In this document: positions 1 to 64,000 of the stretch, in pieces
Layout: every line of letters begins with the position of its first letter
Numbering within the stretch: the first letter of the stretch is position 1
Assembly: GCF_000724085.1 (NCBI RefSeq)
Contig: NZ_CCDL010000001.1
Span: 310,001-374,000, forward strand
Direction of reading: 5' to 3'
DNA: 64,000 nucleotides
Source: Oceanobacillus manasiensis
Lineage (GTDB): Bacteria; Bacillota; Bacilli; Bacillales; Amphibacillaceae
Notes under the pieces: generated by a model
What the model saw: only the letters and a program-made list of their open reading frames with translations
Database searches by the model: none
What the model was told of the DNA's origin: nothing
Position numbers and translations under genes: made by a program

Positions 1-413
1 AAACTATTAACAGCTCTTTCTGCTAAATTTATTAAATTTGTTAGTTTAATAGCCTCTTCTACAATAGCTTGATCATCTTGATTTAAACGTTCAAATTTCT
101 TTTTGTGAGGAAAACGTCCATATTCGATTAATTGTCGAACTGTAATCTCAGGATTACTCTCATTTTCCTGCATTAAGTATGCAAGCTCTCGAGCAAATGG
201 CTTTCTCCCCCATTTATGAATATTACTACTTTGAAATACTATCTCTCCATATGTAGCCTTAAGTTGATTTCCAATAGCTTTTAAGAACGTACTTTTGCCA
301 CAACCGTTCGGTCCAATAATGCTATGAATCTTTCCAGCCTCTAACTGAATTGTTAAATCCGAAATAACTTCATTAGCCTGATAACCAATATGAACATTTT
401 TTATCTCAAACAT
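1..413 (-). CDS. ABC transporter ATP-binding protein, FecE/FhuC type (3' end beyond window)
   Basis: ATPase of an iron-siderophore, heme or cobalamin importer that would power the permease encoded just upstream. About 137 codons are present, starting MFEIKNVHIGYQ. A Walker A motif GPNGCGKST lies at residues 34-42 and a Q-loop (LMQEN) follows. The ABC signature and Walker B would lie past the window edge, so the gene is partial, not broken. Its ATG overlaps the TGA of the permease gene (ATGA), which indicates translational coupling. The Gly-Cys-Gly variant of the P-loop is common in the FecE family. The substrate cannot be read from this part. Confidence 0.93.
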   Translation of the reverse strand, partial: MFEIKNVHIGYQANEVISDLTIQLEAGKIHSIIGPNGCGKSTFLKAIGNQLKATYGEIVFQSSNIHKWGRKPFARELAYLMQENESNPEITVRQLIEYGRFPHKKKFERLNQDDQAIVEEAIKLTNLINLAERAVNS

Positions 414-1423
414 CACAGAGTCCTCTTCTTTCGTAACAAATATAAGAAAAACGGAGCACCGATGCCCCCCATTATAATACCTACTGGGAGTTCAATTGGC
501 GCAAAGGCAACTCTGCCAATGGTATCTGATAAGCAAAGAACTGCTACGCCTAATAACGCTGATGCTGGAAGTAAAATCTTATAATCATTACCTACGAGAA
601 GCCTGGCTGCATGTGGAACAATCAATCCAACAAAACCCAGGAGACCTACTATACTGACAGCACTAGCTGCAAGCAACGCACTTATTGCAATAAACCACAA
701 ACGATATCCTTCCGTATTTAGCCCAAGTGATTTTGATTTAGAGTCACCGAGTAACAGTACATTCATCCTCTGAGCACTGAGTATGGCAAGCGTCAAACCA
801 ATAAGACTATAGGGAACAATAATCTCCACTTGCTCCCAACTTTTTGCAGATAAATTTCCTACCATAAAGGAAACAGCCCCCTGTATACGATCACTATAAA
901 AAGTATAAAGAGCATTCACCCCAGCATTTAAAAAAGCAGAAGCTGCAACGCCAGCTAGAACTATCCTCATTGGAGAAGCTCCTCTGTCCCAAGCTAGCAA
1001 GTAAATAAGCAAAGATGTTAACATCGCTCCAATGAATGAGACGGGAACCAACAAATGCGAATAAGCAGGGAAAACCAAAAGTATTGTTATTCCGAATAAA
1101 CCTGCACCAGAGGAAACGCCAATAATGTGAGGATCAGCCATTGGGTTACGCATGACACCTTGCAGTATGGCACCAGATAGCGCTAAATTTATGCCTACGA
1201 ATACGGCCACAAGTGTTCGTGGCAACCTGATATTCCAAATGATATCGTAGTATTCTGAGGCACTGTCACCAAATAAGATACTTAAAATGGATTTTATATC
1301 CACCGAGACCGCGCCGGTCCCTAGACTAAACATAACACTAAATATAGCTAGGAATAGAAAGCAGATGGTGACGAAGGCCTTCCAGCTTTTCCTTTTTCTA
1401 AAACCCTTATTATCATTCATCAT
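413..1423 (-). CDS. FecCD-family ABC transporter permease
   Basis: Membrane permease of 336 residues, the normal length for the BtuC/FecCD family that imports ferric siderophores, heme or vitamin B12. After a short basic N-terminus the chain is hydrophobic with about ten predicted membrane segments. The family-typical stretch VFVGINLALSGAILQG is followed by NPMADPHIIGVSSGAG, which matches the conserved region contacting the ATPase and substrate path. The gene lies between its binding protein (173 bp upstream) and ATPase (overlapping by 1 bp), giving the usual SBP-permease-ATPase order with a single permease, so a homodimer is expected. No good ribosome binding site precedes its start; translation may depend on a short upstream ORF that overlaps the start codon. 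Confidence 0.93.
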   Translation of the reverse strand: MMNDNKGFRKRKSWKAFVTICFLFLAIFSVMFSLGTGAVSVDIKSILSILFGDSASEYYDIIWNIRLPRTLVAVFVGINLALSGAILQGVMRNPMADPHIIGVSSGAGLFGITILLVFPAYSHLLVPVSFIGAMLTSLLIYLLAWDRGASPMRIVLAGVAASAFLNAGVNALYTFYSDRIQGAVSFMVGNLSAKSWEQVEIIVPYSLIGLTLAILSAQRMNVLLLGDSKSKSLGLNTEGYRLWFIAISALLAASAVSIVGLLGFVGLIVPHAARLLVGNDYKILLPASALLGVAVLCLSDTIGRVAFAPIELPVGIIMGGIGAPFFLYLLRKKRTL

Positions 1424-1526
1424 AATTTTCTAGAAAGTTCAACATACAAATTGAACTCACATCTTTCTCTAACTTCCTTCTTGGAGTGTATCCGATAAGG
1501 AAAGCTGAAAAACTATCATTCTTCAT
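1413..1526 (-). CDS. possible small leader ORF (37 aa) coupled to the permease gene
   Basis: An ATG at 1526 is preceded by GGAGG nine bases upstream and opens a 37-codon frame that ends in a TGA overlapping the first codons of the permease gene. The peptide would begin MKNDSFSAFLIGYTPRRK and resembles no family I recognise. The strong Shine-Dalgarno contrasts with the weak one of the permease, so the ORF may exist to deliver ribosomes to the permease start. It could also be a chance frame in the binding-protein/permease spacer. No export signal or metal-binding pattern is visible. Confidence 0.35.
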   Translation of the reverse strand: MKNDSFSAFLIGYTPRRKLEKDVSSICMLNFLENYDE

Positions 1527-1595
1527 CTAACTCAGCCTCCATTAAACCTCATACTAATTTTTATGATAGTACACTTCTTTCTATTAGCTGTAAAA

Positions 1596-2567
1596 TTAGT
1601 CCGAATACGAATACACTATGTCCGCCATATACTTATATGAATCGACCACATCGACTCCCGGCGCCATAACAAATTTATTTGTAGGTAAAAAGTATAAACG
1701 GTCATTGGTCACAGCAGAAAGAGACTTCCAGGCTGAATTCGATTTATAATTATTTTCAATTATTTTTACCGCATCTTCATCCGTAGTGTGGGAAAGAATA
1801 AACAAATAATCCGGGTCGACCTCCACCATAGCTTCCATACTAAATGGGATAAAACCTGCCATAACTTCTCCTTCTAACGATTCTGTCACATTCTTAAGCT
1901 TCAACTGATTAGCAATATCAACTCCAATTGTAGGACCCTGCTCCACAAACGCAGCATCCCCCATAATTGTCATAATCGCATAAGTAGGAATTTCCTTATC
2001 ATCTGGGATCTGTTCGACAATCTGATTGATTTCTGAATCCATTTCTTTTATTAGTGCTTCAGCTTTGTCCTGATTATCTGTAATTTCCCCCATAAGCAGT
2101 GTGTTTTCTCTTATTTCCTCAATTGATTGGGTATTAAGGTTTGCAAAAGCAATCCCCGCTTCCTTAAAGGTATCTCTTAAATCTCCATGCGTGAAACGCT
2201 GACCAATCACTAAATCTGGTTTTAATTCAAAGACTTTTTCCATATTAACTTCATGCATAAAACCTACCTTCGGAACATCGATCGCTTCCTCAGGTGGCTC
2301 AATAGTAAAAGCATTCGTTATACCAGCGGCTTCACCACCAACTTGGTAAAATGAGTGAAGCACTTCATCTTTTAATATGACAATATATTGTGGTTTTTCT
2401 TGAAGTGTAACAGTTTCCCCATCAAAATCTTCAAAGGTTAGGTAAGGTTCAGAAGATTGTTCAGTACTTTCCTCCACTTTTTCATGGGACTGTGAAGTAT
2501 TTTGGCAACCACTTACTATTACAGCAAATAGTAAAAGAATGACAACATGTTTAAATAACCGTTTCAT
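1596..2567 (-). CDS. Iron-siderophore/heme/cobalamin ABC transporter substrate-binding lipoprotein
   Basis: Substrate-binding protein of 323 residues, anchored outside the membrane as a lipoprotein. The signal peptide has a basic start, a hydrophobic core and a lipobox V-S-G-C with the lipidated Cys at 21, followed by a Ser/Glu-rich linker. The body fits the TroA/FepB class III binding fold with two lobes (residues about 45-170 and 190-320). It opens the operon with the permease and ATPase. The start is supported by GGAG nine to ten bases upstream. The substrate is uncertain: the fold is shared by ferric-siderophore, heme and B12 receptors and I see no decisive residue. Confidence 0.92.
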   Translation of the reverse strand: MKRLFKHVVILLLFAVIVSGCQNTSQSHEKVEESTEQSSEPYLTFEDFDGETVTLQEKPQYIVILKDEVLHSFYQVGGEAAGITNAFTIEPPEEAIDVPKVGFMHEVNMEKVFELKPDLVIGQRFTHGDLRDTFKEAGIAFANLNTQSIEEIRENTLLMGEITDNQDKAEALIKEMDSEINQIVEQIPDDKEIPTYAIMTIMGDAAFVEQGPTIGVDIANQLKLKNVTESLEGEVMAGFIPFSMEAMVEVDPDYLFILSHTTDEDAVKIIENNYKSNSAWKSLSAVTNDRLYFLPTNKFVMAPGVDVVDSYKYMADIVYSYSD

Positions 2568-2686
2568 TTTCTTAGCTCCTTTTTCTTTAGAAGTTTTTAT
2601 TTCTTCATAATGGTTTAATGAACCAATATTACGTAAGCTTTATTTTATTGGGAATTTGTGAAGTAAAGATGAACTATTGGTTATTT

Positions 2687-2708
2687 TTTATAGCATTTTT
2701 TCGACAAA
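2687..2708 (-). promoter_or_regulatory. candidate promoter with Spo0A box upstream of the binding-protein gene
   Basis: On the minus strand TTTGTCGAAAA (2698-2708) matches the Spo0A-box consensus TTTGTCRAAA, and a TATAAA (2687-2692) that could serve as a -10 lies six bases downstream. The site is about 120 bp before the binding-protein start. The box match is seen directly; regulation by Spo0A is inference. Confidence 0.4.
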
Positions 2709-2733
2709 TCAAACTAATTGTTATATTGCTCCA

Positions 2734-2772
2734 GGTAACAACAAAAAGGATCTTCGCTCTTTGTTGCTAACC
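2734..2772. repeat. imperfect inverted repeat in the long leader of the ABC operon
   Basis: Arms GGTAACAACAAA and TTTGTTGCTAACC surround a GATCTTCG-type loop. It lacks a T-tract on either strand, so a terminator is unlikely. It sits between the glmS terminator and the ABC-transporter promoter region and may be an operator or RNA hairpin. The rest of 2568-2893 shows nothing recognisable. Confidence 0.4.
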
Positions 2773-2893
2773 TTATTCTACCTGCGGCAAAGTTTTTTGA
2801 GTATATTGGTAAGGTATGTATCCTGATGTATATGAAGAACAGGACCAGAAAGTAATAAGAAAAATAGACATTAATTCTAAATAATTCGTATAC

Positions 2894-2940
2894 AAAAAGA
2901 ACCGAGAAAGCGTACCTTTCGTACGTCTCTCGGTTCTTTT
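2894..2940 (-). terminator. Rho-independent terminator of glmS
   Basis: Perfect arms AAAAGAACCGAGA and TCTCGGTTCTTTT lie 17 bp after the glmS stop codon. T-runs on both strands mean it can act bidirectionally. Confidence 0.85.
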
Positions 2941-2956
2941 AATAACATTAATTAAC

Positions 2957-4759
2957 CTATTCCACCGTCACACTTTTAGCAAGGTTACGTGGTTTATCTA
3001 CGTCACAGTCACGGTGTAGTGCTGCGTAGTAAGCCAACAACTGCATTGGTACAACACTTGCTAGTGGTGTTAGCAATTCATGAACATGCGGGATAACGAA
3101 TGCGTCTGTATCCTGCTCTAGTCCCTTCATGCTGAATACCATTGTGTTTGCTCCACGGGCAGCAACTTCCTGCACGTTTCCGCGGATGGACAAGTTTACA
3201 TTCTCCTGTGTTGCGATTGCAATAACAGGTGTTCCTTCTTCGATTAAAGCGATGGTACCATGCTTTAATTCTCCGCCAGCAAAGCCTTCTGCTTGGATAT
3301 ACGAGATTTCTTTTAGTTTCAGTGAGCCTTCCTGACATACATGGTAGTCAGTGCTACGACCAATAAAGAATGCATTTCTAGTTGTGCCGAGGTTTTCTCG
3401 AACAAGTTCTTCAATGGCTTCTTTTTGATCTGTTAGGACTTCCATTGCATTCGCAACAATCGCAAGCTCTTGCATTGGATCGAAGTCCAACTCAAGTTCT
3501 TTTGCTTGTGCTGTATCTACTGCAAGAATTGCTAATACTGCAATTTGAGCAGTATATGCTTTTGTAGATGCTACCGCAATTTCAGGACCAGCATATAAAT
3601 TTAAAGTATAATCTGCTTCACGAGAAAGGGTGGATCCTGGCACGTTTGTAATCGTTAGTGCTGGATGTCCCATTTCTTTAATTCTAACTAATACAGCACG
3701 ACTATCCGCTGTTTCACCACTTTGAGAAATAAAGATAAATAATGGCTTTTCAGATAGCAATGGCATGTTGTAAGAGAACTCACTTGCAATATGAACCTCA
3801 ACTGGGATGTTAGCAAGTTTTTCAATGAACTCTTTCCCAACAAGTCCTGCATGATAACTCGTACCTGCAGCAATGATATAGATGCGATCACAAGCTTTCA
3901 TTGCCTGGCGTACATCTGCATCAAGCTTCAGTTTGTTATCTTCTGTCTGATATTCTTTAATGATTCGGCGCATTACGAAAGGCTGCTCATCGATTTCTTT
4001 TAACATGAAGTGAGGGTACGTTCCTTTTTCAATGTCACTAGCATCAATATGAGCTGTGTATGGGCTGCGTTCCACTACTGTGCCATCAAGCTTTTGTAGC
4101 TCGACACCGTTACGTTTAACAAGAACGATTTCTTTGTCATGGATTTCCACATACTGATTCGTAACCTTCAATGTCGCCATTGCATCACTTGCAACCACAT
4201 TAAAGCCATCACCCAGACCTACAAGTAGTGGGCTTTTATTTTTAGACACATATAGTGTATCTTCATCTTCGTTATCAATTAGACCGATAGCATAAGAGCC
4301 TTTTAAAAGTTCCATTGCTTTACGGAATGCTTCAATAGTTCTACCAGTTTCAGCAAATAGCTTCTCTACAAGCTGTACAATGACTTCTGTATCTGTTTCA
4401 CTAACAAAGTTTGCGTCCTGAAGGTATTCCTTTTTAATTTCTTGGTAGTTTTCAATTACACCATTATGAACAAGTGTAAATCTTCCAGACGTGCTGCGGT
4501 GTGGATGTGCATTGTCTTCACTTGGCACTCCATGTGTCGCCCAGCGCGTATGGCCAATTCCCATTGTTGCATGAACAGAGTTATCTACGCGTTCACGAAG
4601 CGCAGCAATACGACCTTTCACTTTAAAAAGGTTAATTCCTTCATCATTTAGCACAGCAATTCCCGCTGAGTCATACCCGCGGTACTCCAGCTTCTCAAGT
4701 CCATTTAATAAAACGTCTTTTGTATCATTTTGTCCAATATATCCTACAATTCCACACAT
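2957..4759 (-). CDS. glmS: Glutamine--fructose-6-phosphate aminotransferase
   Basis: Converts fructose-6-phosphate and glutamine to glucosamine-6-phosphate, the first step to UDP-GlcNAc for peptidoglycan and teichoic acids. The 600-residue protein has the usual length. The N-terminal glutaminase domain starts MCGIVGYIG, with Cys2 as the nucleophile after Met removal, and contains the GHTRWATHG motif; two SIS sugar-isomerase domains follow (about 285-420 and 455-590) and the C-terminus ends [13 protein letters not shown], the conserved tail. The start follows a GGAGG ten bases upstream. A glmS ribozyme precedes it, so expression is expected to fall when GlcN6P binds the mRNA. It is near, but separately transcribed from, glmM. 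Confidence 0.98.
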
Positions 4760-4783
4760 AATTAGTGGGCCTCCTTATACGTA

Positions 4784-4843
4784 AAAGGGGCAGACAAACA
4801 GACCAATATATTTTGTTATAGAGGAGCGTTTTACTGCCCCTTT
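4784..4843 (-). other. long-loop hairpin between glmS ribozyme and start codon
   Basis: Perfect 10-bp arms AAAGGGGCAG and CTGCCCCTTT enclose a 40-nt loop, ending about 25 nt before the glmS ATG and downstream of the ribozyme core. A short T-run follows on the minus strand, but the loop is too long for an ordinary terminator. It may protect the 5'-hydroxyl end left after ribozyme cleavage or modulate translation. Function is inference. Confidence 0.5.
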
Positions 4844-4867
4844 CTCGTGTTTGTTGTATGTCATCTT

Positions 4868-5024
4868 GTTCCTTTTTCCTTTGTCCAATAAGTTACCTTA
4901 CTGTTTTAAGAAAAAGCATAACGATTGGGATGTACAACCGGGAGGCATCCGCCGAAATATCGATAACCTCCGACCTCGTCAACTATTATTCCTTACCGTT
5001 CGGAAAATAGTCCTGGCGCTTTGT
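4868..5024 (-). ncRNA. glmS self-cleaving ribozyme (GlcN6P riboswitch)
   Basis: The minus strand carries the hallmark parts in order: a cleavage site A|GCGCC (between 5020 and 5019), then GGAGGTTATCGAT, TTTCGGCGGATGCC and CCTCCCGG, which match the pseudoknotted core of the B. subtilis glmS ribozyme, then a conserved GTAAGG and ACAAAGG tail. It lies in the 5' leader of glmS. The known role of this class is cleavage of the mRNA on binding glucosamine-6-phosphate, followed by mRNA decay. The 3' boundary is approximate. Confidence 0.93.
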
Positions 5025-5088
5025 CATTCCTTTTACTAGCTATTCTCCTTTCTGTTTCAAAATACTTCCCCAAAATTGGGTACACCAC

Positions 5089-5118
5089 ATTTTAACCTTT
5101 CCAATAATTGAAAGTCAA
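5089..5118 (-). promoter_or_regulatory. sigma-A promoter of glmS
   Basis: TTGACT (5113-5118), an 18-bp spacer and TAAAAT (5089-5094) on the minus strand lie about 65 bp before the ribozyme cleavage site. The promoter core is bracketed by an 8-bp inverted repeat, ACACCACA (5082-5089) and TGTGGTGT (5127-5134), which could be an operator. Confidence 0.65.
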
Positions 5119-5202
5119 TCGTTTTTTGTGGTGTGAAATATTGTATGCCCTTTCATTTAAACCTGTTCTTTTTCGCTTTTCCAACAATTAAGAAAGAATA
5201 AT

Positions 5203-5232
5203 CACATCATTAGCCCATTTGACATAGGTATA
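5203..5232 (+). promoter_or_regulatory. possible sigma-K-type promoter of the DUF2642-like gene
   Basis: CACA, a 16-bp gap and CATAGGTATA resemble the sigma-K consensus (MACM, 16-17 bp, CATANNNTA) with one position shifted. It ends about 30 bp before the start of the small gene. A sporulation role would suit a coat-type protein, but the match is imperfect. Confidence 0.35.
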
Positions 5233-5260
5233 AGAAAAATGTGTTTAGGGAGAGGTAAAA

Positions 5261-5596
5261 ATGAAGCACGGGGACGCAAACAAAATGCATATGGAGCAAA
5301 AGCCAATTGACCAGCCAGGCTATGTAAATCAAATGCCTGCAGCCCATACCGAAATCTATCCAATGGCTGTTCCACAACCAACCGCTTATATGACACAGCT
5401 TGACCCAGTTTTTGTCCAGCATCTGAGTAGGCACCAAGGACAGCGGATGGCATTAATGACAACAGCAGGAAGAATTGAAGGGGTAAATGCAGGAGTTGCT
5501 GTGGATCACATACAAATTAATATCGATGACCGTTCATTGCATATCAGACTGTCCCAAATTATTTATTTTGAAGGGCCGCTCGCTTCCTATCGCTAA
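5261..5596 (+). CDS. Small DUF2642/YuzF-like protein, possibly spore-associated
   Basis: A 111-residue protein with a Met/Pro/His/Gln-rich first half (about 1-45) and a compact second half, about 47-106, patterned like the short SM-like fold of DUF2642: DPVFVQHL, then MTTAGRIEGVNAG, DHIQI and RLSQIIYFEG. Such proteins occur widely in spore formers and several are spore-coat associated. A strong GGGAGAGG lies before the ATG. It is the only plus-strand gene in this stretch and convergent with the DUF2812 gene, whose stop is only 8 bp away. No enzyme motif is present; function is unknown. Confidence 0.75.
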   Translation: MKHGDANKMHMEQKPIDQPGYVNQMPAAHTEIYPMAVPQPTAYMTQLDPVFVQHLSRHQGQRMALMTTAGRIEGVNAGVAVDHIQINIDDRSLHIRLSQIIYFEGPLASYR

Positions 5597-5603
5597 TGGG
5601 GGC

Positions 5604-6146
5604 CTACCAAAATTGCTTATTGCCTTTATATAGATGGAGCGTGCAATAAGGAGCAATGATCCAAAGTAAAGCCGCAACGGTAAGTGTTACGAGCCAGAAG
5701 GGATTTGCTTCAATCGTTAACATACCATCAAAAAATAACGTAATCCCACTAAGTAACAGGAAAAATATTGTGGTTAAAGCAGCATAAGCTGTCATAGCTC
5801 CAAATAGGTAAAGCAAAGTGCGGTTTCGTCTAATTAATCCCTCGCGTACAGGAAAGCTTCTACGTTCCCTGGTAGATTTCTCGGTGCGCAGAATGTGCCA
5901 GCTTTTTTGTTGTATAGCGAGTTCCCACCCATCCTTTTGTAACGGTGCAGAGAGTGGGTTTTTTTCATTTTTTTCATAGGCAATATGATAATGAATTGAA
6001 TTGGATTCGGTTTTCTCCTCAAATGCGAACGTACTGGTTACTATATGAATGGTCTTCAGGTAATAGCCATCTTGAGCCATACTATCCAACCAGTTTTCCG
6101 TTTTCTTAATATCAAAGCTCCAGAATGGACGAAAGACTCTTTTCAC
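5604..6146 (-). CDS. DUF2812 domain membrane protein
   Basis: A 180-residue protein. The first part (about 1-95) fits DUF2812: KRVFRPFWSFDIKKTENWL, EDGYYL-type motif QDGYYLKTIHI, then YHIAYEK and DGWEL. Two membrane helices follow (about 110-135 and 148-170). I chose the GTG at 6146, eight bases after GGGAGGG; the ATG at 6152 is too close to that site and a longer frame to 6290 has no ribosome site. In other Bacilli, DUF2812 genes often sit beside PadR regulators, but none is next to it here. Function is unknown. Confidence 0.8.
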   Translation of the reverse strand: MKRVFRPFWSFDIKKTENWLDSMAQDGYYLKTIHIVTSTFAFEEKTESNSIHYHIAYEKNEKNPLSAPLQKDGWELAIQQKSWHILRTEKSTRERRSFPVREGLIRRNRTLLYLFGAMTAYAALTTIFFLLLSGITLFFDGMLTIEANPFWLVTLTVAALLWIIAPYCTLHLYKGNKQFW

Positions 6147-6230
6147 AACCATCACCCTCCCAGATTTCTTTATACTATAATACTCCTTGTGGTGGATAAT
6201 TATGACAGCCTTGGGGTTGTATGAGGGTGA

Positions 6231-6300
6231 ATCAACTAAGATCGCCGTGTTATCAACCAACATTACTGGCCTATCGACCACGACCACCACTCAATCAACC
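6231..6300. repeat. four ATCRACY heptamers at exact 21-bp spacing
   Basis: ATCAACT, ATCAACC, ATCGACC and ATCAACC begin at 6231, 6252, 6273 and 6294. The phase is two helical turns. The array lies upstream of the DUF2812 gene and downstream of the S9 peptidase terminator. It could be a set of operator sites on one DNA face. Confidence 0.5.
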
Positions 6301-6312
6301 ATATTCTTCCAC

Positions 6313-6351
6313 AAAAAAGCAGCACAAAGATCTATCCTTTGTACTGCTTTT
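6313..6351 (-). terminator. Rho-independent terminator of the S9 peptidase gene
   Basis: Arms AAAAGCAGTACAAAG and CTTTGTGCTGCTTTTTT on the minus strand, one mismatch, with a T6 run, 19 bp after the stop codon. Confidence 0.85.
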
Positions 6352-6369
6352 CGTTCACGCTCACTTATC

Positions 6370-8157
6370 CTATTGATGCTTTTCAAGGAATTCGAGCATT
6401 CTACTATATACGTTAATCTCATTTTCTTTTTTAGAGAAGCCATGTCCTTCGTCTTCTAGGACGAGGTATTCCACATCGCGTCCTTCTTCTTCAAGCTTGG
6501 CCACGATTTGATCTGATTCTTCTTTCACTACACGTGGGTCTTTTGCACCCTGAATGACAAGCATTGGCTTTTTCATGCCGTCAAGGTACGTCACAGGGGA
6601 ATCTTTTACAAAACGCTCTTTGTCACGTTCAGGATCTCCTAACCAGCGATCCATGATAGGCTTCCAGTGTGGTGGCACAGAATTCACAAAGGTAAATAGA
6701 TCAGATGGTCCAAAGATATCGACAACCGCTTTGAAGTATTCAGGATGGCGTCCATGAAGCAATAGTGCCATGTAACCACCATAGCTGCCACCAACTAGGA
6801 ATAGTTTATCTTTGTCCGCATGGTTGTTCTCGAATAACCATTCAATACCAGCGACACAATCTAGACGAGGACCTTCTCCCCAATCCTGTTCCACTAGCTT
6901 CACAAACGAAGAGCCATAGCCAGTGCTGCCACGGAAGTTCGGCGCAAAAATGGTATATCCTCGATTTAAGAAACATTGGAACATCGAACGGAACATTTTA
7001 CGCTCAGAGGCCTGTGGTCCACCATGTGGCCAGAAGATTGTATAGCCATTATCGTTCTCCGGCAATGCTTTGAATAGTAATCCTTCAATTTCCATGCCGT
7101 CAAAGGATTTATAGGAGACGACATCTGGCTCTACCATATCTTTACTATTAACACCGAGCACCCCGTTATTGGTCAGCTGCTCCCAGTCAGTTCCATTTGT
7201 TGATTTGAAGATATTTGGAGGAACCGTAGCACTTCTCCCTAACAGATAAACATTACCTGATTTGGTTACTTGCAGCTTATCTATAACATCAATTGGTGTA
7301 GTTAAAGTCTCGACTTTATCGGACTCTACATCATAGCGATAAAGGACATCGACAACGCCTTTTTCGGTAGCGAGGTAGAAGCTATTGCTATCTTTATGCC
7401 ACTTTAACGTTTCTACGCTTTCCCCTTCTATACTAAATACGCTGGAGAATGCTTTTTCTTTTATCTCATATTTCGCAACATAACTATACTCACTTTCATA
7501 GTCTGTTACGAAGTAAATAGTGTTTTCATCAACGAAGACAGGATCGAATACAACATGTACTTTTTCCGGATCTGGAGTTAAGTAGTTGATTTCTTCTCCT
7601 ACTTTGACAAACCCTGTAACATACGTATTGGCAAATGAACGAACATAAACAAATGCCTGTTCATCATCAGATACTGCAGCCAAATCGGTTGGGGAGGTTT
7701 CTCCTTCATTTATTAATGTGTCAGTGTCATCTTCCAGGTTACGCACACGTGCATTTAAAAAAGAAGGGTTACCCTCGGATGTCATATAATAAAGGCGATT
7801 CCCATCATCACTTAAGTGTGAAAAGAAGTATTTCTCTTCAGCGTCGCCCGTCACAAGAGGCTGTGGCAGTCCACCCGTTGGAGGCAGGGCATATATCTGA
7901 TGGTTTTCGTCTCCATCTTTATCATAACCGGCCAACACATAACGGCCCTCAGGATCAAATTTCAAAAAGCTAATAGATTCGTCATTATGTGCAAATAGGT
8001 AAGGGAAAGTGTCTGGTAAATCCATTCCCCATACGTTCACTTTGCCATTTAAATTAGAGCTAAATAAAAGTTTTTGCTCATCACTGCTTACTGTAAAATT
8101 CGTGATTGCATACGTTCTGAAAAATTGTTCCACTGTAGGTTTTGGAAATTGTTTCAT
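6370..8157 (-). CDS. S9 family prolyl oligopeptidase-like serine peptidase
   Basis: A 595-residue cytosolic peptidase with no signal peptide. The N-terminal two thirds form a WD-like beta-propeller (about 20-330) and the C-terminus an alpha/beta hydrolase. The nucleophile motif GGSYGGYM places Ser at 458; Asp540 in GAKDPRV and His572 in DEGHGF complete the catalytic triad. This arrangement fits acylaminoacyl-peptidase or dipeptidyl-peptidase-like members of S9 that cleave short peptides. The start is followed by MKQFPKPTVEQFF, typical of the bacterial group, with GGGGG upstream. It is a single-gene unit with its own terminator; physiological substrate unknown. Confidence 0.93.
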   Translation of the reverse strand: MKQFPKPTVEQFFRTYAITNFTVSSDEQKLLFSSNLNGKVNVWGMDLPDTFPYLFAHNDESISFLKFDPEGRYVLAGYDKDGDENHQIYALPPTGGLPQPLVTGDAEEKYFFSHLSDDGNRLYYMTSEGNPSFLNARVRNLEDDTDTLINEGETSPTDLAAVSDDEQAFVYVRSFANTYVTGFVKVGEEINYLTPDPEKVHVVFDPVFVDENTIYFVTDYESEYSYVAKYEIKEKAFSSVFSIEGESVETLKWHKDSNSFYLATEKGVVDVLYRYDVESDKVETLTTPIDVIDKLQVTKSGNVYLLGRSATVPPNIFKSTNGTDWEQLTNNGVLGVNSKDMVEPDVVSYKSFDGMEIEGLLFKALPENDNGYTIFWPHGGPQASERKMFRSMFQCFLNRGYTIFAPNFRGSTGYGSSFVKLVEQDWGEGPRLDCVAGIEWLFENNHADKDKLFLVGGSYGGYMALLLHGRHPEYFKAVVDIFGPSDLFTFVNSVPPHWKPIMDRWLGDPERDKERFVKDSPVTYLDGMKKPMLVIQGAKDPRVVKEESDQIVAKLEEEGRDVEYLVLEDEGHGFSKKENEINVYSRMLEFLEKHQ

Positions 8158-8292
8158 CGTATTGCCCCCTTAAAATTTAGAAAATTGTCTCTCTTGCCAT
8201 TATACCGTATTTATACTGGTTACGGTAGGAATTGCATTGTAATAATAGCTTAGCATGGTTGTAATCTGACAGGAACAGTCCCTGGATTGTTA

Positions 8293-8318
8293 TGACCTCC
8301 GGCTAGAGACGGAGGTCA
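8293..8318. repeat. perfect inverted repeat upstream of the S9 peptidase gene
   Basis: TGACCTCCG and CGGAGGTCA with an 8-base loop, no T-tract. Lies 136 bp before the peptidase start. Apart from this and the glmM terminator, 8158-8465 shows no recognisable gene or site. Confidence 0.45.
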
Positions 8319-8430
8319 CGGGCGTATTAGTTTGCTTGTATAAGCAATTTGGCCAATATGGCTCCGCACATGCATCTTCAACCATCTCTCCTTTTACTTT
8401 ATTAAACATTCAGAAAACAACTTCTAAAAC

Positions 8431-8462
8431 AAAGGCCGCTTCTCTCTAAGAAGCGGCCTTTT
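8431..8462 (-). terminator. Rho-independent terminator of the cdaA-cdaR-glmM operon
   Basis: AAGGCCGCTTCT and AGAAGCGGCCTT form a 12-bp stem with a 4-5 base loop, starting just after the glmM stop codon, with a TTTGTTTT tail. Confidence 0.9.
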
Positions 8463-8465
8463 CTA

Positions 8466-9818
8466 TTATTGTTCTTCCATACCTAGCAAGTTTTCGATTA
8501 AATCAGCAACACGTTTGACGTGTTTCTCACAATCTTCCTTAGTTGGTGCTTCTACCATTACCCGCACAAGTGGTTCTGTACCAGACGGGCGTACTAATAC
8601 ACGGCCATCTTCACCAAGATCACGTTCTACTGCTTCAATTTCACTTAAAATGCGAGGATTAGTTAAGGCTTCGTTCTTATCCGTTACACGTACATTTTTA
8701 AGTACCTGTGGGAAAATAGCCATTTCGCCCGCTAACTCGGAAAGCTTTTTGCCCGTTTCCTTCATGACATTAACTAACTGAAGAGCAGAAAGCATGCCAT
8801 CACCTGTGGTTATGTAATCAAGGAAAATAATGTGTCCGGATTGCTCACCACCGAGGTTATATCCGCCTTTGCGCATCTCCTCCATTACATAACGGTCACC
8901 TACAGAGGTTTTATCACTACGCAGTCCATTTTCTTCTAGCGCTTTGTAGAAGCCAATGTTACTCATCACGGTAGAAACAACGGTACTGTGTCGCAGAATT
9001 CCTTTTTCCTTCAAATGCTTCGCACAAATGAACATAATTTGGTCCCCGTCGACGATATTTCCTTTTTCGTCAACAGCAATTAAACGATCTCCGTCACCAT
9101 CAAAGGCCAGCCCAATGTCCGCTCCTTTTTCCTGTACGAACGTTTGGAGTTTCTCTGGATGTGTAGAACCAAATCCATTATTAATATTAAGGCCGTCTGG
9201 AGACGAACCAATTGAATATATGTCTGCTTCAAGGTCAGCAAAAAGGTGTGTTGCTAAGCTAGACGTTGCGCCATGGGCACAATCCACTGCAACTTTTAAG
9301 CCGTCAAAATCGTTATCTACTGTATCTTTCAAGAAGGAAAGGTATTTTTGGCCACCTTCAAAATAGTCATTTACCGTACCAACATCTGCTCCAACTGGTC
9401 GTGGAAGCTCATCTTCTTCCCCGTCCATTAATGTTTCAATTTCCTTTTCTTGGTCATCTGTTAACTTAAAGCCATCTGGACCGAAAAATTTGATCCCATT
9501 ATCTTCAACAGGGTTATGGGAAGCGGAGATCATAACACCAGCCTGTGAGCTTGTCGCTTTTGTTAAGTAAGCTACTCCAGGTGTTGAAATAACCCCTAGA
9601 CGCATAACTTCAGCTCCTATAGAAAGCAGCCCTGCAAGCAAGGCGCCCTCTAACATATGGCCGGAAATACGGGTATCTCTCCCAATTATAATTTTTGGGC
9701 GTGGTGAATCTTTCGTTAAAACATGTCCTCCAAAACGTCCTAATTTAAAAGCAAGTTCTGGTGTAAGACCTTTGTTTGCAACTCCGCGAACACCATCTGT
9801 TCCAAAATATTTTCCCAT
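8466..9818 (-). CDS. glmM: Phosphoglucosamine mutase
   Basis: Interconverts glucosamine-6-phosphate and glucosamine-1-phosphate, the step after GlmS. The 450-residue protein begins [12 protein letters not shown], the standard N-terminus; an upstream in-frame ATG at 9842 lacks a ribosome site, while GGAGAG lies nine bases before the chosen ATG. The phosphoserine loop ISASHNP has the catalytic Ser at 100, the metal loop is DGDGDR, and the C-terminal phosphate-binding loop is [12 protein letters not shown]. It is third in the cdaA-cdaR-glmM operon, 35 bp after cdaR. In B. subtilis and Listeria GlmM binds and restrains CdaA, so co-transcription has a regulatory sense. Confidence 0.97.
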
Positions 9819-9853
9819 CTCTTTTCTCTCCTTTATATCCATATCTACCTGGT

Positions 9854-11083
9854 TTATTCCGTTATCTCAATAGTGGCTTGTTCAAATTCAGGTATTACTT
9901 CTACCCCTTCAGGTCCTTCAACTGAAATAGGGACTTCATGTTCTCCTGGCTCCAAACCACTAAGGTCGATGAAAAATCGGAAATCATCTGCAGTTATTCC
10001 ATCTACGTCTTCCTGGCTACCACTGATTGTTACATTCATTTCTCCATTTTCAGGATCAAGGAAGGTCGACTCAAGCTCGTCCCCTATTCCTTCAGTCTCG
10101 ATTGGCAACGACTCAATTGTTCTGGTTTGCTCTAGTTCCACGGAGACCTCAATGGTTCCGTTACCTGGTGCACTTGCTCCATCAGGCAAGGTTATATCTG
10201 CTTCAATGGTTCCAGACTCTGTAATTTGAGAAAGATCTATTTCTTCTGTATTAACTGTCTCAATGTTTTCAAGAACATTACTTCTGCCATATACTTCAAT
10301 TTCCTCTACATTAGCAGAAATCGATGTAAGAGAATAGCCTTCTGGCAATTCGCCGTTCGTCTCAACACTCAGTGGTACAGTCTTACTTGGATTGTCAATT
10401 TCTGCAGATACCACTACATTTTCAGGTTGCACATTGACACTCAACGCGTTCCCTTGATTATCGTATACATTCACAGGCACTTCTCTTGTATCCACATCAC
10501 GATCAAGTCCTGATAAATCCACATAGACCTTGACAATGCCAATTCGGTCAATAACACTTTTAGCACTAGTTATAGTGACAGTACTCGGGTCTACCATATA
10601 ATCGCCAAGCTCATACCCTTCGGCAAGCCCATTTTCATTTAAGAAATCAACCGTTACATCAAACTCTTTCGTGCCTTTTTCTTCTATTACCACGTCTATA
10701 TGTTTTGGTTCAATTTGTGCATCTATATCAGGAGAAATCGTATGTTGAATTTCTACCGCCTTATGTTCCCCCGCTTCAAACCCTTCCAAATCAACAAAGA
10801 CCTTAAAGTTACGATTGGTAATAACTGGGGTTAAAATTCCTGGTGATCCCTGCATATAAACTGTCACACTTTCTGGAACACCACTTACTACATAGTTATC
10901 TGAATCTATTTCTATTTCAACTGGTACGTCCCTCATTGTCTGAGCGTCATCTGATTGACTTGGGAAGGTGGAATCTGATGCTGTAGGCCGATTTGTTTCA
11001 ACATTAACAAAGATATAGAGCAAAACTGCTAATGCCAGAGCTATTACACGAACAAACCATTTACTTCTAAACCAGTTATCCAT
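9854..11083 (-). CDS. cdaR: CdaA regulatory protein, YbbR domains
   Basis: Membrane-anchored regulator of the diadenylate cyclase. A short cytoplasmic N-terminus and one membrane helix (about 9-27) precede an extracytoplasmic part of about 380 residues made of four YbbR repeats with recurring patterns such as [14 protein letters not shown] and EAGEHKAV. It is acidic, as expected for an external protein in a salt-tolerant bacterium. It overlaps cdaA by 8 bp, indicating coupled translation. In related species it modulates cyclic di-AMP synthesis by contacting CdaA. Confidence 0.94.
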
Positions 11084-11897
11084 TCTTTTTCCCCCTCCAT
11101 TTCCAAGACTTCTTTTCAGAGGTTTTCAGATTTAAGGATAAATTATCTTTCAGCATATTACGTAGCTCTTCTGCCTCAAGTTCCCTGTGAAGCTCGCCAT
11201 TTTTCGTACAAGATATATTTCCTGTCTCCTCCGACACCACAATTGTAAGCGCGTCGGTAACTTCACTAATTCCCATTGCCGCTCTATGCCTTGTCCCCAA
11301 TTCCTTAGATATAAAAGGACTTTCAGATAGTGGGAGATAACAGGCTGCCGCGACAATTTCTTCAGATTTAATTATCACTGCGCCATCATGTAATGGGGTA
11401 TTTGGGGTGAAGATATTTGTTAACAGTTGATGTGTCAGCTTACCGCCAATTGGAATACCCGTTTCTGCATAATCACCAATCCCTGTCTCTCGCTCAATAG
11501 AAATAAGGGCACCAATACGGCGCTTTGCCATGTAAACACAGGATTGAATAATCGCATCTATATTCTGTTCAATAATCTCTTCTTCTGACCGGGACCCACG
11601 CCCAAATATGTTTCCTCGTCCTAATTGCTCCAATGCTCGGCGTAACTCAGGCTGGAACAAGATTATAATTACAATAAGCCCCCACCTAATGGCTTGGTTG
11701 GTAATCCATTGAATTGTCTGTAATTCTAAAACGATACTGAGCAACCAAACAGCCAAAACAACAGCAATCCCTTTTAATAGCTGAATTGCCTTTGTACCTC
11801 TGATAAGCATGATCAGTTTGTATAATATATACCAGACAAGAGCAATGTCCACGCCAATTCTCAGGAGCTGTAAAAGATCGAATCCCCCATCAAGCAT
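11076..11897 (-). CDS. cdaA: Diadenylate cyclase CdaA (YbbP)
   Basis: Makes cyclic di-AMP from two ATP; the messenger controls potassium and osmolyte transport. The 273-residue protein has three N-terminal membrane helices (about 12-32, 40-57, 62-82) and a cytoplasmic DAC domain with DGA at 171-173 and RHR at 203-205, both needed for ATP and metal binding. Length and gene order (cdaA-cdaR-glmM) match the housekeeping cyclase of Firmicutes. The ATG lies 8 bases after AAAGGATG. An extended -10 promoter lies about 60 bp upstream, so transcription can be independent of sigW-rsiW. Confidence 0.97.
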   Translation of the reverse strand: MLDGGFDLLQLLRIGVDIALVWYILYKLIMLIRGTKAIQLLKGIAVVLAVWLLSIVLELQTIQWITNQAIRWGLIVIIILFQPELRRALEQLGRGNIFGRGSRSEEEIIEQNIDAIIQSCVYMAKRRIGALISIERETGIGDYAETGIPIGGKLTHQLLTNIFTPNTPLHDGAVIIKSEEIVAAACYLPLSESPFISKELGTRHRAAMGISEVTDALTIVVSEETGNISCTKNGELHRELEAEELRNMLKDNLSLNLKTSEKKSWKWRGKKNG

Positions 11898-11958
11898 ATG
11901 TATCCATCCTTTTGCACATCATTTTCGTTCCACCGTTCTATAGATAGTAACGTTTACT

Positions 11959-11967
11959 ATTATAACA
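11959..11967 (-). promoter_or_regulatory. extended -10 promoter of cdaA operon
   Basis: TGTTATAAT on the minus strand matches an extended -10 element. No good -35 is visible at 17 bp. The remainder of the cdaA-rsiW gap (11898-12204) holds only this and the rsiW terminator. Confidence 0.5.
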
Positions 11968-12160
11968 TAATTCGGCTTTAGACATGTGTAGAAAACTGTA
12001 GTGAATATAATACATCTCATTAAGGTGTGTAGATAAACATATCTCATTTGGCTTGATAGGTTACTCTCTTGTTAATAATTTACAGACTGTGTGGTTTCCT
12101 TATTATGCTTGATCAATTAAGACCCGGTTTGGTTTCATAACTGCAAGCAATTCTAAGAGA

Positions 12161-12193
12161 AATCCCAAGTCCACTTACTGTGAACTTGGGATT
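12161..12193 (-). terminator. terminator of sigW-rsiW
   Basis: AATCCCAAGTTCAC and GTGGACTTGGGATT form a stem 11 bp after the rsiW stop codon, followed by a T-rich TTTCTC tail. Confidence 0.7.
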
Positions 12194-12204
12194 GAAATTA
12201 TGAT

Positions 12205-12846
12205 TTAAAATGCAAAGATACTTCTAAACAAATTTTTCAAATTGTACCATACCCATTCAAAAATTTGGTCAACATGCTTTAACTCCCCATTTACTCCTCC
12301 GGCAGATGCCATTAACCCTTCGCTTTCAATCGGGTTTTCTATAAGCTTGCCATTAATGAGGGTAACATTACCGTTAATGGTTCCCTTAATCACAAGGTTT
12401 CCATTCTTAACAACTAAATCCCCTTCTACCGTAACGTCTTCAGGCACGATTACAGTGTCTCCCTCAATAACAAGATTATCTTGTTTGGAAACGACCAATT
12501 CACTATCTTGGTTCCATGCTGAAAACACACCACTCATCATAAAAATTAAAAAGAGGGCAGCCGCCGTAATAATCGGGTGTGCTTTAAACCAGCGCCCGTA
12601 TTTCATACGCTTTTTCTCAGTCGGAAGTCGATTCATCACATTAGCAGTAAAATTAGCAGGCGCTTCTATATGTTCCGTACTTTGAAGCAGCGTGATCGTC
12701 CGCTTCAATTCACGAAAATGTTTTTGACAGGCTTCACAATCTTCTAAGTGAAGCCGCAGTTTTTTCTCTTCTTCATTGGATATATCCCCGTCCAAGTATT
12801 TATGCATTAGCGAGGACGCTTCATGATTACATTCCATGTGAATCAC
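12205..12846 (-). CDS. rsiW: Anti-sigma-W factor RsiW
   Basis: Single-pass membrane protein that holds SigW inactive until envelope stress triggers proteolysis. Of 213 residues, the cytoplasmic N-terminus carries the zinc anti-sigma motif His33-x3-Cys37-x2-Cys40 (HLEDCEAC). A membrane helix spans about 90-110, with alanine and small residues that suit intramembrane cleavage. The external part (about 118-165) repeats short beta units (DVTVEGDLVVKNGNLVIKG), like a bactofilin-style beta-helix. It starts 6 bp after sigW, so the two are co-transcribed. Confidence 0.95.
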   Translation of the reverse strand: MIHMECNHEASSLMHKYLDGDISNEEEKKLRLHLEDCEACQKHFRELKRTITLLQSTEHIEAPANFTANVMNRLPTEKKRMKYGRWFKAHPIITAAALFLIFMMSGVFSAWNQDSELVVSKQDNLVIEGDTVIVPEDVTVEGDLVVKNGNLVIKGTINGNVTLINGKLIENPIESEGLMASAGGVNGELKHVDQIFEWVWYNLKNLFRSIFAF

Positions 12847-12852
12847 ACTCCT

Positions 12853-13416
12853 TTACACGTGACGAAGCCTTTTCCGTAAAGCTTCTCTCCCTCGATGAAT
12901 CCGGGTCTTCACGGTTCCTAATGGAATATCCAGAATGTCGCTGATTTCTTGTAGCGAGAATTCTTCCAAATAACGCAACATAATTACACTGCGGTATTTT
13001 GGAGGGAGCTCTGAAATCTCTTGATGTATATAGCGCTGCAATTCCATACTTTCCACTTCTTCGCCAGGCAAACGACCTTCATCGGCCATCTGCGAGTACA
13101 TATTTAACCCTTCCGTTCCTTTAATCTCCGCATCTAGGTAATAATCCGGCTTTCGTTTTCGAATTCGGTCAATCGTTAGATTTGTAGCGATTCGGTATAG
13201 CCATGTGGAAAATTTCCGTTTTTCATCAAAAGAATGGATGTTAACATATGCTCGAATAAAAGCTTCCTGTGCTATATCCTCCGCCTCGTGCGCATTACCA
13301 AGCATTCGATAACAATGCTGATAGATTTTGCTCTGAAAAAATGAGACAACATCTTCAAAAGCAGATTGGTCCCCTTTTTTCACTTTTTTTATTTTCTCTC
13401 TTATAAATTGTTCCAT
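12853..13416 (-). CDS. sigW: ECF RNA polymerase sigma factor SigW
   Basis: Extracytoplasmic-function sigma factor for membrane and antimicrobial stress. Starting at MEQFIREK, seven bases after GGAGG, the protein has 187 residues, the same as B. subtilis SigW. Region 2 (about 20-90) includes YRMLGNAHEAEDIAQEAF and region 4 (about 130-182) contains LPPKYRSVIMLRYLEEFSL followed by an HTH (DIPLGTVKTRIHRGR). Its cognate anti-sigma gene follows directly, and a near-perfect SigW-type promoter precedes it, so autoregulation is expected. Confidence 0.97.
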   Translation of the reverse strand: MEQFIREKIKKVKKGDQSAFEDVVSFFQSKIYQHCYRMLGNAHEAEDIAQEAFIRAYVNIHSFDEKRKFSTWLYRIATNLTIDRIRKRKPDYYLDAEIKGTEGLNMYSQMADEGRLPGEEVESMELQRYIHQEISELPPKYRSVIMLRYLEEFSLQEISDILDIPLGTVKTRIHRGREALRKRLRHV

Positions 13417-13450
13417 ACAAGTACCTCCGCCAATCATGCGGTATTTATCA

Positions 13451-13477
13451 TACGTTTTCTATGTAAAAAAGGTTTCA
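13451..13477 (-). promoter_or_regulatory. autoregulatory sigma-W promoter
   Basis: TGAAAC (13472-13477), a 17-bp spacer beginning with CTTTTTT, and CGTA (13451-13454) match the sigma-W consensus exactly, about 35 bp before the sigW start. Confidence 0.9.
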
Positions 13478-13565
13478 ATAAGAATAAAAAAATTTTTTAG
13501 GTTTATCATTCCAATTAAATGGGTAGTTTCTTACTATACATTATACTAAATAGGAGGAAAGATTT

Positions 13566-13715
13566 GTGTGTAATTCAACACTTTTACAAAAAATTGAACA
13601 ATGTCGTGAAGAAATGCTTAATTTAAGCAGGTTTCACTCTTTAACTTCAGAAGCTGTTGTTACCTCCAGTGTAAAATTAGACCAACTAATAAACGAGTAT
13701 CAAAACAACAAATGA
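13566..13715 (+). CDS. Spo0E-like aspartyl-phosphate phosphatase (49 aa)
   Basis: A 49-codon gene beginning with GTG, eight bases after a strong AGGAGG. The peptide has two predicted helices and the family signature S-x2-(K)LD-x-LI-x2-Y seen as SSVKLDQLINEY near the C-terminus; an EQCREEM helix precedes it. Spo0E, YisI and YnzD remove the phosphate from Spo0A~P and so delay sporulation; short members of this size are common. It is divergent from sigW and convergent with rocF. Family assignment rests on the motif and length; the exact target (Spo0A or another response regulator) is inferred. Confidence 0.8.
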   Translation: MCNSTLLQKIEQCREEMLNLSRFHSLTSEAVVTSSVKLDQLINEYQNNK

Positions 13716-13762
13716 CTGTAATCATAATCATTCTAAAACAGCAAGGTGTTAACTATAAATAG

Positions 13763-13804
13763 AAAAAGACATTTAATCCCATGAAGGAATTGAATGTCTT
13801 TTTT
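13763..13804. terminator. bidirectional terminator between the Spo0E-like gene and rocF
   Basis: AAAAAGACATT and AATGTCTTTTT arms, with T-runs on both strands, lie between the two convergent stop codons. Confidence 0.85.
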
Positions 13805-13817
13805 GTATGCTTTTGTT

Positions 13818-14723
13818 TTATTTTAATTTTTCGCCGAACAAAGAACCCATTAGCGCCACTGCAGCGATAGCTGTTTTATTCTTTTCATCCAAAATCGGAT
13901 TTACTTCGACAAATTCTGCTGAAGTAATGCACTCCGCTTCTGCGAGCATTTCCATAGCCAAATGGCTCTCACGATAGGTCATTCCACCAATAACAGGAGT
14001 ACCGACACCAGGTGCTTCTGATGGATCTAATCCATCGAGATCAAGACTTAAATGAATTCCATCCGCCTTCTTTTTTAAGTATTGAATTGCTTCTTCCATG
14101 ACAGCCGGCATACCCATTCGATCAATCTCATGCATGGAAAATACCTTTATCCCTCTATCCTGAATTAACGCTTTTTCACCAGGATCCAATGAACGTGCGC
14201 CAATAATAACAATGTTATCCGGCTTGATTTTAGGTGTATATCCAGCAATATTAGTTAACCTTTCGTTGCCAATGCCTAAGCTGACAGCCAGCGGCATACC
14301 GTGAATGTTTCCAGATGGAGATGTAGCTTCAGAATTTAAATCTCCGTGCGCATCATACCAGATGACGCCAAGGTTTTCATAATGCTTCGATATTCCTGCT
14401 AAACTGCCAATAGCGATACTGTGATCTCCTCCAAATACTAATGGGAAATGGCCCACTTCAATTTCTTTATCTACCATTTCTGCAAGCTTCTCATTTGCCT
14501 CAATTACTTGTTCAAGGTTTTTCAAATTGCTTTCATCTTGATCTGCTTGCTCCATTGAGGGTCTATTTATCGGAATATCTCCCAAATCATGTACGTTAAT
14601 ATTTAGTTCCTGCAGCTTCTCAATTGCCCCTGCATAACGCAGAGCACTTGGCCCCATATCTACTCCACGTCTACTTTGACCTAAATCCATAGGAACCCCA
14701 ATAATAGAAATATCTTTCATCAT
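13818..14723 (-). CDS. rocF: Arginase
   Basis: Hydrolyses arginine to ornithine and urea using two Mn ions. The start at 14723 follows GGAGG by seven bases and gives 301 residues, close to B. subtilis RocF; a longer frame to 14780 lacks a ribosome site. Metal ligands are visible: His101 in GGDHS, Asp124, His126 and Asp128 in DAHGD, and Asp228/Asp230 in SLDLDGLDP. SPSGNIHGMPLA is the arginine-binding loop of arginases rather than agmatinases. It is a single gene with terminator. In many Bacilli it lies elsewhere with rocDE, which are absent here. Confidence 0.95.
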   Translation of the reverse strand: MMKDISIIGVPMDLGQSRRGVDMGPSALRYAGAIEKLQELNINVHDLGDIPINRPSMEQADQDESNLKNLEQVIEANEKLAEMVDKEIEVGHFPLVFGGDHSIAIGSLAGISKHYENLGVIWYDAHGDLNSEATSPSGNIHGMPLAVSLGIGNERLTNIAGYTPKIKPDNIVIIGARSLDPGEKALIQDRGIKVFSMHEIDRMGMPAVMEEAIQYLKKKADGIHLSLDLDGLDPSEAPGVGTPVIGGMTYRESHLAMEMLAEAECITSAEFVEVNPILDEKNKTAIAAVALMGSLFGEKLK

Positions 14724-14880
14724 GTAAGCGCCTCCTCTAGTTCTATTGTAGCCAAAAACGAGGAGGTGACTCAACTCCACATTTAGATGTATATATATAC
14801 AAAGGATTGAGGTTAAGGAGAAATTGCTTAGAGTGTGGAGCGGTTATTGAGAGGCGATTTGATCAATTATTTTAACGACA

Positions 14881-14907
14881 AAAAACAGCTACGCCAAGTA
14901 GCTGTTT
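14881..14907 (-). terminator. terminator of the mevalonate operon
   Basis: AACAGCTAC, a TTGGC loop and GTAGCTGTT followed by TTTT on the minus strand, directly after the last stop codon of the operon. Confidence 0.88.
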
Positions 14908-16007
14908 CACAAATTACTTATACTCGCTCCAATCGATGAAGGCTTAATGGATAATGGCTTTATACCTGCTCTCTCCCAAGCCTTCATTAGCTCGTCTGCT
15001 TTTTCTTTTGATGGTAGAAAGGCAATTCCACAATCCCCACCACCAGCTCCTGAAGATTTACCTGCACCACCATATTCCTCCGCCAGATCACATAATTTGC
15101 CAAGCAAGGGGGTTTCAATGGCTACATTCGCTTGCTTTCCAACCTCTGAAAGTGCTCTCCTGTTTTGTTTAACGCCCGTTAATAACAAGTCAACATTCTC
15201 TTCCTTCATGCCCTGCAAAAAGGTAGAAACTGCTTCTTCACTTGCATCTAAGAACCCTTGATAAGCCACTGGATCATTGCTTTTAAGCAACCTCAACTCA
15301 TCGACAAGCTTTGCAGTCGAAGCCGGTTTTCCAGTCCACCCTACACAGACAAAGACGGTTTCAGGTAAACGTAAAGGCTTTAATGAAAAGTACTTCCAAT
15401 CTTTTTCTACCAACTCACTTAGACTTTTCGCATGTATATATGCGTCTTTTAACCATTCCGCCTGGAAGGATGCATATTGTAAAAAGCCGCCATTAGTTGA
15501 TGCTGCAATATCGGCACCAGATCCGTTTCCTTGAACATTTACATGTGCCAAAGCAGAAAGTTTAAACAATTCATCTTGCTTATAAGTTGGGAAGTACTTT
15601 TTAAAAATCGCTGTAATTATAGACGTTACTACTGCAGCACTTGATCCTAAGCCATACTTTACTCCTGTAACATCATCTAGTTCGCTTTTAACTGAAATGG
15701 CAAAAGACCCTGGCTGTATATTCTGCTCATGAAGATAGGCCATTGCAATACGCATGGCCTCTTCCACAAAAATTCTCTTTGGATTATCCGTATGTATGGT
15801 AAGGGTCCCTTTTTCGAAGTCCCATTTAAGGTCCTCCAATTGGAAGTCATGAAGTGAAACACGATTCTGCTCGCTCTCTTCAATGGTGGTATATACATAT
15901 CGGTCAACCGCCATTACAACTAATTGGTAGTATGGTTCCAAGACCGCAAACTCGCCAGCTATCATTAACTTCCCAGGTACCTTTATTGTCATCGGTGTAT
16001 TCGGCAA
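14907..16007 (-). CDS. Phosphomevalonate kinase
   Basis: GHMP-family kinase of 366 residues that phosphorylates mevalonate-5-phosphate to the diphosphate. The N-terminal motif KVPGKLMIAGEFAVLEP and the ATP loop VKYGLGSSAAVVTS are typical of the bacterial ERG8-type enzyme, and the C-terminal AGKSSGAGGGDCGIAF is the third GHMP motif. It is the last gene of the operon, 13 bp after mvaD. It could be confused with mevalonate kinase, but that gene is present separately and this one has the longer PMK length. Confidence 0.93.
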   Translation of the reverse strand: MPNTPMTIKVPGKLMIAGEFAVLEPYYQLVVMAVDRYVYTTIEESEQNRVSLHDFQLEDLKWDFEKGTLTIHTDNPKRIFVEEAMRIAMAYLHEQNIQPGSFAISVKSELDDVTGVKYGLGSSAAVVTSIITAIFKKYFPTYKQDELFKLSALAHVNVQGNGSGADIAASTNGGFLQYASFQAEWLKDAYIHAKSLSELVEKDWKYFSLKPLRLPETVFVCVGWTGKPASTAKLVDELRLLKSNDPVAYQGFLDASEEAVSTFLQGMKEENVDLLLTGVKQNRRALSEVGKQANVAIETPLLGKLCDLAEEYGGAGKSSGAGGGDCGIAFLPSKEKADELMKAWERAGIKPLSIKPSSIGASISNL

Positions 16008-16020
16008 TGGATTTCATCCC

Positions 16021-16995
16021 TTACAGATAGGTTACTCCCTGTCCAGGCCGGCTCAACCGAATATCGGCAACACCTGGTATGGTACGGAGTGTGTTTTTAA
16101 TTACTTCCTCGTTCTCCGGTAAATATAATACTTTTACATTGGGCCCTGCGTCAATTGTAAAATATGCGGGAATTCCCTTTTCGCGCATTTCTCTTACCGT
16201 TTCCATGACCGTCATCGTCGTATCGTGCCAATATGTAAAAGGTGGGTTTGCACCAAGTGTCGTTGCGTGCATCTTCAGACAATTAGCCTCAGCTACCTCT
16301 CCCACCTTTTCAAAATCAAGCTCTTTAATTCCTTCTTTAATTTGATTCATCTCAGCAGGGATACTATCAAGCCATCCTTGATAGAAAGGGGAGGTTTCCA
16401 CAGTGCGCTTCATTCCAGTGCGACTCGAAACTTTTTTCATCTTGGAAGACAACACAACAGCTGCAACCCGAAGATCCCAATGCTCAGCTGGAGCAATAGG
16501 GACAGCATAGGAATCACTTCCATCTTCCTTTGTTCCCATTTCCCATTCAGCAAACCCTCCATAGATCGAACGGCAAGCTGAGCCTGAACCTTGTCTTGTC
16601 AAAGCAGAAAGCTCACGTTCTGGTAAGTCTAGACCTATCGCTTTACTTCCGGCAGCCGCTAATGCTGCAAAGCCTGATGCAGAGGAAGCAAATCCCGCAG
16701 CAGTAGGTACTTCGTTAACAGAATGAACTGCTGCATGTAAAGACTTCCCTGCATGTTGTCGAATGAGGTCAAGAAAACCCGTAACACGTCTAAGTTGCTC
16801 TCCTTCAATAGGTCTTTCATTTAGCGTAAATTGATCCTTCGTGTACTCCTCAGAAAAATCCACGGTTGTAGTGGTATAAAAACCATCCAACGTTAAAGAC
16901 AAAGAGCTGTTGGTTGGCAATATAATGGATTCGTTTCGTTTCCCCCAATATTTAATCAAGGCAATATTTGTATGTGCTTTAGCTGTTGCCTTCAT
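16021..16995 (-). CDS. mvaD: Diphosphomevalonate decarboxylase
   Basis: ATP-dependent decarboxylase that turns mevalonate-5-diphosphate into isopentenyl diphosphate. The 324-residue chain starts MKATAKAHTNIALIKYWGKR, the family hallmark, six bases after GGGG; a GTG further upstream overlapping the mvk stop codon is less likely. Other marks are NSSLSLTLDGF, the GHMP loop AAGFASSASGFAALA, and the GSGSACRSIYGGFAEW block that binds the diphosphate. It sits between mevalonate kinase and phosphomevalonate kinase. Confidence 0.96.
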   Translation of the reverse strand: MKATAKAHTNIALIKYWGKRNESIILPTNSSLSLTLDGFYTTTTVDFSEEYTKDQFTLNERPIEGEQLRRVTGFLDLIRQHAGKSLHAAVHSVNEVPTAAGFASSASGFAALAAAGSKAIGLDLPERELSALTRQGSGSACRSIYGGFAEWEMGTKEDGSDSYAVPIAPAEHWDLRVAAVVLSSKMKKVSSRTGMKRTVETSPFYQGWLDSIPAEMNQIKEGIKELDFEKVGEVAEANCLKMHATTLGANPPFTYWHDTTMTVMETVREMREKGIPAYFTIDAGPNVKVLYLPENEEVIKNTLRTIPGVADIRLSRPGQGVTYL

Positions 16996-17012
16996 AATAG
17001 TCCCCTTTTTCA

Positions 17013-17981
17013 CTATTTCTTATGGTGCCTTTTAAGCACAAATGGCCATACAGCATGTGCACCAAATTTTCTTAATTTCTCAGCAAGCAATCTTGAATGG
17101 ACTTCATTTTGAGCAAGGGCAATAATACAGCCGCCGTTACCTCCGCCTGTCAATTTCGCTCCAAGAGCACCTTCTTCACGTGCAAAATCAATAAGCTTGT
17201 TTAACCCTGTAGTACTAACTCCTAAAGCTTCCAACTCTTTTTGCGCCTCGTTTAGCATTTGACCAAGCAAATGCTTTCCTCTTTTTTCCAACGCATCTTT
17301 TGCCTGATGGGTTAATTCCCCTATGCGATCAAGCTTCCGTTGGATTTTACGCGGAGCTACACGAAGTAAATGCGCTACAGATTCTACTGCCATTCTTGTA
17401 TCTCCAATGCTTCCGGAATCGGCAACAACGAAATGAAAATCATCATTTAACTCAATGAAATCTGTAGGGTTATCCTTTTCGTACCATACAGGTAATTCAG
17501 AAGTTATCGTTAACGTATCAATCCCACTAGGTGCTCCGTGTGCAAATGTTTCTGCAATATTAGCAAGCTTAAGTAGCTCCTCATCTGTGTGCTCAATATC
17601 AGCATAAGCAAACAAAGATCTAATAACAGAGATCGCAACCGAAGCACTTGACCCGAGACCTTTCCCAGGAGGCACAGAAGACTTAATCCGGATTAACAGA
17701 TCTGCTTTCGGTAACTCTAGATATTCAAGGGTTCCACTAATACAGTTAGTGATGCCTTGCAAAGGTTCAGGAGCTAAGCCCAGCGGGCCGTGATAAAACG
17801 TGCTATCTATTACGACAGGACCTGGCTCATGTTCTACTACAGATTCTACACCTACTAGAGGAAACGGGATAGCAATAGCCGGTTGTCCGTGTACAACTGC
17901 ATGCTCCCCAATTAGAATCAGTTTACTATGAGCTATTCCTATAGCTGTTTGTTCTGTTGTTGTAGCTTTTTCTGCACTCAT
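17013..17981 (-). CDS. mvk: Mevalonate kinase
   Basis: Phosphorylates mevalonate, the first kinase step of the pathway. 322 residues with GHMP motifs SKLILIGEHAVVHGQPAIA near the N-terminus, PPGKGLGSSASVAIS in the middle and AKLTGGGNGGCIIAL near the end. HAPSGIDT-type sequence (HGAPSGIDTL) marks the mevalonate-binding region. The start overlaps the HMG-CoA reductase stop by 4 bp, so translation is coupled. Confidence 0.96.
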   Translation of the reverse strand: MSAEKATTTEQTAIGIAHSKLILIGEHAVVHGQPAIAIPFPLVGVESVVEHEPGPVVIDSTFYHGPLGLAPEPLQGITNCISGTLEYLELPKADLLIRIKSSVPPGKGLGSSASVAISVIRSLFAYADIEHTDEELLKLANIAETFAHGAPSGIDTLTITSELPVWYEKDNPTDFIELNDDFHFVVADSGSIGDTRMAVESVAHLLRVAPRKIQRKLDRIGELTHQAKDALEKRGKHLLGQMLNEAQKELEALGVSTTGLNKLIDFAREEGALGAKLTGGGNGGCIIALAQNEVHSRLLAEKLRKFGAHAVWPFVLKRHHKK

Positions 17982-19261
17982 TTTTTAAATTGTTCCACCA
18001 ATTCTTTAGCTTTTCCGACACGGATTTCTTTTAGTTCCACTAATTTTCCTGCAATGATATCAATCATCTCCCCAGAAGCCCCTGCTGCTATTGCAACAGA
18101 GCGAGAATGTAGTGCCATATGTCCTTTTTGAATACCATCTGTCACTAGTGCTTTAAGTGCTCCAAGGTTCTGCGCCAAACCGACGGCAACAATGACCTGG
18201 GCCAATTCTTGAGCTGATTCTACGTTCAATATATTTTGTGCTACCTTTGCCATTGGGTGCACACGTATTGCGCCACCAACAGTTCCCACAGACATTGGTA
18301 ATTCTAATTCTCCAACTAGGTTTCCCTCATTATCTGTAGACCATGTAGTCATCGAACTATATTGTCCTGTTCTTGCGGCATAGGCATGCGCCCCCGCCTC
18401 AACTGCACGCCAATCGTTCCCTGTAGCAATAACAATAGGATCGATGCCGTTCATGATTCCTTTGTTGTGGGTAACAGCTCGATATGGATCGGATGCTGCA
18501 AATTCGTAAGCATGCACAACACCATCTCGCACTGCTTCCCCGGAAAAGTCACCTGTTTCGAGTAACTTGGCAGGAATGACACATCGTGCCCGCGCAAGGC
18601 ATCGGTCAGCGTAGTTAGAAAGGATTCTCAAGTAAACCTTCCCATTTGTTAATACTTCAATCGTCGGTGCTAATGATTCCACCATGGTATTAATAATATT
18701 CGCTCCCATGGCATCACATGTATTGACATATAAATGCACGACAAGCATCTTACCATAAGTCGAATTAGACGCTTCATTTAAGATCCTTACTTCCAGATCC
18801 TCTGCTCCGCCTCCTCTGGCAACCAGACTAGGATATGCGGCATTCGCATCATCAATTAATGAGTCCTTTTCGGATAGAATAGCTGCCTTTGCAGCGTCTA
18901 GATCAGGAGCACCTACTACTTGTATCTGCCCGATCATCACTCTTTCCGTTGCTTCTGTAGTAAATCCACCAGCCTCTCGGACAATCTTAGCGATGTAACT
19001 GGCTGACGCGACCACAGATGGTTCTTCAATAGCCATTGGTACTACATATTCTTTCCCATTTATTAAGAAGTTCAATCCTACTCCTAAAGGAAGAGGGTAT
19101 GTTCCAATCACATTTTCAATCATCTTATCTGCGGTATCTGTAGAGAGGGGCTCATGAAAAGCTGCAGCATCATCCACAGAAAGTTGTTCAACACTTTCCA
19201 GTGACTCTCTGCGTTCTTCAACCGTTTTATTGTAGAAACCTGGGATCCTGGAAGTTTTCAT
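17978..19261 (-). CDS. mvaA: Hydroxymethylglutaryl-CoA reductase, class II
   Basis: Reduces HMG-CoA to mevalonate. The 427 residues are the usual length of the class II bacterial enzyme, without membrane segments. ENVIGTYPLPLGVGLNF at residues 49-65 holds the active-site Glu; the DAMGANIINTMVE block and the MNGIDP and TGNDWRAVEAGAHAYAAR stretches fit the family, and the C-terminal LHSRS holds the catalytic His flap. First gene of the operon with mvk, mvaD and the phosphomevalonate kinase gene. Most Bacillus species use the MEP route instead, so this operon may be acquired; base composition does not differ obviously from its neighbours. Confidence 0.96.
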   Translation of the reverse strand: MKTSRIPGFYNKTVEERRESLESVEQLSVDDAAAFHEPLSTDTADKMIENVIGTYPLPLGVGLNFLINGKEYVVPMAIEEPSVVASASYIAKIVREAGGFTTEATERVMIGQIQVVGAPDLDAAKAAILSEKDSLIDDANAAYPSLVARGGGAEDLEVRILNEASNSTYGKMLVVHLYVNTCDAMGANIINTMVESLAPTIEVLTNGKVYLRILSNYADRCLARARCVIPAKLLETGDFSGEAVRDGVVHAYEFAASDPYRAVTHNKGIMNGIDPIVIATGNDWRAVEAGAHAYAARTGQYSSMTTWSTDNEGNLVGELELPMSVGTVGGAIRVHPMAKVAQNILNVESAQELAQVIVAVGLAQNLGALKALVTDGIQKGHMALHSRSVAIAAGASGEMIDIIAGKLVELKEIRVGKAKELVEQFKK

Positions 19262-19275
19262 ACGTCTTCATCCTT

Positions 19276-19323
19276 TTGTATACAATAATTATATATATAT
19301 AAACTTCGTATTAATTTTGTTAA
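19276..19323 (-). promoter_or_regulatory. possible promoter and palindrome of the mevalonate operon
   Basis: TTAACA (19318-19323), 16 bp and TATATA (19296-19301) on the minus strand could be a sigma-A promoter. The perfect 10-bp palindrome TTGTATACAA (19276-19285) lies near the expected transcription start and may be an operator. Both are modest matches in very AT-rich DNA. Confidence 0.38.
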
Positions 19324-19508
19324 TAAAGTCTTAAATCTAATTTATTATAACACGTTTGGCATCTATATTCTTCAAATAAAATCACTGTAACTATTATGTA
19401 AAAAAAAGGGCTAAAATGCAAATAAACAAGGTTGTTTAACAATAAAAACGACCCTGTTTATCTACATTTTCTATATTCAAGTTGTACTCTACGTTCAAAT
19501 AAAAAGGA

Positions 19509-19581
19509 TGAGCCATGAAGGATTCGAACCTTCGACCCTCTGATTAAAAGTCAGATGCTCTACCAACTGAGCTAATGGCTC
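19509..19581 (-). tRNA. tRNA-Lys (anticodon UUU)
   Basis: A 73-nt cloverleaf with GAGCCAT/ATGGCTC acceptor, anticodon TTT, GGTTCGAATCC T-arm; CCA is not encoded. Last gene of the six-tRNA cluster read on the minus strand. Confidence 0.95.
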
Positions 19582-19715
19582 GTTCTTAATAAAATGCTCC
19601 CATATTAGGAAGTTAAGTGTTATTTTCTTATGTTCGTCGTGTTGCAAACTATTTCAGTGAAGCTGCACTCCTCGCAGGCCTGCACATAGTAGCATACTCG
19701 ATGATGCTAGCGGCT

Positions 19716-19741
19716 TGCTCTACCAACTAAGCTAATGGCTC
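19716..19741 (-). pseudogene. tRNA-Lys 5'-half fragment, copy 1
   Basis: 26 bases repeat the 5' half of the adjacent tRNA-Lys (acceptor strand through D-arm) with one change in the D-stem. It stops before the anticodon arm, so it cannot fold as a tRNA. Same orientation as the intact gene, 160 bp upstream of its 5' end. Confidence 0.8.
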
Positions 19742-19854
19742 GTGTAAAAAGTAAAGTAAATCCATTTCGATGACCCCTGCTTCTTATAGCTAATTCAGAG
19801 ATGATTAGTGCATCGGGGTTACTCGTAGCTTATTCGGTAGATGCAATTGCTCGT

Positions 19855-19880
19855 TGCTCTACCAACTGAGCTAATGGCTC
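19855..19880 (-). pseudogene. tRNA-Lys 5'-half fragment, copy 2
   Basis: 26 bases identical to the 5' end of the intact tRNA-Lys, again ending at the D-arm border. The rest of the 19582-19952 gap contains no other tRNA or ORF of note. Confidence 0.82.
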
Positions 19881-19952
19881 TTAGCAATTAAAAGTTTCCT
19901 TATTATAGTAATAATATTACTCTACATAAAAAAAGGCCTAGAAATAAAAAAA

Positions 19953-20027
19953 TGGCTGGGCTACCAGGATTCGAACCTGGGGTACACGGGATCAAAACCC
20001 GATGCCTTACCGCTTGGCTATAGCCCA
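19953..20027 (-). tRNA. tRNA-Gln (anticodon UUG)
   Basis: 75 nt with TGGGCTA/TAGCCCA acceptor, anticodon TTG, GGTTCGAATCC T-arm and encoded CCA. Confidence 0.95.
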
Positions 20028-20039
20028 ACAATATAAAAA

Positions 20040-20124
20040 TGGTGGAGGGGGGCAGATTCGAACTGCCGAACCCTGAGGGAGCGGATTTACAGTCCGCCGC
20101 GTTTAGCCACTTCGCTACCCCTCC
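20040..20124 (-). tRNA. tRNA-Tyr (anticodon GUA)
   Basis: 85 nt including a long variable arm typical of bacterial tRNA-Tyr, anticodon GTA, acceptor GGAGGGG/CCCCTCC and encoded CCA. Confidence 0.95.
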
Positions 20125-20169
20125 ATATTGTTAACTATAAATGAGTTAATATACACATAAAAAGAAAAA

Positions 20170-20245
<76 letters not shown>

Positions 20246-20248
20246 GAA

Positions 20249-20324
20249 TGGTGGAGGATGCAGGGCTCGAACCTGCGACCCCCTGCTTGTAAGGCAGGTG
20301 CTCTCCCAGCTGAGCTAATCCTCC
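20249..20324 (-). tRNA. tRNA-Val (anticodon UAC)
   Basis: 76 nt, acceptor GGAGGAT/ATCCTCC, anticodon TAC, encoded CCA; only 3 bp from tRNA-Thr, so processed from one transcript. Confidence 0.95.
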
Positions 20325-20345
20325 ATCAATTCAGGATTGAAAAAT

Positions 20346-20420
20346 TGGTGACCCGTACGGGATTCGAACCCGTGTTACCGCCGTGAAAGGGCGGTGTCTT
20401 AACCGCTTGACCAACGGGCC
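20346..20420 (-). tRNA. tRNA-Glu (anticodon UUC)
   Basis: 75 nt, acceptor GGCCCGT/ACGGGTC, anticodon TTC, encoded CCA. First gene of the tRNA cluster. Confidence 0.95.
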
Positions 20421-20432
20421 ATACGAATAAAA

Positions 20433-20438
20433 ATTATA
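20433..20438 (-). promoter_or_regulatory. -10 element of the tRNA cluster promoter
   Basis: TATAAT on the minus strand 13 bp before tRNA-Glu. The -35 candidate TTTAAT at 17 bp is weak. The rest of 20421-20764 is AT-rich spacer plus the fabI promoter. Confidence 0.5.
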
Positions 20439-20704
20439 TCATATTTTGAAAGAAGATTAAAGTGTTTTCTACATTTTTTTCATTTCTCTCAAACCGACAA
20501 AATTTATTATAATCGTTTCTTAAAACTTTGTAAAGAGGAAAATGCGTTTTTTTTATGTTTTTTTCATTTTTAATGAAATATGTAGAAAAACCTCGGTGTC
20601 ATTCGACCTATTTAGCAAGTCGAAGCAGTGTTATTGGATCGTTTCATAAACATCACATTACTAAATTAAAACACTTTGAACAGGTTAGATTACTCAACTT
20701 TACT

Positions 20705-20733
20705 TTCTAATTGTAATTCAATTGGGTTATAAT
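20705..20733 (+). promoter_or_regulatory. likely fabI promoter
   Basis: A perfect TATAAT at 20728-20733 with a weak TTCTAA at 17 bp. No FapR operator palindrome, the usual fatty-acid regulator site, is visible. Confidence 0.5.
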
Positions 20734-20764
20734 ATAGAAGATCATTTTAATGGAGGTATTTTTC

Positions 20765-21541
20765 ATGTCTAATTTATTGCAAGGCAAGAATGTAGTCGTC
20801 ATGGGTGTTGCAAGTGAACGAAGTATTGCCTGGGGAATAACAAAATCATTACATAATGCAGGGGCAAATCTGATCTTTACAAATAGACAGGAACGCTCCT
20901 ATCAAAAACTAACTAAGTTATTAGAGAAAAATGGAATAGAAGCAAAGCTTATCGTGTCATGCGATGTTGCAAGTGATGAAAGTATTACAAATGCATTTGA
21001 TGAAATAAAGGAGAAGGTTGGCGTTATTCATGGCGTTGTTCATTCGGTAGCATTTGCCAATCGCGATGAACTTAAAGGCGAGTATGCAGACACTTCACGT
21101 GAAGGCTTCTTACTGGCACAGGAAATTAGTGCATTTTCCTTAGTTGCCGTGACAAAAGCTGCTAAACCGCTAATGACAGAGGGAGGTAGCATTGTTACCC
21201 AAACCTATCTTGGTGCAGAAAGGGTAATTCAAAATTACAACGTGATGGGTGTTGCTAAAGCTTCTCTAGAAGCAAGCATGCGCTATTTAGCAGAAGATGT
21301 TGGTAAATACGGAATCCGTGTCAACGCTGTTTCAGCTGGTCCAATTCGTACTTTATCTGCCAAAGGTGTTGGAGGTTTTAACGAAAAACTTGGCATCATT
21401 GAAGAAAAAGCACCGTTGCGCCGAAATGTTGATCAAGATCAGGTAGGGGATGCAACCCTATTCTTCTTGAGCGATCTGGCTAGAGGGGTTACTGGTGAAG
21501 TCATGCACGTAGATTCTGGATACCATATAATCGGCGGTTAA
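20765..21541 (+). CDS. fabI: Enoyl-[acyl-carrier-protein] reductase (NADH)
   Basis: Last reduction step of fatty-acid elongation. The ATG at 20765 follows GGAGG by eight bases and gives 258 residues, the family length; a frame starting at 20750 would add five residues lacking a ribosome site. Nucleotide loop GVASERSIAWGI near the N-terminus, YNVMGVAKASLEA holds the Tyr-x6-Lys catalytic pair, and SAGPIRTLSAKG is the substrate loop. Single gene with own promoter and terminator. Confidence 0.97.
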   Translation: MSNLLQGKNVVVMGVASERSIAWGITKSLHNAGANLIFTNRQERSYQKLTKLLEKNGIEAKLIVSCDVASDESITNAFDEIKEKVGVIHGVVHSVAFANRDELKGEYADTSREGFLLAQEISAFSLVAVTKAAKPLMTEGGSIVTQTYLGAERVIQNYNVMGVAKASLEASMRYLAEDVGKYGIRVNAVSAGPIRTLSAKGVGGFNEKLGIIEEKAPLRRNVDQDQVGDATLFFLSDLARGVTGEVMHVDSGYHIIGG

Positions 21542-21547
21542 ACAGGA

Positions 21548-21592
21548 AAAAGACGCTTCTTTGCCTTTATGCAAAAAAGCGTCTTTTATTTT
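21548..21592 (+). terminator. terminator of fabI
   Basis: AAAAGACGCTT and AAGCGTCTTTT arms with TATTTT tail, ending only a few bases before the ribosome site of the next gene. Confidence 0.85.
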
Positions 21593-21606
21593 AGGAGGGA
21601 ATGTGT

Positions 21607-22353
21607 ATGTATGATGCAATCTTTTCTGTTGAGGGAGAGCCTTTTGTCATATTTAAGATATCCCACCTCGTTATGCTGTCCATCTATTTTGTTGGGTTTA
21701 TATTAATAATTTATTTTAACTCACTAAAAAGGCAACCCTTTTATAAACGTATCTACAATATAATAAGATGGTCCCTCTTTATTCTTTTAATCCTATCAGA
21801 AATTAGCTATCAAATTTGGTCAGCAAGCACTGGGATTTGGAATTTAAAGGAGCATATTCCCTTGCATTTATGTGGTGTTGCAAGCATTACAGCAGCCCTA
21901 ACGCTTTTACTACAAAATAAAATGCTTGCCACTTTAACTTTCTATATTGGCTTAGTACCAGCATTAATAGCGCTAATTACCCCAGATCTGCTATATAATT
22001 TTCCGCATTTTCGATTCTGGAAATTTTTTGTGCATCACATCGTTATTTCCTGGGCTAGCCTTTTTGTGATTGTAACTAGTTCTATCACTTTAAAATATAG
22101 ATCCCTGCTTATAAGCTATGGTCTACTACTAATTTATGCAGCTTTTATTGGGTTTATTGTTAATCCCATTTTAGATGTCAATTATCTCTATCTTAGGAAT
22201 ACCCCTATATCAAATACCCCTTTAAACTATTTCGGGGATGGCGTGCTATACTATGTAAATTTATGCCTTGTAGCTCTCACTGTTTTTTCTATTCAATGGG
22301 CAATCGTTCGTTATTTTCAAAATCGTAAGGACTCCGCCGAACCTTTGTTATGA
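21607..22353 (+). CDS. TIGR02206/YwaF-like integral membrane protein
   Basis: A 248-residue protein with about seven membrane helices. The family core IPLHLCGVASI with preceding Trp-rich loop (EISYQIWSASTGIWNLKEH) and the HFRFWKFFVHH segment fit the YwaF family, whose function is unknown. The ATG at 21607 is eight bases after AGGAGG; the ATG at 21601 is too close. The fabI terminator lies just upstream, so expression may depend on readthrough or an unseen promoter. Its stop overlaps the convergent small gene by 6 bp. Confidence 0.85.
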   Translation: MYDAIFSVEGEPFVIFKISHLVMLSIYFVGFILIIYFNSLKRQPFYKRIYNIIRWSLFILLILSEISYQIWSASTGIWNLKEHIPLHLCGVASITAALTLLLQNKMLATLTFYIGLVPALIALITPDLLYNFPHFRFWKFFVHHIVISWASLFVIVTSSITLKYRSLLISYGLLLIYAAFIGFIVNPILDVNYLYLRNTPISNTPLNYFGDGVLYYVNLCLVALTVFSIQWAIVRYFQNRKDSAEPLL

Positions 22354-22596
22354 GAGATCAGTTAAATCTAACCAGGATAACATTTCCGCTACAACCGTAT
22401 TTATCTTTTGATCGATGACATCTTCACCATATTTCTCTTTAGCCTGTGAAATACTTTTCATGACTTCTCCGTTAAACCCAATTACAGGATTATCTTTTTC
22501 AAGCTCATTAAATAGCTCAATCATAGCTTCGTTTCCCTCTTGTATACGGTCTATGGCATCACTATATTTTTGATAATCTTTCTCATTAGCTTTCAT
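22348..22596 (-). CDS. small acidic hypothetical protein
   Basis: 82 residues, mostly helical and acidic, starting MKANEKDYQKYSDAIDRI with GAGGTG six bases upstream; ATG/GTG starts slightly further upstream are possible. No membrane segment or known motif. Its 3' end overlaps the convergent ywaF-like gene. I do not recognise the family. Confidence 0.65.
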   Translation of the reverse strand: MKANEKDYQKYSDAIDRIQEGNEAMIELFNELEKDNPVIGFNGEVMKSISQAKEKYGEDVIDQKINTVVAEMLSWLDLTDLS

Positions 22597-22644
22597 TATC
22601 ATCACCTCTTTTTAGCATAACCAAAACTAGGCAATTTCATTTAG

Positions 22645-22672
22645 AAATGGAGGGGTGAGTACCCCTCCATTT
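22645..22672 (-). terminator. hairpin downstream of the amidase gene
   Basis: Perfect 12-bp arms AAATGGAGGGGT and ACCCCTCCATTT with a 4-base loop, directly after the amidase stop codon. The T-tract is short, so termination is likely but not certain. Confidence 0.7.
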
Positions 22673-22674
22673 GT

Positions 22675-23454
22675 TTATTTTGTATAGTACCTTACATAAT
22701 TAGGATTCGCCGTAATATATAAGCCACTTTTTATTTGATACATATATCCTCCATCTACCGGGAACCTGTCCCGAATGACGGTAAATACTTCTCCTCTGTT
22801 TACAATGACGGCACGATCATTCCAGTTAGCAGTGTTATACGTCCAAAGAGAGTCTGTGACGATTTCAACAAATCCCTGTCCGGAACCTCCACCATCTTTC
22901 TTTACTAATCCAAGATAAGATGCAATCGAGTCAGCTAGTGCTTTTCCTGTATTATCCATTACCCCATTGTTCCGCATCTTTACAATATCTATGGTAGAAT
23001 CCATAAAACCGCCTTCAATAAGGATGGCTGGCATGTTGGATTCTCGTAGCATATGAAAGTTTGCCGACTTAACGCCACGATCTCGTAGTCCCATCGCAGT
23101 TACAATACTAGGATGAATACTTCGCGCCAGGTTATAACCTGAAGTAGAGCCAGGGTAATGATACGTCTCTGTCCCTGTCCATGTCCCCCATTGCCCTGTA
23201 TTGGCATTATGGTGGTACGATACTAAAATATCTGCATTAGCGTTGTTAGCAGTATTTGTTCGAGTCGTTAATGGTACATCTGTATTTCCACTAGGATCGT
23301 CTAACCTTACTACATTCGCATTCTCGTAACCTCCAAGGTAACGAATAGCAGCCGAAACTACTTTGTTGTTAAAAGTCCATTCTCTTTCACCAGCTGGGGA
23401 CCTTTTCCCCGGTGTGTTAATACCATGTCCTGCTCCAATTGCAATAATAGCCAT
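22675..23454 (-). CDS. N-acetylmuramoyl-L-alanine amidase (phage-type endolysin)
   Basis: Zinc amidase that cuts between MurNAc and the peptide stem. 259 residues from an ATG seven bases after GGAGGAG. The Amidase_3 domain fills about 1-175: His10 in GAGHG, Glu24, His81/82 in SYHHNAN and Glu147 in ILIEGGF fit the zinc and catalytic residues. A Gly-rich linker leads to an SH3-like wall-binding domain (about 195-259). There is no signal peptide, so it needs the holin to reach the wall, as phage endolysins do. It follows the holin and XhlA genes but is separated from them by a terminator and a dispersed repeat. Confidence 0.92.
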   Translation of the reverse strand: MAIIAIGAGHGINTPGKRSPAGEREWTFNNKVVSAAIRYLGGYENANVVRLDDPSGNTDVPLTTRTNTANNANADILVSYHHNANTGQWGTWTGTETYHYPGSTSGYNLARSIHPSIVTAMGLRDRGVKSANFHMLRESNMPAILIEGGFMDSTIDIVKMRNNGVMDNTGKALADSIASYLGLVKKDGGGSGQGFVEIVTDSLWTYNTANWNDRAVIVNRGEVFTVIRDRFPVDGGYMYQIKSGLYITANPNYVRYYTK

Positions 23455-23460
23455 AATAAA

Positions 23461-23640
23461 TCTCCTCCTTGATATTTTATAGAACAAAAGCGTAAGAGCC
23501 CGATTAGAGACGTAGCGAGTGGAACGAATCAACTGAGATAAAGGAATCACGGTAAGGTTACGAACCGATGATGACTTATCGTAGGGCGATTCGTGAAGTC
23601 GCCTAGTCTCTGGGCGATGGAGCCTAGCCGATTAGAAAAA
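23461..23640 (+). repeat. dispersed structured repeat, copy A, inserted in the lysis cassette
   Basis: Sequence starting near AACAAAAGCGTAAGAGC and ending near GGAGCCTAGCCG contains blocks also found, in part, at about 60745-60785 (same orientation) and 61795-61860 plus 61915-61930 (inverted): CGATGATGACTT and GAAGTCGCCTAGT with TCTGG. It contains no ORF. It separates the amidase from the holin gene. Confidence 0.6.
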
Positions 23641-23667
23641 CGGCTTGCCCGTGTGGACTAGCCGTTT
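23636..23667 (-). terminator. terminator after the holin gene
   Basis: AAACGGCT and AGCCGTTT arms with TTTTTCT tail on the minus strand, just after the holin stop codon. Confidence 0.75.
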
Positions 23668-23669
23668 GA

Positions 23670-23894
23670 CTACTTTGCCAAATTATATTTTTTTAGTACT
23701 AGTTTTTGCTGTTCTCCTGTTGCTGTAAGGTAATTATTTTTAAACCACGACCACACAGAGACAGAGAAACATAACAGGTATGCTATCGTTTGCTCATCCA
23801 ACACGGGTATTGGCTGTAAGTTATAGTGAGTGAGCAGAACATTCGCCCAAGAAATCGCAAGCGCAATGGTTCGTACGACTGTCCCTCTATCCAT
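23670..23894 (-). CDS. Phage holin, SPP1/phi LC3 type
   Basis: A 74-residue membrane protein starting MDRGTVVRTIALAISWANVL, five bases after GAGGTGG. One hydrophobic segment near 5-24 and a second near 38-57 (YLLCFSVSVWSWFKNN) with the WFKNNYLT motif common to this holin family. Holins open the membrane so that the amidase reaches the wall. It lies between xhlA and the amidase gene, the order seen in PBSX-like lysis cassettes. Confidence 0.85.
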   Translation of the reverse strand: MDRGTVVRTIALAISWANVLLTHYNLQPIPVLDEQTIAYLLCFSVSVWSWFKNNYLTATGEQQKLVLKKYNLAK

Positions 23895-23920
23895 TTCTAC
23901 CACCTCTTCTCTACTATTAT

Positions 23921-24211
23921 TTATAAACCAAACGTCAACAGAAAAAATAGAATCTGACATACAAATGCCCCAATCATGGAGATTAGGGCGATTCCCAGGT
24001 GCCTTGAGCTTGTCTGGATAGTCTTAATCTTATTGTTGTTCTCAACGGAACGATAGTTTGCCTCTTCGGCCACTTTTTTTGTTTTGGTGAGTGTTTCTTT
24101 AACATCTTGTAACTGATCTATTTTCCCATTTAACTCAGCCAGCGACACCTTCACTTCCATAAGCACTGTCAAAAATTCCTTCGTATTTTCCTGTTCCTTT
24201 TGATTTAGCAT
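23921..24211 (-). CDS. Hemolysin XhlA family protein
   Basis: A 96-residue protein with a coiled-coil body (about 5-68; VKVSLAELNGKIDQLQDV) and one C-terminal membrane helix (about 75-95), the layout of XhlA/BhlA. The ATG follows GGGAGG by six bases; a longer frame to 24322 is unsupported. In PBSX XhlA works with the holin XhlB and the amidase XlyA to lyse the cell. 26 bp before the holin gene, so co-transcribed. Confidence 0.85.
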   Translation of the reverse strand: MLNQKEQENTKEFLTVLMEVKVSLAELNGKIDQLQDVKETLTKTKKVAEEANYRSVENNNKIKTIQTSSRHLGIALISMIGAFVCQILFFLLTFGL

Positions 24212-24322
24212 TCCCAACCTCCCTTCTTTGTATGGTGATGTTCCTAACAAGTTGCCTTCAACAGGAACACTTGTTCTATTCCTGTTAAATCTATTGTACA
24301 ACCCCTTTGTTATCTTTGTCAT

Positions 24323-24739
24323 CTACTGCGCAGAGTGTGTAAAATGTGCAATTTGACGAACAATATCATCCTTTATGTGATATACCTGTCTTCTCGATAA
24401 GCCCATATGCTCGCTTACCGCACTAATTGTCATTCCATCTAATATACATTCTAGGATAGCCTTTTCCCTTGGATCTTCAATGGCTATCATTCTCTCCTGG
24501 ATAAATAAAACCTTTCTCTCCAATTTTATAATCCATCCACTTTTCTTCTCTCTTCGCAATACTTCTTGACCAACAGGGTCACTTACTTTCCCTTTTGTTT
24601 TAGGAAGTGTCGATTCAATACCAGATGAAGCAACCAATTTGGATCCTATCTCTTCTTCTAACACGACCCTCTGCCTTTTAATTTCTTTTAACATCCAACG
24701 ATAGTCTTTTAAAGTACGCTCAATCTGTTTTTCGTTCAT
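24323..24739 (-). CDS. ArpU/RinA/Xpf-like phage transcriptional regulator
   Basis: 138 residues starting MNEKQIERTLKDYRWML, nine bases after GGGGG. The first two thirds are charged helices; the last 50 residues form a sigma-region-4-like helix-turn-helix (EDPREKAILECILDGMTISAVSEHMGLSRRQVYHIKDDI). Proteins of this type switch on late or lysis genes in Gram-positive phages. It precedes xhlA by 111 bp in the same direction and diverges from the Xre repressor, so it is the likely activator of the lysis genes. Exact family (ArpU or Xpf) is uncertain. Confidence 0.8.
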   Translation of the reverse strand: MNEKQIERTLKDYRWMLKEIKRQRVVLEEEIGSKLVASSGIESTLPKTKGKVSDPVGQEVLRREKKSGWIIKLERKVLFIQERMIAIEDPREKAILECILDGMTISAVSEHMGLSRRQVYHIKDDIVRQIAHFTHSAQ

Positions 24740-24881
24740 CAAAACCTGCCCCCTTATTGAATAGCAATTGTGCATACTTGCTTCTCGTAATTGGTGATAG
24801 AGCACCACTTCGTTTATCTTTTCGTATGTCGCTGACAACCCATGTAACAACACAGTTTTTTTGATTAGTAGAATAACCCAT
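24720..24881 (-). CDS. possible small phage-type ORF (53 aa)
   Basis: An ATG at 24881, six bases after GGGGG, opens a 53-codon frame that overlaps the start of the ArpU-like gene by 20 bp. The peptide is basic, starts MGYSTNQKNCVVTWVV and has no family I know. The good ribosome site, the position right after the divergent promoter and the overlap favour a real first gene of the transcript, but composition alone does not prove it. Confidence 0.45.
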   Translation of the reverse strand: MGYSTNQKNCVVTWVVSDIRKDKRSGALSPITRSKYAQLLFNKGAGFDERKTD

Positions 24882-24923
24882 GCTGATCCCCCTTTATCAT
24901 AGAAAAATATGGTATACTATATA

Positions 24924-24935
24924 GAACGTTTGTTC
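24924..24935. promoter_or_regulatory. LexA (SOS) box core
   Basis: GAACGTTTGTTC matches the palindromic core GAAC-N4-GTTC of Bacillus LexA/DinR boxes exactly. It starts three bases beyond the -10 of the lysis-side promoter, where bound LexA would block initiation. Confidence 0.7.
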
Positions 24936-24937
24936 CT

Positions 24938-24966
24938 ATATTATATTTCTAAAACAGAAATGTAAA
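24938..24966 (-). promoter_or_regulatory. promoter of the regulator/lysis transcript with palindrome in the spacer
   Basis: TTTACA (24961-24966), 17 bp and TAATAT (24938-24943) on the minus strand; a TATAAT at 24940-24945 gives 15 bp. The spacer holds the palindrome ATTTCT-AAAAC-AGAAAT (24945-24961), a likely Xre operator; a half site recurs at 25006-25012 in the xre promoter. Confidence 0.6.
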
Positions 24967-24993
24967 GAGGACTTTAGGGCTAAAATTAGTTAT

Positions 24994-25023
24994 TTGTTTC
25001 GCAATTAGAAATAATGTTATGAT
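24994..25023 (+). promoter_or_regulatory. promoter of xre
   Basis: TTGTTT (24994-24999), 18 bp and TATGAT (25018-25023), 30 bp before the xre start. Divergent from the lysis-side promoter 28 bp away. Confidence 0.55.
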
Positions 25024-25053
25024 ATAGAGAGGTATAAGAAAGGGTTGTTCACG

Positions 25054-25395
25054 GTGAAATTAGGGGAAAGAATTATCCAATTGCGAGAGAGACAAAACTG
25101 GAGCCAACGAGAACTCGCCAAACGTATTCAATTAAATGTGAGCGTAATGAATCGAATTGAATTAGGGGAAAGGCCAGTTAAAGACCATGAACTAGGCCGC
25201 ATCGCCACAGTACTAGAAGTAACGACAGACTACCTTCTTGGGAGGTCCGAAAATCCAGCTAGGAGTGAAAAGGAAGATTTCGAAGCATTTCGCAATGATC
25301 CCGCACTTGAAAGATGGTATAAGACGCTACCACAAAATAGTGAAGAGGATCTACGCAGGTTAAAAAGGATTTGGGAAGCATTTAAAGAAGAATAG
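25054..25395 (+). CDS. XRE family phage repressor
   Basis: 113 residues from a GTG nine bases after AAAGGG. An N-terminal Cro/CI helix-turn-helix (about 3-60: WSQRELAKRIQLNVSVMNRIELG, LEVTTDYLLG) is followed by an acidic tail without the self-cleaving protease domain of CI or LexA. Inactivation would therefore need another factor, and an ImmA-type protease is encoded next. This resembles the Xre-XkdA and ImmR-ImmA pairs of PBSX and ICEBs1. Confidence 0.88.
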   Translation: MKLGERIIQLRERQNWSQRELAKRIQLNVSVMNRIELGERPVKDHELGRIATVLEVTTDYLLGRSENPARSEKEDFEAFRNDPALERWYKTLPQNSEEDLRRLKRIWEAFKEE

Positions 25396-25503
25396 TAGGA
25401 CTTAGCAGAGATCCTTAGCTGATGATTAGGTGTACAAATAGCGGTGCACCTCCTTTTATAAACCAAACACGAACATACATTCTATTTATGGGGAGGTATT
25501 CCT

Positions 25504-25959
25504 TTGTTCTACACTAGAACGGAAACATTTATAAAAGACCTCTTGCTGTCTGTTAACATAAAAAAGCCTGCAGACTTAGGGATTTACACTATGGCGGAAG
25601 CACTCCAAATTTCGGTACATCCATGGGAGTTTGGAAGCGAAGCAGTAAGCAGGGATGGGAAATACATTATTTTCTTAAATGAACAAAAAAATGAAAGAGT
25701 TCAGTGGCAAGAATTCACGCATGAAGTGGCTCATATAATGTGGCATGTAGGAAGGCAGGAGTTATTACCACCAAGCTTTGTTGAATTACAGGAATGGCAG
25801 GCAAACTATTTCAGCTGCCACCTTTGTATCCCAACGTTTATGCTCGAGAAGATTACGATAAAACTGACCCCCCATAACCTAATGGAACTGTTTAACGTGG
25901 AGTATAGTTTTGCCTATAAACGAATGGAGATGTTGGAGAATAAGAGAGCGAATATTTAG
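25504..25959 (+). CDS. ImmA/IrrE family metallo-endopeptidase
   Basis: 151 residues from a TTG seven bases after GGGGAGG. The zinc motif HEVAH is at 73-77 within EFTHEVAHIMWH, and Glu97 in QEWQAN is the likely third ligand. Members cut Xre-type repressors to derepress phage or ICE genes. It follows xre by 108 bp. The pair forms a self-contained induction switch. Confidence 0.9.
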   Translation: MFYTRTETFIKDLLLSVNIKKPADLGIYTMAEALQISVHPWEFGSEAVSRDGKYIIFLNEQKNERVQWQEFTHEVAHIMWHVGRQELLPPSFVELQEWQANYFSCHLCIPTFMLEKITIKLTPHNLMELFNVEYSFAYKRMEMLENKRANI

Positions 25960-26060
25960 GAGGGATCTTCCTTGATCTAAAAGAACTATCTACTATCGAA
26001 TTTACAGAGAGAATTTAGGGAAAAACAGGCGATGAATTAAAGAAACAAAAAAGGCAAATA

Positions 26061-26094
26061 AAAAAGCCTCTACTCACGTGGAGTAAAGGCTTTT
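26061..26094. terminator. bidirectional terminator between the rrn/tRNA operon and immA
   Basis: AAAAGCCTCTACTC and GAGTAAAGGCTTTT arms with ACGT loop; T-runs on both strands. It ends the rrn-tRNA transcript on the minus strand. Confidence 0.8.
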
Positions 26095-26102
26095 CTTATG
26101 AG

Positions 26103-26175
<73 letters not shown>

Positions 26176-26186
26176 AGACATAAAAA

Positions 26187-26261
26187 TGGCTCCACAGGTA
26201 GGATTCGAACCTACGACCGATCGGTTAACAGCCGATTGCTCTACCACTGAGCTACTGTGGA
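26187..26261 (-). tRNA. tRNA-Asn (anticodon GUU)
   Basis: 75 nt, acceptor TCCACAG/CTGTGGA, anticodon GTT, encoded CCA. Confidence 0.95.
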
Positions 26262-26334
26262 ATAATCTTTATTACTATAACAATCTTAGTTTGTACAACT
26301 TGACCGATTATTATACGCAATATATAAAAAAATA

Positions 26335-26453
26335 GGCCTGGCGGCGTCCTACTCTTGCAGGGGCAAAGCCCCAACTACCATCGGCGCTGGAGAACTTAAC
26401 TTCTGTGTTCGGCATGAGAACAGGTGTGACCTCTCCGCTATTACTACCAGACC
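26335..26453 (-). rRNA. rrf: 5S ribosomal RNA
   Basis: The minus strand contains the conserved ACCTGTTCTCATGCCGAAC, GAAGTTAAG and GCCGATGGTAGT blocks and closes with GAGAGTAGGACG-type sequence, with pairing ends. Boundaries are within a few bases. Confidence 0.95.
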
Positions 26454-26570
26454 TAATTCATATAGGTCATTTCATGTTTACATAGGACATAAACGGTATT
26501 AACCGCAATCCATTGATAACTGACCATATTATATGCATTTTCATCAAAAAATGCAAGGGTTTTTTATACC

Positions 26571-26609
26571 CTAAAAACTAAATAAGAGATAACAACGAAT
26601 CAAAAAATG
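26571..26609 (-). other. 23S rRNA processing stem, 3' arm
   Basis: CTAAAAACTAAATAAGAG followed by ATAACAACGA is the inverse complement of the segment at 29601-29638 on the other side of the 23S gene, so the two arms pair in the precursor and should be cut by RNase III or Mini-III. Confidence 0.75.
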
Positions 26610-26610
26610 T

Positions 26611-31307
<4,697 letters not shown>

Positions 31308-31412
31308 AAGTTTGTATCATGTTGACACCAATCAACACAATCTGTCTTAGCTTTCGCAGAATACTGGCTTCTGCTTGTATTTCTTCGAAAAACAGAATAT
31401 CTGTTTTTCCTT

Positions 31413-31439
31413 GACATACTAGTTGTTTTGTTCAGTTTT
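31413..31439 (-). other. 16S rRNA processing stem, 5' arm in the leader
   Basis: AAAACTGAACAAAACAACTA and flanks on the minus strand pair with 29665-29692 beyond the 3' end of 16S, forming the RNase III stalk. Between 31308 and 31412 only leader sequence is seen. Confidence 0.75.
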
Positions 31440-31484
31440 CAAAGAGCAATTTTGTAAGTCGCTAATCAATTTGGCGACTTTATA

Positions 31485-31513
31485 AATATATCATATTGAG
31501 ATTATCAAGTCAA
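31485..31513 (-). promoter_or_regulatory. rrn promoter P2
   Basis: TTGACT (31508-31513), 17 bp and TATATT (31485-31490), about 175 bp before 16S. Near-consensus sigma-A promoter. Confidence 0.8.
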
Positions 31514-31590
31514 TGTTTTTTTGAAATTAATTTAAATGATTTTCTCTTAATATGTTTGTCTTGTTGCTGTCTGTTGAAGCAACGTTTATT

Positions 31591-31619
31591 AATTTATCAT
31601 GATTCATATTCGAATGCAA
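31591..31619 (-). promoter_or_regulatory. rrn promoter P1
   Basis: TTGCAT (31614-31619), 17 bp and TAAATT (31591-31596), about 105 bp upstream of P2; an AT-rich tract before it could be an UP element. Confidence 0.55.
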
Positions 31620-31738
31620 GTACATTTTAAAAAGAAATTAAAGAAAAGTATATTCGTATTATTTAGCCAATTCACCTATACCCAGATAATTGAGATATGC
31701 TTTGCTTCCTCTGCTTTCACTACCACTTTATAAGTATA

Positions 31739-31775
31739 TAAAAAAGCCCACAGAAGTGTTCCTCCTGTGAGCCAT
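31739..31775 (-). terminator. terminator of lysS
   Basis: GGCTCACAGGAG and CTTCTGTGGGCT arms with a T6 run on the minus strand, 13 bp after the lysS stop codon. Confidence 0.85.
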
Positions 31776-31787
31776 TGTATTTACAAC

Positions 31788-33386
<1,599 letters not shown>

Positions 33387-33425
33387 TTAGTTTTACAAGG
33401 GATAAATAATTGGTGATGGTTCCCA

Positions 33426-33653
33426 TTATGATTGGATCTCTTCAGTTTGTTTCTCCAATACTAGTTCTTCTTTAGATATCTCTAGAAATTTTGTTATCTT
33501 CTTTAGCAGTTCTTCGTCCGCTTCTTTCGTTCCTCGTTCTACCGCCCCTATAACCGCGATAGGAATTTCTACCTTTTCAGCAAACGCTATTTGTGTATAC
33601 CCCTTTAATTTACGGAAGGCCTTTATCCTTCTTCCGACTCGCTTCGCATCCAT
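33426..33653 (-). CDS. yazB: YazB-like XRE family protein
   Basis: 75 residues made of a single Cro/CI helix-turn-helix (about 5-60: RIKAFRKLKGYTQIAFAEKV, AVIGAVERG) with an acidic tail. It overlaps folK by 31 bp, the same place as yazB in B. subtilis, and is presumably translated by coupling. Its targets are not known; a link to folate genes is inferred only from position. Confidence 0.87.
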   Translation of the reverse strand: MDAKRVGRRIKAFRKLKGYTQIAFAEKVEIPIAVIGAVERGTKEADEELLKKITKFLEISKEELVLEKQTEEIQS

Positions 33654-34135
33654 ATACGTACATCCTTTATGTCTGTTTCTGGAAGTTCTCTCATTAATTC
33701 CTTCACGTTTTTCCCAAGTTCTTTAATTTCTAATGATGACGCAATTTCAAGTAATGGTATAAGAACAAAAGCTCGTTGATGCATTCTTGGGTGAGGAATA
33801 ATTAATCGTTCCGTTTTACTATTTTCTTGATTATAAAGCAAAATGTCAAGGTCTATTGTGCGAGGGCCAAAGCGTATCCCCCTTTTTCTACCAAGCAGTT
33901 GTTCAATTTCCTGGCATTTATCCAACAACGTCAAGGGAGAATCAGTAGTATGGACCTCCACCACCATATTTAAAAAGTCCGCCTGATTTGCATAACCAAC
34001 GGGAGCTGTTTCATAAATAGAAGACACCTTTTCTACCCTTATTTCCGAATAGTCGTTCAGCAGTTTTATTGCCTCTTGAAGATGTCCTTCTCTCGGTTCA
34101 ATGTTTGTTCCTAATGCGATAAATACTATATTCAT
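33623..34135 (-). CDS. folK: 2-amino-4-hydroxy-6-hydroxymethyldihydropteridine pyrophosphokinase
   Basis: Transfers diphosphate to hydroxymethyl-dihydropterin ahead of DHPS. 170 residues starting MNIVFIALGTNIEPREG, five bases after GGGAGAG. HPPK signature GPRTIDLDILLY and PHPRMHQRAFVLIPLLEI are present. Start is one base past the folB stop. Confidence 0.95.
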   Translation of the reverse strand: MNIVFIALGTNIEPREGHLQEAIKLLNDYSEIRVEKVSSIYETAPVGYANQADFLNMVVEVHTTDSPLTLLDKCQEIEQLLGRKRGIRFGPRTIDLDILLYNQENSKTERLIIPHPRMHQRAFVLIPLLEIASSLEIKELGKNVKELMRELPETDIKDVRIWMRSESEEG

Positions 34136-34136
34136 T

Positions 34137-34496
34137 CTATCTCTCCCTATATATTTCAACAGCAACCGAATGATAATGTCCTGGTATTGGTGGGTCAGGT
34201 TTGATTACCTTCACTCTGCAGGCTGCAAGCATGGAAAAAGAGTGTAACAATTCATCCGAAATTGCCTCTGCAACGGATTCAATTAGGTTCATAGCTTTCC
34301 CTTCGACGACTTCTTTAATCTTCTCATAAGCTTGTCCATAATGAATGGAGTCATGCATATTGTCTGACTTTCCAGCCTTCTGTAGGCTAACAAACAACTC
34401 CACATCCACATTAAACCGCTGACCGAGTTTGTTTTCCTCTGGGAGTAAGCCATGATACCCATAAAACTGCAGACCATTAAGTATAATCTTATCCAA
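34137..34496 (-). CDS. folB: Dihydroneopterin aldolase
   Basis: Cleaves dihydroneopterin to hydroxymethyl-dihydropterin and glycolaldehyde. I place the start at a TTG eight bases after GGGGAG, giving 119 residues beginning MDKIILNGLQFYGYHGLLPEE, the family start; an ATG at 34526 would add ten residues. Conserved Glu22 region (GLLPEENKLGQRF) and Lys near VKVIKPDPPIPG are seen. It overlaps the folP end by 8 bp. Confidence 0.94.
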   Translation of the reverse strand: MDKIILNGLQFYGYHGLLPEENKLGQRFNVDVELFVSLQKAGKSDNMHDSIHYGQAYEKIKEVVEGKAMNLIESVAEAISDELLHSFSMLAACRVKVIKPDPPIPGHYHSVAVEIYRER

Positions 34497-35319
34497 ATGT
34501 AACACTCCCCGCTCTATGCATTGCATCTGTCATGACTGCTAGTTCTTTATTCAATCTTACATTGTGTACCCGAACGATCTTCACGCCCTTGGTAATCCCT
34601 AGGCACGTCGTTGCACCTGTTCCTACATCACGCTGTTTCGCCTCATTCCCAAGCACATGACCGATAAATCGTTTACGTGAGGTTCCTAATAACAGCGGGA
34701 ATCCTAGTGCATGAAAGGCCTCAAGGTTATTCATCACCTTAAGATTATCTTCTCCCGTTTTCGCAAAGCCAACCCCAGGGTCAACTATAATATTCTCTTT
34801 TTTCACACCTGCTGACAAAGCGATATCGATGCTTTCAATAAGATCGCGCTTCATGTCCTCAATAAGATCGTTATAACTCATATTATCACGGTTATGCATC
34901 AAGATGATCGGGGCACCGTATTCCGCAGCAACTTTTGCAATAGCCGGCTCCTTCTTCGCTCCCCACACATCATTAATTATAGTTGCTCCAGCTTCAAGAG
35001 CTCTTCTCGCTGTTTCAGCTTTATAGGTATCAATCGATATCGGAATCGATACCTTTTCCCTTATAGCCTCAATCGCAGGGATAACGCGCTTTAACTCCTC
35101 TTCTAGAGCGACCGGGTCATGATCTGGTCGAGTGGATTCCCCGCCAATATCAAGAATATCTGCCCCTTCCTTTTCCATAAGGATTGCTTGCTCTACTGCT
35201 TTTTCCGTAGATTCATAGCTACCTCCATCAGAAAAGGAATCTGGCGTCACATTCAAAATACCCATAATATGTGTTCTTTCTGTTAGATCATATATTAAAT
35301 GTTCTGTTTTGATTTTCAC
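34489..35319 (-). CDS. folP: Dihydropteroate synthase
   Basis: Joins para-aminobenzoate to the pterin diphosphate; the sulfonamide target. 276 residues from a GTG, with MGILNVTPDSFSDGG near residue 19, GGESTRP, SIDTYKAETARRAL and DPGVGFAKT blocks. It leads the folP-folB-folK-yazB cluster. In B. subtilis pabB, pabA and pabC stand between cysK and this gene; here they are missing and only 150 bp separate the two. Confidence 0.96.
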   Translation of the reverse strand: MKIKTEHLIYDLTERTHIMGILNVTPDSFSDGGSYESTEKAVEQAILMEKEGADILDIGGESTRPDHDPVALEEELKRVIPAIEAIREKVSIPISIDTYKAETARRALEAGATIINDVWGAKKEPAIAKVAAEYGAPIILMHNRDNMSYNDLIEDMKRDLIESIDIALSAGVKKENIIVDPGVGFAKTGEDNLKVMNNLEAFHALGFPLLLGTSRKRFIGHVLGNEAKQRDVGTGATTCLGITKGVKIVRVHNVRLNKELAVMTDAMHRAGSVTFG

Positions 35320-35420
35320 CTAAATCGAACCTTCTTTCGCACCCTTAATTCACCTACTATCGTACCACAATCCGGAATGGCAGGCGACCTGTTGAAATTC
35401 ATTTAAAGGACATACAACAA

Positions 35421-35459
35421 AAGAAAAAGCCAGCCCCTCTTAAGGTACTGACCTTTACT
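35421..35459 (-). terminator. terminator of cysK
   Basis: AAGGTCAGTACC and GGGGCTGGCTT pair with bulges and G-U pairs, then TTTTTCTTTT follows on the minus strand, 10 bp after the cysK stop. Confidence 0.55.
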
Positions 35460-35469
35460 TGTTGATTCC

Positions 35470-36399
35470 TTACTTATCTTCTTCAAATTGGTATAGTGGA
35501 GTAGATAAATAACGCTCTCCATTATCAGGGAATACAGCAAGAACTTTTTTCCCTTTGCCAAGTTGTTTTGCAACCTTTTTAGCTGCCGCTACCGCCGCAC
35601 CAGCTGAGATTCCGCCAAGTATTCCATTCGTAGTAGCCACTTCACGAGAGGTAGCAAAGGCTTCATCATTTGAAATACGAAGAACGTCATCATATACTTT
35701 TGTATCCAGTATTTTCGGAACAAATCCTGCTCCAATACCTTGAATTTTATGGGGACCAGGTTTCTCCCCAGATAGGATAGCCGAATCCTCTGGCTCAACA
35801 GCGTAAATTTTTATTTCTTTAAAGTGGTCTTTCAATACTTTACCCGCACCTGTAATCGTACCACCTGTGCCGATACCAGAAACGAAAGCATCAAGCCCAT
35901 CTTTCATTTGCTCTACAATTTCAGTTCCTGTAGCTCGTGCATGGATTTCAGGGTTAGCTTCATTGTTAAATTGCTGTGGCATAAAATAGCCATTTTCCTT
36001 TTGCAATTCTTCTGCTTTACTGATGGCGCCTTTCATTCCCTCTGCACCTGGAGTAAGGACAAGCTTCGCTCCATATGCACGCAATAGATTTCTCCGCTCT
36101 TTACTCATTGTATCTGGCATAACAAGAACTGCTTGGTACCCTTTAGCTGCTGCTACCATTGCGAGGCCAATCCCTGTGTTTCCACTAGTTGGCTCGATAA
36201 TCGTATCACCAGCCTTTAAAGCACCTTCTTTCTCAGCTGCTTCTATCATGGCCAATGCAATTCGATCCTTGACTGAACTTCCAGGATTCATAAATTCAAG
36301 CTTTACATAAATGTCAGCACTGTTTTCTTCTGATACTCCATTTAATTTCACGATTGGAGTCTGGCCAATTAGTCCAGTAATATTATCAGCTACTCTCAT
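35470..36399 (-). CDS. cysK: Cysteine synthase A (O-acetylserine sulfhydrylase)
   Basis: PLP enzyme making cysteine from O-acetylserine and sulfide. 309 residues with PLP lysine in [12 protein letters not shown], the substrate loop [13 protein letters not shown] and the phosphate-cup [11 protein letters not shown]. The N-terminus [20 protein letters not shown] is the usual start. It lies between the PrsA-like gene and folP, as in B. subtilis. Confidence 0.97.
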
Positions 36400-36483
36400 T
36401 CAAACCCCTCCTAATTCCTAGTCATTTTGTATGATTTAATTCTAATGTACGTTTTATCAGTCTAAATGTCAACTAATAGTAGT

Positions 36484-37392
36484 CTATTCACCATACACCC
36501 ATTCAATGTCTAGTTCATCCCATAGCGGGTCAGCAGTTAAAGTCTGATCAAGTTCATGCATTGCTAGTTCACTTTTTACGTATGGCTTCATTTCGTCATA
36601 AGTAAAGTCAATTGCTGGCAAACTTTTGTGTAGATAAACGATGGCATAATTGTTACCTACAGCAAAAGGGTTACCATATGAATGCTCATCCATTTCTGCT
36701 ACCTTTTCTTTATAGCCATTAGGAAAGAATTGACTTGTAGTAAAAATGTAGCCCATATAGCCACCATTATCTCTAGTTTCCTCATCTATAGAGTACTCTT
36801 GGGCAAGCATATCGAAAGAGGCACCACTATCCAACTCTTCTTTTACCTTGTTGGCTGTTTCTTCATCTTCTACCACAATGTGCGAGAGCTGCATAGACGG
36901 GGTGACATTGTATTGGTTGCCATACGTTTGGTAATGACTTTGTAAATCTCCCTCTGGGATTTCCGTTCCTTCCGTTAACAGCATTTCTAACTGGTATCGG
37001 TAACGGATGTCTTCTCTCCAGCCTTCTTGCGCTTTGTCGTACTCTTCTTCCGTCATTACGCCTTGCATTGCTGTCAGCATTGAAACTTCCCGGTCAATCA
37101 CTTTTTCATCTATTTCTATTCCTTTATCATTCGCCATTTGATTTACAACGCGGTGGTCAATTAACGTTTTTAATTGTTTTTCACCATGGTTTGAACGCAA
37201 GCTACTCATCCAATTTTCATAGGTGATTTCATCTTCACCAATTGTTGCAACTGGTTCTTTCGTATTAATGGCCGGTCCACCCTCATCCTCTTCACTTCCA
37301 GATGGTTGCTCCTCACTGTTCCAAAAGGTTAAAGAAGCGATATTGGTAATGATTAGGATAACGATAATGCCGAGCAATAATTTTTTTGACAT
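36484..37392 (-). CDS. PrsA/SurA-like peptidyl-prolyl isomerase, membrane-anchored (YacD-type)
   Basis: 302 residues starting MSKKLLLGIIVIL; one N-terminal membrane helix (about 4-22) without a lipobox, an acidic linker, a SurA_N-like helical part (about 50-150) and a parvulin rotamase domain (about 165-260: QLSHIVVEDEETANKV, SIDEETRDNGGYMGYI, FAVGNNYAIVYL). It probably helps exported proteins fold. The position between hslO and cysK is that of yacD in B. subtilis. It differs from PrsA proper in lacking the lipidation Cys. Confidence 0.9.
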   Translation of the reverse strand: MSKKLLLGIIVILIITNIASLTFWNSEEQPSGSEEDEGGPAINTKEPVATIGEDEITYENWMSSLRSNHGEKQLKTLIDHRVVNQMANDKGIEIDEKVIDREVSMLTAMQGVMTEEEYDKAQEGWREDIRYRYQLEMLLTEGTEIPEGDLQSHYQTYGNQYNVTPSMQLSHIVVEDEETANKVKEELDSGASFDMLAQEYSIDEETRDNGGYMGYIFTTSQFFPNGYKEKVAEMDEHSYGNPFAVGNNYAIVYLHKSLPAIDFTYDEMKPYVKSELAMHELDQTLTADPLWDELDIEWVYGE

Positions 37393-37424
37393 CTCTCCAT
37401 TCCCCCTGTACACCCTTACTTACT

Positions 37425-38294
37425 CTATTGCTTTAAAGTCTTTAACTCTTCCTCAGTAAAAACATATTTCTCGTTGCAGAAATGACAACTTGCCTCAGCA
37501 CCATGATCTTCCTGAATCATGTTTTCTATCTCTTCATTCCCTAAACCAATTATAGCCTGCTCAAGTCTTTCTCTTGAACATCTACAACGGAATTCAAGTG
37601 GTAACTTCTCATGAATTTTTAGCTCATCTTCACCAAGTAATCGTTCAAGTACTTCTTCTGGGCTATTCCCTTCTCTAATAAGAGAAGATATAGGTGGTAT
37701 GGATTCTATTTGCTTTTCTAATCGTGTAATGATTTCATCGTCAGCGCCGGGCATGATTTGTAAAATAAATCCCCCCGCTGCCAAAATAGTGTGATCCGGG
37801 TTCACGAGAACTCCCGCTCCTACCGCAGAAGGAACTTGCTCCGAATTTGCAAAGTAATAAGTAAAGTCTTCACTAATTTCCCCGGAAATAACCGGAACTT
37901 CCCCTGTAAAGAAATCTTTAAGTCCTAAATCCTTAATAATGCTTAGATTCCCTTCCGTTCCTACTGCTCTTGCAACATCGAGCTTTCCTTTGGCATTCAA
38001 ATCAAAGTCTACATGAGGATTGGATACATAACCTCGGACATGTCCGTTCGCGTTAGCGTCCGCAATAATCGCACCAATTGGTCCTCCCCCTTCAACTTTT
38101 ACAGTTAGTGAATCTTCCCCTTTAAGCATAGCTCCCATCATTGCTGTAATGGTTATCGTCCTACCCAGTGCAGCAGATGCCGTTGCCCATGTATCATGCC
38201 TTCTGCGCGCTTCTTCTACTGTTTCCGTAGAGGTTGCGGCATATGCTCTTACTTTCCCCTGGTAAGCCGTTGCTTTTATTATATAATCGTTCAT
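37425..38294 (-). CDS. hslO: Redox-regulated chaperone Hsp33
   Basis: Holdase activated by oxidation. 289 residues starting [19 protein letters not shown] after AGGAGG. Four C-terminal zinc cysteines are at 237, 239, 270 and 273 (CRCS and CHFC). 22 bp after coaX and 32 bp before the foldase gene, so probably one operon. Confidence 0.97.
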
Positions 38295-38316
38295 GCTGTT
38301 TTCCTCCTTCTGTATG

Positions 38317-39090
38317 CTATTGCTTTTGATTCTTTTGATAGATCAGGTTAAGTCCTTTTAATGTTAGATGTGGCTCTACATGGTCAATAGTTTCAGAGGC
38401 ATGGGAAATTAATGAAGCTAACCCACCTGTAGCAATAACAGTTGCCTCGATATTGTTTTGTTCCTTAATACGTTTTACTATTCCATCAACTTGTCCCACA
38501 TATCCATAAAACATACCCGATTGCATTGCTTCTACTGTGGAAACCCCCACTACGCGTTCTGGTGGTACAAATTCTATTTTTGGCAATTTAGATGCCTTAC
38601 TGTAGAGTGCTTCCATCGACACGTTTATGCCCGGGGAAATAACTCCACCTACATATTCTTCATCCTTATTGATATAGCAATAGGTTGTCGCTGTACCAAA
38701 ATCAATGATTATTAATGGTCCCTTGTATTCCGTGATGGCGCCAACCGCATTTACTATACGATCCGCTCCAATCTCTTGTGGATTCGGATACTGCATTTTA
38801 AGATGGGATTGAACATCTGCCTTCCCGATAACCATTGGTTTTATATTAAAATAAAGCTTGCACATTCTTTCCAATGCAAACATTATCGGTGGAACAACAG
38901 ATGAAATGATAACCCCATGCATATCTGAAAAGGCAATCCCTTTATGATCAAGTAAAGACTTTATTAGCATTCCAAATTCATCTTCTGTTTTATAACGGTC
39001 TGTTTTAATCCGCCATTCGTGTTTAAGCTCGTCCTGTTCAAACACCCCCAGAACCGTATTCGTGTTTCCTACATCCAGTACAAATAGCAT
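38317..39090 (-). CDS. coaX: Type III pantothenate kinase
   Basis: First step of CoA synthesis. 257 residues of the ASKHA fold starting [17 protein letters not shown], with DFGTATTY and [15 protein letters not shown] motifs. Type III enzymes are insensitive to CoA feedback and need a monovalent cation. Located downstream of ftsH as in B. subtilis. Confidence 0.96.
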
Positions 39091-39250
39091 ATCGTATCCA
39101 GACCCTTCTATATAAACCTTTTTATCCCCTTTTTACAACTTATAATATAACATAATTCAACATGGAATGTGCAATGTCCAGATTCTATGCTGAATATGCT
39201 GAATCGAATTTATGAGCTTCCTGATTAGAGGAGCTCCCATATAGAAAGAG

Positions 39251-39371
39251 GTTCATCCACTATGAACTTCATTTCCTGCAAGTTCTCTCTCCTTTTTGAC
39301 GTTCATCTCCACTATGAACCTCATTTCCAGCAGGATCTAACAACTAAACGGCGTTCATCTTCAGTATGAAC
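39251..39371. repeat. three palindromic GTTCAT-N5-7-ATGAAC units between coaX and ftsH
   Basis: Units at 39251-39267, 39301-39319 and 39353-39371, 50 and 52 bp apart; the first two also share the flank CTTCATTTCC/CCTCATTTCC. Each can form a hairpin. Around them GGAGCTCCCAT and GGAGCTCTCCCAT recur at about 39229 and 39385. The 39091-39451 gap otherwise holds only the ftsH terminator. Confidence 0.7.
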
Positions 39372-39403
39372 TCCGCCCAAAAAAGGAGCTCTCCCATACA
39401 AGC

Positions 39404-39437
39404 AAAAGGCAGCTCCCCTAAATAGGAGAGCTGCCTT
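39404..39437 (-). terminator. terminator of ftsH
   Basis: AAGGCAGCTCTCCT and AGGGGAGCTGCCTTTT arms with ATTT loop on the minus strand, 15 bp after the ftsH stop codon. Confidence 0.85.
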
Positions 39438-39451
39438 ATTATTACTTTCTA

Positions 39452-41473
39452 TTACTTGTTATCTTTTTCATCATCATCACCAGAAGCTGGCTTGTTGTCC
39501 TGCATGATTGGATCATTAATGTAACGATCTTCAGTGCGTTTAGTCTCTTCTTCTTCCTTTGCCTCTTCGAAAGACTCTGGCTCATCTTCTTTAGATTGTA
39601 TATTTACTTTCACATCTTTAGATTCTGTACCGTAATCCTCTGGCTCTGGAAGTGTACCATCTTCAAACAGTGATTTGATTTGCTTCGCATCAAGTGTTTC
39701 CACGTCAAGAAGCGTTTTGGCAACCAGCTCAAGCTTATCGCGATTTTCCGTTAAAATTGTTTTCGCGCGCTCATAGCAGTAATTAATGAAATTCTGCATC
39801 TCTTGGTCAATATCTCGTGCAATAGAGTCACTATAGTTTTGCTCATTGCCGATATCTCTTCCAAGGAACACATCGCCGCCACCGCCGCTCGTAAATTGAA
39901 GCGGTCCAATTTTATCACTCATACCATATTCAGTAATCATCTTACGAGCAATGCCTGTTGCACGCTGGAAGTCATTATGTGCCCCAGTACTTACTTCACC
40001 GAAGATAATTTCTTCGGCAACACGTCCACCAAGGAGACCTGTGATCTTATCAAAAAGCTCTGGTTTTGTCATAAAGTAACGATCTTCTCTAGGAAGCATG
40101 ACAGCATAACCACCAGCTTGACCACGAGGAACGATTGTAACCTTGTGGACCATATCAGCATCATCTAAGACCATTCCGATAATTGTATGCCCACTTTCAT
40201 GGTATGCAACAATATTACGCTCTTTTTGTGAAATAACTCTACTCTTCTTCGCAGGACCAGCAATTACTCTGTCGATCGCTTCATCGACATCAAGCATGTT
40301 GATTTCAGCTCGGTCTGAACGAGCTGCAACAAGTGCTGCCTCATTGAGCAAGTTTTCCAGATCCGCACCAGAGAATCCTGGCGTACGCATCGCAATTACT
40401 TTCATATCTACTGTGTCATCTAATGGTTTGTTTCTTGCGTGAACTTGTAATACTTCCTGACGACCTTTTACATCTGGGCGATCTACCGTAATTTGACGGT
40501 CAAAACGTCCTGGACGTAAGAGTGCTGGGTCAAGGATATCTGCACGGTTTGTTGCAGCAATGATAATGATACCTTCATTTACACCAAATCCGTCCATTTC
40601 TACTAGCAATTGGTTTAGCGTTTGCTCACGTTCATCATGGCCACCGCCAAGCCCAGCGCCACGCTGTCTACCTACTGCATCAATTTCATCGATAAAGATA
40701 ATACATGGTGCATTCTTCTTGGCATTTTCAAATAAATCACGTACACGAGAAGCACCAACACCAACAAACATTTCAACAAAGTCCGAACCACTGATAGAGA
40801 AGAACGGTGTTCCAGCTTCCCCAGCAACTGCACGTGCCAACAATGTTTTACCTGTACCTGGAGGTCCTACAAGCAGTACCCCTTTTGGAATTCTTGCACC
40901 AACAGTAGAGAACTTACGTGGATCCTTCAAAAAGTCCACTACTTCAACGAGCTCTTGTTTCTCTTCATCAGCACCTGCTACATCTTTAAAACGTACCTTT
41001 TTCTTTTCTTCACTGTACATTTTAGCTTTGCTTTTACCAAAGTTCATGACACGGCCACCGCCGCCGCCACCTTGGGCCTGGCTAAGTATAAATAAGAAGA
41101 ACAGTCCGATAATTAGAAACGGTATCATAGTAGTTAGAAAAGTTACCCAAGCACTTGGTTGTTCCTCTTCTTCTACCTTAAGTATACTTTGTTCCTGAGC
41201 CTGATCTGTAATCGAGGCAACTATATCTGTATTATCTGGAACTTGTGCTACGAATTGTTTTTCTTCATCCGTAAGAGTTCCGGAGTAGCGGATAATACCA
41301 TTTGCTGGCTGCATCGTCATTTCTTCGATTTCACCATTATTTAAAGCATCCGTAAATTGTTTTACATTAAATTGTTCTGCTTCTTCATTCTGTCCGTTAA
41401 ATACTCCTATAACGCCGACAACGACGAAAAATATGAGTACCCAGAAGAATACATTGCGAAATATCCGATTCAT
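39452..41473 (-). CDS. ftsH: ATP-dependent zinc metalloprotease FtsH
   Basis: Membrane quality-control protease of 673 residues. Two membrane helices (about 7-24 and 109-131), Walker A GPPGTGKT at 203-210, [13 protein letters not shown] in the AAA domain, and the zinc motif HESGH in the protease domain. The acidic tail (about 625-673, rich in Glu, Asp and Lys) is typical of Bacilli. GGAGGAGG precedes the ATG. Gene order tilS-hpt-ftsH is conserved. Confidence 0.97.
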
Positions 41474-41509
41474 TGCCTACCTCCTCCCAAGCGGGAAAAA
41501 CTATATAAC

Positions 41510-41539
41510 ATCGTACCATAAGAAAAAGTTGGAATACAA
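41510..41539 (-). promoter_or_regulatory. likely ftsH promoter
   Basis: TTGTAT (41534-41539), 18 bp and TACGAT (41510-41515) preceded by TGG (extended -10), 37 bp before the start. Confidence 0.5.
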
Positions 41540-41615
41540 CTAATTCCCCTTCTTCTACCAGGTTAATCCAATAATTGAACTACCTGCTTCCAGCCTTCTT
41601 TTTCATGTAAAAAAA

Positions 41616-42161
41616 TTACTCTTCGCCACCATAAATTTTCGGTTTAAGAACTCCGATATATGGAAGGTTGCGATATTTCTCTTGATAGTCTAATCCATAA
41701 CCAACAACAAACTCATTAGGTACTTCAAACCCAACCATGTCCGCTTTCACTGCTGCCGTTCTGCCAGATGGTTTATCGAGCAGTGTAACAATTTTAATGG
41801 ATCTTGCTTTACGGTATTTAAAGAGATCCACTAAATAACTTAAGGTTAACCCGCTATCAATAATGTCTTCAATAATTAACAGGTCCCGTCCTTCTACCTT
41901 CGTATCAAGGTCCTTCACTATTTTAACTTCACCCGAGGATCTCATTTCCCCTCCATAGCTAGAAACATCCATGAAATCCATTTCTAAATGAACTTCAGTA
42001 TAACGAAGGATGTCGGACATAAATGGCATTGCCCCTTTTAGGACGCCAATAGCTAATGGGAACTTCCCATCATATTCCTTAGTCAGTTGTTCCCCAAGCT
42101 CTTTACACTTATTAGTAATATCGTCTTGGGTGATTAATATTTCCTGAATATCGTCGTGCAT
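41616..42161 (-). CDS. hpt: Hypoxanthine phosphoribosyltransferase
   Basis: Purine salvage enzyme of 181 residues with PRPP loop [17 protein letters not shown] and [10 protein letters not shown]. 11 bp after tilS and 142 bp before ftsH. In B. subtilis TilS and HprT act as a complex that controls ftsH transcription, which makes the conserved order meaningful. Confidence 0.96.
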
Positions 42162-42172
42162 GTTTGCTCCTC

Positions 42173-43567
42173 CTACATGTTGCCATTTTCATAGTATAGT
42201 TGAATATACGAAGCATTGTTCGACTTTCTCTTGAGGTTCCCCTTTTTCAGCCCGATAAGCCAAAGGATTTCCCCATTATTATCTGTTACAATTGGCCAGG
42301 TATCCCTCTCATTTCTTGGGATTTTTGCATCGATAAAGATGTCTTTAACTTTTTTGCTTCCATTTAAACCTTTCCAACGCATCTTATCACCAAATTGCCG
42401 GGTTCTAATATGTAGTGGTAAAGCTACCTGCTCCATACTACAAAAATATGTAAGCTCGTCCTCCTCTGCACATTCCTTAACGAGTGTTGCTGTAACAGCT
42501 GCCCCGTCTGGTAAAAAGGCCTTCCCCGGTATCTCCATTATTGTATGAAACGTCTCATTTTGTTCTTGTTGTAAGTCAAAATAAAACCTTATGTTTGCAT
42601 AGGACTTTTCCAACTTTAAATGAAGGGGGAAATCAATTTGGACATTGCTTTTATTGCTTTGTAATAATGAGAAAAAATGTGCTTCATGTACATAAGACAG
42701 GTTCTTTGGTAAATCTTCATACAGATAATTTAATATTAGATGAAAGGCACGTCTTTGTAAAGCGCGGGGGTACTGCTCGAAGCTATTAATTTTAAACTTG
42801 ACCTCACTCTTGGAGAAATTAGATCCTACCAGCGCTTTAACCATATTTTCAGCATCGGTCTGCAGGTATATTTCATCCTCTTGAAGCGTTTCACTCAAAC
42901 GCTGTATGGTAGTATGTATATTGCTATTTTTTTCTTTTATTAATGGAAGAACCTGATTTCTGAAATAATTTCGTGTGTAATTTATCTCATTATTTGAAGG
43001 ATCGATTCTTGGAGTGATTTGTGCCGCAGCACAATACTCCTCAATTTCTTTCTTTGTAACACAGAGGAAGGGCCTAATAATACTCCCTGTCGAAAAGTTC
43101 CTTTTAACCGGGATCCCAGAAAGGGTATTGGAGCTTGCCGAACGTACAAATTCCATCAACATTGTTTCTACTTGATCATCTCCGTGATGTCCTAATGCAA
43201 GAAAGGAGGCATTGAATTGTTTCATCTGCTCAGTAAAAAACTGATAACGTAGCTCCCTTGCTGCAACCTGTGTTCCAAGGTGGTGTGTTTCTTTATACGT
43301 AGGAACGTCTAAAGAAGTTCCGACAAACTGAATATCCCACTGCATGCACATTTCTTTTACATAGCGAAGGTCCTCCAAGGATTCCTCTCCTCGTAATTGA
43401 TGGTCCACAGAAATTGCAATGATTTCTAGTTGCCACTCCTTTCTCAAACTCTTAAGAAAGTGTAAAAGCGCCATGGAGTCGGGCCCTCCGGACACCCCTA
43501 CAAGGACCGTTGCATTCATTGTAAGTAACTGTTTTTCCTTTATAAAAGCCATGACTGTGTTTTTCAT
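42173..43567 (-). CDS. tilS: tRNA(Ile)-lysidine synthase
   Basis: Modifies C34 of the CAU tRNA-Ile to lysidine so that it reads AUA. 464 residues from an ATG nine bases after GGAG. The ATP-PP loop [16 protein letters not shown] is at about 25-40, followed by [14 protein letters not shown]; the C-terminal tRNA-binding domain (about 380-460) includes [16 protein letters not shown] and [13 protein letters not shown]. Confidence 0.95.
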
Positions 43568-43644
43568 TATGTGCATCTCCAACTAACCCATTTTTGTTCA
43601 TCGTATCACACAACTAGTAGGTAATAAAGCAAGCCCAACTGATA

Positions 43645-43754
43645 AAGTGAAACTTCAATTAGTGGGGGTTTTCGTTCTTTCCCCACTGATTGTTAGTTGA
43701 ACGAATCGGGCATGTTAGTCCGTTTACTCCCACTAAAAACTAACTGTTTCACTT
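43645..43754. repeat. long imperfect inverted repeat between tilS and yabT
   Basis: Outer arms AAGTGAAAC (43645-43653) and GTTTCACTT (43746-43754) and inner arms TTAGTGGG (43659-43666) and CCCACTAA (43729-43736) could form a long stem with a structured loop. No T-tract. It may be a promoter-region structure or a remnant of a small repeat element. Confidence 0.5.
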
Positions 43755-43806
43755 CATGTTTTGAAGTAGGAGTCTTACGGACGGTTGCTCCGGGATAAAA
43801 TTAAGG

Positions 43807-44745
43807 TTAAAAGAGTAATGATAATAAATAGTACCCTAAAGCTAAAAAGGTCATGCCACCAAGCTCCAATGCAGCAGCTGGTTTTGAGGTTTTTGTCTTT
43901 TTTCTAGTTTGCGTTCGTGTTTGCTTTTGTTGCTGGAAACGCTGCAAAACCTGGACAAGCTCCTTTTTCATGTCAGAACTTGAGGTGTACTTTCCAGTTA
44001 ACGCTTTTTTCAACACGTGACGGTAGGGGGTGAGTGCTTTTACTTCATTAAGCTTCCTCATTAAGGTGGCTTCTGGGTTGCCCCCTTTCTCAAACCGCTT
44101 CGGGTAATAAACATGTAAGAAGACCATGACAAAGGCAAATAGGTCATAGCTTGGTTCAGCCCTTCTCGTTCCCATTCCCCAATAGCCACGATCGTAAAAC
44201 TCTGTATATTCTTTTATAGCCCGGCCTATTTGCGTAGTTCCACCAACATCGACCCAGCGAAGTCTTGGTGGTGTCTGGATCACCATTAAATTCTCGGTCT
44301 TTAGATCACCGAAAACCCAGCCAGATTGGTGGAGCTTGTTTAAATCCTCCAAGAGCTGGATCATAAACACCCCGATCCATTCCCTCCCATGCTGGTGAAT
44401 GAATGGCCCCAGAGCCTCTCCCTTTAAATATTCCATTACGTAAAATGCATATTTGGTGCCAAGTGGTGAAGTCCAATCATCGACATCTAATAAATAAGGT
44501 CCAAGACGTGAACCCTGGACCTTTTCAAGTGATTTCAGAACATTGACCTCCACTGTCATGGAGGTGCTATTATCACTAATTTTTAGTGCTGCAGGGCTTC
44601 CGTTTACATCACAAAGGTATACCGAGCCAATTGCCCCTGCCCCAAGTTTTTTCTTAATTAGGTATTTTTTGTGATGCCATTTCCCCTCAACGACCATCCC
44701 TGGTCTGATTTCAGAATCATGCTTCTTCCAATCCTGCTTCATCAT
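43807..44745 (-). CDS. yabT: Sporulation-associated Ser/Thr protein kinase YabT
   Basis: Hanks-type kinase of 312 residues: glycine loop LGAGAIGSVY (34-43), catalytic Lys55, and FGDLKTEN as the catalytic loop, with Asp in place of the usual His-Arg-Asp. A Lys/Arg/Gln/Thr-rich stretch (about 265-290) and one C-terminal membrane helix follow, as in YabT, which is reported to be activated by DNA and to act in spore development. The start is preceded by AAGGAG and overlaps the end of yabS by 29 bp. Confidence 0.92.
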   Translation of the reverse strand: MMKQDWKKHDSEIRPGMVVEGKWHHKKYLIKKKLGAGAIGSVYLCDVNGSPAALKISDNSTSMTVEVNVLKSLEKVQGSRLGPYLLDVDDWTSPLGTKYAFYVMEYLKGEALGPFIHQHGREWIGVFMIQLLEDLNKLHQSGWVFGDLKTENLMVIQTPPRLRWVDVGGTTQIGRAIKEYTEFYDRGYWGMGTRRAEPSYDLFAFVMVFLHVYYPKRFEKGGNPEATLMRKLNEVKALTPYRHVLKKALTGKYTSSSDMKKELVQVLQRFQQQKQTRTQTRKKTKTSKPAAALELGGMTFLALGYYLLSLLF

Positions 44746-45454
44746 CTCTGAAGCTCCTTAGTAAGCTTTTCTTGCCAAACTGATACATGGCTTCTCTAAT
44801 TGCTGGACCTGTCGGTGTAATACCACCACTAGTCAGCTTAGGAAAAATAGTCGATATTGAATCAAGTCTAGGAGACCAGTCAAATACTTTTTCCATATCT
44901 TTTCGTTTACCAGGGAAACTAAAAATACTGAAGCGATTTCTTCCTATTCTTGCATTTAAGCTAAGGGAAAGATCGATCAAAGCTTCCTTAACCGTCTCAA
45001 GTTTGTCAGCCATACTAGCACTTGTATCAAGGAGAACAAGTACTTCTAGGTCACATGTTTCCCCCATATCCTCAACAACTTCCATAATTTCTCCCCGTTT
45101 TTCCGGATCCAGATCTTCCATAGATTGTTCTGAGCCAAGAATTTGCTTTAATTCCTTATTAACAAACCCTTGGAGTGTTTGTGTCATAGCCTGTTTCGTT
45201 ACCATCTGTACAGTCTGGGACAGGGATTGCTTATAGACGAGCTGACTCACCCCACCACCAGAAAGGGCGATCTCTTCTACTTCCTGTAACCCTTCTGACT
45301 CTTCCGTGTGAAAGTCTTCCATAATCCCAATAACGTTTACCGTTATGCCCTGCTGGTTTGCGAGCGCAGCAGTAGCAGCTGGGTCTTCTCCCTTATTTGA
45401 GCATCCATCTGTTATAAGTAATATTTGCTTTATCGTTCCTTTTTTCAAAGCCAT
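44717..45454 (-). CDS. yabS: VWA-domain protein YabS
   Basis: 245 residues with two parts: an N-terminal part (ILLITDGCSNKGEDPAATAALA) and a von Willebrand A-type MIDAS motif DTSAS at 143-147. Conserved spoIIE-yabS-yabT order marks a sporulation-linked unit. Molecular role is unknown; the tight coupling to yabT suggests it binds or regulates the kinase. Confidence 0.88.
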   Translation of the reverse strand: MALKKGTIKQILLITDGCSNKGEDPAATAALANQQGITVNVIGIMEDFHTEESEGLQEVEEIALSGGGVSQLVYKQSLSQTVQMVTKQAMTQTLQGFVNKELKQILGSEQSMEDLDPEKRGEIMEVVEDMGETCDLEVLVLLDTSASMADKLETVKEALIDLSLSLNARIGRNRFSIFSFPGKRKDMEKVFDWSPRLDSISTIFPKLTSGGITPTGPAIREAMYQFGKKSLLRSFRDDEAGLEEA

Positions 45455-45578
45455 CTACCTCCCGTTTATTCCAGTAACATCTTCGCCAGAAAAAGGAAGG
45501 TTTATACATTTTGTTAACCTGTGTCCCTATATGGTTCATTACTTTCTCATCGTAAAAGAAAACTCATTTACAGTGAAT

Positions 45579-48029
45579 TTACTGCCAATTTGACGCTGGA
45601 TAAACAGGTACTGAGGCCCATTCCGGTTTATTCTCTGTAATCTTCGCAACAAGCACGGTCATGTCATCCTCAATCTCCCCTGCACGGGTACGAACTACTT
45701 CTTCTAATAATAGGTCTGCAATTTCCTGTGGATCCTCTGTTGTCATTTCGCGTATTTTACGTTTTAACCACATGTCTGTGTTTTCCACATGTTTTGGACC
45801 ATCAAATATTCCATCACTCATCATGATCAGGACATCCCCTGCCATAAGCTGATCATTTACAATATCTACATCAAATTCTTGTAAGATACCCATTGGTAAA
45901 TTACTTGCTTCCACACGAATAAGCTTGTCCCCACGTTTAACAAAACTTGGCGAAGATCCTATTTTTAGAAAACGAACGTACGCGTTATGCAAATCGATAA
46001 CAGCTAAGTCCAATGTAGCGAACATTTCGTCTGTTGTTCTAAGAGATAGGATGGAATTAATAGATTTAATGGCTACCTTTTCCGGAATACCTGTCTGTAG
46101 AATTTGTTGCAGTAACCTTAATGTTTCCATACTTTCTTCTCTTGCTCGTTTTCCGTTCCCCATTCCATCACTTATTGCCATCGCATATTTCCCTGCACCA
46201 AGTTCTATTGTCGTAAAGCTATCACCTGACACAAGCCCTCCGCCCTTTGCCGCGTTAGACGCTCCTGTTTCCACTACAAAGGCTTTTGCTGAGCCAAAGG
46301 AAAGAAAACTATACCCATTTGGAAATGGAGAGATCTCTTCTTCTTTTACAATAATCATTTCATTTAATATATCCGAAAGTACAGGAGCAATGAGCTTAGA
46401 GCCTTCTCCATGATAGCTGTAGAAGCTAACCGTCATCTCAATGTCCACATTCCCTTTCTCTAATTGGTAGATATCAAGCTTCTCTAGATCAATCCCCATA
46501 TGCTTTAATGCGTGAACAATTTGTACCTCTTGGTGTTCATGCTGCTGCCTTTCTTTTAAAATTTCTTTTGCAAAGTCATCCATCACCTCAGAAACACCCT
46601 GTAATTGATCTGCCACTAATCGCTTGCTTTCCATCACTTGCTGTTTCAACCTTCTATTTGCTTCTAGGAAGGACATCTCTTCCTTCATTACTTCCACTAC
46701 TTTTTTAGATTTCACACAATAATTCTCAAACTCCCTGGAAACTTTTCTATTCGGTTCTTTACCTTCCGCCATATCATCTTTCATCTCTTCCATATAAGAG
46801 TATGTTTTATCAAATTGCTTTTGCCAGCAGCGCTCCTTCATAAAGCAGGTTTGACACGTTTTCTCCGTCACCTGACTTAAAAAATAGTCTGTCTCCCGCT
46901 TTTTATCATCTTCTTCCACTGGTGGATCCATGGTGTTAAAGCTTTTAGATAGAGCCTCAAAAACATCGGAAAATTGCTCGACACGTTTTGCTGTCACATT
47001 ACGGACCTTTTGTAAATATTGCTCCTGTTCTTTCGTATATTCCTCCGTCCCAGGTATATATCGCGCAATACCTTTAAAAATACTTGCCGGTGTCAGCATG
47101 AATAACACAATCGCGATCGATGACTCTATTATCGATGGCACAACATTCGCAGCATCTCCATAAATTCCAATTAAAAAGGTACCAACAAGTAACCCTGCGG
47201 CCACCCCTGGCTTTCTCCCCTCCTTAAGCAAACCACCGAGCAAACCAGAGAAAGCGAGCAAGCTCATCTGATAGAGGTTGGCCACATTGGCAAGTGACAA
47301 GATCAGACCGGCTACAACGCCGACGGTTGAACCAATTGCTGCTCCTCCAACAAATGATAGGATTAAAACAAAATACCTGGACAAGACCTGCTCAGCTGAG
47401 GCGCCATACATTTCCCACCCAATCGTACCTGTTAGGATGGAGGCAATTAGAATGATTACACAAACGATCTCTTCGTTTTTCAAACTCGGTTTATATCGTT
47501 TTGGGGATAAAAGTGGGATACTCTGCATAAAGATTAATACAAGAACCGTTCCCAGGACTCCTTCGACAAAGAGCAGCAACCACTCATAGGAGCTCAGCTG
47601 CCCATTAATAGAATATAAAAACAGGCGGGTTGCCACTGTTGAGAAAAAGACAAAGACAGGAATAAGAATTTGCTGTCTCTTTACCTTTTTAAAGAACCCG
47701 GCCATCATAATAAATAACAATATAGCAATAGAAAGAAAGATACTCTGCGGAATTGAATAGGTCAGAGCACCTGCTAAAACAGCGAGAAGCGATCTGGCTG
47801 TTTTTTCTCGATGAACAAACCACATTGTTGCGAGAAAAGCTACCGCAAAAGGTGATACCGCAGAAAGGATAACAGCTCGTCCTAGTAGAAAACCAACGAT
47901 GTAATAGAGTAGTCCTTTCTCCAAAAACAGTGTTAAAACTTTCGTCTGAACCTTTCTTCGTAGCGTTACAACCTTATTAACACGCTCTGCCCCATATACA
48001 CCCGGCTCTACCCCAGAAATTGAACTCAT
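45579..48029 (-). CDS. spoIIE: Stage II sporulation protein E (PP2C phosphatase)
   Basis: Dephosphorylates SpoIIAA in the forespore and so releases sigma-F; also acts at the polar septum with FtsZ. The ATG at 48029, eight bases after GGGAG, gives 816 residues. About ten N-terminal membrane helices (about 35-320), a central Cys-containing regulatory part (CQTCFMKERCWQKQF) and a C-terminal PP2C domain (about 590-805: ISDGMGNGKRAREES, MMSDGIFDG). A recognisable Spo0A-type promoter lies upstream. Confidence 0.97.
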   Translation of the reverse strand: MSSISGVEPGVYGAERVNKVVTLRRKVQTKVLTLFLEKGLLYYIVGFLLGRAVILSAVSPFAVAFLATMWFVHREKTARSLLAVLAGALTYSIPQSIFLSIAILLFIMMAGFFKKVKRQQILIPVFVFFSTVATRLFLYSINGQLSSYEWLLLFVEGVLGTVLVLIFMQSIPLLSPKRYKPSLKNEEIVCVIILIASILTGTIGWEMYGASAEQVLSRYFVLILSFVGGAAIGSTVGVVAGLILSLANVANLYQMSLLAFSGLLGGLLKEGRKPGVAAGLLVGTFLIGIYGDAANVVPSIIESSIAIVLFMLTPASIFKGIARYIPGTEEYTKEQEQYLQKVRNVTAKRVEQFSDVFEALSKSFNTMDPPVEEDDKKRETDYFLSQVTEKTCQTCFMKERCWQKQFDKTYSYMEEMKDDMAEGKEPNRKVSREFENYCVKSKKVVEVMKEEMSFLEANRRLKQQVMESKRLVADQLQGVSEVMDDFAKEILKERQQHEHQEVQIVHALKHMGIDLEKLDIYQLEKGNVDIEMTVSFYSYHGEGSKLIAPVLSDILNEMIIVKEEEISPFPNGYSFLSFGSAKAFVVETGASNAAKGGGLVSGDSFTTIELGAGKYAMAISDGMGNGKRAREESMETLRLLQQILQTGIPEKVAIKSINSILSLRTTDEMFATLDLAVIDLHNAYVRFLKIGSSPSFVKRGDKLIRVEASNLPMGILQEFDVDIVNDQLMAGDVLIMMSDGIFDGPKHVENTDMWLKRKIREMTTEDPQEIADLLLEEVVRTRAGEIEDDMTVLVAKITENKPEWASVPVYPASNWQ

Positions 48030-48058
48030 ATTAACCACTCCCGTCATTAGTGAGGTTT

Positions 48059-48091
48059 ATTAAACCACATTATGACTTCTTTTTTTGTCAA
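48059..48091 (-). promoter_or_regulatory. Spo0A-dependent spoIIE promoter with 21-bp spacer
   Basis: TTGACA (48086-48091) and TTTAAT (48059-48064) are 21 bp apart, as in the B. subtilis spoIIE promoter. A reverse Spo0A box TTTGTCAAA (48084-48092) covers the -35, and a weaker CGTCGAA lies at 48118-48124. Beyond about 48130, the 48093-48494 gap shows no gene. Confidence 0.75.
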
Positions 48092-48494
48092 AACAACAGA
48101 GCATGTCTAATAAATCGTTCGACGTGTTTTTAGAAAACATCAGCAGAGTTCTACAAGACTATTTGTTTTTACTGAAAACTAACAAAAGCAGTAAATCCAC
48201 ACGTGCCCCCTACATAACCGCGAATTACCTAACAAAGCTATCAAATTTCCTCAGCAGGGTAGCGGGTTTCTACGGAATGATTAATCTTGAATAGAGAGGA
48301 CTTCTTTGCCGAATGAACTGAGGTTATGTAGAAACAGGCTTATATTGAAAGGCAAAATTAATGGTGGTATATAAACTGCGAAGGTAAATAATTGGATCCA
48401 TATATGATTAAAATGCCGGAAATCATTTCCCGAGACTTAGCAACAGCTGCATTTCACAGAAAATAATTACTTTTTTATTTCTAGTAAATACCCC

Positions 48495-48523
48495 TTGCTA
48501 AAGTGATAACTATTTCATATAAT
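48495..48523 (+). promoter_or_regulatory. sigma-A promoter of the marR-MFS operon
   Basis: TTGCTA, 17 bp and a perfect TATAAT. A near-palindrome GTTCGTGCATGAAC (48541-48554) follows between promoter and start and may be the operator for the MarR protein. Confidence 0.75.
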
Positions 48524-48580
48524 ACTTCTTATGCCGAAATGTTCGTGCATGAACTAATTATGAAGCAGGAGATGGTCGGA

Positions 48581-49027
48581 ATGGAAAAAGAAGATAAAAT
48601 CAGGCAAATAACGTATTCCTTTCGCAAAATGCACCATCTTTTTTATAAACAGATGTGGCATCACGCCAATCAACTTGGTGTAACAGTGGTACAGTTGCAA
48701 ATCCTTAAAATATTGGACGATGAACCAAACCTTAGCTTGGCACAATTGTGCGAAAGATTGAACAGTGGAAAAAGCGCTGTTTCCACTACCGTTGACCGCT
48801 TAGTCAAAGCAAATTACATCAAGCGGGATCATTCTAAAGCTGATCGTAGAGCCATTGTCCTAACGTTAACCCCGCTCGGGAAAGAAAAAAAAGAAGAAGG
48901 TCGTGCTATATATTTTCAACAGTTAAGCCCATTAGGAGATATAAGCGAACAAGATATGGATGAACTGTTGCGTTTACATCAGTTGGTCCAAGATAAAATG
49001 AATTTAATCGGAGATGATAAGAAATGA
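48581..49027 (+). CDS. MarR family transcriptional regulator
   Basis: 148 residues from an ATG nine bases after AGGAG. Winged helix (about 30-100: LAQLCERLNSGKSAVSTTVDRLVKANYIKRDHSKADRRAIVLTLT) with helical dimerisation ends. It overlaps the efflux gene start by 4 bp, so it probably represses its own operon and releases on binding a drug-like ligand. Confidence 0.93.
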   Translation: MEKEDKIRQITYSFRKMHHLFYKQMWHHANQLGVTVVQLQILKILDDEPNLSLAQLCERLNSGKSAVSTTVDRLVKANYIKRDHSKADRRAIVLTLTPLGKEKKEEGRAIYFQQLSPLGDISEQDMDELLRLHQLVQDKMNLIGDDKK

Positions 49028-50556
49028 AAGATCGTTCAGCATATGTAGAGGCCTCACAAGTACCTAAAATACCTATAATATTCGTTATGGTCATGGGTGC
49101 TTTTGTAGCTATTTTAAATCAAACACTCTTGAATATAGCATTACCAGTGATGATTGTAGATATGGATATGTCAGCAAATGCTGCCCAATCCCTAACGACG
49201 ATTTTCATGCTGGTTAACGGGATTCTAATTCCCATAACCGCTTTTCTTATGGAGAAGTTTTCAACAAGGCATTTGTTCCTTACAGCAATGTCCCTATTTG
49301 CTCTTGGAACACTAATTTGCGGATTATCTTTTTCTTTCCCATCACTTCTGGCCGGGCGTGTCGTACAGGCAGCAGGCGCTGGAATTATGATGCCACTACT
49401 AATGAATGTGATCTTAAGCCTGTTTAGTATTGAAAAACGTGGCTCAGCGATGGGCTACATTGGTCTAGCTATGATGTTTGCGCCAGCAATTGGACCTACT
49501 TTATCAGGGATAATCGTGCAAAATTATTCTTGGCGCGTGTTATTCTTTATTATTTTTCCTATCGTCGTAATTGATATTATTCTGGCATATTTCCTATTAC
49601 GAAATGTAACAAAACTATCGAACCCAAAAGTTGATGTTAAGTCTATTACATTATCCACTTTCGCATTTGGTGGTCTACTTTACGGGTTTAGTAGCGCAGG
49701 TGAAAAAGGCTGGGGAAATCTTACCGTTATACTGACACTCGTCATTGGTGCAGCCATTATGTTTTTCTTTGTCAGAAGACAGTTACGAATGAAGAAACCA
49801 ATGCTAGAATTTCGTGTTTTTAAATACAATATGTTTTCCCTAACTACAATTATTAGTGTGGTAGTAACGATGGCGATGTTTGCAGCAATGATTCTCATCC
49901 CAATCTATTTACAAAACATCCGTGGTTTCTCCCCACTTGAATCAGGATTATTGCTATTACCAGGTGCTCTTATTTCGGCTATCATGTCACCTATCACTGG
50001 TAAGCTATTCGATAAAATTGGCGCACGTCCGCTAGCACTGGTTGGTTTATTTCTTACTGCTGTAACAACCTTTTTCTTTGCCAATTTATCAGACAGCACA
50101 GGATACTATTATATGATGGGATTATATACCGCTCGAATGGTCGGAATTTCGATGATCATGATGCCAATTATGACTGCTGGATTAAACCAACTCCCAAGAA
50201 GACTTTACTCACATGGTACAGCGATGGCGAATACCTTGCGTCAAATGTCTGGTTCAATTGGTACAGCCTTTTTGGTTACCGTCATGAGTGCCCAAACTGT
50301 TAAGCATATACCAGAATTTATGCCAGCAACTGGAACTCCTACAGAACAGCAAATGGGTGTAATCGAAAACCTTGCAACAATTGAAGGGATTAACGATGCT
50401 TTTACGGTGGCAACAGTCTTCGCAGTGATTGGATTCATTCTCTCCTTCTTTATTAAAAAGACCAAACCAGTTGAGGAAGATGAGGCATATAATAAACAAA
50501 TGGCAGAAAAGACTACATCCGCTAAAATGCAACCAAATACCGGAGTGCGAAGCTAG
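49024..50556 (+). CDS. MFS multidrug efflux transporter, DHA2 (EmrB/QacA) type
   Basis: 510 residues with about 14 membrane helices. Family marks: LNQTLLNIALPVM in helix 1, LAGRVVQAAGAGIMMPLL, and the antiporter motif GLAMMFAPAIGPTLSGII in helix 5. Likely exports toxic organic compounds using the proton gradient; specific substrate unknown. Together with marR it forms a two-gene unit placed between spoIIE and tRNA-Met/yabR, where B. subtilis has no such genes. Confidence 0.93.
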   Translation: MKDRSAYVEASQVPKIPIIFVMVMGAFVAILNQTLLNIALPVMIVDMDMSANAAQSLTTIFMLVNGILIPITAFLMEKFSTRHLFLTAMSLFALGTLICGLSFSFPSLLAGRVVQAAGAGIMMPLLMNVILSLFSIEKRGSAMGYIGLAMMFAPAIGPTLSGIIVQNYSWRVLFFIIFPIVVIDIILAYFLLRNVTKLSNPKVDVKSITLSTFAFGGLLYGFSSAGEKGWGNLTVILTLVIGAAIMFFFVRRQLRMKKPMLEFRVFKYNMFSLTTIISVVVTMAMFAAMILIPIYLQNIRGFSPLESGLLLLPGALISAIMSPITGKLFDKIGARPLALVGLFLTAVTTFFFANLSDSTGYYYMMGLYTARMVGISMIMMPIMTAGLNQLPRRLYSHGTAMANTLRQMSGSIGTAFLVTVMSAQTVKHIPEFMPATGTPTEQQMGVIENLATIEGINDAFTVATVFAVIGFILSFFIKKTKPVEEDEAYNKQMAEKTTSAKMQPNTGVRS

Positions 50557-50588
50557 ATAAAGAAAAGCGTAGTGCTTCGATTTCTAAG

Positions 50589-50628
50589 CAGGGTGCCCCC
50601 TAAAGTTGGGCATCCTGTTATATTTTTT
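50589..50628 (+). terminator. terminator of the marR-MFS operon
   Basis: CAGGGTGCCC and GGGCATCCTG arms with TTATATTTTTT tail. Confidence 0.85.
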
Positions 50629-50639
50629 CACAGAAACGC

Positions 50640-50668
50640 TTGACACTTACCCTGTCCTGCTGTATTAT
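50640..50668 (+). promoter_or_regulatory. tRNA-Met promoter
   Basis: Perfect TTGACA (50640-50645), 17 bp and TATTAT (50663-50668), 20 bp before the tRNA. Confidence 0.85.
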
Positions 50669-50688
50669 ATTTTTTGTTGACTTATTTC

Positions 50689-50762
50689 GGCGGCGTAGCT
50701 CAGCTGGCGAGAGCGTACGGTTCATACCCGTGAGGTCGGGGGTTCGATCCCCTCTGCCGCCA
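50689..50762 (+). tRNA. tRNA-Met (anticodon CAU), elongator type
   Basis: 74 nt, acceptor GGCGGCG/TGCCGCC with a paired first base (initiators have an unpaired one), anticodon CAT, GGTTCGATCC T-arm. CCA is not encoded. The same tRNA stands near spoIIE in B. subtilis. Confidence 0.95.
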
Positions 50763-50768
50763 TCAACA

Positions 50769-50800
50769 AAACCCTTCTGCATAATGCAGGAGGGTTTTTT
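50769..50800 (+). terminator. terminator of tRNA-Met
   Basis: AACCCTTCTGCA and TGCAGGAGGGTT arms with TTTT tail. Confidence 0.9.
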
Positions 50801-50838
50801 ATTTGTTCTTCCACCAATTTGTTAATTTCTATATAACC

Positions 50839-50876
50839 AAAAAACAGGAATTACCACAGTGGGTAATTCCTGTTTT
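50839..50876. terminator. terminator of yabR (bidirectional)
   Basis: AAACAGGAATTACC and GGTAATTCCTGTTT arms; T6 on the minus strand, T4 on the plus strand. Confidence 0.85.
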
Positions 50877-50912
50877 ATATCTACATAGAGCATTGTCTAT
50901 AGACAGCAACTG

Positions 50913-51299
50913 CTATCCTCTCTTAGCACCCCGTCCTCCGCGTTTGGATTCGGTGTGTTTCTTTAAAGAGGCTAAACGGTCTTCAGAGTCTTTAAGGAAA
51001 CGATCCATTTTAGATTCAAATGTCTCTTTACGCTCCCTCGTGTCACGTTGCGGGCGTTTTGGTCTATCTTTTGCCTTCTTTATCGACAGTCCAATCTTGC
51101 CATCCTTGCCGACATTAATTACTTTGACCGTTACTTCGTCCCCAACAGTTAGATGTTCGTTAATGTCTTTGACATAGCTATCGGCAACCTCACTAATGTG
51201 TACTAACCCTGTAGTGCCTTCTTGAAGCTCCACAAAGGCTCCGAAATTAGTGATCCCTGTTACCTTTCCCTGCAGCTTGCTGCCTACTTCGATTGACAT
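50913..51299 (-). CDS. yabR: S1 RNA-binding domain protein YabR
   Basis: 128 residues starting MSIEVGSKLQGKVTGITNFGAFVEL after GGAGGAG. An S1 domain fills about 5-75 and a basic, Arg/Lys-rich tail follows (RGGRGAKRG at the end). Related to polynucleotide phosphorylase-type S1 and the ribosome-linked GSP13 family. Binding target unknown. It lies next to divIC as in B. subtilis. Confidence 0.92.
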   Translation of the reverse strand: MSIEVGSKLQGKVTGITNFGAFVELQEGTTGLVHISEVADSYVKDINEHLTVGDEVTVKVINVGKDGKIGLSIKKAKDRPKRPQRDTRERKETFESKMDRFLKDSEDRLASLKKHTESKRGGRGAKRG

Positions 51300-51422
51300 A
51301 AAAAAAATGCTCCTCCTTATAATTTTTAAAAAAACGAGCGTCAAACTAATCTCGTTTCTTAATGTGCTTCATAGCAGCACAATTGCTTTGTATTATATTA
51401 TAGCGAAGCGGTTGAAAGTGTG

Positions 51423-51803
51423 TCAATAAGAAGGAGATTTCTCTGGAATCTTAAAAATAAGCTCTCCATCTTTAGAGAAAAAATAGTTCGTACGAGCTAT
51501 CTCTAGCACATAGTCCTCATCCTTAAGCAAGGAGATTTCTTCTTTCAGATCCTCTTCTTTATTTTTTAATACCGAGAGTTCCTTTTCCATTTGCTCATAT
51601 TGTTCCACCTTTTCTGCATGAACAGTACGTTGCTTCACATGATATGCAGCAATGCCTCCTATTGCAATGGCGACAACAATAGAGAATAATACCAGTCTAC
51701 GAACCAACCGTTGCTTCTTTCTCTTCTGTCTTTGTATGTATACATCATATTGCTGCGTGTAATTTGAATTTAATTTTGCTACCGTTTCTTTATTAGAAGA
51801 CAA
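51423..51803 (-). CDS. divIC: Septum formation initiator DivIC
   Basis: 126-residue bitopic division protein: basic cytoplasmic N-terminus, one membrane helix (about 36-55), a leucine-zipper-like coiled coil (about 65-95) and a conserved external end (YVLEIARTNYFFSKDGELIFKIP). Works with FtsL and DivIB in septal wall synthesis. Ends the yabP-yabQ-divIC run. Confidence 0.95.
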   Translation of the reverse strand: MSSNKETVAKLNSNYTQQYDVYIQRQKRKKQRLVRRLVLFSIVVAIAIGGIAAYHVKQRTVHAEKVEQYEQMEKELSVLKNKEEDLKEEISLLKDEDYVLEIARTNYFFSKDGELIFKIPEKSPSY

Positions 51804-51808
51804 AGCTT

Positions 51809-52402
51809 CTACCTCCTTTTCAGGCGCTTCATTAGCTTTATACCTATATTCTTCATTTTACTATAAAATCCTGCAATTTTGCGAAAAAAATTTTTAAAGC
51901 CATCAGGAAGAAGCCGATAAATAAACCGGAATATCCAGCCAAATGGTGTAATGATTATAGTTAATAGAAATAAGAGGACTGTCACCAATAGTTTCAGAAA
52001 ATGGAAAAAGACCGTCCAGATAAGATCGAATATCCATTTGATCGGGGTGATAAATAATGCTTTTACACACCTTTCCAGAAAGCGATATACCGCTGTTAGA
52101 ATACGAATAATGTGCTCAAGTAACTTTTTATACGACTCCGCAGCCAGTGCTTGATAGGCCGCAAACCCAAGCAAGCATGCAACAAAAACATAGAAACGCA
52201 GCTCTCCACCATTAACCTGAAACAAAACGTAAAACACAATGAGTGTCTGGGTTAGCCAGAAACTAACTTCCATTGTATAGGTCAGGACGACCTTCTTCTT
52301 CCAATATGGTGTAAAGCGACGAAAGGTGTCCTGTACTATACCCAAATAGAAACCACTTGAAACCATTGCAAGCATTGTCAAAAACTGCGTGCTAAGCGTC
52401 AT
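51809..52402 (-). CDS. yabQ: Spore cortex biosynthesis protein YabQ
   Basis: 197-residue membrane protein; five to six hydrophobic helices, the first at about 4-22 (LTMLAMVSSGFYLGIVQDTF), and a basic C-terminus. YabQ is needed for cortex formation in B. subtilis. It overlaps yabP by 4 bp and divIC follows in 5 bp, so they form one operon. Confidence 0.93.
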   Translation of the reverse strand: MTLSTQFLTMLAMVSSGFYLGIVQDTFRRFTPYWKKKVVLTYTMEVSFWLTQTLIVFYVLFQVNGGELRFYVFVACLLGFAAYQALAAESYKKLLEHIIRILTAVYRFLERCVKALFITPIKWIFDLIWTVFFHFLKLLVTVLLFLLTIIITPFGWIFRFIYRLLPDGFKNFFRKIAGFYSKMKNIGIKLMKRLKRR

Positions 52403-52701
52403 CTGAATAGCTTGCTAAAGAATCCTTTAGCTTTCTCCTGCTGTTGCTCATCGACGTAGGAAAGCTCATAAATTTTCCCTTTTATGGTGATTAAGCCTTC
52501 CCCCACATCAAGATTTTTCAATTGAAGGTTCTGTCCACGAACAATTAAGTAACCCATGACTGTTTCTAATAGAAATTCCTCATTATCAAAACTATCCACT
52601 TCTTTGACGCCACTGATTTCAAGATTCTTCCGATTATTAATTTTCACCGCATGATCTGCTTGTACACGCGTGGTAGTTTCTTTATTTTCATAATAGTTCA
52701 T
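52399..52701 (-). CDS. yabP: Sporulation protein YabP
   Basis: 100 residues of the YabP/YqfC beta-rich family (NRKNLEISGVKEVDSFDNEEFLLET; LEGEGLITIKG-like segment). Needed, with SpoIIP/Q-stage proteins, for spore development. Its AAGGAGGG ribosome site pairs with an upstream CCCTCCT, which could limit translation. Confidence 0.93.
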   Translation of the reverse strand: MNYYENKETTTRVQADHAVKINNRKNLEISGVKEVDSFDNEEFLLETVMGYLIVRGQNLQLKNLDVGEGLITIKGKIYELSYVDEQQQEKAKGFFSKLFR

Positions 52702-52708
52702 TGTAAAA

Positions 52709-52742
52709 CCCTCCTTATCATTATTACTTTATGACAGGAGGG
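52709..52742 (-). promoter_or_regulatory. hairpin able to mask the yabP ribosome site
   Basis: CCCTCCT (transcript 5' arm, 52742-52736) is the exact complement of AGGAGGG (52715-52709), the Shine-Dalgarno of yabP, with a 20-base AT-rich loop that also contains CATAAAGT, a possible sigma-E -10. Confidence 0.45.
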
Positions 52743-52754
52743 ACAAGGTTAGAA

Positions 52755-53015
52755 CTATGCGTTCACTTTCTCTTCTTTAATTACACTGTACAACGTCTCA
52801 GCTTCATTTTTTCTTACCGTTTCTTTTAATTCATTAACCTTTACGGTTACAAGTTTTTGTCCAAATCTAATGACAAGTTCATCGCCCTTTGATAGGGTGG
52901 AAGATGCTTTTGCTGTTACACCATTTATTGTTATACGCCCTTGATCAGCAACTTCCTTTGCCAATGTCCTTCGCTTTATCAATCGGGAAACTTTTAGAAA
53001 TTTATCTAGTCTCAA
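52755..53015 (-). CDS. rqcP: S4-domain ribosome-associated quality control protein RqcP (YabO)
   Basis: 86 residues from a TTG six bases after GAGGG, the same length as B. subtilis YabO; the longer frame to 53048 lies in the mazG end. An S4 RNA-binding fold: RLDKFLKVSRLIKRRTLAKEV, GRITINGVTAK, GDELVIRFG. Acts on stalled 50S subunits in C-terminal alanine tailing. It begins 2 bp after mazG. Confidence 0.93.
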   Translation of the reverse strand: MRLDKFLKVSRLIKRRTLAKEVADQGRITINGVTAKASSTLSKGDELVIRFGQKLVTVKVNELKETVRKNEAETLYSVIKEEKVNA

Positions 53016-53017
53016 TT

Positions 53018-54466
53018 TTATCCCTCTCTTTCCTTTGCTTTGTCCCATAATTCATCCATTTCTTTCAGTGTTGCTTTTTGAATATCCTTTTGTTGTTTGC
53101 CAAGTTGTTCTTCTATAAAGGAAAATCTGCTAGTAAACTTTTGGTTCGTGCGATTTAAGGCTACTTCTGGGTTTATTTTATAATACCTTGACAGGTTTGC
53201 AATGACAAATAGAATATCTCCAAATTCCTTTTCTACTTCTTCTTTATTATTAAGGGAAATTGCTTTTTTTACCTCATCTAACTCTTCCATCAGCTTTGCC
53301 CAGATGTCTTTTGCTTCATCCCAGTCAAAGCCCGTTTTTGCAGCCTTTTTCTGTAGCTTTACGGCTTTTGCTAGAGATGGTAGATTCTTTGGAACGCCAT
53401 CTAGAACGGAAGTGCGATCTCCTGGTTTCTCTTCCTTTTTAAGTTCATCCCAGTTTTTATAGACCTCTTCTACAGACTCAACTTGTCGGTCAGCAAAAAC
53501 GTGCGGATGTCGGTGTATCATCTTATCCGTTACAGCGCGGATGACATCATCTACCGTAAAATATCCGTCATCTTCGCCAATCTGACTATGCAGCATCACC
53601 TGGAGGAGAATGTCTCCAAGTTCTTCGATGATGTTTTCATCATCCTGGTTATCGATGGCGTCAATTAGCTCATAAACTTCTTCTATGGCATATTCTCTTA
53701 AGCTTTCATGGGTTTGCTTTCGATCCCAAGGACAGCCTTCTGGGCTCCTTAATATAGAAATAACTTCACGAAGTCTAGTAAAGGTATGATTTAATAATGC
53801 TTCTGAAACAGGCGGCACATATACACTTGTTAGGTTACTGATTTCCATTGTGTGATCGAGCTCTTCCAACCGAACCTGCCGAATTTGTTCTGCCTCACTT
53901 CCAGCGGCCTCCACGATGGTAACCAAATAGTCTGCAGGTAAATCCTCTAACAGACTCAGCTTTACCTCTGAAGCAACCATTCGATCATAAACTTGACAGA
54001 AAATTAAATGCTGTCGGTAGTTTAAATCACTTCTTAAAAAAGACGTACCATCAACGAATTGAAACCCTTCTATCGGGTCAATCTGGAGTGCTGTAAATAG
54101 ATCGTCAAGATAGCTCTGTCCCCCTAATACGCTTACCTCAACATCCTTTTGCTCTAGTAGAAGCTGAACGGTCTTTTCTGCCAACATTGGATGCCCTGGA
54201 ACCGTATAAAGAACTGACCTATGCTGTGCCTGCTCAAGTAAGCGATCAACGATATTTTGGTAAACCTCATGAAACCCATCCTCTGCTTCGTATAGAGAAT
54301 CAAAGGATTCAAAGTTTACACCCTCTTCTTTTAGTGAGCGTATAACAGGGTGGTCCATTGTCCTAGTATAAATAGCTTGTTTTTCTTCAAGTAATTTTTT
54401 ATAGAGCCCAAGCTGGAGCTGTTCAATATCTCCTGCACCAAGACCAATAATCTCAATTCGATTCAT
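53018..54466 (-). CDS. mazG: YabN-type tetrapyrrole methylase/MazG nucleotide pyrophosphohydrolase fusion
   Basis: 482 residues in two domains: N-terminal TP-methylase-like (about 1-210, MNRIEIIGLGAGDIEQL) and tandem MazG modules (about 225-475; CPWDRKQTHESLREYAIEEVYELIDAI and a second EELDEVKKAI). MazG modules hydrolyse nucleoside triphosphates. Overlaps the flippase gene by 14 bp, so coupled. Confidence 0.95.
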   Translation of the reverse strand: MNRIEIIGLGAGDIEQLQLGLYKKLLEEKQAIYTRTMDHPVIRSLKEEGVNFESFDSLYEAEDGFHEVYQNIVDRLLEQAQHRSVLYTVPGHPMLAEKTVQLLLEQKDVEVSVLGGQSYLDDLFTALQIDPIEGFQFVDGTSFLRSDLNYRQHLIFCQVYDRMVASEVKLSLLEDLPADYLVTIVEAAGSEAEQIRQVRLEELDHTMEISNLTSVYVPPVSEALLNHTFTRLREVISILRSPEGCPWDRKQTHESLREYAIEEVYELIDAIDNQDDENIIEELGDILLQVMLHSQIGEDDGYFTVDDVIRAVTDKMIHRHPHVFADRQVESVEEVYKNWDELKKEEKPGDRTSVLDGVPKNLPSLAKAVKLQKKAAKTGFDWDEAKDIWAKLMEELDEVKKAISLNNKEEVEKEFGDILFVIANLSRYYKINPEVALNRTNQKFTSRFSFIEEQLGKQQKDIQKATLKEMDELWDKAKEREG

Positions 54467-56057
54467 TATCTAACCTTCCTTTATAAAAACGTAATATATA
54501 AGAGGAGAATGGAAGCATACTTACTTCATTTCTGCTAAATGCCCGAAAGCGTAGCAAGCAAAACAAGTATACTCCTCCCCCTGTTAATGCGATGAACACT
54601 ACATAAAGTAATAAAAGAAACCGGCTTGGTTGGACATAATCCGCTAACCATGCATGCATTATGAGCACATAAAGCACCATTACACCAATTGCCATTCCCA
54701 GTGCCCGTACATTTACTACCTTCATGAATTTTAATTTTGGAAGCTTGCGCTGTAATTCATAAAAGGTGACAGCACACAATAGAAGCAAGCTCAAAACGGT
54801 GGCTACTGCACTTCCCGTAATTCCGAAAATAGGGACGAGAAGCTGGTTGGCAATCCACTTGATGAAAAAAGCACCAAGGATAAAGCTGGCTGTTCTTTTC
54901 ACATGTCCAAGCCCCTGCAGAATAGAGGCAGCCGTGATCGATATTGAGCAGAGCAAGATCGAGACGACTAGCAACCTTAGATTACCCGTACCTAAGTCAT
55001 TTTGGAATAATAGTATATTAGCTTCCCTAAAAATGAGAATTAAGCCAATGGTCGCTCCAAATGCCAAGTAAATACTAAAAAGAAGCCCTCCCCTTATGTA
55101 TTGGTAAAATAAAGCCGGCTGCTGCTTGAGCCGATCCTGTGAAATATTTGGAAGGAGAGCTAGTGCAAAAGATGATCCGAGAACTGTTCCTAATTGAATT
55201 AAGGGTTGCCCCCGGTCAAATACCCCCTTTGCTTCCATTGCCTCCTGCTTAGCAAGCCCTGACTCGATTAACCCCGGAAGCAATGTAAAGGTATCTGCGA
55301 ACTGGATTACGAGTAACACCATGTGATTTAAAGCAGCAACAGCTCCAAACAGCAACATTGTACGCACATAATAGTTCCATGGAATTTCTGTTGATTCTTC
55401 AACCAAAATGTTCGGCCTGTCTCTCAAAAAAAACACAATTAACACAATAGTACCTGCTACCGCTCCGATAATAGAGGCGATTGCCGCAGTATGTCCTACC
55501 TGGTAAATAACGAGCTGATTTGAGCTAATCACAATTGCGGCTGTGATTAGCAAGGATACACGTATGATTTGCTCTGACACTTGTGAAATAGCGGTTGGTG
55601 CCATCTTTTGTTCCCCTTGAAAGCTACCTCGCAATAATGCTAGAAATGGCACAAATAAAAAAACAATCGCGGTTATACGGTATGTACTGGTAAGCTCCGG
55701 GTCCCCAATCCACCTAGCCAAATTTGGGGCATTGATAAATAGAAATAGGAACATGGCTCCATTTAGAATGAACAGTATAAGGAGCAACGGGAAATAGAAG
55801 TTTCGTATTGTCTGCCCGCCTGCCTTAGAGCCAATTTCTGACCGTATCTTTGAGATAGCTGCTGGAAATCCATACAACGATAACACCATAATAATACCAA
55901 GTATCGGATAAATCTGTTGATACACGTAGTATCCTATATCTCCCGTAAGATTTTGCAATGGAATGCGGTACCCTGCACTTAACAACTTGCTGAGAATACC
56001 AGCTGCCGTTAACAAAAGAGCACCTTTTAAAAGCTGATTTGTTTCGTTCTTACTCAT
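54453..56057 (-). CDS. yabM: SpoVB/YabM-type polysaccharide flippase (MOP superfamily)
   Basis: 534 residues with 14 predicted membrane helices; N-terminus MSKNETNQLLKGALLLTAAGILSKLLSAGYRIPLQNLTGD is typical of the MVF/RfbX group. Probably moves lipid-linked precursors across the membrane. Position between spoVT and mazG identifies YabM, whose precise substrate is not settled. Confidence 0.93.
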   Translation of the reverse strand: MSKNETNQLLKGALLLTAAGILSKLLSAGYRIPLQNLTGDIGYYVYQQIYPILGIIMVLSLYGFPAAISKIRSEIGSKAGGQTIRNFYFPLLLILFILNGAMFLFLFINAPNLARWIGDPELTSTYRITAIVFLFVPFLALLRGSFQGEQKMAPTAISQVSEQIIRVSLLITAAIVISSNQLVIYQVGHTAAIASIIGAVAGTIVLIVFFLRDRPNILVEESTEIPWNYYVRTMLLFGAVAALNHMVLLVIQFADTFTLLPGLIESGLAKQEAMEAKGVFDRGQPLIQLGTVLGSSFALALLPNISQDRLKQQPALFYQYIRGGLLFSIYLAFGATIGLILIFREANILLFQNDLGTGNLRLLVVSILLCSISITAASILQGLGHVKRTASFILGAFFIKWIANQLLVPIFGITGSAVATVLSLLLLCAVTFYELQRKLPKLKFMKVVNVRALGMAIGVMVLYVLIMHAWLADYVQPSRFLLLLYVVFIALTGGGVYLFCLLRFRAFSRNEVSMLPFSSYILRFYKGRLDNESN

Positions 56058-56174
56058 GACTAACGCCCTTTGTATCCGTTAAATTTGTCTCTATTATAGC
56101 ACACCTGCTAGGCTCTTATTATTGTATCCCTCTTGGATTCTCCCACCAAGCTTAACATTTAACCATTCCAAATA

Positions 56175-56221
56175 AAAAGCACCCTATAGGGCGGACAATT
56201 TAACTGTCCACACTATAGGGT
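56175..56221 (-). terminator. terminator of spoVT
   Basis: CCCTATAG and CTATAGGG outer arms with GGACA/TGTCC inner arms; GCTTTTTATTT follows on the minus strand. Confidence 0.8.
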
Positions 56222-56270
56222 CTTGTCCGATTTTGCCGTAGGTATCTGTAACCAATTCATCAGCTCTTTA

Positions 56271-56804
56271 TTACTCCATCTGTCTAGCCAGGAAACTCGC
56301 AGCCGTTTCAATCGATTTCTGTTCTACTTTACTCAACTTTTCTTCTTTGGAAAAGACCATCACACATCCTATAGGATCCCCGTTTGCAATAATAGGGCTA
56401 ATACAATAAGAGTGGAGTTCTAGTTCATTTCCATCAATAACTTCCATGTTTCCTTTTTCTGTTTCAAATACCGGTGAGCGATTTTCAATAATTTTTGTAA
56501 TATCAGGGCTAATGTTTTTGTTAAGGTAATCCTTTTTTGATTCCCCAGCTACGGCGATCACTTCATCTCTGTCACAGATTATCACAGGTGATTGAAGAGA
56601 ATCAAACAGTGCTTCCGCATATTCTTTCGCAAAATGCCCAAGTTCATTAATGGGCGAATATTTCTTTAAAATAACTTCGCCTTCACGATCCACAAAGATT
56701 TCAAGTGGGTCGCCTTCCCGTATTCTTAGTGTTCTTCTGATTTCTTTAGGAATAACTACTCTTCCAAGATCATCAATACGACGAACAATTCCTGTTGCTT
56801 TCAT
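56271..56804 (-). CDS. spoVT: Stage V sporulation protein T
   Basis: Forespore transcription factor of 177 residues. AbrB-type swapped-hairpin DNA-binding domain at 1-50 (MKATGIVRRIDDLGRVVIPKE) and a GAF-like C-terminal domain (about 60-177). Tunes sigma-G genes. A sigma-G-type promoter precedes it, consistent with known forespore expression. Confidence 0.97.
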   Translation of the reverse strand: MKATGIVRRIDDLGRVVIPKEIRRTLRIREGDPLEIFVDREGEVILKKYSPINELGHFAKEYAEALFDSLQSPVIICDRDEVIAVAGESKKDYLNKNISPDITKIIENRSPVFETEKGNMEVIDGNELELHSYCISPIIANGDPIGCVMVFSKEEKLSKVEQKSIETAASFLARQME

Positions 56805-56895
56805 TCTTAGTAGCCTCTCTTTCCTGTGTGAAAATTGGTGTATTAATACTTTTTTTGTAGCCTTTTCACGGTGTCTTCATCACCAACTGTGAACT

Positions 56896-56925
56896 TAGTA
56901 TGAATCAACTTAGGAAGACTATACA
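56896..56925 (-). promoter_or_regulatory. sigma-G-type promoter of spoVT
   Basis: TGTATA (56920-56925), 17 bp and CATACTA (56896-56902) on the minus strand fit the forespore sigma-G/F consensus, about 92 bp before the start. Confidence 0.65.
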
Positions 56926-57077
56926 TGATGAGCCAATTTTTCACATCTACAGGAAAAAAGTGTAGGAAATACTTCGTGTTTGTTTAGAATTGTTTTTACT
57001 TATTACGCTATACCCATATACAAAATGCTTATGATGTAGGGTATGAGAGATTATACTAGCACCGTTATGGTAGATGC

Positions 57078-60000
57078 CTACTCCCTATCGAGCTTATTTA
57101 ATTCTTGAATAAATTTTGCGACAGTATCATAGCGCTGATGCTTTGTATCTTGTGTGCTTTTAAAAACGATTTTGAGTTTATTACTTTCTGTTCCTAGCTG
57201 TACATTTCTACCATAATTATTAGCAAGCTCAAATAATTTAGCACCATCAATCTGCTGACTACGGTTCTCTTCTACAAGTAATTCAATTTTTGCGTTCTTT
57301 TCGCTAATGGATTCGACTCTTTCCCGCTTCGCACTCATTTTGAGTTTAGTAACAGTAAATAAATTTTCTACCTCGACTGGGTAATCGCCAAATCGATCCA
57401 TCAACTCATCCCTTAATTCGGTAATATCCTCTGATTCTTGAATAGCTTGGAATTGCTTATAAATATCAATTTTTTGCTTCTCATCCCGAATATACGTTTC
57501 AGGGATGTACGCATCAAGATTTAAGGCAAGCTCTGGCTCAAATGGCTTGATATCCTCAAGCTCTTTGCCAGCTTTTCTTGCATCAATTGCATCTTTCAAC
57601 ATTTGGGAGTACATATCGAACCCGACTGAATCGATGAACCCATGCTGCTGAGAACCAAGCAAATTACCAGCCCCACGAATTGATAAGTCACGCATAGCAA
57701 TTTTAAAACCAGAACCAAGCTCGGTAAACTCCTTAATTGCCTGAAGACGTTTTTCTGCTACCTCTGTTAGCACCTTGTCTTTTTTGTAAGTGAAGTAAGC
57801 ATATGCAACACGATTAGAACGTCCAACGCGGCCACGTAATTGATAAAGTTGACTCAACCCCATACGGTCAGCATCATTTACAATTAAGGTGTTTACATTT
57901 GGAATGTCTACACCTGTTTCAATAATAGTCGTACTAACTAATACATCATATTCTCCTTCCAAAAAGGCAAAAATAACATTTTCCAGCTCTGATTCATTCA
58001 TTTGCCCATGAGCAACAGCAATACGTGCATCTCCCACAAGGGTTCCTAAATCTCTTGCTACCTTATCAATATTTTCCACACGATTGTACAGGAAGAATAC
58101 CTGGCCACCTCTAGCCATTTCTCTTTCAATAGCTTCCCTCATGAAAATAGGATTGTATTCCATAACATAGGTCTGGATTGGAAAGCGATTCTCTGGTGGT
58201 GTCTCAATAACAGAGAGATCTCTCACACCAAGCATAGACATATGAAGCGTACGTGGAATCGGGGTAGCCGTAAGGGTCAATACATCTACATTTGTTTTTA
58301 ACTGTTTTATTTTTTCTTTATGCTTTACGCCGAAACGCTGCTCTTCATCGACGATAAGTAAACCAAGGTCACGGTACTCCAAGTCTTTAGAGAGGATACG
58401 ATGTGTTCCAATGACAACATCTACCGTTCCCTTTTTTAAACCATTGGTTGTTTCGGTCTGTTGTTTTCTTGTCCGGAACCTGCTCATTAGTCCAATGTTA
58501 ATCGCGTGATCCTGGAATCTTTCCCTTATTGTTTCATAATGCTGTTGTGCCAGAATAGTTGTGGGGACAAGAATAGCTACTTGTTTCCCGTCAGCAACAG
58601 CCTTGAATGCAGCACGAATTGCCACCTCTGTTTTTCCATAGCCAACATCCCCACATAGCAAGCGGTCCATTGGTCTTTCTCGTTCCATATCACTTTTAAT
58701 CTCTTCAATACATCTTAGTTGATCCTCTGTTTCCTGGTAAGGGAAGGATGCTTCAAACCCACGTTGCATCTCCGTATCTTCTGAAAAAGCGTAGCCCTTT
58801 TTTGCCTCCCGCTCGGCATATAGCTTAATTAAATCATCAGCAATATCCTCAACAGAAGATTGCACTTTGCGTTTAACTTTCGTCCACTCACTACCGCCCA
58901 GTTTATATAGTTTAGGTTCTTTACCTTCTGATCCGACAAATTTCTGAACCTGGTCAATCTGATCTATTGGCACAAACAACTTGTCATCACCAGAATATTT
59001 AATGAGCATATAATCCTTGTGCATGTCTTTTAACTCAAGTGTTTCAATGCCAAGATAGCGACCAATACCGTGATTGGCATGCACTACATAATCGCCAACC
59101 TTTAAGTCTTGGTAGTTTTTGATCCGTTCTGCGTTGGATATCTTCTGTTGTTTTCTTTTCCGTTTGGTCTGTTTTTTGAACAGTTCCTTTTCCGTGATCA
59201 AGACAAGCTTATGCATTGGCAGTTCAATACCACCATTCATATTTCCTACTGTAATGACAGGCTTTTCAGCAGGAAGCTCAGGGTTCTGCTTTACAGACGC
59301 CTCAATGTCATAATCGGCGAAAATCGAATGAATTTTTTCTGCTCGTGTTTCGTTTGGTGCAAGAATGACAACAGAGAAATCACCCTTCTCCCAACGAATC
59401 AACTCATTCTTGAATAAATGCATTTGGCCGTGAAATTCTTGCATCGCTCGTGATGACAGATTGATAATATTTTGCGGTTGCGTATTCGGTATATGCCGCA
59501 GGAAAACAGACATATAGAGACGCTGATGCCTTAGATGTTCCCAAACCTGGTTCCAATCAAAAGAGAATGTACTGTTTTTCACCATTCGGTTTGATTCCAG
59601 GAGACTGCTATACCATTCCCCTTCTTCCGTATCAAGGTTTATTGCTGTTTCCTGAATTCGGCTCATCTCATCCATTATGATGAGACCATTATCAGGTAAG
59701 TAATCTAACAAACTAGCAGGTTCCTGATATAAAAATCCAATATATTTGTACATTTCTTGAAAACGTTCCAGATTTTTAAGTCGATCAATATCATGGGAAA
59801 CCGCTTCATTTAACATTTCCTTTGCTTCAGAAGACTTAAGGTTCTTCATGCTGACAGCCAAGGCTTCTTCGAGGCGCTCACCACCTGATAGAATATCCTC
59901 TTGAGTGAGCAATAACTCTGTTGCTGGGCCAACCGTAACGTTCTCCAATGTATCCAACGATCGCTGGGTCCCTGCATCAAAATATCGAATGGAGTCAATC

Positions 60001-60599
60001 TCCTCATCAAACAACTCAATTCGAATCGGATGTTCTTCTGTTATCGGATATACATCAATAATACCGCCACGTCTACTAAACTCTCCAGGCGAAGCAACCA
60101 TAGAAGCATGCTCGTAGCCCATATCAATTAACGAAGACAAATAATTGTCAATTTGTATCTCTTCACCAAGCTTAAAAACAAGCTGATATTTCTCCCAATA
60201 GTTTGTAGGTGGAAGTAACCGCTTCAACGCAGCAACCGGAGCAATTAAGACACCGGTTTCCTTCTTCGCCCATGAAGTTAAGGACTCAATTCGTTGACTT
60301 CTTAATTCAGGACTGGCAATCGCTATCTCAGAGGCTATTAACTCATTAACAGGGTAAAGATGTACGGTATCCTCTTCCATTATTTCAGATAAATCATCAT
60401 ATAATTGCTGTGCCTGAACAAGCTGGTGTGTCACTAATAAAACAGGCCTTTTTGTCGATTCGTTTAAAATAGACACAAGAATACTTCGTGCAGAGCCGGA
60501 GAGCCCGGCCACGAGTTGTTCTTTCATGCCGCTCTCTATCCCACTAATAATTGATTGTATATCCTCTTTAGACTTTAAATACTTATTAATACCTTTCAT
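57078..60599 (-). CDS. mfd: Transcription-repair coupling factor
   Basis: Removes stalled RNA polymerase at DNA lesions and recruits UvrA. 1173 residues: UvrB-like N-terminal part, CarD-like RNA polymerase-interacting domain (about 490-580: GDYVVHANHGIGRYLGIETL), RecG-like helicase motor with LLCGDVGYGKTEVAIRAAF (Walker A) and DEEQRFGVKHKEKI (Walker B), and the C-terminal TRCF domain. GGAGG precedes the ATG. Confidence 0.97.
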   Translation of the reverse strand: MKGINKYLKSKEDIQSIISGIESGMKEQLVAGLSGSARSILVSILNESTKRPVLLVTHQLVQAQQLYDDLSEIMEEDTVHLYPVNELIASEIAIASPELRSQRIESLTSWAKKETGVLIAPVAALKRLLPPTNYWEKYQLVFKLGEEIQIDNYLSSLIDMGYEHASMVASPGEFSRRGGIIDVYPITEEHPIRIELFDEEIDSIRYFDAGTQRSLDTLENVTVGPATELLLTQEDILSGGERLEEALAVSMKNLKSSEAKEMLNEAVSHDIDRLKNLERFQEMYKYIGFLYQEPASLLDYLPDNGLIIMDEMSRIQETAINLDTEEGEWYSSLLESNRMVKNSTFSFDWNQVWEHLRHQRLYMSVFLRHIPNTQPQNIINLSSRAMQEFHGQMHLFKNELIRWEKGDFSVVILAPNETRAEKIHSIFADYDIEASVKQNPELPAEKPVITVGNMNGGIELPMHKLVLITEKELFKKQTKRKRKQQKISNAERIKNYQDLKVGDYVVHANHGIGRYLGIETLELKDMHKDYMLIKYSGDDKLFVPIDQIDQVQKFVGSEGKEPKLYKLGGSEWTKVKRKVQSSVEDIADDLIKLYAEREAKKGYAFSEDTEMQRGFEASFPYQETEDQLRCIEEIKSDMERERPMDRLLCGDVGYGKTEVAIRAAFKAVADGKQVAILVPTTILAQQHYETIRERFQDHAINIGLMSRFRTRKQQTETTNGLKKGTVDVVIGTHRILSKDLEYRDLGLLIVDEEQRFGVKHKEKIKQLKTNVDVLTLTATPIPRTLHMSMLGVRDLSVIETPPENRFPIQTYVMEYNPIFMREAIEREMARGGQVFFLYNRVENIDKVARDLGTLVGDARIAVAHGQMNESELENVIFAFLEGEYDVLVSTTIIETGVDIPNVNTLIVNDADRMGLSQLYQLRGRVGRSNRVAYAYFTYKKDKVLTEVAEKRLQAIKEFTELGSGFKIAMRDLSIRGAGNLLGSQQHGFIDSVGFDMYSQMLKDAIDARKAGKELEDIKPFEPELALNLDAYIPETYIRDEKQKIDIYKQFQAIQESEDITELRDELMDRFGDYPVEVENLFTVTKLKMSAKRERVESISEKNAKIELLVEENRSQQIDGAKLFELANNYGRNVQLGTESNKLKIVFKSTQDTKHQRYDTVAKFIQELNKLDRE

Positions 60600-60739
60600 T
60601 CTTAAACCTCCGCCTGCAATACTATAAAAAACAGAGCCCCATACTAAGGAACACCGAGTAAAAATAACCCATTCTTAGGTTAACAACCGCAAGACCCGAT
60701 CCTCTAAGGCCACATAGCACTAAAACGAAATAACCTTAT

Positions 60740-60790
60740 TATATGGAACTTCAATAAGATGCCTAGTTTCTGGGTGCTCGGAGCTAATGA
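60740..60790 (+). repeat. dispersed structured repeat, copy B (partial)
   Basis: Contains GCCTAGTTTCTGGG and GGAGCTAATGA, matching the end of copy A at 23600-23635. No ORF. Confidence 0.5.
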
Positions 60791-60797
60791 ATAAGCG

Positions 60798-60827
60798 CAA
60801 AAATGCTTTGGCTTAAACACCAAAGCT
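60798..60827 (-). terminator. terminator of fin
   Basis: GCTTTGG and CCAAAGC arms with 8-base loop and ATTTTTGC tail on the minus strand, 11 bp after the fin stop. Confidence 0.78.
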
Positions 60828-60837
60828 TTATTGCTTT

Positions 60838-61068
60838 CTATTGAATAAAAAAATCTAGCTCATGATAATGAGGATGGTGACCTAATGTATCCTCACAGCT
60901 TTCACAAATAGAGATTATCTCCATGTCGCCATTAGCATTATATTTTATCATATCTTCTTTTTCCTTTGTGGTTAATTGATCAAAACCAAGCATCGTTGAC
61001 TCTACGACGTGTTGATCTAACCTTCCAATCTCTTTCGTACAATGTCTGCACTTATAAATAATAGGCAC
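60838..61068 (-). CDS. fin: Anti-sigma-F factor Fin
   Basis: Small zinc protein that displaces sigma-F so that sigma-G takes over in the forespore. The GTG at 61068, eight bases after GGAGG, gives 76 residues, the known length. Two CxxC pairs are seen: Cys7/Cys10 (CRHC) and Cys55/Cys58 (CESC); the tail HYHELDFFIQ is typical. A consensus sigma-F promoter lies just upstream. Confidence 0.95.
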   Translation of the reverse strand: MPIIYKCRHCTKEIGRLDQHVVESTMLGFDQLTTKEKEDMIKYNANGDMEIISICESCEDTLGHHPHYHELDFFIQ

Positions 61069-61106
61069 TAATAAAACCTCCTTGGAAACCAACAAGATGT
61101 CTTGTT

Positions 61107-61136
61107 TAGTTTTACCCCAAAGCCGTTTCCTTATAC
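61107..61136 (-). promoter_or_regulatory. sigma-F promoter of fin
   Basis: GTATA (61132-61136), 15 bp and GGTAAAACTA (61107-61116) agree with the sigma-F consensus GYATA-N15-GGNNANANTR at every fixed position. Confidence 0.88.
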
Positions 61137-61190
61137 CTATGTACAAATAACTCAAACTAGCACTTAAACGCATAACTAGTTGATGGGTTG

Positions 61191-61751
61191 TCAGCTATTA
61201 TAATCATTCATTACTTCTAAAAATGGCTTATCTAACCACAACTCGCATGCATCAGCAGCCTTCTCAATACTTAGCTGTACATCGCTCTGTTCTGCTTTAT
61301 GGAAGTTTCCTAAAACGTAGTCTACTACTGGTACTGGTGTGGTAGGTCTGCCAACCCCGATTCGAACCCGTTTAAATTCCTTTGTACCTAAATGAGAGAT
61401 AGTGGACCTTATTCCATTATGACCTCCATGGCCCCCTTTTTGTCGCAGTCGTATTTTCCCTGGAGGAAGGTCAAGGTCATCATAGATGACAAGGACATCT
61501 TCCACGTCAATGGAATAGTAATCCAGCAGTGGCCTAATCGCATCTCCGGATAGGTTCATATATGTCTGTGGTTCTACGAGAAGCACTTTATTCCCGTTAA
61601 GTGTCTCCATCGCATAATCCGCATTAAATTTAGATTTATTTAAGGACCAGCCATGGCGGCCTAATAATTCATCTATCACCATAAAGCCAGCATTATGTCT
61701 GGTATCCTTATACTTCTTCCCTGGATTACCCAGTCCTACAATACACTTCAT
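61191..61751 (-). CDS. pth: Peptidyl-tRNA hydrolase
   Basis: Recycles peptidyl-tRNA released from stalled ribosomes (spoVC in B. subtilis). 186 residues starting [22 protein letters not shown], with Asn9 and catalytic His19, and [11 protein letters not shown] and VRIGVGRP blocks. Between fin and ctc as in B. subtilis, but with an unusually long gap to ctc. Confidence 0.96.
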
Positions 61752-61779
61752 TTTAACGCTTCCCTTTTTTTAAATATAA

Positions 61780-62225
61780 ACGTGTGCTCTTCGCTTTTGT
61801 TCGGCTAGCTACGAGTGCCAGAAACTAGGCGACTTCGCTAATCTCCCTACAATAAAGAAGACTTGCCGATTGGTGTAACCAGAGGCTTAGTCGCACTTAT
61901 ACCCGGAGGGTGAAAGTCATCATCGTTTCGCACAATTAAGGTCGGTCGACTAAATTCGGCCTTGCCGGCCAACGCCGACATACCCCTTTTGCAGGGGCAT
62001 GATTCCTTTTCGCTTTCCAAGCATAAGATTCACTATCATTTTAACATTCGTTAAAATTGAGTTCATCTAATCTCCTACGGTTCAGTCCAAAAGGTTTTCG
62101 GTGGGGCGAGTAATCGCAGCCCCAGTTCGTACGTGGGCCCGGAGGACCCGGGTCATGCCGACGTTGCCCCAGAACGGGGCGTTCTTAGTCGGCCTTCCTT
62201 ATTACGTGTGCTCTTCGCTTTTGTT
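61780..62225. repeat. GC-rich structured element flanked by perfect 22-bp direct repeats
   Basis: Repeats at 61780-61801 and 62204-62225 begin ACGTGTGCTC and end GCTTTTGTT. The interior has several hairpins: CCCC(TTTTGCA)GGGG near 61983, GGGGC/GCCCC near 62103, GCCCC(AGAAC)GGGGC near 62166, and matching GGTCGACTAA/TTAGTCGGCC arms at about 61943 and 62186. It includes an inverted copy (C) of the dispersed repeat. No ORF of note. It fills most of the 61752-62332 gap. Confidence 0.6.
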
Positions 62226-62244
62226 ATAGTTATACAATACAACA

Positions 62245-62270
62245 AACCTCCCTCTTTGGAGAGGGAGGGT
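62245..62270 (-). terminator. terminator of ctc
   Basis: CCTCCCTC and GAGGGAGG arms with TTTGTTGT tail on the minus strand, about 60 bp after the ctc stop codon. Confidence 0.65.
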
Positions 62271-62332
62271 ATATATATTTTCTCTATTAACTATTTTGAT
62301 TAACTAAGCAACGCCTTATCAAGATAGACGTA

Positions 62333-62974
62333 CTACTTATTCTCTTCGTTTAGCGTCTCTGCTTCCGGATCGACTAATTCAGGTTTATCATCGCTGTCTG
62401 GTGCTTCTTCTACATCGTCAAGTGTATCTGGAGCAAGAATTGTTGCAACAGTAGTATCTTGTTCATCTAGAATTTCATAGCTACCTGAAGTTGGTAGGTC
62501 TGCAACAGTTAAGCTTTCTCCGATTTCCAGGGAGCTTATATCCACTGTAATTTCTTCCGGAATACTATTAGGCTTAGCGCGAACCTGTAAAACATATAAA
62601 GGTTGCTGCACTACACCGCCGTCTTTAGAACCTTGTGCCTCGCCTTCAAGACGTAGCGCCACTTCTACATCCATATCCTCAGACATGTTGACTACATAGA
62701 AGTCTGCATGGATTAGCTCGTCCTTAATTGGATCAATTTGATAGTCATGCAGCATTACATCCACTGCTTCACTATTCTCTATATCAAGAGAAATAATAGC
62801 ATTTCTACCTTCATCGCGAACTGTTTTCACTAGTTCAATACTATCAACAGAAATTGCCTTTGGTTCCTTAGCTTGTCCATAAACTACAGCTGGAACTCTT
62901 CCACTGTTTCTTACCTGTTTCGTAGCTGATTTTGTAAGATCTTCTCGGTTTGTTGATTTTAGCTTTACTGCCAT
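62333..62974 (-). CDS. ctc: General stress protein Ctc / 50S ribosomal protein L25
   Basis: Binds 5S rRNA. 213 residues starting MAVKLKSTNREDLTKSATK, eight bases after GGAGGG: an L25 domain (about 3-90), a TL5-like beta domain (about 98-180) and an acidic tail (about 185-213). A sigma-B-type promoter lies between prs and this gene, matching its known general-stress control. Confidence 0.95.
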   Translation of the reverse strand: MAVKLKSTNREDLTKSATKQVRNSGRVPAVVYGQAKEPKAISVDSIELVKTVRDEGRNAIISLDIENSEAVDVMLHDYQIDPIKDELIHADFYVVNMSEDMDVEVALRLEGEAQGSKDGGVVQQPLYVLQVRAKPNSIPEEITVDISSLEIGESLTVADLPTSGSYEILDEQDTTVATILAPDTLDDVEEAPDSDDKPELVDPEAETLNEENK

Positions 62975-63120
62975 ATTCATCACCCTCCAAATTAGTTAAA
63001 AAACTTATTAGTTTTCTCTCTTTTATGTCTCGTGTGTATATTCTTTGCAGTTCCTAGCAACCTTTCGCATGTTTGCTTTAAGGTTTTACTAGCCTTTCTA
63101 AAACAAGGTCCATTAAGATA

Positions 63121-63146
63121 TTACCCATTAAATCAGTCTGCTAAAC
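63121..63146 (-). promoter_or_regulatory. sigma-B promoter of ctc
   Basis: GTTTAG (63141-63146), 14 bp and GGGTAA (63121-63126) fit the sigma-B consensus GTTTAA-N12-15-GGGWAW with one mismatch. It begins three bases after the prs stop codon. Confidence 0.75.
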
Positions 63147-63148
63147 AT

Positions 63149-64000
63149 TTAATCAAACAAAATACTTACGGATTGCAACTCGTGAACTCGAATAATTGCT
63201 TCCCCAATTAACGGTGCAACTGATAGTGGTGTGATTTTATCACTCTTTTTATCATCTGTTAAAGGGATGGAATTTGTAATAACTAATTCCTTGATCTTTG
63301 AGTTATCAATTCTTTCGATTGCTGGACCAGAAAGAACAGGATGTGTACAACAAGCATACACTTCTTTCGCTCCATTTTCTATTAATGCATTTGCTGCAAG
63401 TGTAATGGTGCCCGCTGTATCTATAATATCATCAATTAATATTGCTGTCTTACCTTCAATATTACCTACAATATTCATCACTTCGGCAACATTTGGGCGT
63501 GGCCTACGTTTATCTATAATCCCGATCGGGGCTTTTAGGCGATCTGCCATTTTACGAGCTCGTGTAACACCACCGTGATCTGGGGAAACGATAATAATGT
63601 CATCTAGATTTTTTGCTTCAAAATAATCAGATAGGATAGGAACCCCTTGTAAATGGTCGATAGGGATATCAAAGAACCCTTGAATTTGTGGTGCGTGAAG
63701 ATCAAGTGTAATCACCCTTGTAGCACCAGCTGTTTCAACAAGGTCTGCAACCAGCTTTGCCGCAATTGGTTCACGGGATCTTGCTTTACGATCCTGACGG
63801 GCATAACCATAGTAAGGCATCACAATATTAATAGATTTCGCTGATGCACGCTTTAGCGCATCAATCATAATTAATAATTCCATCAAATGCTCGTTTACTG
63901 GGGAGCATGTTGACTGAACGACATATACATCACAGCCGCGGATACTTTCTTCCAGATTAATCTGAATCTCACCATCACTGAAACGAGTAACTGAACATTT
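63149..64000 (-). CDS. prs: Ribose-phosphate pyrophosphokinase (5' end beyond window)
   Basis: Makes PRPP for nucleotide, histidine and tryptophan synthesis. About 283 codons are present and the frame stays open to the window edge, where [19 protein letters not shown] is read; about 35 N-terminal residues are missing. Visible motifs are [16 protein letters not shown] (ATP loop), [13 protein letters not shown]-type [17 protein letters not shown] and the PRPP loop [12 protein letters not shown]. An internal ATG near 63886 is not the start. Confidence 0.97.

Follow-up and report, generated by a model that had tools for sequence, protein, structure and literature searches.

A probable SOS-inducible lysis module derived from an F-type tailocin island without its tail genes in Oceanobacillus manasiensis

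PBSX is a defective prophage with a capsid and a contractile tail, and the pyocin regulators of Pseudomonas aeruginosa are PrtN and PrtR. According to the accessible portions of the articles cited here, vesicle production in Bacillus subtilis needs all of xhlA, xhlB, and xlyA, a damage-inducible set in PBSX that encodes an XhlA, a holin, and an amidase (PMC5589764). Explosive lysis of P. aeruginosa needs the pyocin endolysin but can do without every structural pyocin gene that was examined, so that tailocin lysis by the R/F-pyocin hol/lys genes yields explosive lysis, extracellular DNA, and vesicles independently of those genes; conservation of lys extends to all complete genomes, and the pyocin cluster is not found in all strains (PMC4834629). 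The Listeria monocin combines a divergent CI-like repressor and DUF955/M78 protease with a tail module and a lysis module, does not excise, and is inherited vertically at a fixed site (PMC6872733). Short monocin loci of 3 to 6 genes also occur, always with mpaR, and strain 4a L99 has five of the 16 genes (PMC6872733, PMC3464598); the conserved holin of the locus is expressed in all strains studied (PMC3464598). The lysis operon of the defective prophage DLP12 in Escherichia coli K-12 is reported to be domesticated and to affect vesicle output: cells form more vesicles when it is deleted, and it is expressed less under stress (PMC7918800). Judging mostly from titles, we found no account of a tailocin island that lacks the tail but keeps its switch and lysis genes, and "Virgibacillus" together with "tailocin" led only to PMC8761470, a bacteriocin review.

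We analyzed a 64,000-nucleotide stretch of the Oceanobacillus manasiensis genome (termed the window). All six genes of the locus under study, for an amidase, a holin, XhlA, an ArpU-like protein, Xre, and ImmA, are present and open, and they are accompanied by a small ORF and a repeat:

22675 to 23454, minus strand: Amidase_3 endolysin, 259 aa, with its own C-terminal domain (Pfam Amidase_3, E=1.7e-33; phrog_435 endolysin, E=4e-52)
23471 to 23623: multicopy MITE-like repeat, strongly folding, in the holin-amidase gap (21 matching places in its own genome, itself included)
23670 to 23894, minus strand: SPP1-type holin, 74 aa (Pfam Holin_SPP1, E=1.7e-17; NCBIfam TIGR01592, above cut-off)
23921 to 24211, minus strand: XhlA-like membrane protein, 96 aa, with one C-terminal membrane segment (phrog_689 "holin," E=1.4e-8; Pfam XhlA, 18.1 bits, cut-off 34.7)
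24323 to 24739, minus strand: ArpU/RinA-like late regulator, 138 aa (phrog_1058, E=2.5e-30; phrog_36, E=4e-10)
24720 to 24881, minus strand: small ORF of 53 aa that overlaps the start of arpU and is conserved in relatives (phrog_38029, E=1.6e-7)
25045 to 25395, plus strand: Xre/CI-like repressor, 116 aa (Pfam HTH_3, E=4.9e-11; phrog_8, E=3.8e-19)
25504 to 25959, plus strand: ImmA-like M78 metalloprotease, 151 aa, with an HEVAH motif in its sequence (Pfam PF06114, E=5e-15)

The Pfam, phrog, and NCBIfam matches bear out the amidase, holin, ArpU-like, Xre, and ImmA assignments of an initial annotation made from the sequence alone; its XhlA assignment is backed by the phrog_689 match and the membrane segment, with a Pfam score below cut-off. 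The amidase start, placed at 23550, was corrected to the ATG at 23454 read from the sequence, and the most likely starts of the holin and of xhlA are at 23894 and, behind a strong ribosome site, at 24211. The holin and the muralytic enzyme, both with intact ORFs, make up a holin-endolysin cassette of predicted activity. The small ORF, the repeat insertion, and two LexA-type boxes presented below were absent from the initial annotation; a scan recognized the small ORF in 5 of 6 relatives (G001 was missed), and it is also visible in the alignment.

The module is flanked by TMEM164/Mistic and, at its opposite end, by tRNA-Thr/Asn and rRNA genes, and no phage structural, packaging, or integration genes were recognized between these flanks, in agreement with the earlier statement that integrase, packaging, and capsid genes are lacking. 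Like F-type tailocins, the locus is without capsid, portal, terminase, and integrase; the siphovirus-type tail genes without a sheath that characterize such elements (tube, chaperones, tape measure, Dit, Tal) are absent from it.

We then compared the same site in two genomes of the window's genus, g1 (G000 and G001), and eight of a related genus, g18, one of which matches Virgibacillus salexigens. In the sister species, all six genes recur near fabI with their order unchanged, and the same set (Xre/ImmA, ArpU, and lysis genes) is found in all eight g18 genomes at the site near fabI and the tRNA cluster, so that the repressor-protease switch and the lysis module occupy a fixed chromosomal site in 2/2 g1 and 8/8 listed g18 genomes. 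In 6 of the 8 g18 genomes, tail genes (tube, two chaperones, tape measure, Dit, and Tal) lie between arpU and xhlA, and we saw no capsid, terminase, or integrase at the site in these six. By their gene content, the tail-bearing relatives fit the layout of an F-type (siphovirus-like) tailocin. The initial annotation had seen here the two ends of a PBSX-like prophage with the middle gone: the ends stand, but the parent is an F-type tailocin island, and a PBSX-like defective prophage is rejected since the relatives carry siphovirus-type tail genes only, with no capsid or terminase seen.

Two g18 genomes (G171 and G174) and the two g1 genomes have no tail genes at the site. The scars differ among the tail-less loci, and the tail was therefore probably lost about three times; single-gene trees resolve the branching order within g18 poorly. 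A stop codon interrupts immA in the tail-less V. salexigens. Both G171 and G174 have tube homologues elsewhere in the genome (in G171 the second tail tube, at L117, by eye inside a full prophage with portal- and terminase-like ORFs, and at L098 and L102 in G174), so the lysis genes of these two might serve another element. With a threshold of E<=1e-10, neither G000 nor G001 yielded a related tail tube, and production by the window copy of tail particles that would kill relatives is impossible unless tail genes are located elsewhere. As judged by eye, ArpU matches L026 to L029, L036 to L038, and L040 to L042 belong to ordinary prophage surroundings, and we excluded them from the count of tail losses; L043 is a split ArpU. 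Further Xre loci resemble integrated mobile elements or prophages (L112, L114, L115, L118, L122, and L123) or hold a lone Xre (L119, L120, and L121, with a distant ImmA in L119), and the six-gene module was seen in none of them.

The tail-bearing relatives share the layout of the Listeria monocin; the window copy differs from it in having no tail genes and, in addition, an ArpU-like gene preceded by a conserved LexA-type box. Short monocin loci resemble the window copy in being tailocin loci of which few genes are left in place (PMC6872733 and PMC3464598, accessible portions), and the conserved, expressed holin of the locus possibly makes for a closer parallel (PMC3464598). The relatives of the module differ from PBSX in that their tail genes are of siphovirus type and that we saw no capsid gene. 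Compared with pyocin hol/lys, the organism and the regulators are different, and in the present module the lysis genes persist together with the repressor, the protease, and the activator. An attached repressor-protease switch is not described for DLP12 in the accessible text of PMC7918800.

To measure selection on the six genes, we compared the sister species, both tail-less and the two genomes by which the genus is sampled, at a synonymous divergence (dS) of ∼0.86. Their dN/dS was 0.073 (bootstrap, 0.056 to 0.095), compared with 0.070 (0.061 to 0.080) for 12 flanking genes, a set from which Mistic was excluded as its dS is undefined. The holin gave 0.68 in the pair G171/G175, on few changes. 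Purifying selection of this kind speaks for function and not for lysis as such. That the module is a neutrally decaying tailocin remnant, its genes not yet lost, would be compatible with repeated tail loss, with the stop codon in V. salexigens immA, and with the repeat element inside the window's lysis operon, but six ORFs open in both species at such a dS, under constraint equal to that of their neighbors, make this very unlikely. A recent deletion with frameshifts was likewise not found in the window's genus, for which dN/dS contradicts a recent deletion or a decaying remnant. The proposal that selection retains a lysis module that stands alone and has a switch of its own therefore gains from both comparisons suggested with it, the search for the same six genes at this site in related genomes and the dN/dS test. 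As for the repeat, the segment 23458 to 23672 that covers it folds with z=-4.0, the holin-amidase gap of the sister species (L024) is only 65 bp, and a stable stem-loop between the two genes might lower amidase expression.

The regulatory region of the module contains the following elements:

24265 to 24276: LexA-type box 2, GAACN4GTTC, between arpU and xhlA (exact in 2/2 genomes of the genus)
24293 to 24322, minus strand: promoter-like sequence, ATGACA-N18-TACAAT, at the stop codon of arpU and ahead of xhlA (consensus match only)
24924 to 24935: LexA-type box 1, immediately past the -10 of the arpU promoter (same place in 10/10 loci)
24938 to 24966, minus strand: arpU promoter, TTTACA-N17-TAATAT (consensus match; same position in relatives)
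24941 to 24965: candidate Xre operator, palindrome TTATATTTCT-N5-AGAAATGTAA spanning the arpU promoter (role suggested by the sequence)

The -35 of the arpU promoter is TTGACA in all eight g18 loci. Taking the LexA operator consensus to be GAACRNRYGTTC, we found an operator of this type, a putative LexA binding site, at the arpU promoter in all 10 loci, as in members of the LexA/SOS regulon; boxes of like kind lie upstream of lexA in the window's genome. Box 2 occurs in a one-mismatch form (GATC) in G169, G170, and G175 and in none of the other five g18 loci, and we therefore dropped the idea that it is a novelty of the tail-less genus. Its form in G175 equals that of a site recognized by eye in front of lexA in the window's genome, and box 2 is likely older than the genus, as its distribution suggests. 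The number of GAACN4GTTC sites in the window shows no enrichment (2 versus 0.84 expected; >=2 in 22/100 shuffles), and a stricter LexA pattern gave a modest genome-wide excess (16, versus 9 for a reversed control). Promoter-like matches such as that ahead of xhlA are not commoner here than in shuffles; similar spacing is seen by eye ahead of xhlA in relatives. Behind arpU, the motif TGTCCGAAATGACGTTAAACTAA is conserved in seven g18 loci (six by a regular expression with variants and G175 by eye) and missing in G171, G000, and G001; from its position, it is a possible ArpU target.

The Xre gene adjoins that of the M78 protease, whose HEXXH is intact, as in ImmR/ImmA-type switches, with putative cleavage of the repressor. 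One could imagine that this switch is what is kept, coordinating other phage elements as MpaR of the Listeria monocin does, an architecture that it shares; indeed, the short loci of some Listeria strains all retain mpaR (PMC6872733, accessible portion). We consider this most improbable: the lysis genes are also retained, under similar constraint, the M78 profile matched only the module's own ImmA in the window's genome, and profile phrog_2 for the large terminase gave there only a weak match (E=3e-4, an ABC-type ATPase), a single profile that divergent terminases can escape. A coordinator of resident prophages is thus not supported.

We therefore favor, as the probable explanation of these genomic data, a retained SOS-inducible lysis module derived from an F-type tailocin island that has lost the tail. 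In this scheme, the arpU promoter would be under a joint block by LexA and Xre; upon DNA damage, LexA would be removed by RecA-stimulated self-cleavage and ImmA would be free to inactivate Xre. One short operon (small ORF, arpU, xhlA, holin, and amidase) would then be transcribed, holin and XhlA would breach the membrane, and the amidase would open the wall, so that a damaged subpopulation would lyse and release membrane vesicles, DNA, and cytoplasm in place of tail particles. The sequences show which genes are there, their kinship to a tailocin island at this site, the missing tail, the purifying selection, and the conserved LexA-type box and promoter; binding by LexA and Xre, cleavage by ImmA, transcription as an operon, lysis, and its benefit are predictions. 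Given the precedents of the P. aeruginosa pyocin endolysin and of PBSX vesicle formation, vesicles, DNA, or cytoplasm are probably the output.

Two other uses of such lysis deserve mention. In a defensive role, infection would perturb LexA/RecA or bring an antirepressor, and the cell would lyse before phage progeny mature (abortive infection); the architecture, a doubly repressed suicide module that yields no particle, agrees with this, and we regard it as unlikely. Alternatively, lysis could free a toxin, bacteriocin, or enzyme of the host encoded elsewhere under the same SOS control, as a lysis cassette is useful without tails given another cargo, and LexA-type boxes are present at other loci of the window's genome; no cargo gene was recognized by eye beside the module or in ORFs next to those boxes, however, which leaves such a release service quite unlikely.

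Deletion mutants are the usual basis for arguing what preserves the lysis genes of tailocins and prophages, the particle or the lysis as such (vesicles, extracellular DNA, public goods). In the present case, the tail was removed naturally in separate lineages at one site, and in at least one of them long-term purifying selection acts on what stays after tail loss; the question can therefore be tested by comparative genomics and one simple knockout in a relative that is halotolerant and nonpathogenic. We tentatively propose, with slightly less than even confidence, that particle-free, SOS-controlled lysis is itself the selected trait, with about three origins by tail loss from one old tailocin island whose double-locked switch and lysis genes were kept, such that altruistic lysis would have emerged from a tailocin. 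The on-switch and the cell-bursting genes, kept intact after tail loss, suggest that controlled lysis can be useful on its own.

The six-gene module in the window forms an intact cluster. Genes for the membrane proteins TMEM164 and Mistic flank it on one side; on the opposite side it is faced by an rRNA operon with its tRNA-Thr/tRNA-Asn end. The minus strand carries five ORFs. In the direction of transcription, a small one (24881-24720) comes first, followed by those for an ArpU-like protein, an XhlA-like protein, a holin of SPP1 type, and an endolysin of the Amidase_3 family. Divergent from these are the genes for a repressor (Xre) and a protease (M78, ImmA-like). Of the six named genes, XhlA alone has a weak family assignment by profile search; that of the other five is good. 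The protease contains an HEVAH motif, and the amidase has the His/Glu motifs that such an enzyme should have. Two further features were found here:

22348-22605 (-), Mistic gene, at the 3' end of the TMEM164 gene (Pfam, E=1e-33)
23471-23623, multicopy repeat between holin and amidase (genome matches and strong fold)

Mistic is usually partnered with a potassium-channel gene in B. subtilis; we noticed none adjoining it in the window. The repeat has 21 matching places in its own genome, itself included, seven of them of at least 120 bases, and may be a MITE. The holin-amidase gap of the sister species is too small to hold it.

Among 159 genomes of the family, the ArpU query found matches in 17 (E<=1e-20) and the Xre query in 29. 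One group shares a single site and comprises ten genomes: the window's genome (G000) and its sister species (G001), both of genus g1, and eight genomes of the related genus g18, counted among the matches listed, so that a g18 genome without the module is possible. The module proteins of one of these, G174, are identical to those of the Virgibacillus salexigens record. In 10/10 genomes, fabI and a tRNA-Glu-Val-Thr-Tyr-Gln-Lys cluster face the lysis end. In genus g20 (locus L164), TMEM164 comes after fabI, and an empty 82-bp gap separates it from tRNA-Thr and tRNA-Asn; here one side of the site can be seen as it is when the module is missing. In G018, G169, G170, G172, G173, and G175, six of the eight g18 genomes, siphovirus-type tail genes lie between arpU and xhlA:

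tail tube (phrog_238, E=1e-50)
chaperones, two ORFs (phrog_183, E=1e-35; phrog_441, E=2e-29)
short tape measure, 523-541 aa (phrog_58, E=2e-66)
Dit (phrog_202, E=1e-77)
Tal (locus L030, phrog_19445, E=6e-117, and Pfam Prophage_tail; locus L025, phrog_1775, E=7e-99)

The PHROGs scan took in eight L030 ORFs and two L025 ORFs, and the other loci were assigned by BLAST to these or by eye. Among the Tal matches, several are labelled "minor head protein" or "head and packaging" in PHROGs, and an ORF of 160 aa that resembles a coiled coil weakly matches head families (E of 4e-4 and above); we put these down to labelling or to the coiled coil. Apart from them, the g18 loci showed no gene for a capsid, portal, terminase, or integrase in the stretch from the switch (Xre/ImmA) to the lysis genes, and no tail-terminator gene was identified among their tail genes. 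This arrangement of switch, tail, and lysis genes is the layout of an F-type (siphovirus-like) tailocin, as in the Listeria monocin, for which the available text of PMC6872733 describes regulatory, bacteriocin, and lysis modules.

The tail is absent from this site in G000, G001, G171, and G174. No tail tube was detected anywhere in G000 or G001 (E<=1e-10); elsewhere in its genome, G171 has one homologue (70%, with an internal stop), located in a prophage, and G174 has two (39 and 42%). Between arpU and xhlA, G171 retains two genes, one for a tail spike (phrog_22811) and one for a phrog_1401 protein that weakly matches DUF1617. Homologues of both (26-32% identity) lie at the downstream end of the tail operon in loci L104 and L105, so that G171 looks like an internal deletion. 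The spike has a pectate-lyase fold and stands with the phrog_1401 protein ahead of the lysis genes (L033:10281-12809); with no tail present, such a spike is unexpected, and it may serve a purpose of its own. In G174, the arpU-xhlA gap is just 227 bp. A motif, TGTCCGAAATGACGTTAAACTAA, is conserved behind arpU in seven g18 loci (e.g., L030 near 11055, L025 near 5600, and L039 near 13256) and is perhaps a target of the ArpU-family regulator or part of an antitermination site; G174 retains it, and G000 and G001 are without it.

In the FabI and ArpU trees, G171 pairs with the tail-bearing G175 (88/73 and 91/88) and both then join G169/G170 (93/89 and 94/92), none of the forks around G171 reaching the starred support level, and G174 is placed elsewhere. 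Since G171 groups with tail-bearing genomes and G174 stands apart, two tail losses inside g18 are likely, and the g1 state would be a third if the common ancestor had a tail. A gain of the tail in g18 after its split from g1 would take an equal number of steps, but we judge it less likely than loss, since all of ArpU, XhlA, and holin belong to phages or tailocins in the first place. When G000 is aligned with G001, the end of arpU and a LexA-type box (box 2) match, the xhlA ribosome site is identical, and the sequence between is unlike; this alignment fits, without proving, a single tail loss common to both.

We compared the six genes between G000 and G001. Each had a dN/dS of 0.04-0.16 (NG86) or 0.04-0.32 (YN00), at a dS of 0.35-1.15 (NG86). 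The pooled dN/dS was 0.073 for the module (bootstrap, 0.056-0.095; 831 codons) and 0.070 for 12 flanking genes (bootstrap, 0.061-0.080; 3797 codons). If the tail was lost before the g1 species split, selection would have held the module tail-less ever since. Values within g18 are noisier: 0.09 to 0.25 for G171/G175, except the holin (0.68), and 0 to 0.34 for the tail-bearing pairs G169/G170 and G172/G173, with most module genes saturated in G018/G174. The V. salexigens immA has a stop codon, so not all tail-less copies are intact. The amidases of the g1 genomes and V. salexigens (window 22675-23454; L002:7497-8264) resemble each other closely in the C-terminal domain (for G001, 78% over the last 67 residues) and less so in the catalytic half, a pattern suggestive of domain swaps inside the lysis cassette.

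Siphovirus-type tail clusters without capsid genes also occur at other chromosomal sites in other genera of the family. L104, L105, L107, and L108 have lysis genes, no lysis genes were matched in L106, and L109, in which we recognized a replication-type ORF by eye and whose sequence ends before the lysis end, may be a reduced prophage. Together they are apparently several independent tailocin islands. Smaller sets were seen as well. In G145, of another genus, only an Xre gene (63% to that of the window) and a divergent amidase gene (71% to that of V. salexigens) occur together (L110:10228-11660), a still smaller remnant or module. In G129 of genus g14, a lone Xre (L121:9980-10345), 68% to part of that in the window, lies some 4 kb away from fabI and this tRNA cluster and is perhaps the last trace of the island there. 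Directly behind tRNA-Thr, some 18 kb away from its module, G171 has an ImmA fragment (50%) and ORFs judged by eye to be integrase-like, a remnant of a different element at the same tRNA pair (L049:1338-3175).

A promoter precedes the small ORF and arpU in 10/10 loci (TTGACA, or TTTACA in g1, -N17-TAATAT or TATGAT). Immediately behind its -10 element, again in 10/10 loci, lies a GAACRNRYGTTC box, which matches the DinR/LexA consensus of B. subtilis. In the window's genome, LexA-type boxes also occur upstream of lexA and ahead of a Y-family polymerase-like gene (named by eye). Both g1 genomes have box 2, located between arpU and xhlA; G169, G170, and G175 have forms of it with one mismatch. Neither the boxes in the window (2 versus 0.84 expected) nor promoter-like matches in the region (6 versus 8.8 in shuffles) are enriched by number, and the case for them rests on position and conservation. 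The palindrome TTATATTTCT-N5-AGAAATGTAA spans the arpU promoter in the window and is a candidate Xre operator.

Most likely, the promoter would be kept shut by LexA and Xre; DNA damage would take away LexA, and ImmA would take away Xre, on the model of MpaR, which cleaves the monocin repressor according to the available text of PMC6872733. Transcription of the short operon would then run through to the amidase, and XhlA, holin, and amidase would lyse the cell. Service to resident prophages looks unlikely, since, in the window's genome, one terminase profile found nothing credible and the M78 profile matched nothing besides this ImmA. Genes of the same three kinds are jointly needed for vesicle formation in B. 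subtilis, as stated in the accessible part of PMC5589764, and damage-linked vesicles of Stenotrophomonas are driven by a tailocin endolysin in the portion available of PMC13393414. For P. aeruginosa, the accessible sections of PMC4834629 report that explosive lysis, eDNA, and vesicles depend on the pyocin endolysin and on no pyocin structural gene among those examined, and that the endolysin gene is conserved in all complete genomes, the pyocin cluster being absent from some strains.

Tailocins, repressor-protease switches, lysis-driven vesicles, and shortened monocin loci are already known, and the pyocin lys gene conserved without its cluster is a close precedent for the window module. In the literature searched, we met no counterpart to the combination seen here: a tailocin island without its tail, switch and lysis genes both retained under core-like purifying selection, and the tail probably lost more than once at one site. 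By analogy with these systems, the window module would be a natural end point, with switch and lysis genes and no particle.

Follow-up and report, generated by a model that had tools for sequence, protein, structure and literature searches.

ImmR/ImmA of ICEBs1 and Xre/XkdA of PBSX, both from Bacillus subtilis, each consist of a repressor and a downstream ImmA-type metalloprotease and respond to DNA damage, and the locus described here is built likewise. For ICEBs1, activation of ImmA has been described as RecA-dependent or RapI-dependent, and the accessible part of that report (PMC11841131) describes no LexA site, whereas a LexA-type box precedes immA in our locus. The PBSX gene xkdA, which encodes an ImmA homologue, was listed among LexA/SOS genes in work on B. 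pumilus (PMC3896406); since LexA control of xkdA has already been reported, the principle is not new. ImmA homologues are established as anti-repressors for ImmR/ImmA and for MpaR (PMC6872733). The Listeria monocin (F-type tailocin; CI-like repressor, MpaR) carries F-type tail genes, its induction is linked to SOS, and it has a holin-lysin pair and a repressor-metalloprotease pair in common with our locus (PMC6872733, PMC7076858). However, the monocin repressor is reported to autoregulate the repressor-protease pair, and our locus is without the tail genes. In GIL01 of Bacillus thuringiensis and in CTXphi, LexA acts on the element as a direct repressor and does so jointly with a phage protein (PMC4551915, PMC12637031). 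GIL01 gp7 binds LexA itself, whereas the partner in our locus would be a distinct DNA-binding repressor that has a predicted operator of its own. In phage 186, LexA represses the gene of the anti-repressor Tum, as we predict for immA here; the accessible part of the same source describes no LexA site at the target promoter of phage 186, whereas our locus has a LexA box at its promoter P1 (PMC12637031). A first-pass annotation of this DNA had remarked that known prophages usually rely on either LexA or an Xre-type repressor. This is partly right, but xkdA as a LexA/SOS gene (PMC3896406) and LexA acting with a phage protein in GIL01 and CTXphi (PMC12637031) count against it. ImmR/ImmA, MpaR, xkdA, GIL01 and Tum of phage 186 each supply one part separately. 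In the literature searched, in which subscription papers were largely absent, we found no description of an effector promoter that combines LexA with the repressor of the element itself while LexA also acts on the anti-repressor gene. Tum of phage 186 is not known to be an ImmA-type metalloprotease.

The window, i.e. the whole 64-kb stretch of DNA analysed, contains the locus between tRNA/rRNA genes and fabI (Table 1). On the P1 side lie a 53-aa ORF, a regulator gene and the genes of an XhlA-like protein, a holin and an amidase; on the divergent side lie xre, a hairpin and immA. As expected of an Xre/ImmA module, an HTH_3 repressor gene is followed by a gene for an M78/IrrE-type metalloprotease, and an operator motif is present at the divergent promoters, this last point holding at the level of the motif. 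The holin-endolysin cassette of an F-type tailocin is also present, and no tail genes were found between the regulator and fabI in the window. Genes for head, tail, integrase or replication functions were not recognised in the module. Since none for head, integrase or replication were recognised around it either, an active prophage was rejected, and the prophage setting assumed by the first-pass annotation had to be given up. Judged by gene content, the locus is a lysis-only form of an F-type tailocin-like locus, fixed near fabI.

Relatives of the locus differ in what lies between regulator and lysis genes. The nearest named relative, Oceanobacillus jordanicus, has the same gene order and a regulator that is 86% identical. 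Virgibacillus loci have the same regulatory head, with fabI at the far end in several cases. V. chiguensis (G138) encodes a siphovirus-type tail set of tail tube, chaperone, tape measure, Dit and Tal between regulator and lysis genes, with no head set recognised in the locus, and V. salexigens has lysis genes only. An intermediate form (L076, in G140) has a pectate-lyase-like protein of 542 aa in this position and no tail set. A Virgibacillus-type locus also occurs in a record titled Roseburia sp. 1XD42-34 (L103, NZ_QWLJ01000028.1), which the genome search placed in the same genus group and which is probably a mislabelled genome.

Table 1. Features of the lysis locus, in window coordinates
Feature	Position	Strand	Remarks
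N-acetylmuramoyl-L-alanine amidase (endolysin), Amidase_3	22675..23460	-	Pfam 1.7e-33; phrog_435 endolysin 3e-52
SPP1-type holin	23670..23960	-	Pfam Holin_SPP1 4e-17; NCBIfam TIGR01592 above cut-off; start codon uncertain
XhlA-like holin-associated protein	23921..24211	-	phrog_689 3.7e-8; Pfam XhlA 0.003, below cut-off
LexA box GAACACTTGTTC	24265..24276		Exact; just downstream of P2, ahead of xhlA-like gene
Promoter P2, ATGACA-18-TACAAT	24293..24322	-	At 3' end of regulator gene
Late-gene regulator, phrog_1058/phrog_36 type, C-terminal HTH	24323..24739	-	Family matches
Small ORF, 53 aa	24720..24881	-	First gene after P1, overlaps regulator start; conserved WVVS..R.D.R.G.LSPI.RS.Y...LF.KGAGF-type sequence in 10 loci
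LexA box GAACGTTTGTTC (minus strand GAACAAACGTTC)	24924..24935		GAAC-GTTT-GTTC; covers expected P1 start site
Promoter P1, TTTACA-17-TAATAT	24938..24966	-	-35 at 24966-24961, 17-bp spacer, -10 at 24943-24938; drives small ORF and regulator, lysis genes probably via read-through
Predicted Xre operator O1, ATTTCT-N5-AGAAAT	24945..24961 (core 24946-24960)		Perfect palindrome in P1 spacer; kept in 10/10 loci
Probable xre promoter, TTGTTT-18-TATGAT, extended TG	24994..25023	+	Read from sequence
Second predicted Xre operator, TTTCTAATTGCGAAA on minus strand	24997..25011		1 mismatch; overlaps -35 and spacer of xre promoter; shuffle expectation 0.008
Xre-type repressor (HTH_3)	25054..25395	+	Domain match
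Terminator-like hairpin 3' of xre	25428..25451	+	Hairpin and T-rich sequence here in most related loci
LexA-type box GAACATACATTC before immA	25471..25482		One mismatch; same form as own recA box
ImmA/IrrE-type metalloprotease, Peptidase_M78, HE..H motif	25504..25959	+	Pfam 5e-15; motif conserved in alignment

The P1 promoter, the palindrome in its spacer and the LexA box had all been placed correctly in the first-pass annotation. The palindrome has one base in common with the -35, and in the window the -10 has an alternative reading, TATAAT after a 15-bp spacer; other species have TTGACA-17-TATGAT/TAATAT at the homologous positions. Counting alone does not make the LexA box significant. Two exact matches to GAAC-N4-GTTC occur in the 64-kb window, where 0.84 would be expected, and two or more turn up in 22 of 100 shuffles; both matches (at 24265 and 24924) fall inside the lysis module. 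The whole genome has 38 such sites and 46 of the reversed control, i.e. no over-representation, so counting was abandoned and conservation tests were used instead. These gave a clear result. In each of the 10 species that have the locus (one Oceanobacillus relative, the remainder Virgibacillus), the segment from the -35 (TTGACA/TTTACA) through palindrome and -10 to the LexA box aligns without gaps, and the distance between the centres of palindrome and LexA box is constant at 23.5 bp. The P1 block has a mean pairwise identity of 0.86; elsewhere in the intergenic region the value is 0.56, and the best other stretch of equal length reaches 0.67. Among loci collected via the regulator protein, an exact LexA box precedes the regulator in 11/11 loci with an adjacent xre, some of which are near-identical records so that the independent count is about that of the 10 species, versus 0/62 loci with the regulator elsewhere in prophages and enough upstream sequence. 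Conservation across the 10 species together with this difference puts the box far beyond chance, and a chance palindrome was rejected.

The host genome encodes LexA and carries LexA-type boxes at lexA (three), recA (GAACATTTATTC), uvrB (GAATATTTGTTC) and a Y-family DNA polymerase gene, the last of these being letter for letter the 12-mer found at P1. P1 has the GAAC-N4-GTTC core in its promoter region that marks an SOS-regulon member. The full consensus of Bacillales LexA is CGAAC-N4-GTTCG (PMC4551915), to which the P1 box (A-GAAC-N4-GTTC-C) does not conform. This is no bar to membership of the LexA regulon because the outer bases also vary in the recA and uvrB boxes of the same genome. From these matches we infer that LexA binds the boxes at P1, P2 and immA.

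The palindrome in the P1 spacer is very probably the operator of the neighbouring Xre, since the same motif recurs in arrays ahead of related xre genes from different elements. Every locus has 2-4 copies of TTTCT-N5-AGAAA with at most two mismatches between xre and P1, compared with 0.2-0.5 in shuffled sequence. Before related xre genes with different neighbours, in G493, G532 and G197, 4-6 copies were found, often spaced by near 30, 23 and 30 bp. Operator-like sites were absent before the related Xre in G189 and L141, and G314 had a single weak one; the operator assignment therefore rests on close Xre relatives and G197. A stretch in the HTH domain, SVMNRIE, is invariant among the 10 Xre proteins. 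The LexA box and the palindrome always occur together at P1 in the related loci compared. The earlier suggestion that two repressors could sit side by side at P1 is supported by the paired sites, by the identity of the box with the host's own SOS boxes and by the operator-like behaviour of the palindrome, with the binding itself predicted from these sites.

A LexA-type box, exact or with one mismatch, lies between xre and immA in all 10 loci. For a wider view, 299 genomes of the order were searched for ImmA-type genes, of which 70 were fetched; sampling was by similarity, so the survey speaks for the window's ImmA family and not for IrrE proteins at large. Within the 150 bp upstream, 65 of the 70 genes have a box with no more than one mismatch, 27 times exact, and 63 of the 65 boxes sit 25-75 bp ahead of the gene start. 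Shuffled sequence would give 2.5 such boxes (0.08 exact), and control windows from the same loci gave 40/831 (6 exact). Many of these loci have a terminator-like hairpin ahead of the box and TATAAT directly after it; an immA promoter was not obvious in the window sequence. One Listeria phage ImmA gene that was examined had no LexA box. Based on the boxes, we predict that immA production is itself part of the SOS response. The breadth of LexA boxes before ImmA-type genes was not found described in the literature searched, from which subscription papers were largely missing. These numbers also lend some weight to a rival scheme, in which Xre and ImmA alone decide, SOS acts via immA transcription and the LexA boxes at P1 and P2 merely cut basal leakage. 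The box before immA is far more widespread than the effector-promoter box, which is confined to this locus family. Against this scheme, the P1 box is exact, covers the start site in every one of the 10 species and is a better match than most immA boxes, and we consider it unlikely that Xre and ImmA decide alone.

At P2, a LexA box is present and an Xre operator is absent. Should P2 be active in the absence of the regulator, removal of LexA would suffice for lysis. It could accordingly be argued that LexA alone decides lysis, with P2 and its box driving xhlA, holin and amidase directly and Xre governing only the regulator. The -35/-10 match of P2 and the exact LexA box, found in the window and in O. 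jordanicus, are consistent with this; three Virgibacillus loci (L073, L074, L077) have a one-mismatch GAAC-N4-GATC at the matching place. However, an ATGACA-N18-TGTANAAT-like sequence lies at the regulator end in most relatives, full prophages included, which fits a late promoter served by the regulator. We consider sole control by LexA even less probable than sole control by Xre and ImmA, and we regard P2 as a candidate regulator-dependent promoter. The 53-aa ORF, which overlaps the regulator start in all 10 loci, had no Pfam match and has a dN/dS of 0.24 versus O. jordanicus. A gene for a Mistic-family membrane-integrating protein (window 22348-22605) adjoins the amidase gene, as it does in O. 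jordanicus.

The module might also be a decaying tailocin remnant without present function, its sites being kept through recent common descent. The tail genes of V. chiguensis are missing in the window, and immA of V. salexigens (L082/L112) has an in-frame stop. Comparison with O. jordanicus speaks against decay. The genes for amidase, regulator, Xre, ImmA, holin and XhlA-like protein have dS of 0.4-1.2, near 1 for most of the module, yet their dN/dS is 0.04-0.16, and the promoter block is conserved well above its flanks. This purifying selection on six genes argues that the module is in use, and a functionless remnant is very improbable.

Taken together, we propose that the locus is a LexA-gated feed-forward AND switch for self-lysis, a reading to which we assign a probability of roughly 0.7. 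In the undamaged cell, Xre at O1 and LexA at the start site would jointly keep P1 off, while Xre would also occupy the other operators, at the promoter of xre itself, and LexA would also repress immA and sit at P2. Upon DNA damage, RecA would remove LexA, taking away the first lock at P1 and partly unlocking P2. The loss of LexA would also start transcription of immA from a separate promoter that lies beyond the xre terminator, and ImmA would build up and destroy Xre, opening the second lock at P1. Cleavage of Xre by ImmA is something we infer from the family and from the described anti-repressors (PMC6872733). P1 would then yield the regulator, the regulator would activate the late promoter P2, and P2 would supply the XhlA-like protein, holin and amidase that bring about cell lysis. 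This two-step layout would delay lysis and tie it to lasting damage. Several points count against this reading: the immA box of the window has one mismatch and no obvious promoter beside it, P2 lacks an Xre operator, and V. salexigens retains the double site at P1 despite the stop in its immA. The first-pass annotation had envisaged AND-type control in which damage removes LexA and ImmA removes Xre. Two locks at P1 are indeed predicted, but they would not answer to separate signals; given the LexA box before immA, which it had missed, LexA and Xre are not independent inputs. A third box lies at the downstream P2. One input acting on two locks in series would make a coherent feed-forward AND gate.

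A broader generalization, on which we are evenly divided, is that Xre/ImmA elements of Bacillales sense damage mainly via LexA repression of the protease gene, and that the fabI-linked tailocin/lysis family adds LexA at effector promoters, giving a persistence-detecting AND switch kept by the host lineage as a stand-alone SOS-triggered suicide module. It is only partly clear how the damage signal gets to ImmA-type anti-repressors; the published routes include some that depend on RecA and some that sense ssDNA, among others. The LexA box at a nearly constant position before 65 of 70 ImmA-type genes in one order suggests a simple transcriptional route that is directly testable. The second, direct LexA lock at P1 predicts a measurable delay and a damage threshold ahead of lysis. 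A lysis-only locus also raises the question of what the lineage gains from damage-triggered lysis with no weapon to release.

Elsewhere in the host genome, intergenic LexA boxes precede uncharacterised genes at four loci (L011, L012, L033 and L036), among them two paralogues and, at L036, a double box; these are possible further SOS genes. At another locus (L038, G000:C4:160350-163350), a LexA box, GAACGTATGTTC, lies between a divergent sigma-region-4-like gene and genes for a YvrJ-family protein and an Amidase_2 protein, possibly a second damage-controlled lysis module of the same genome.
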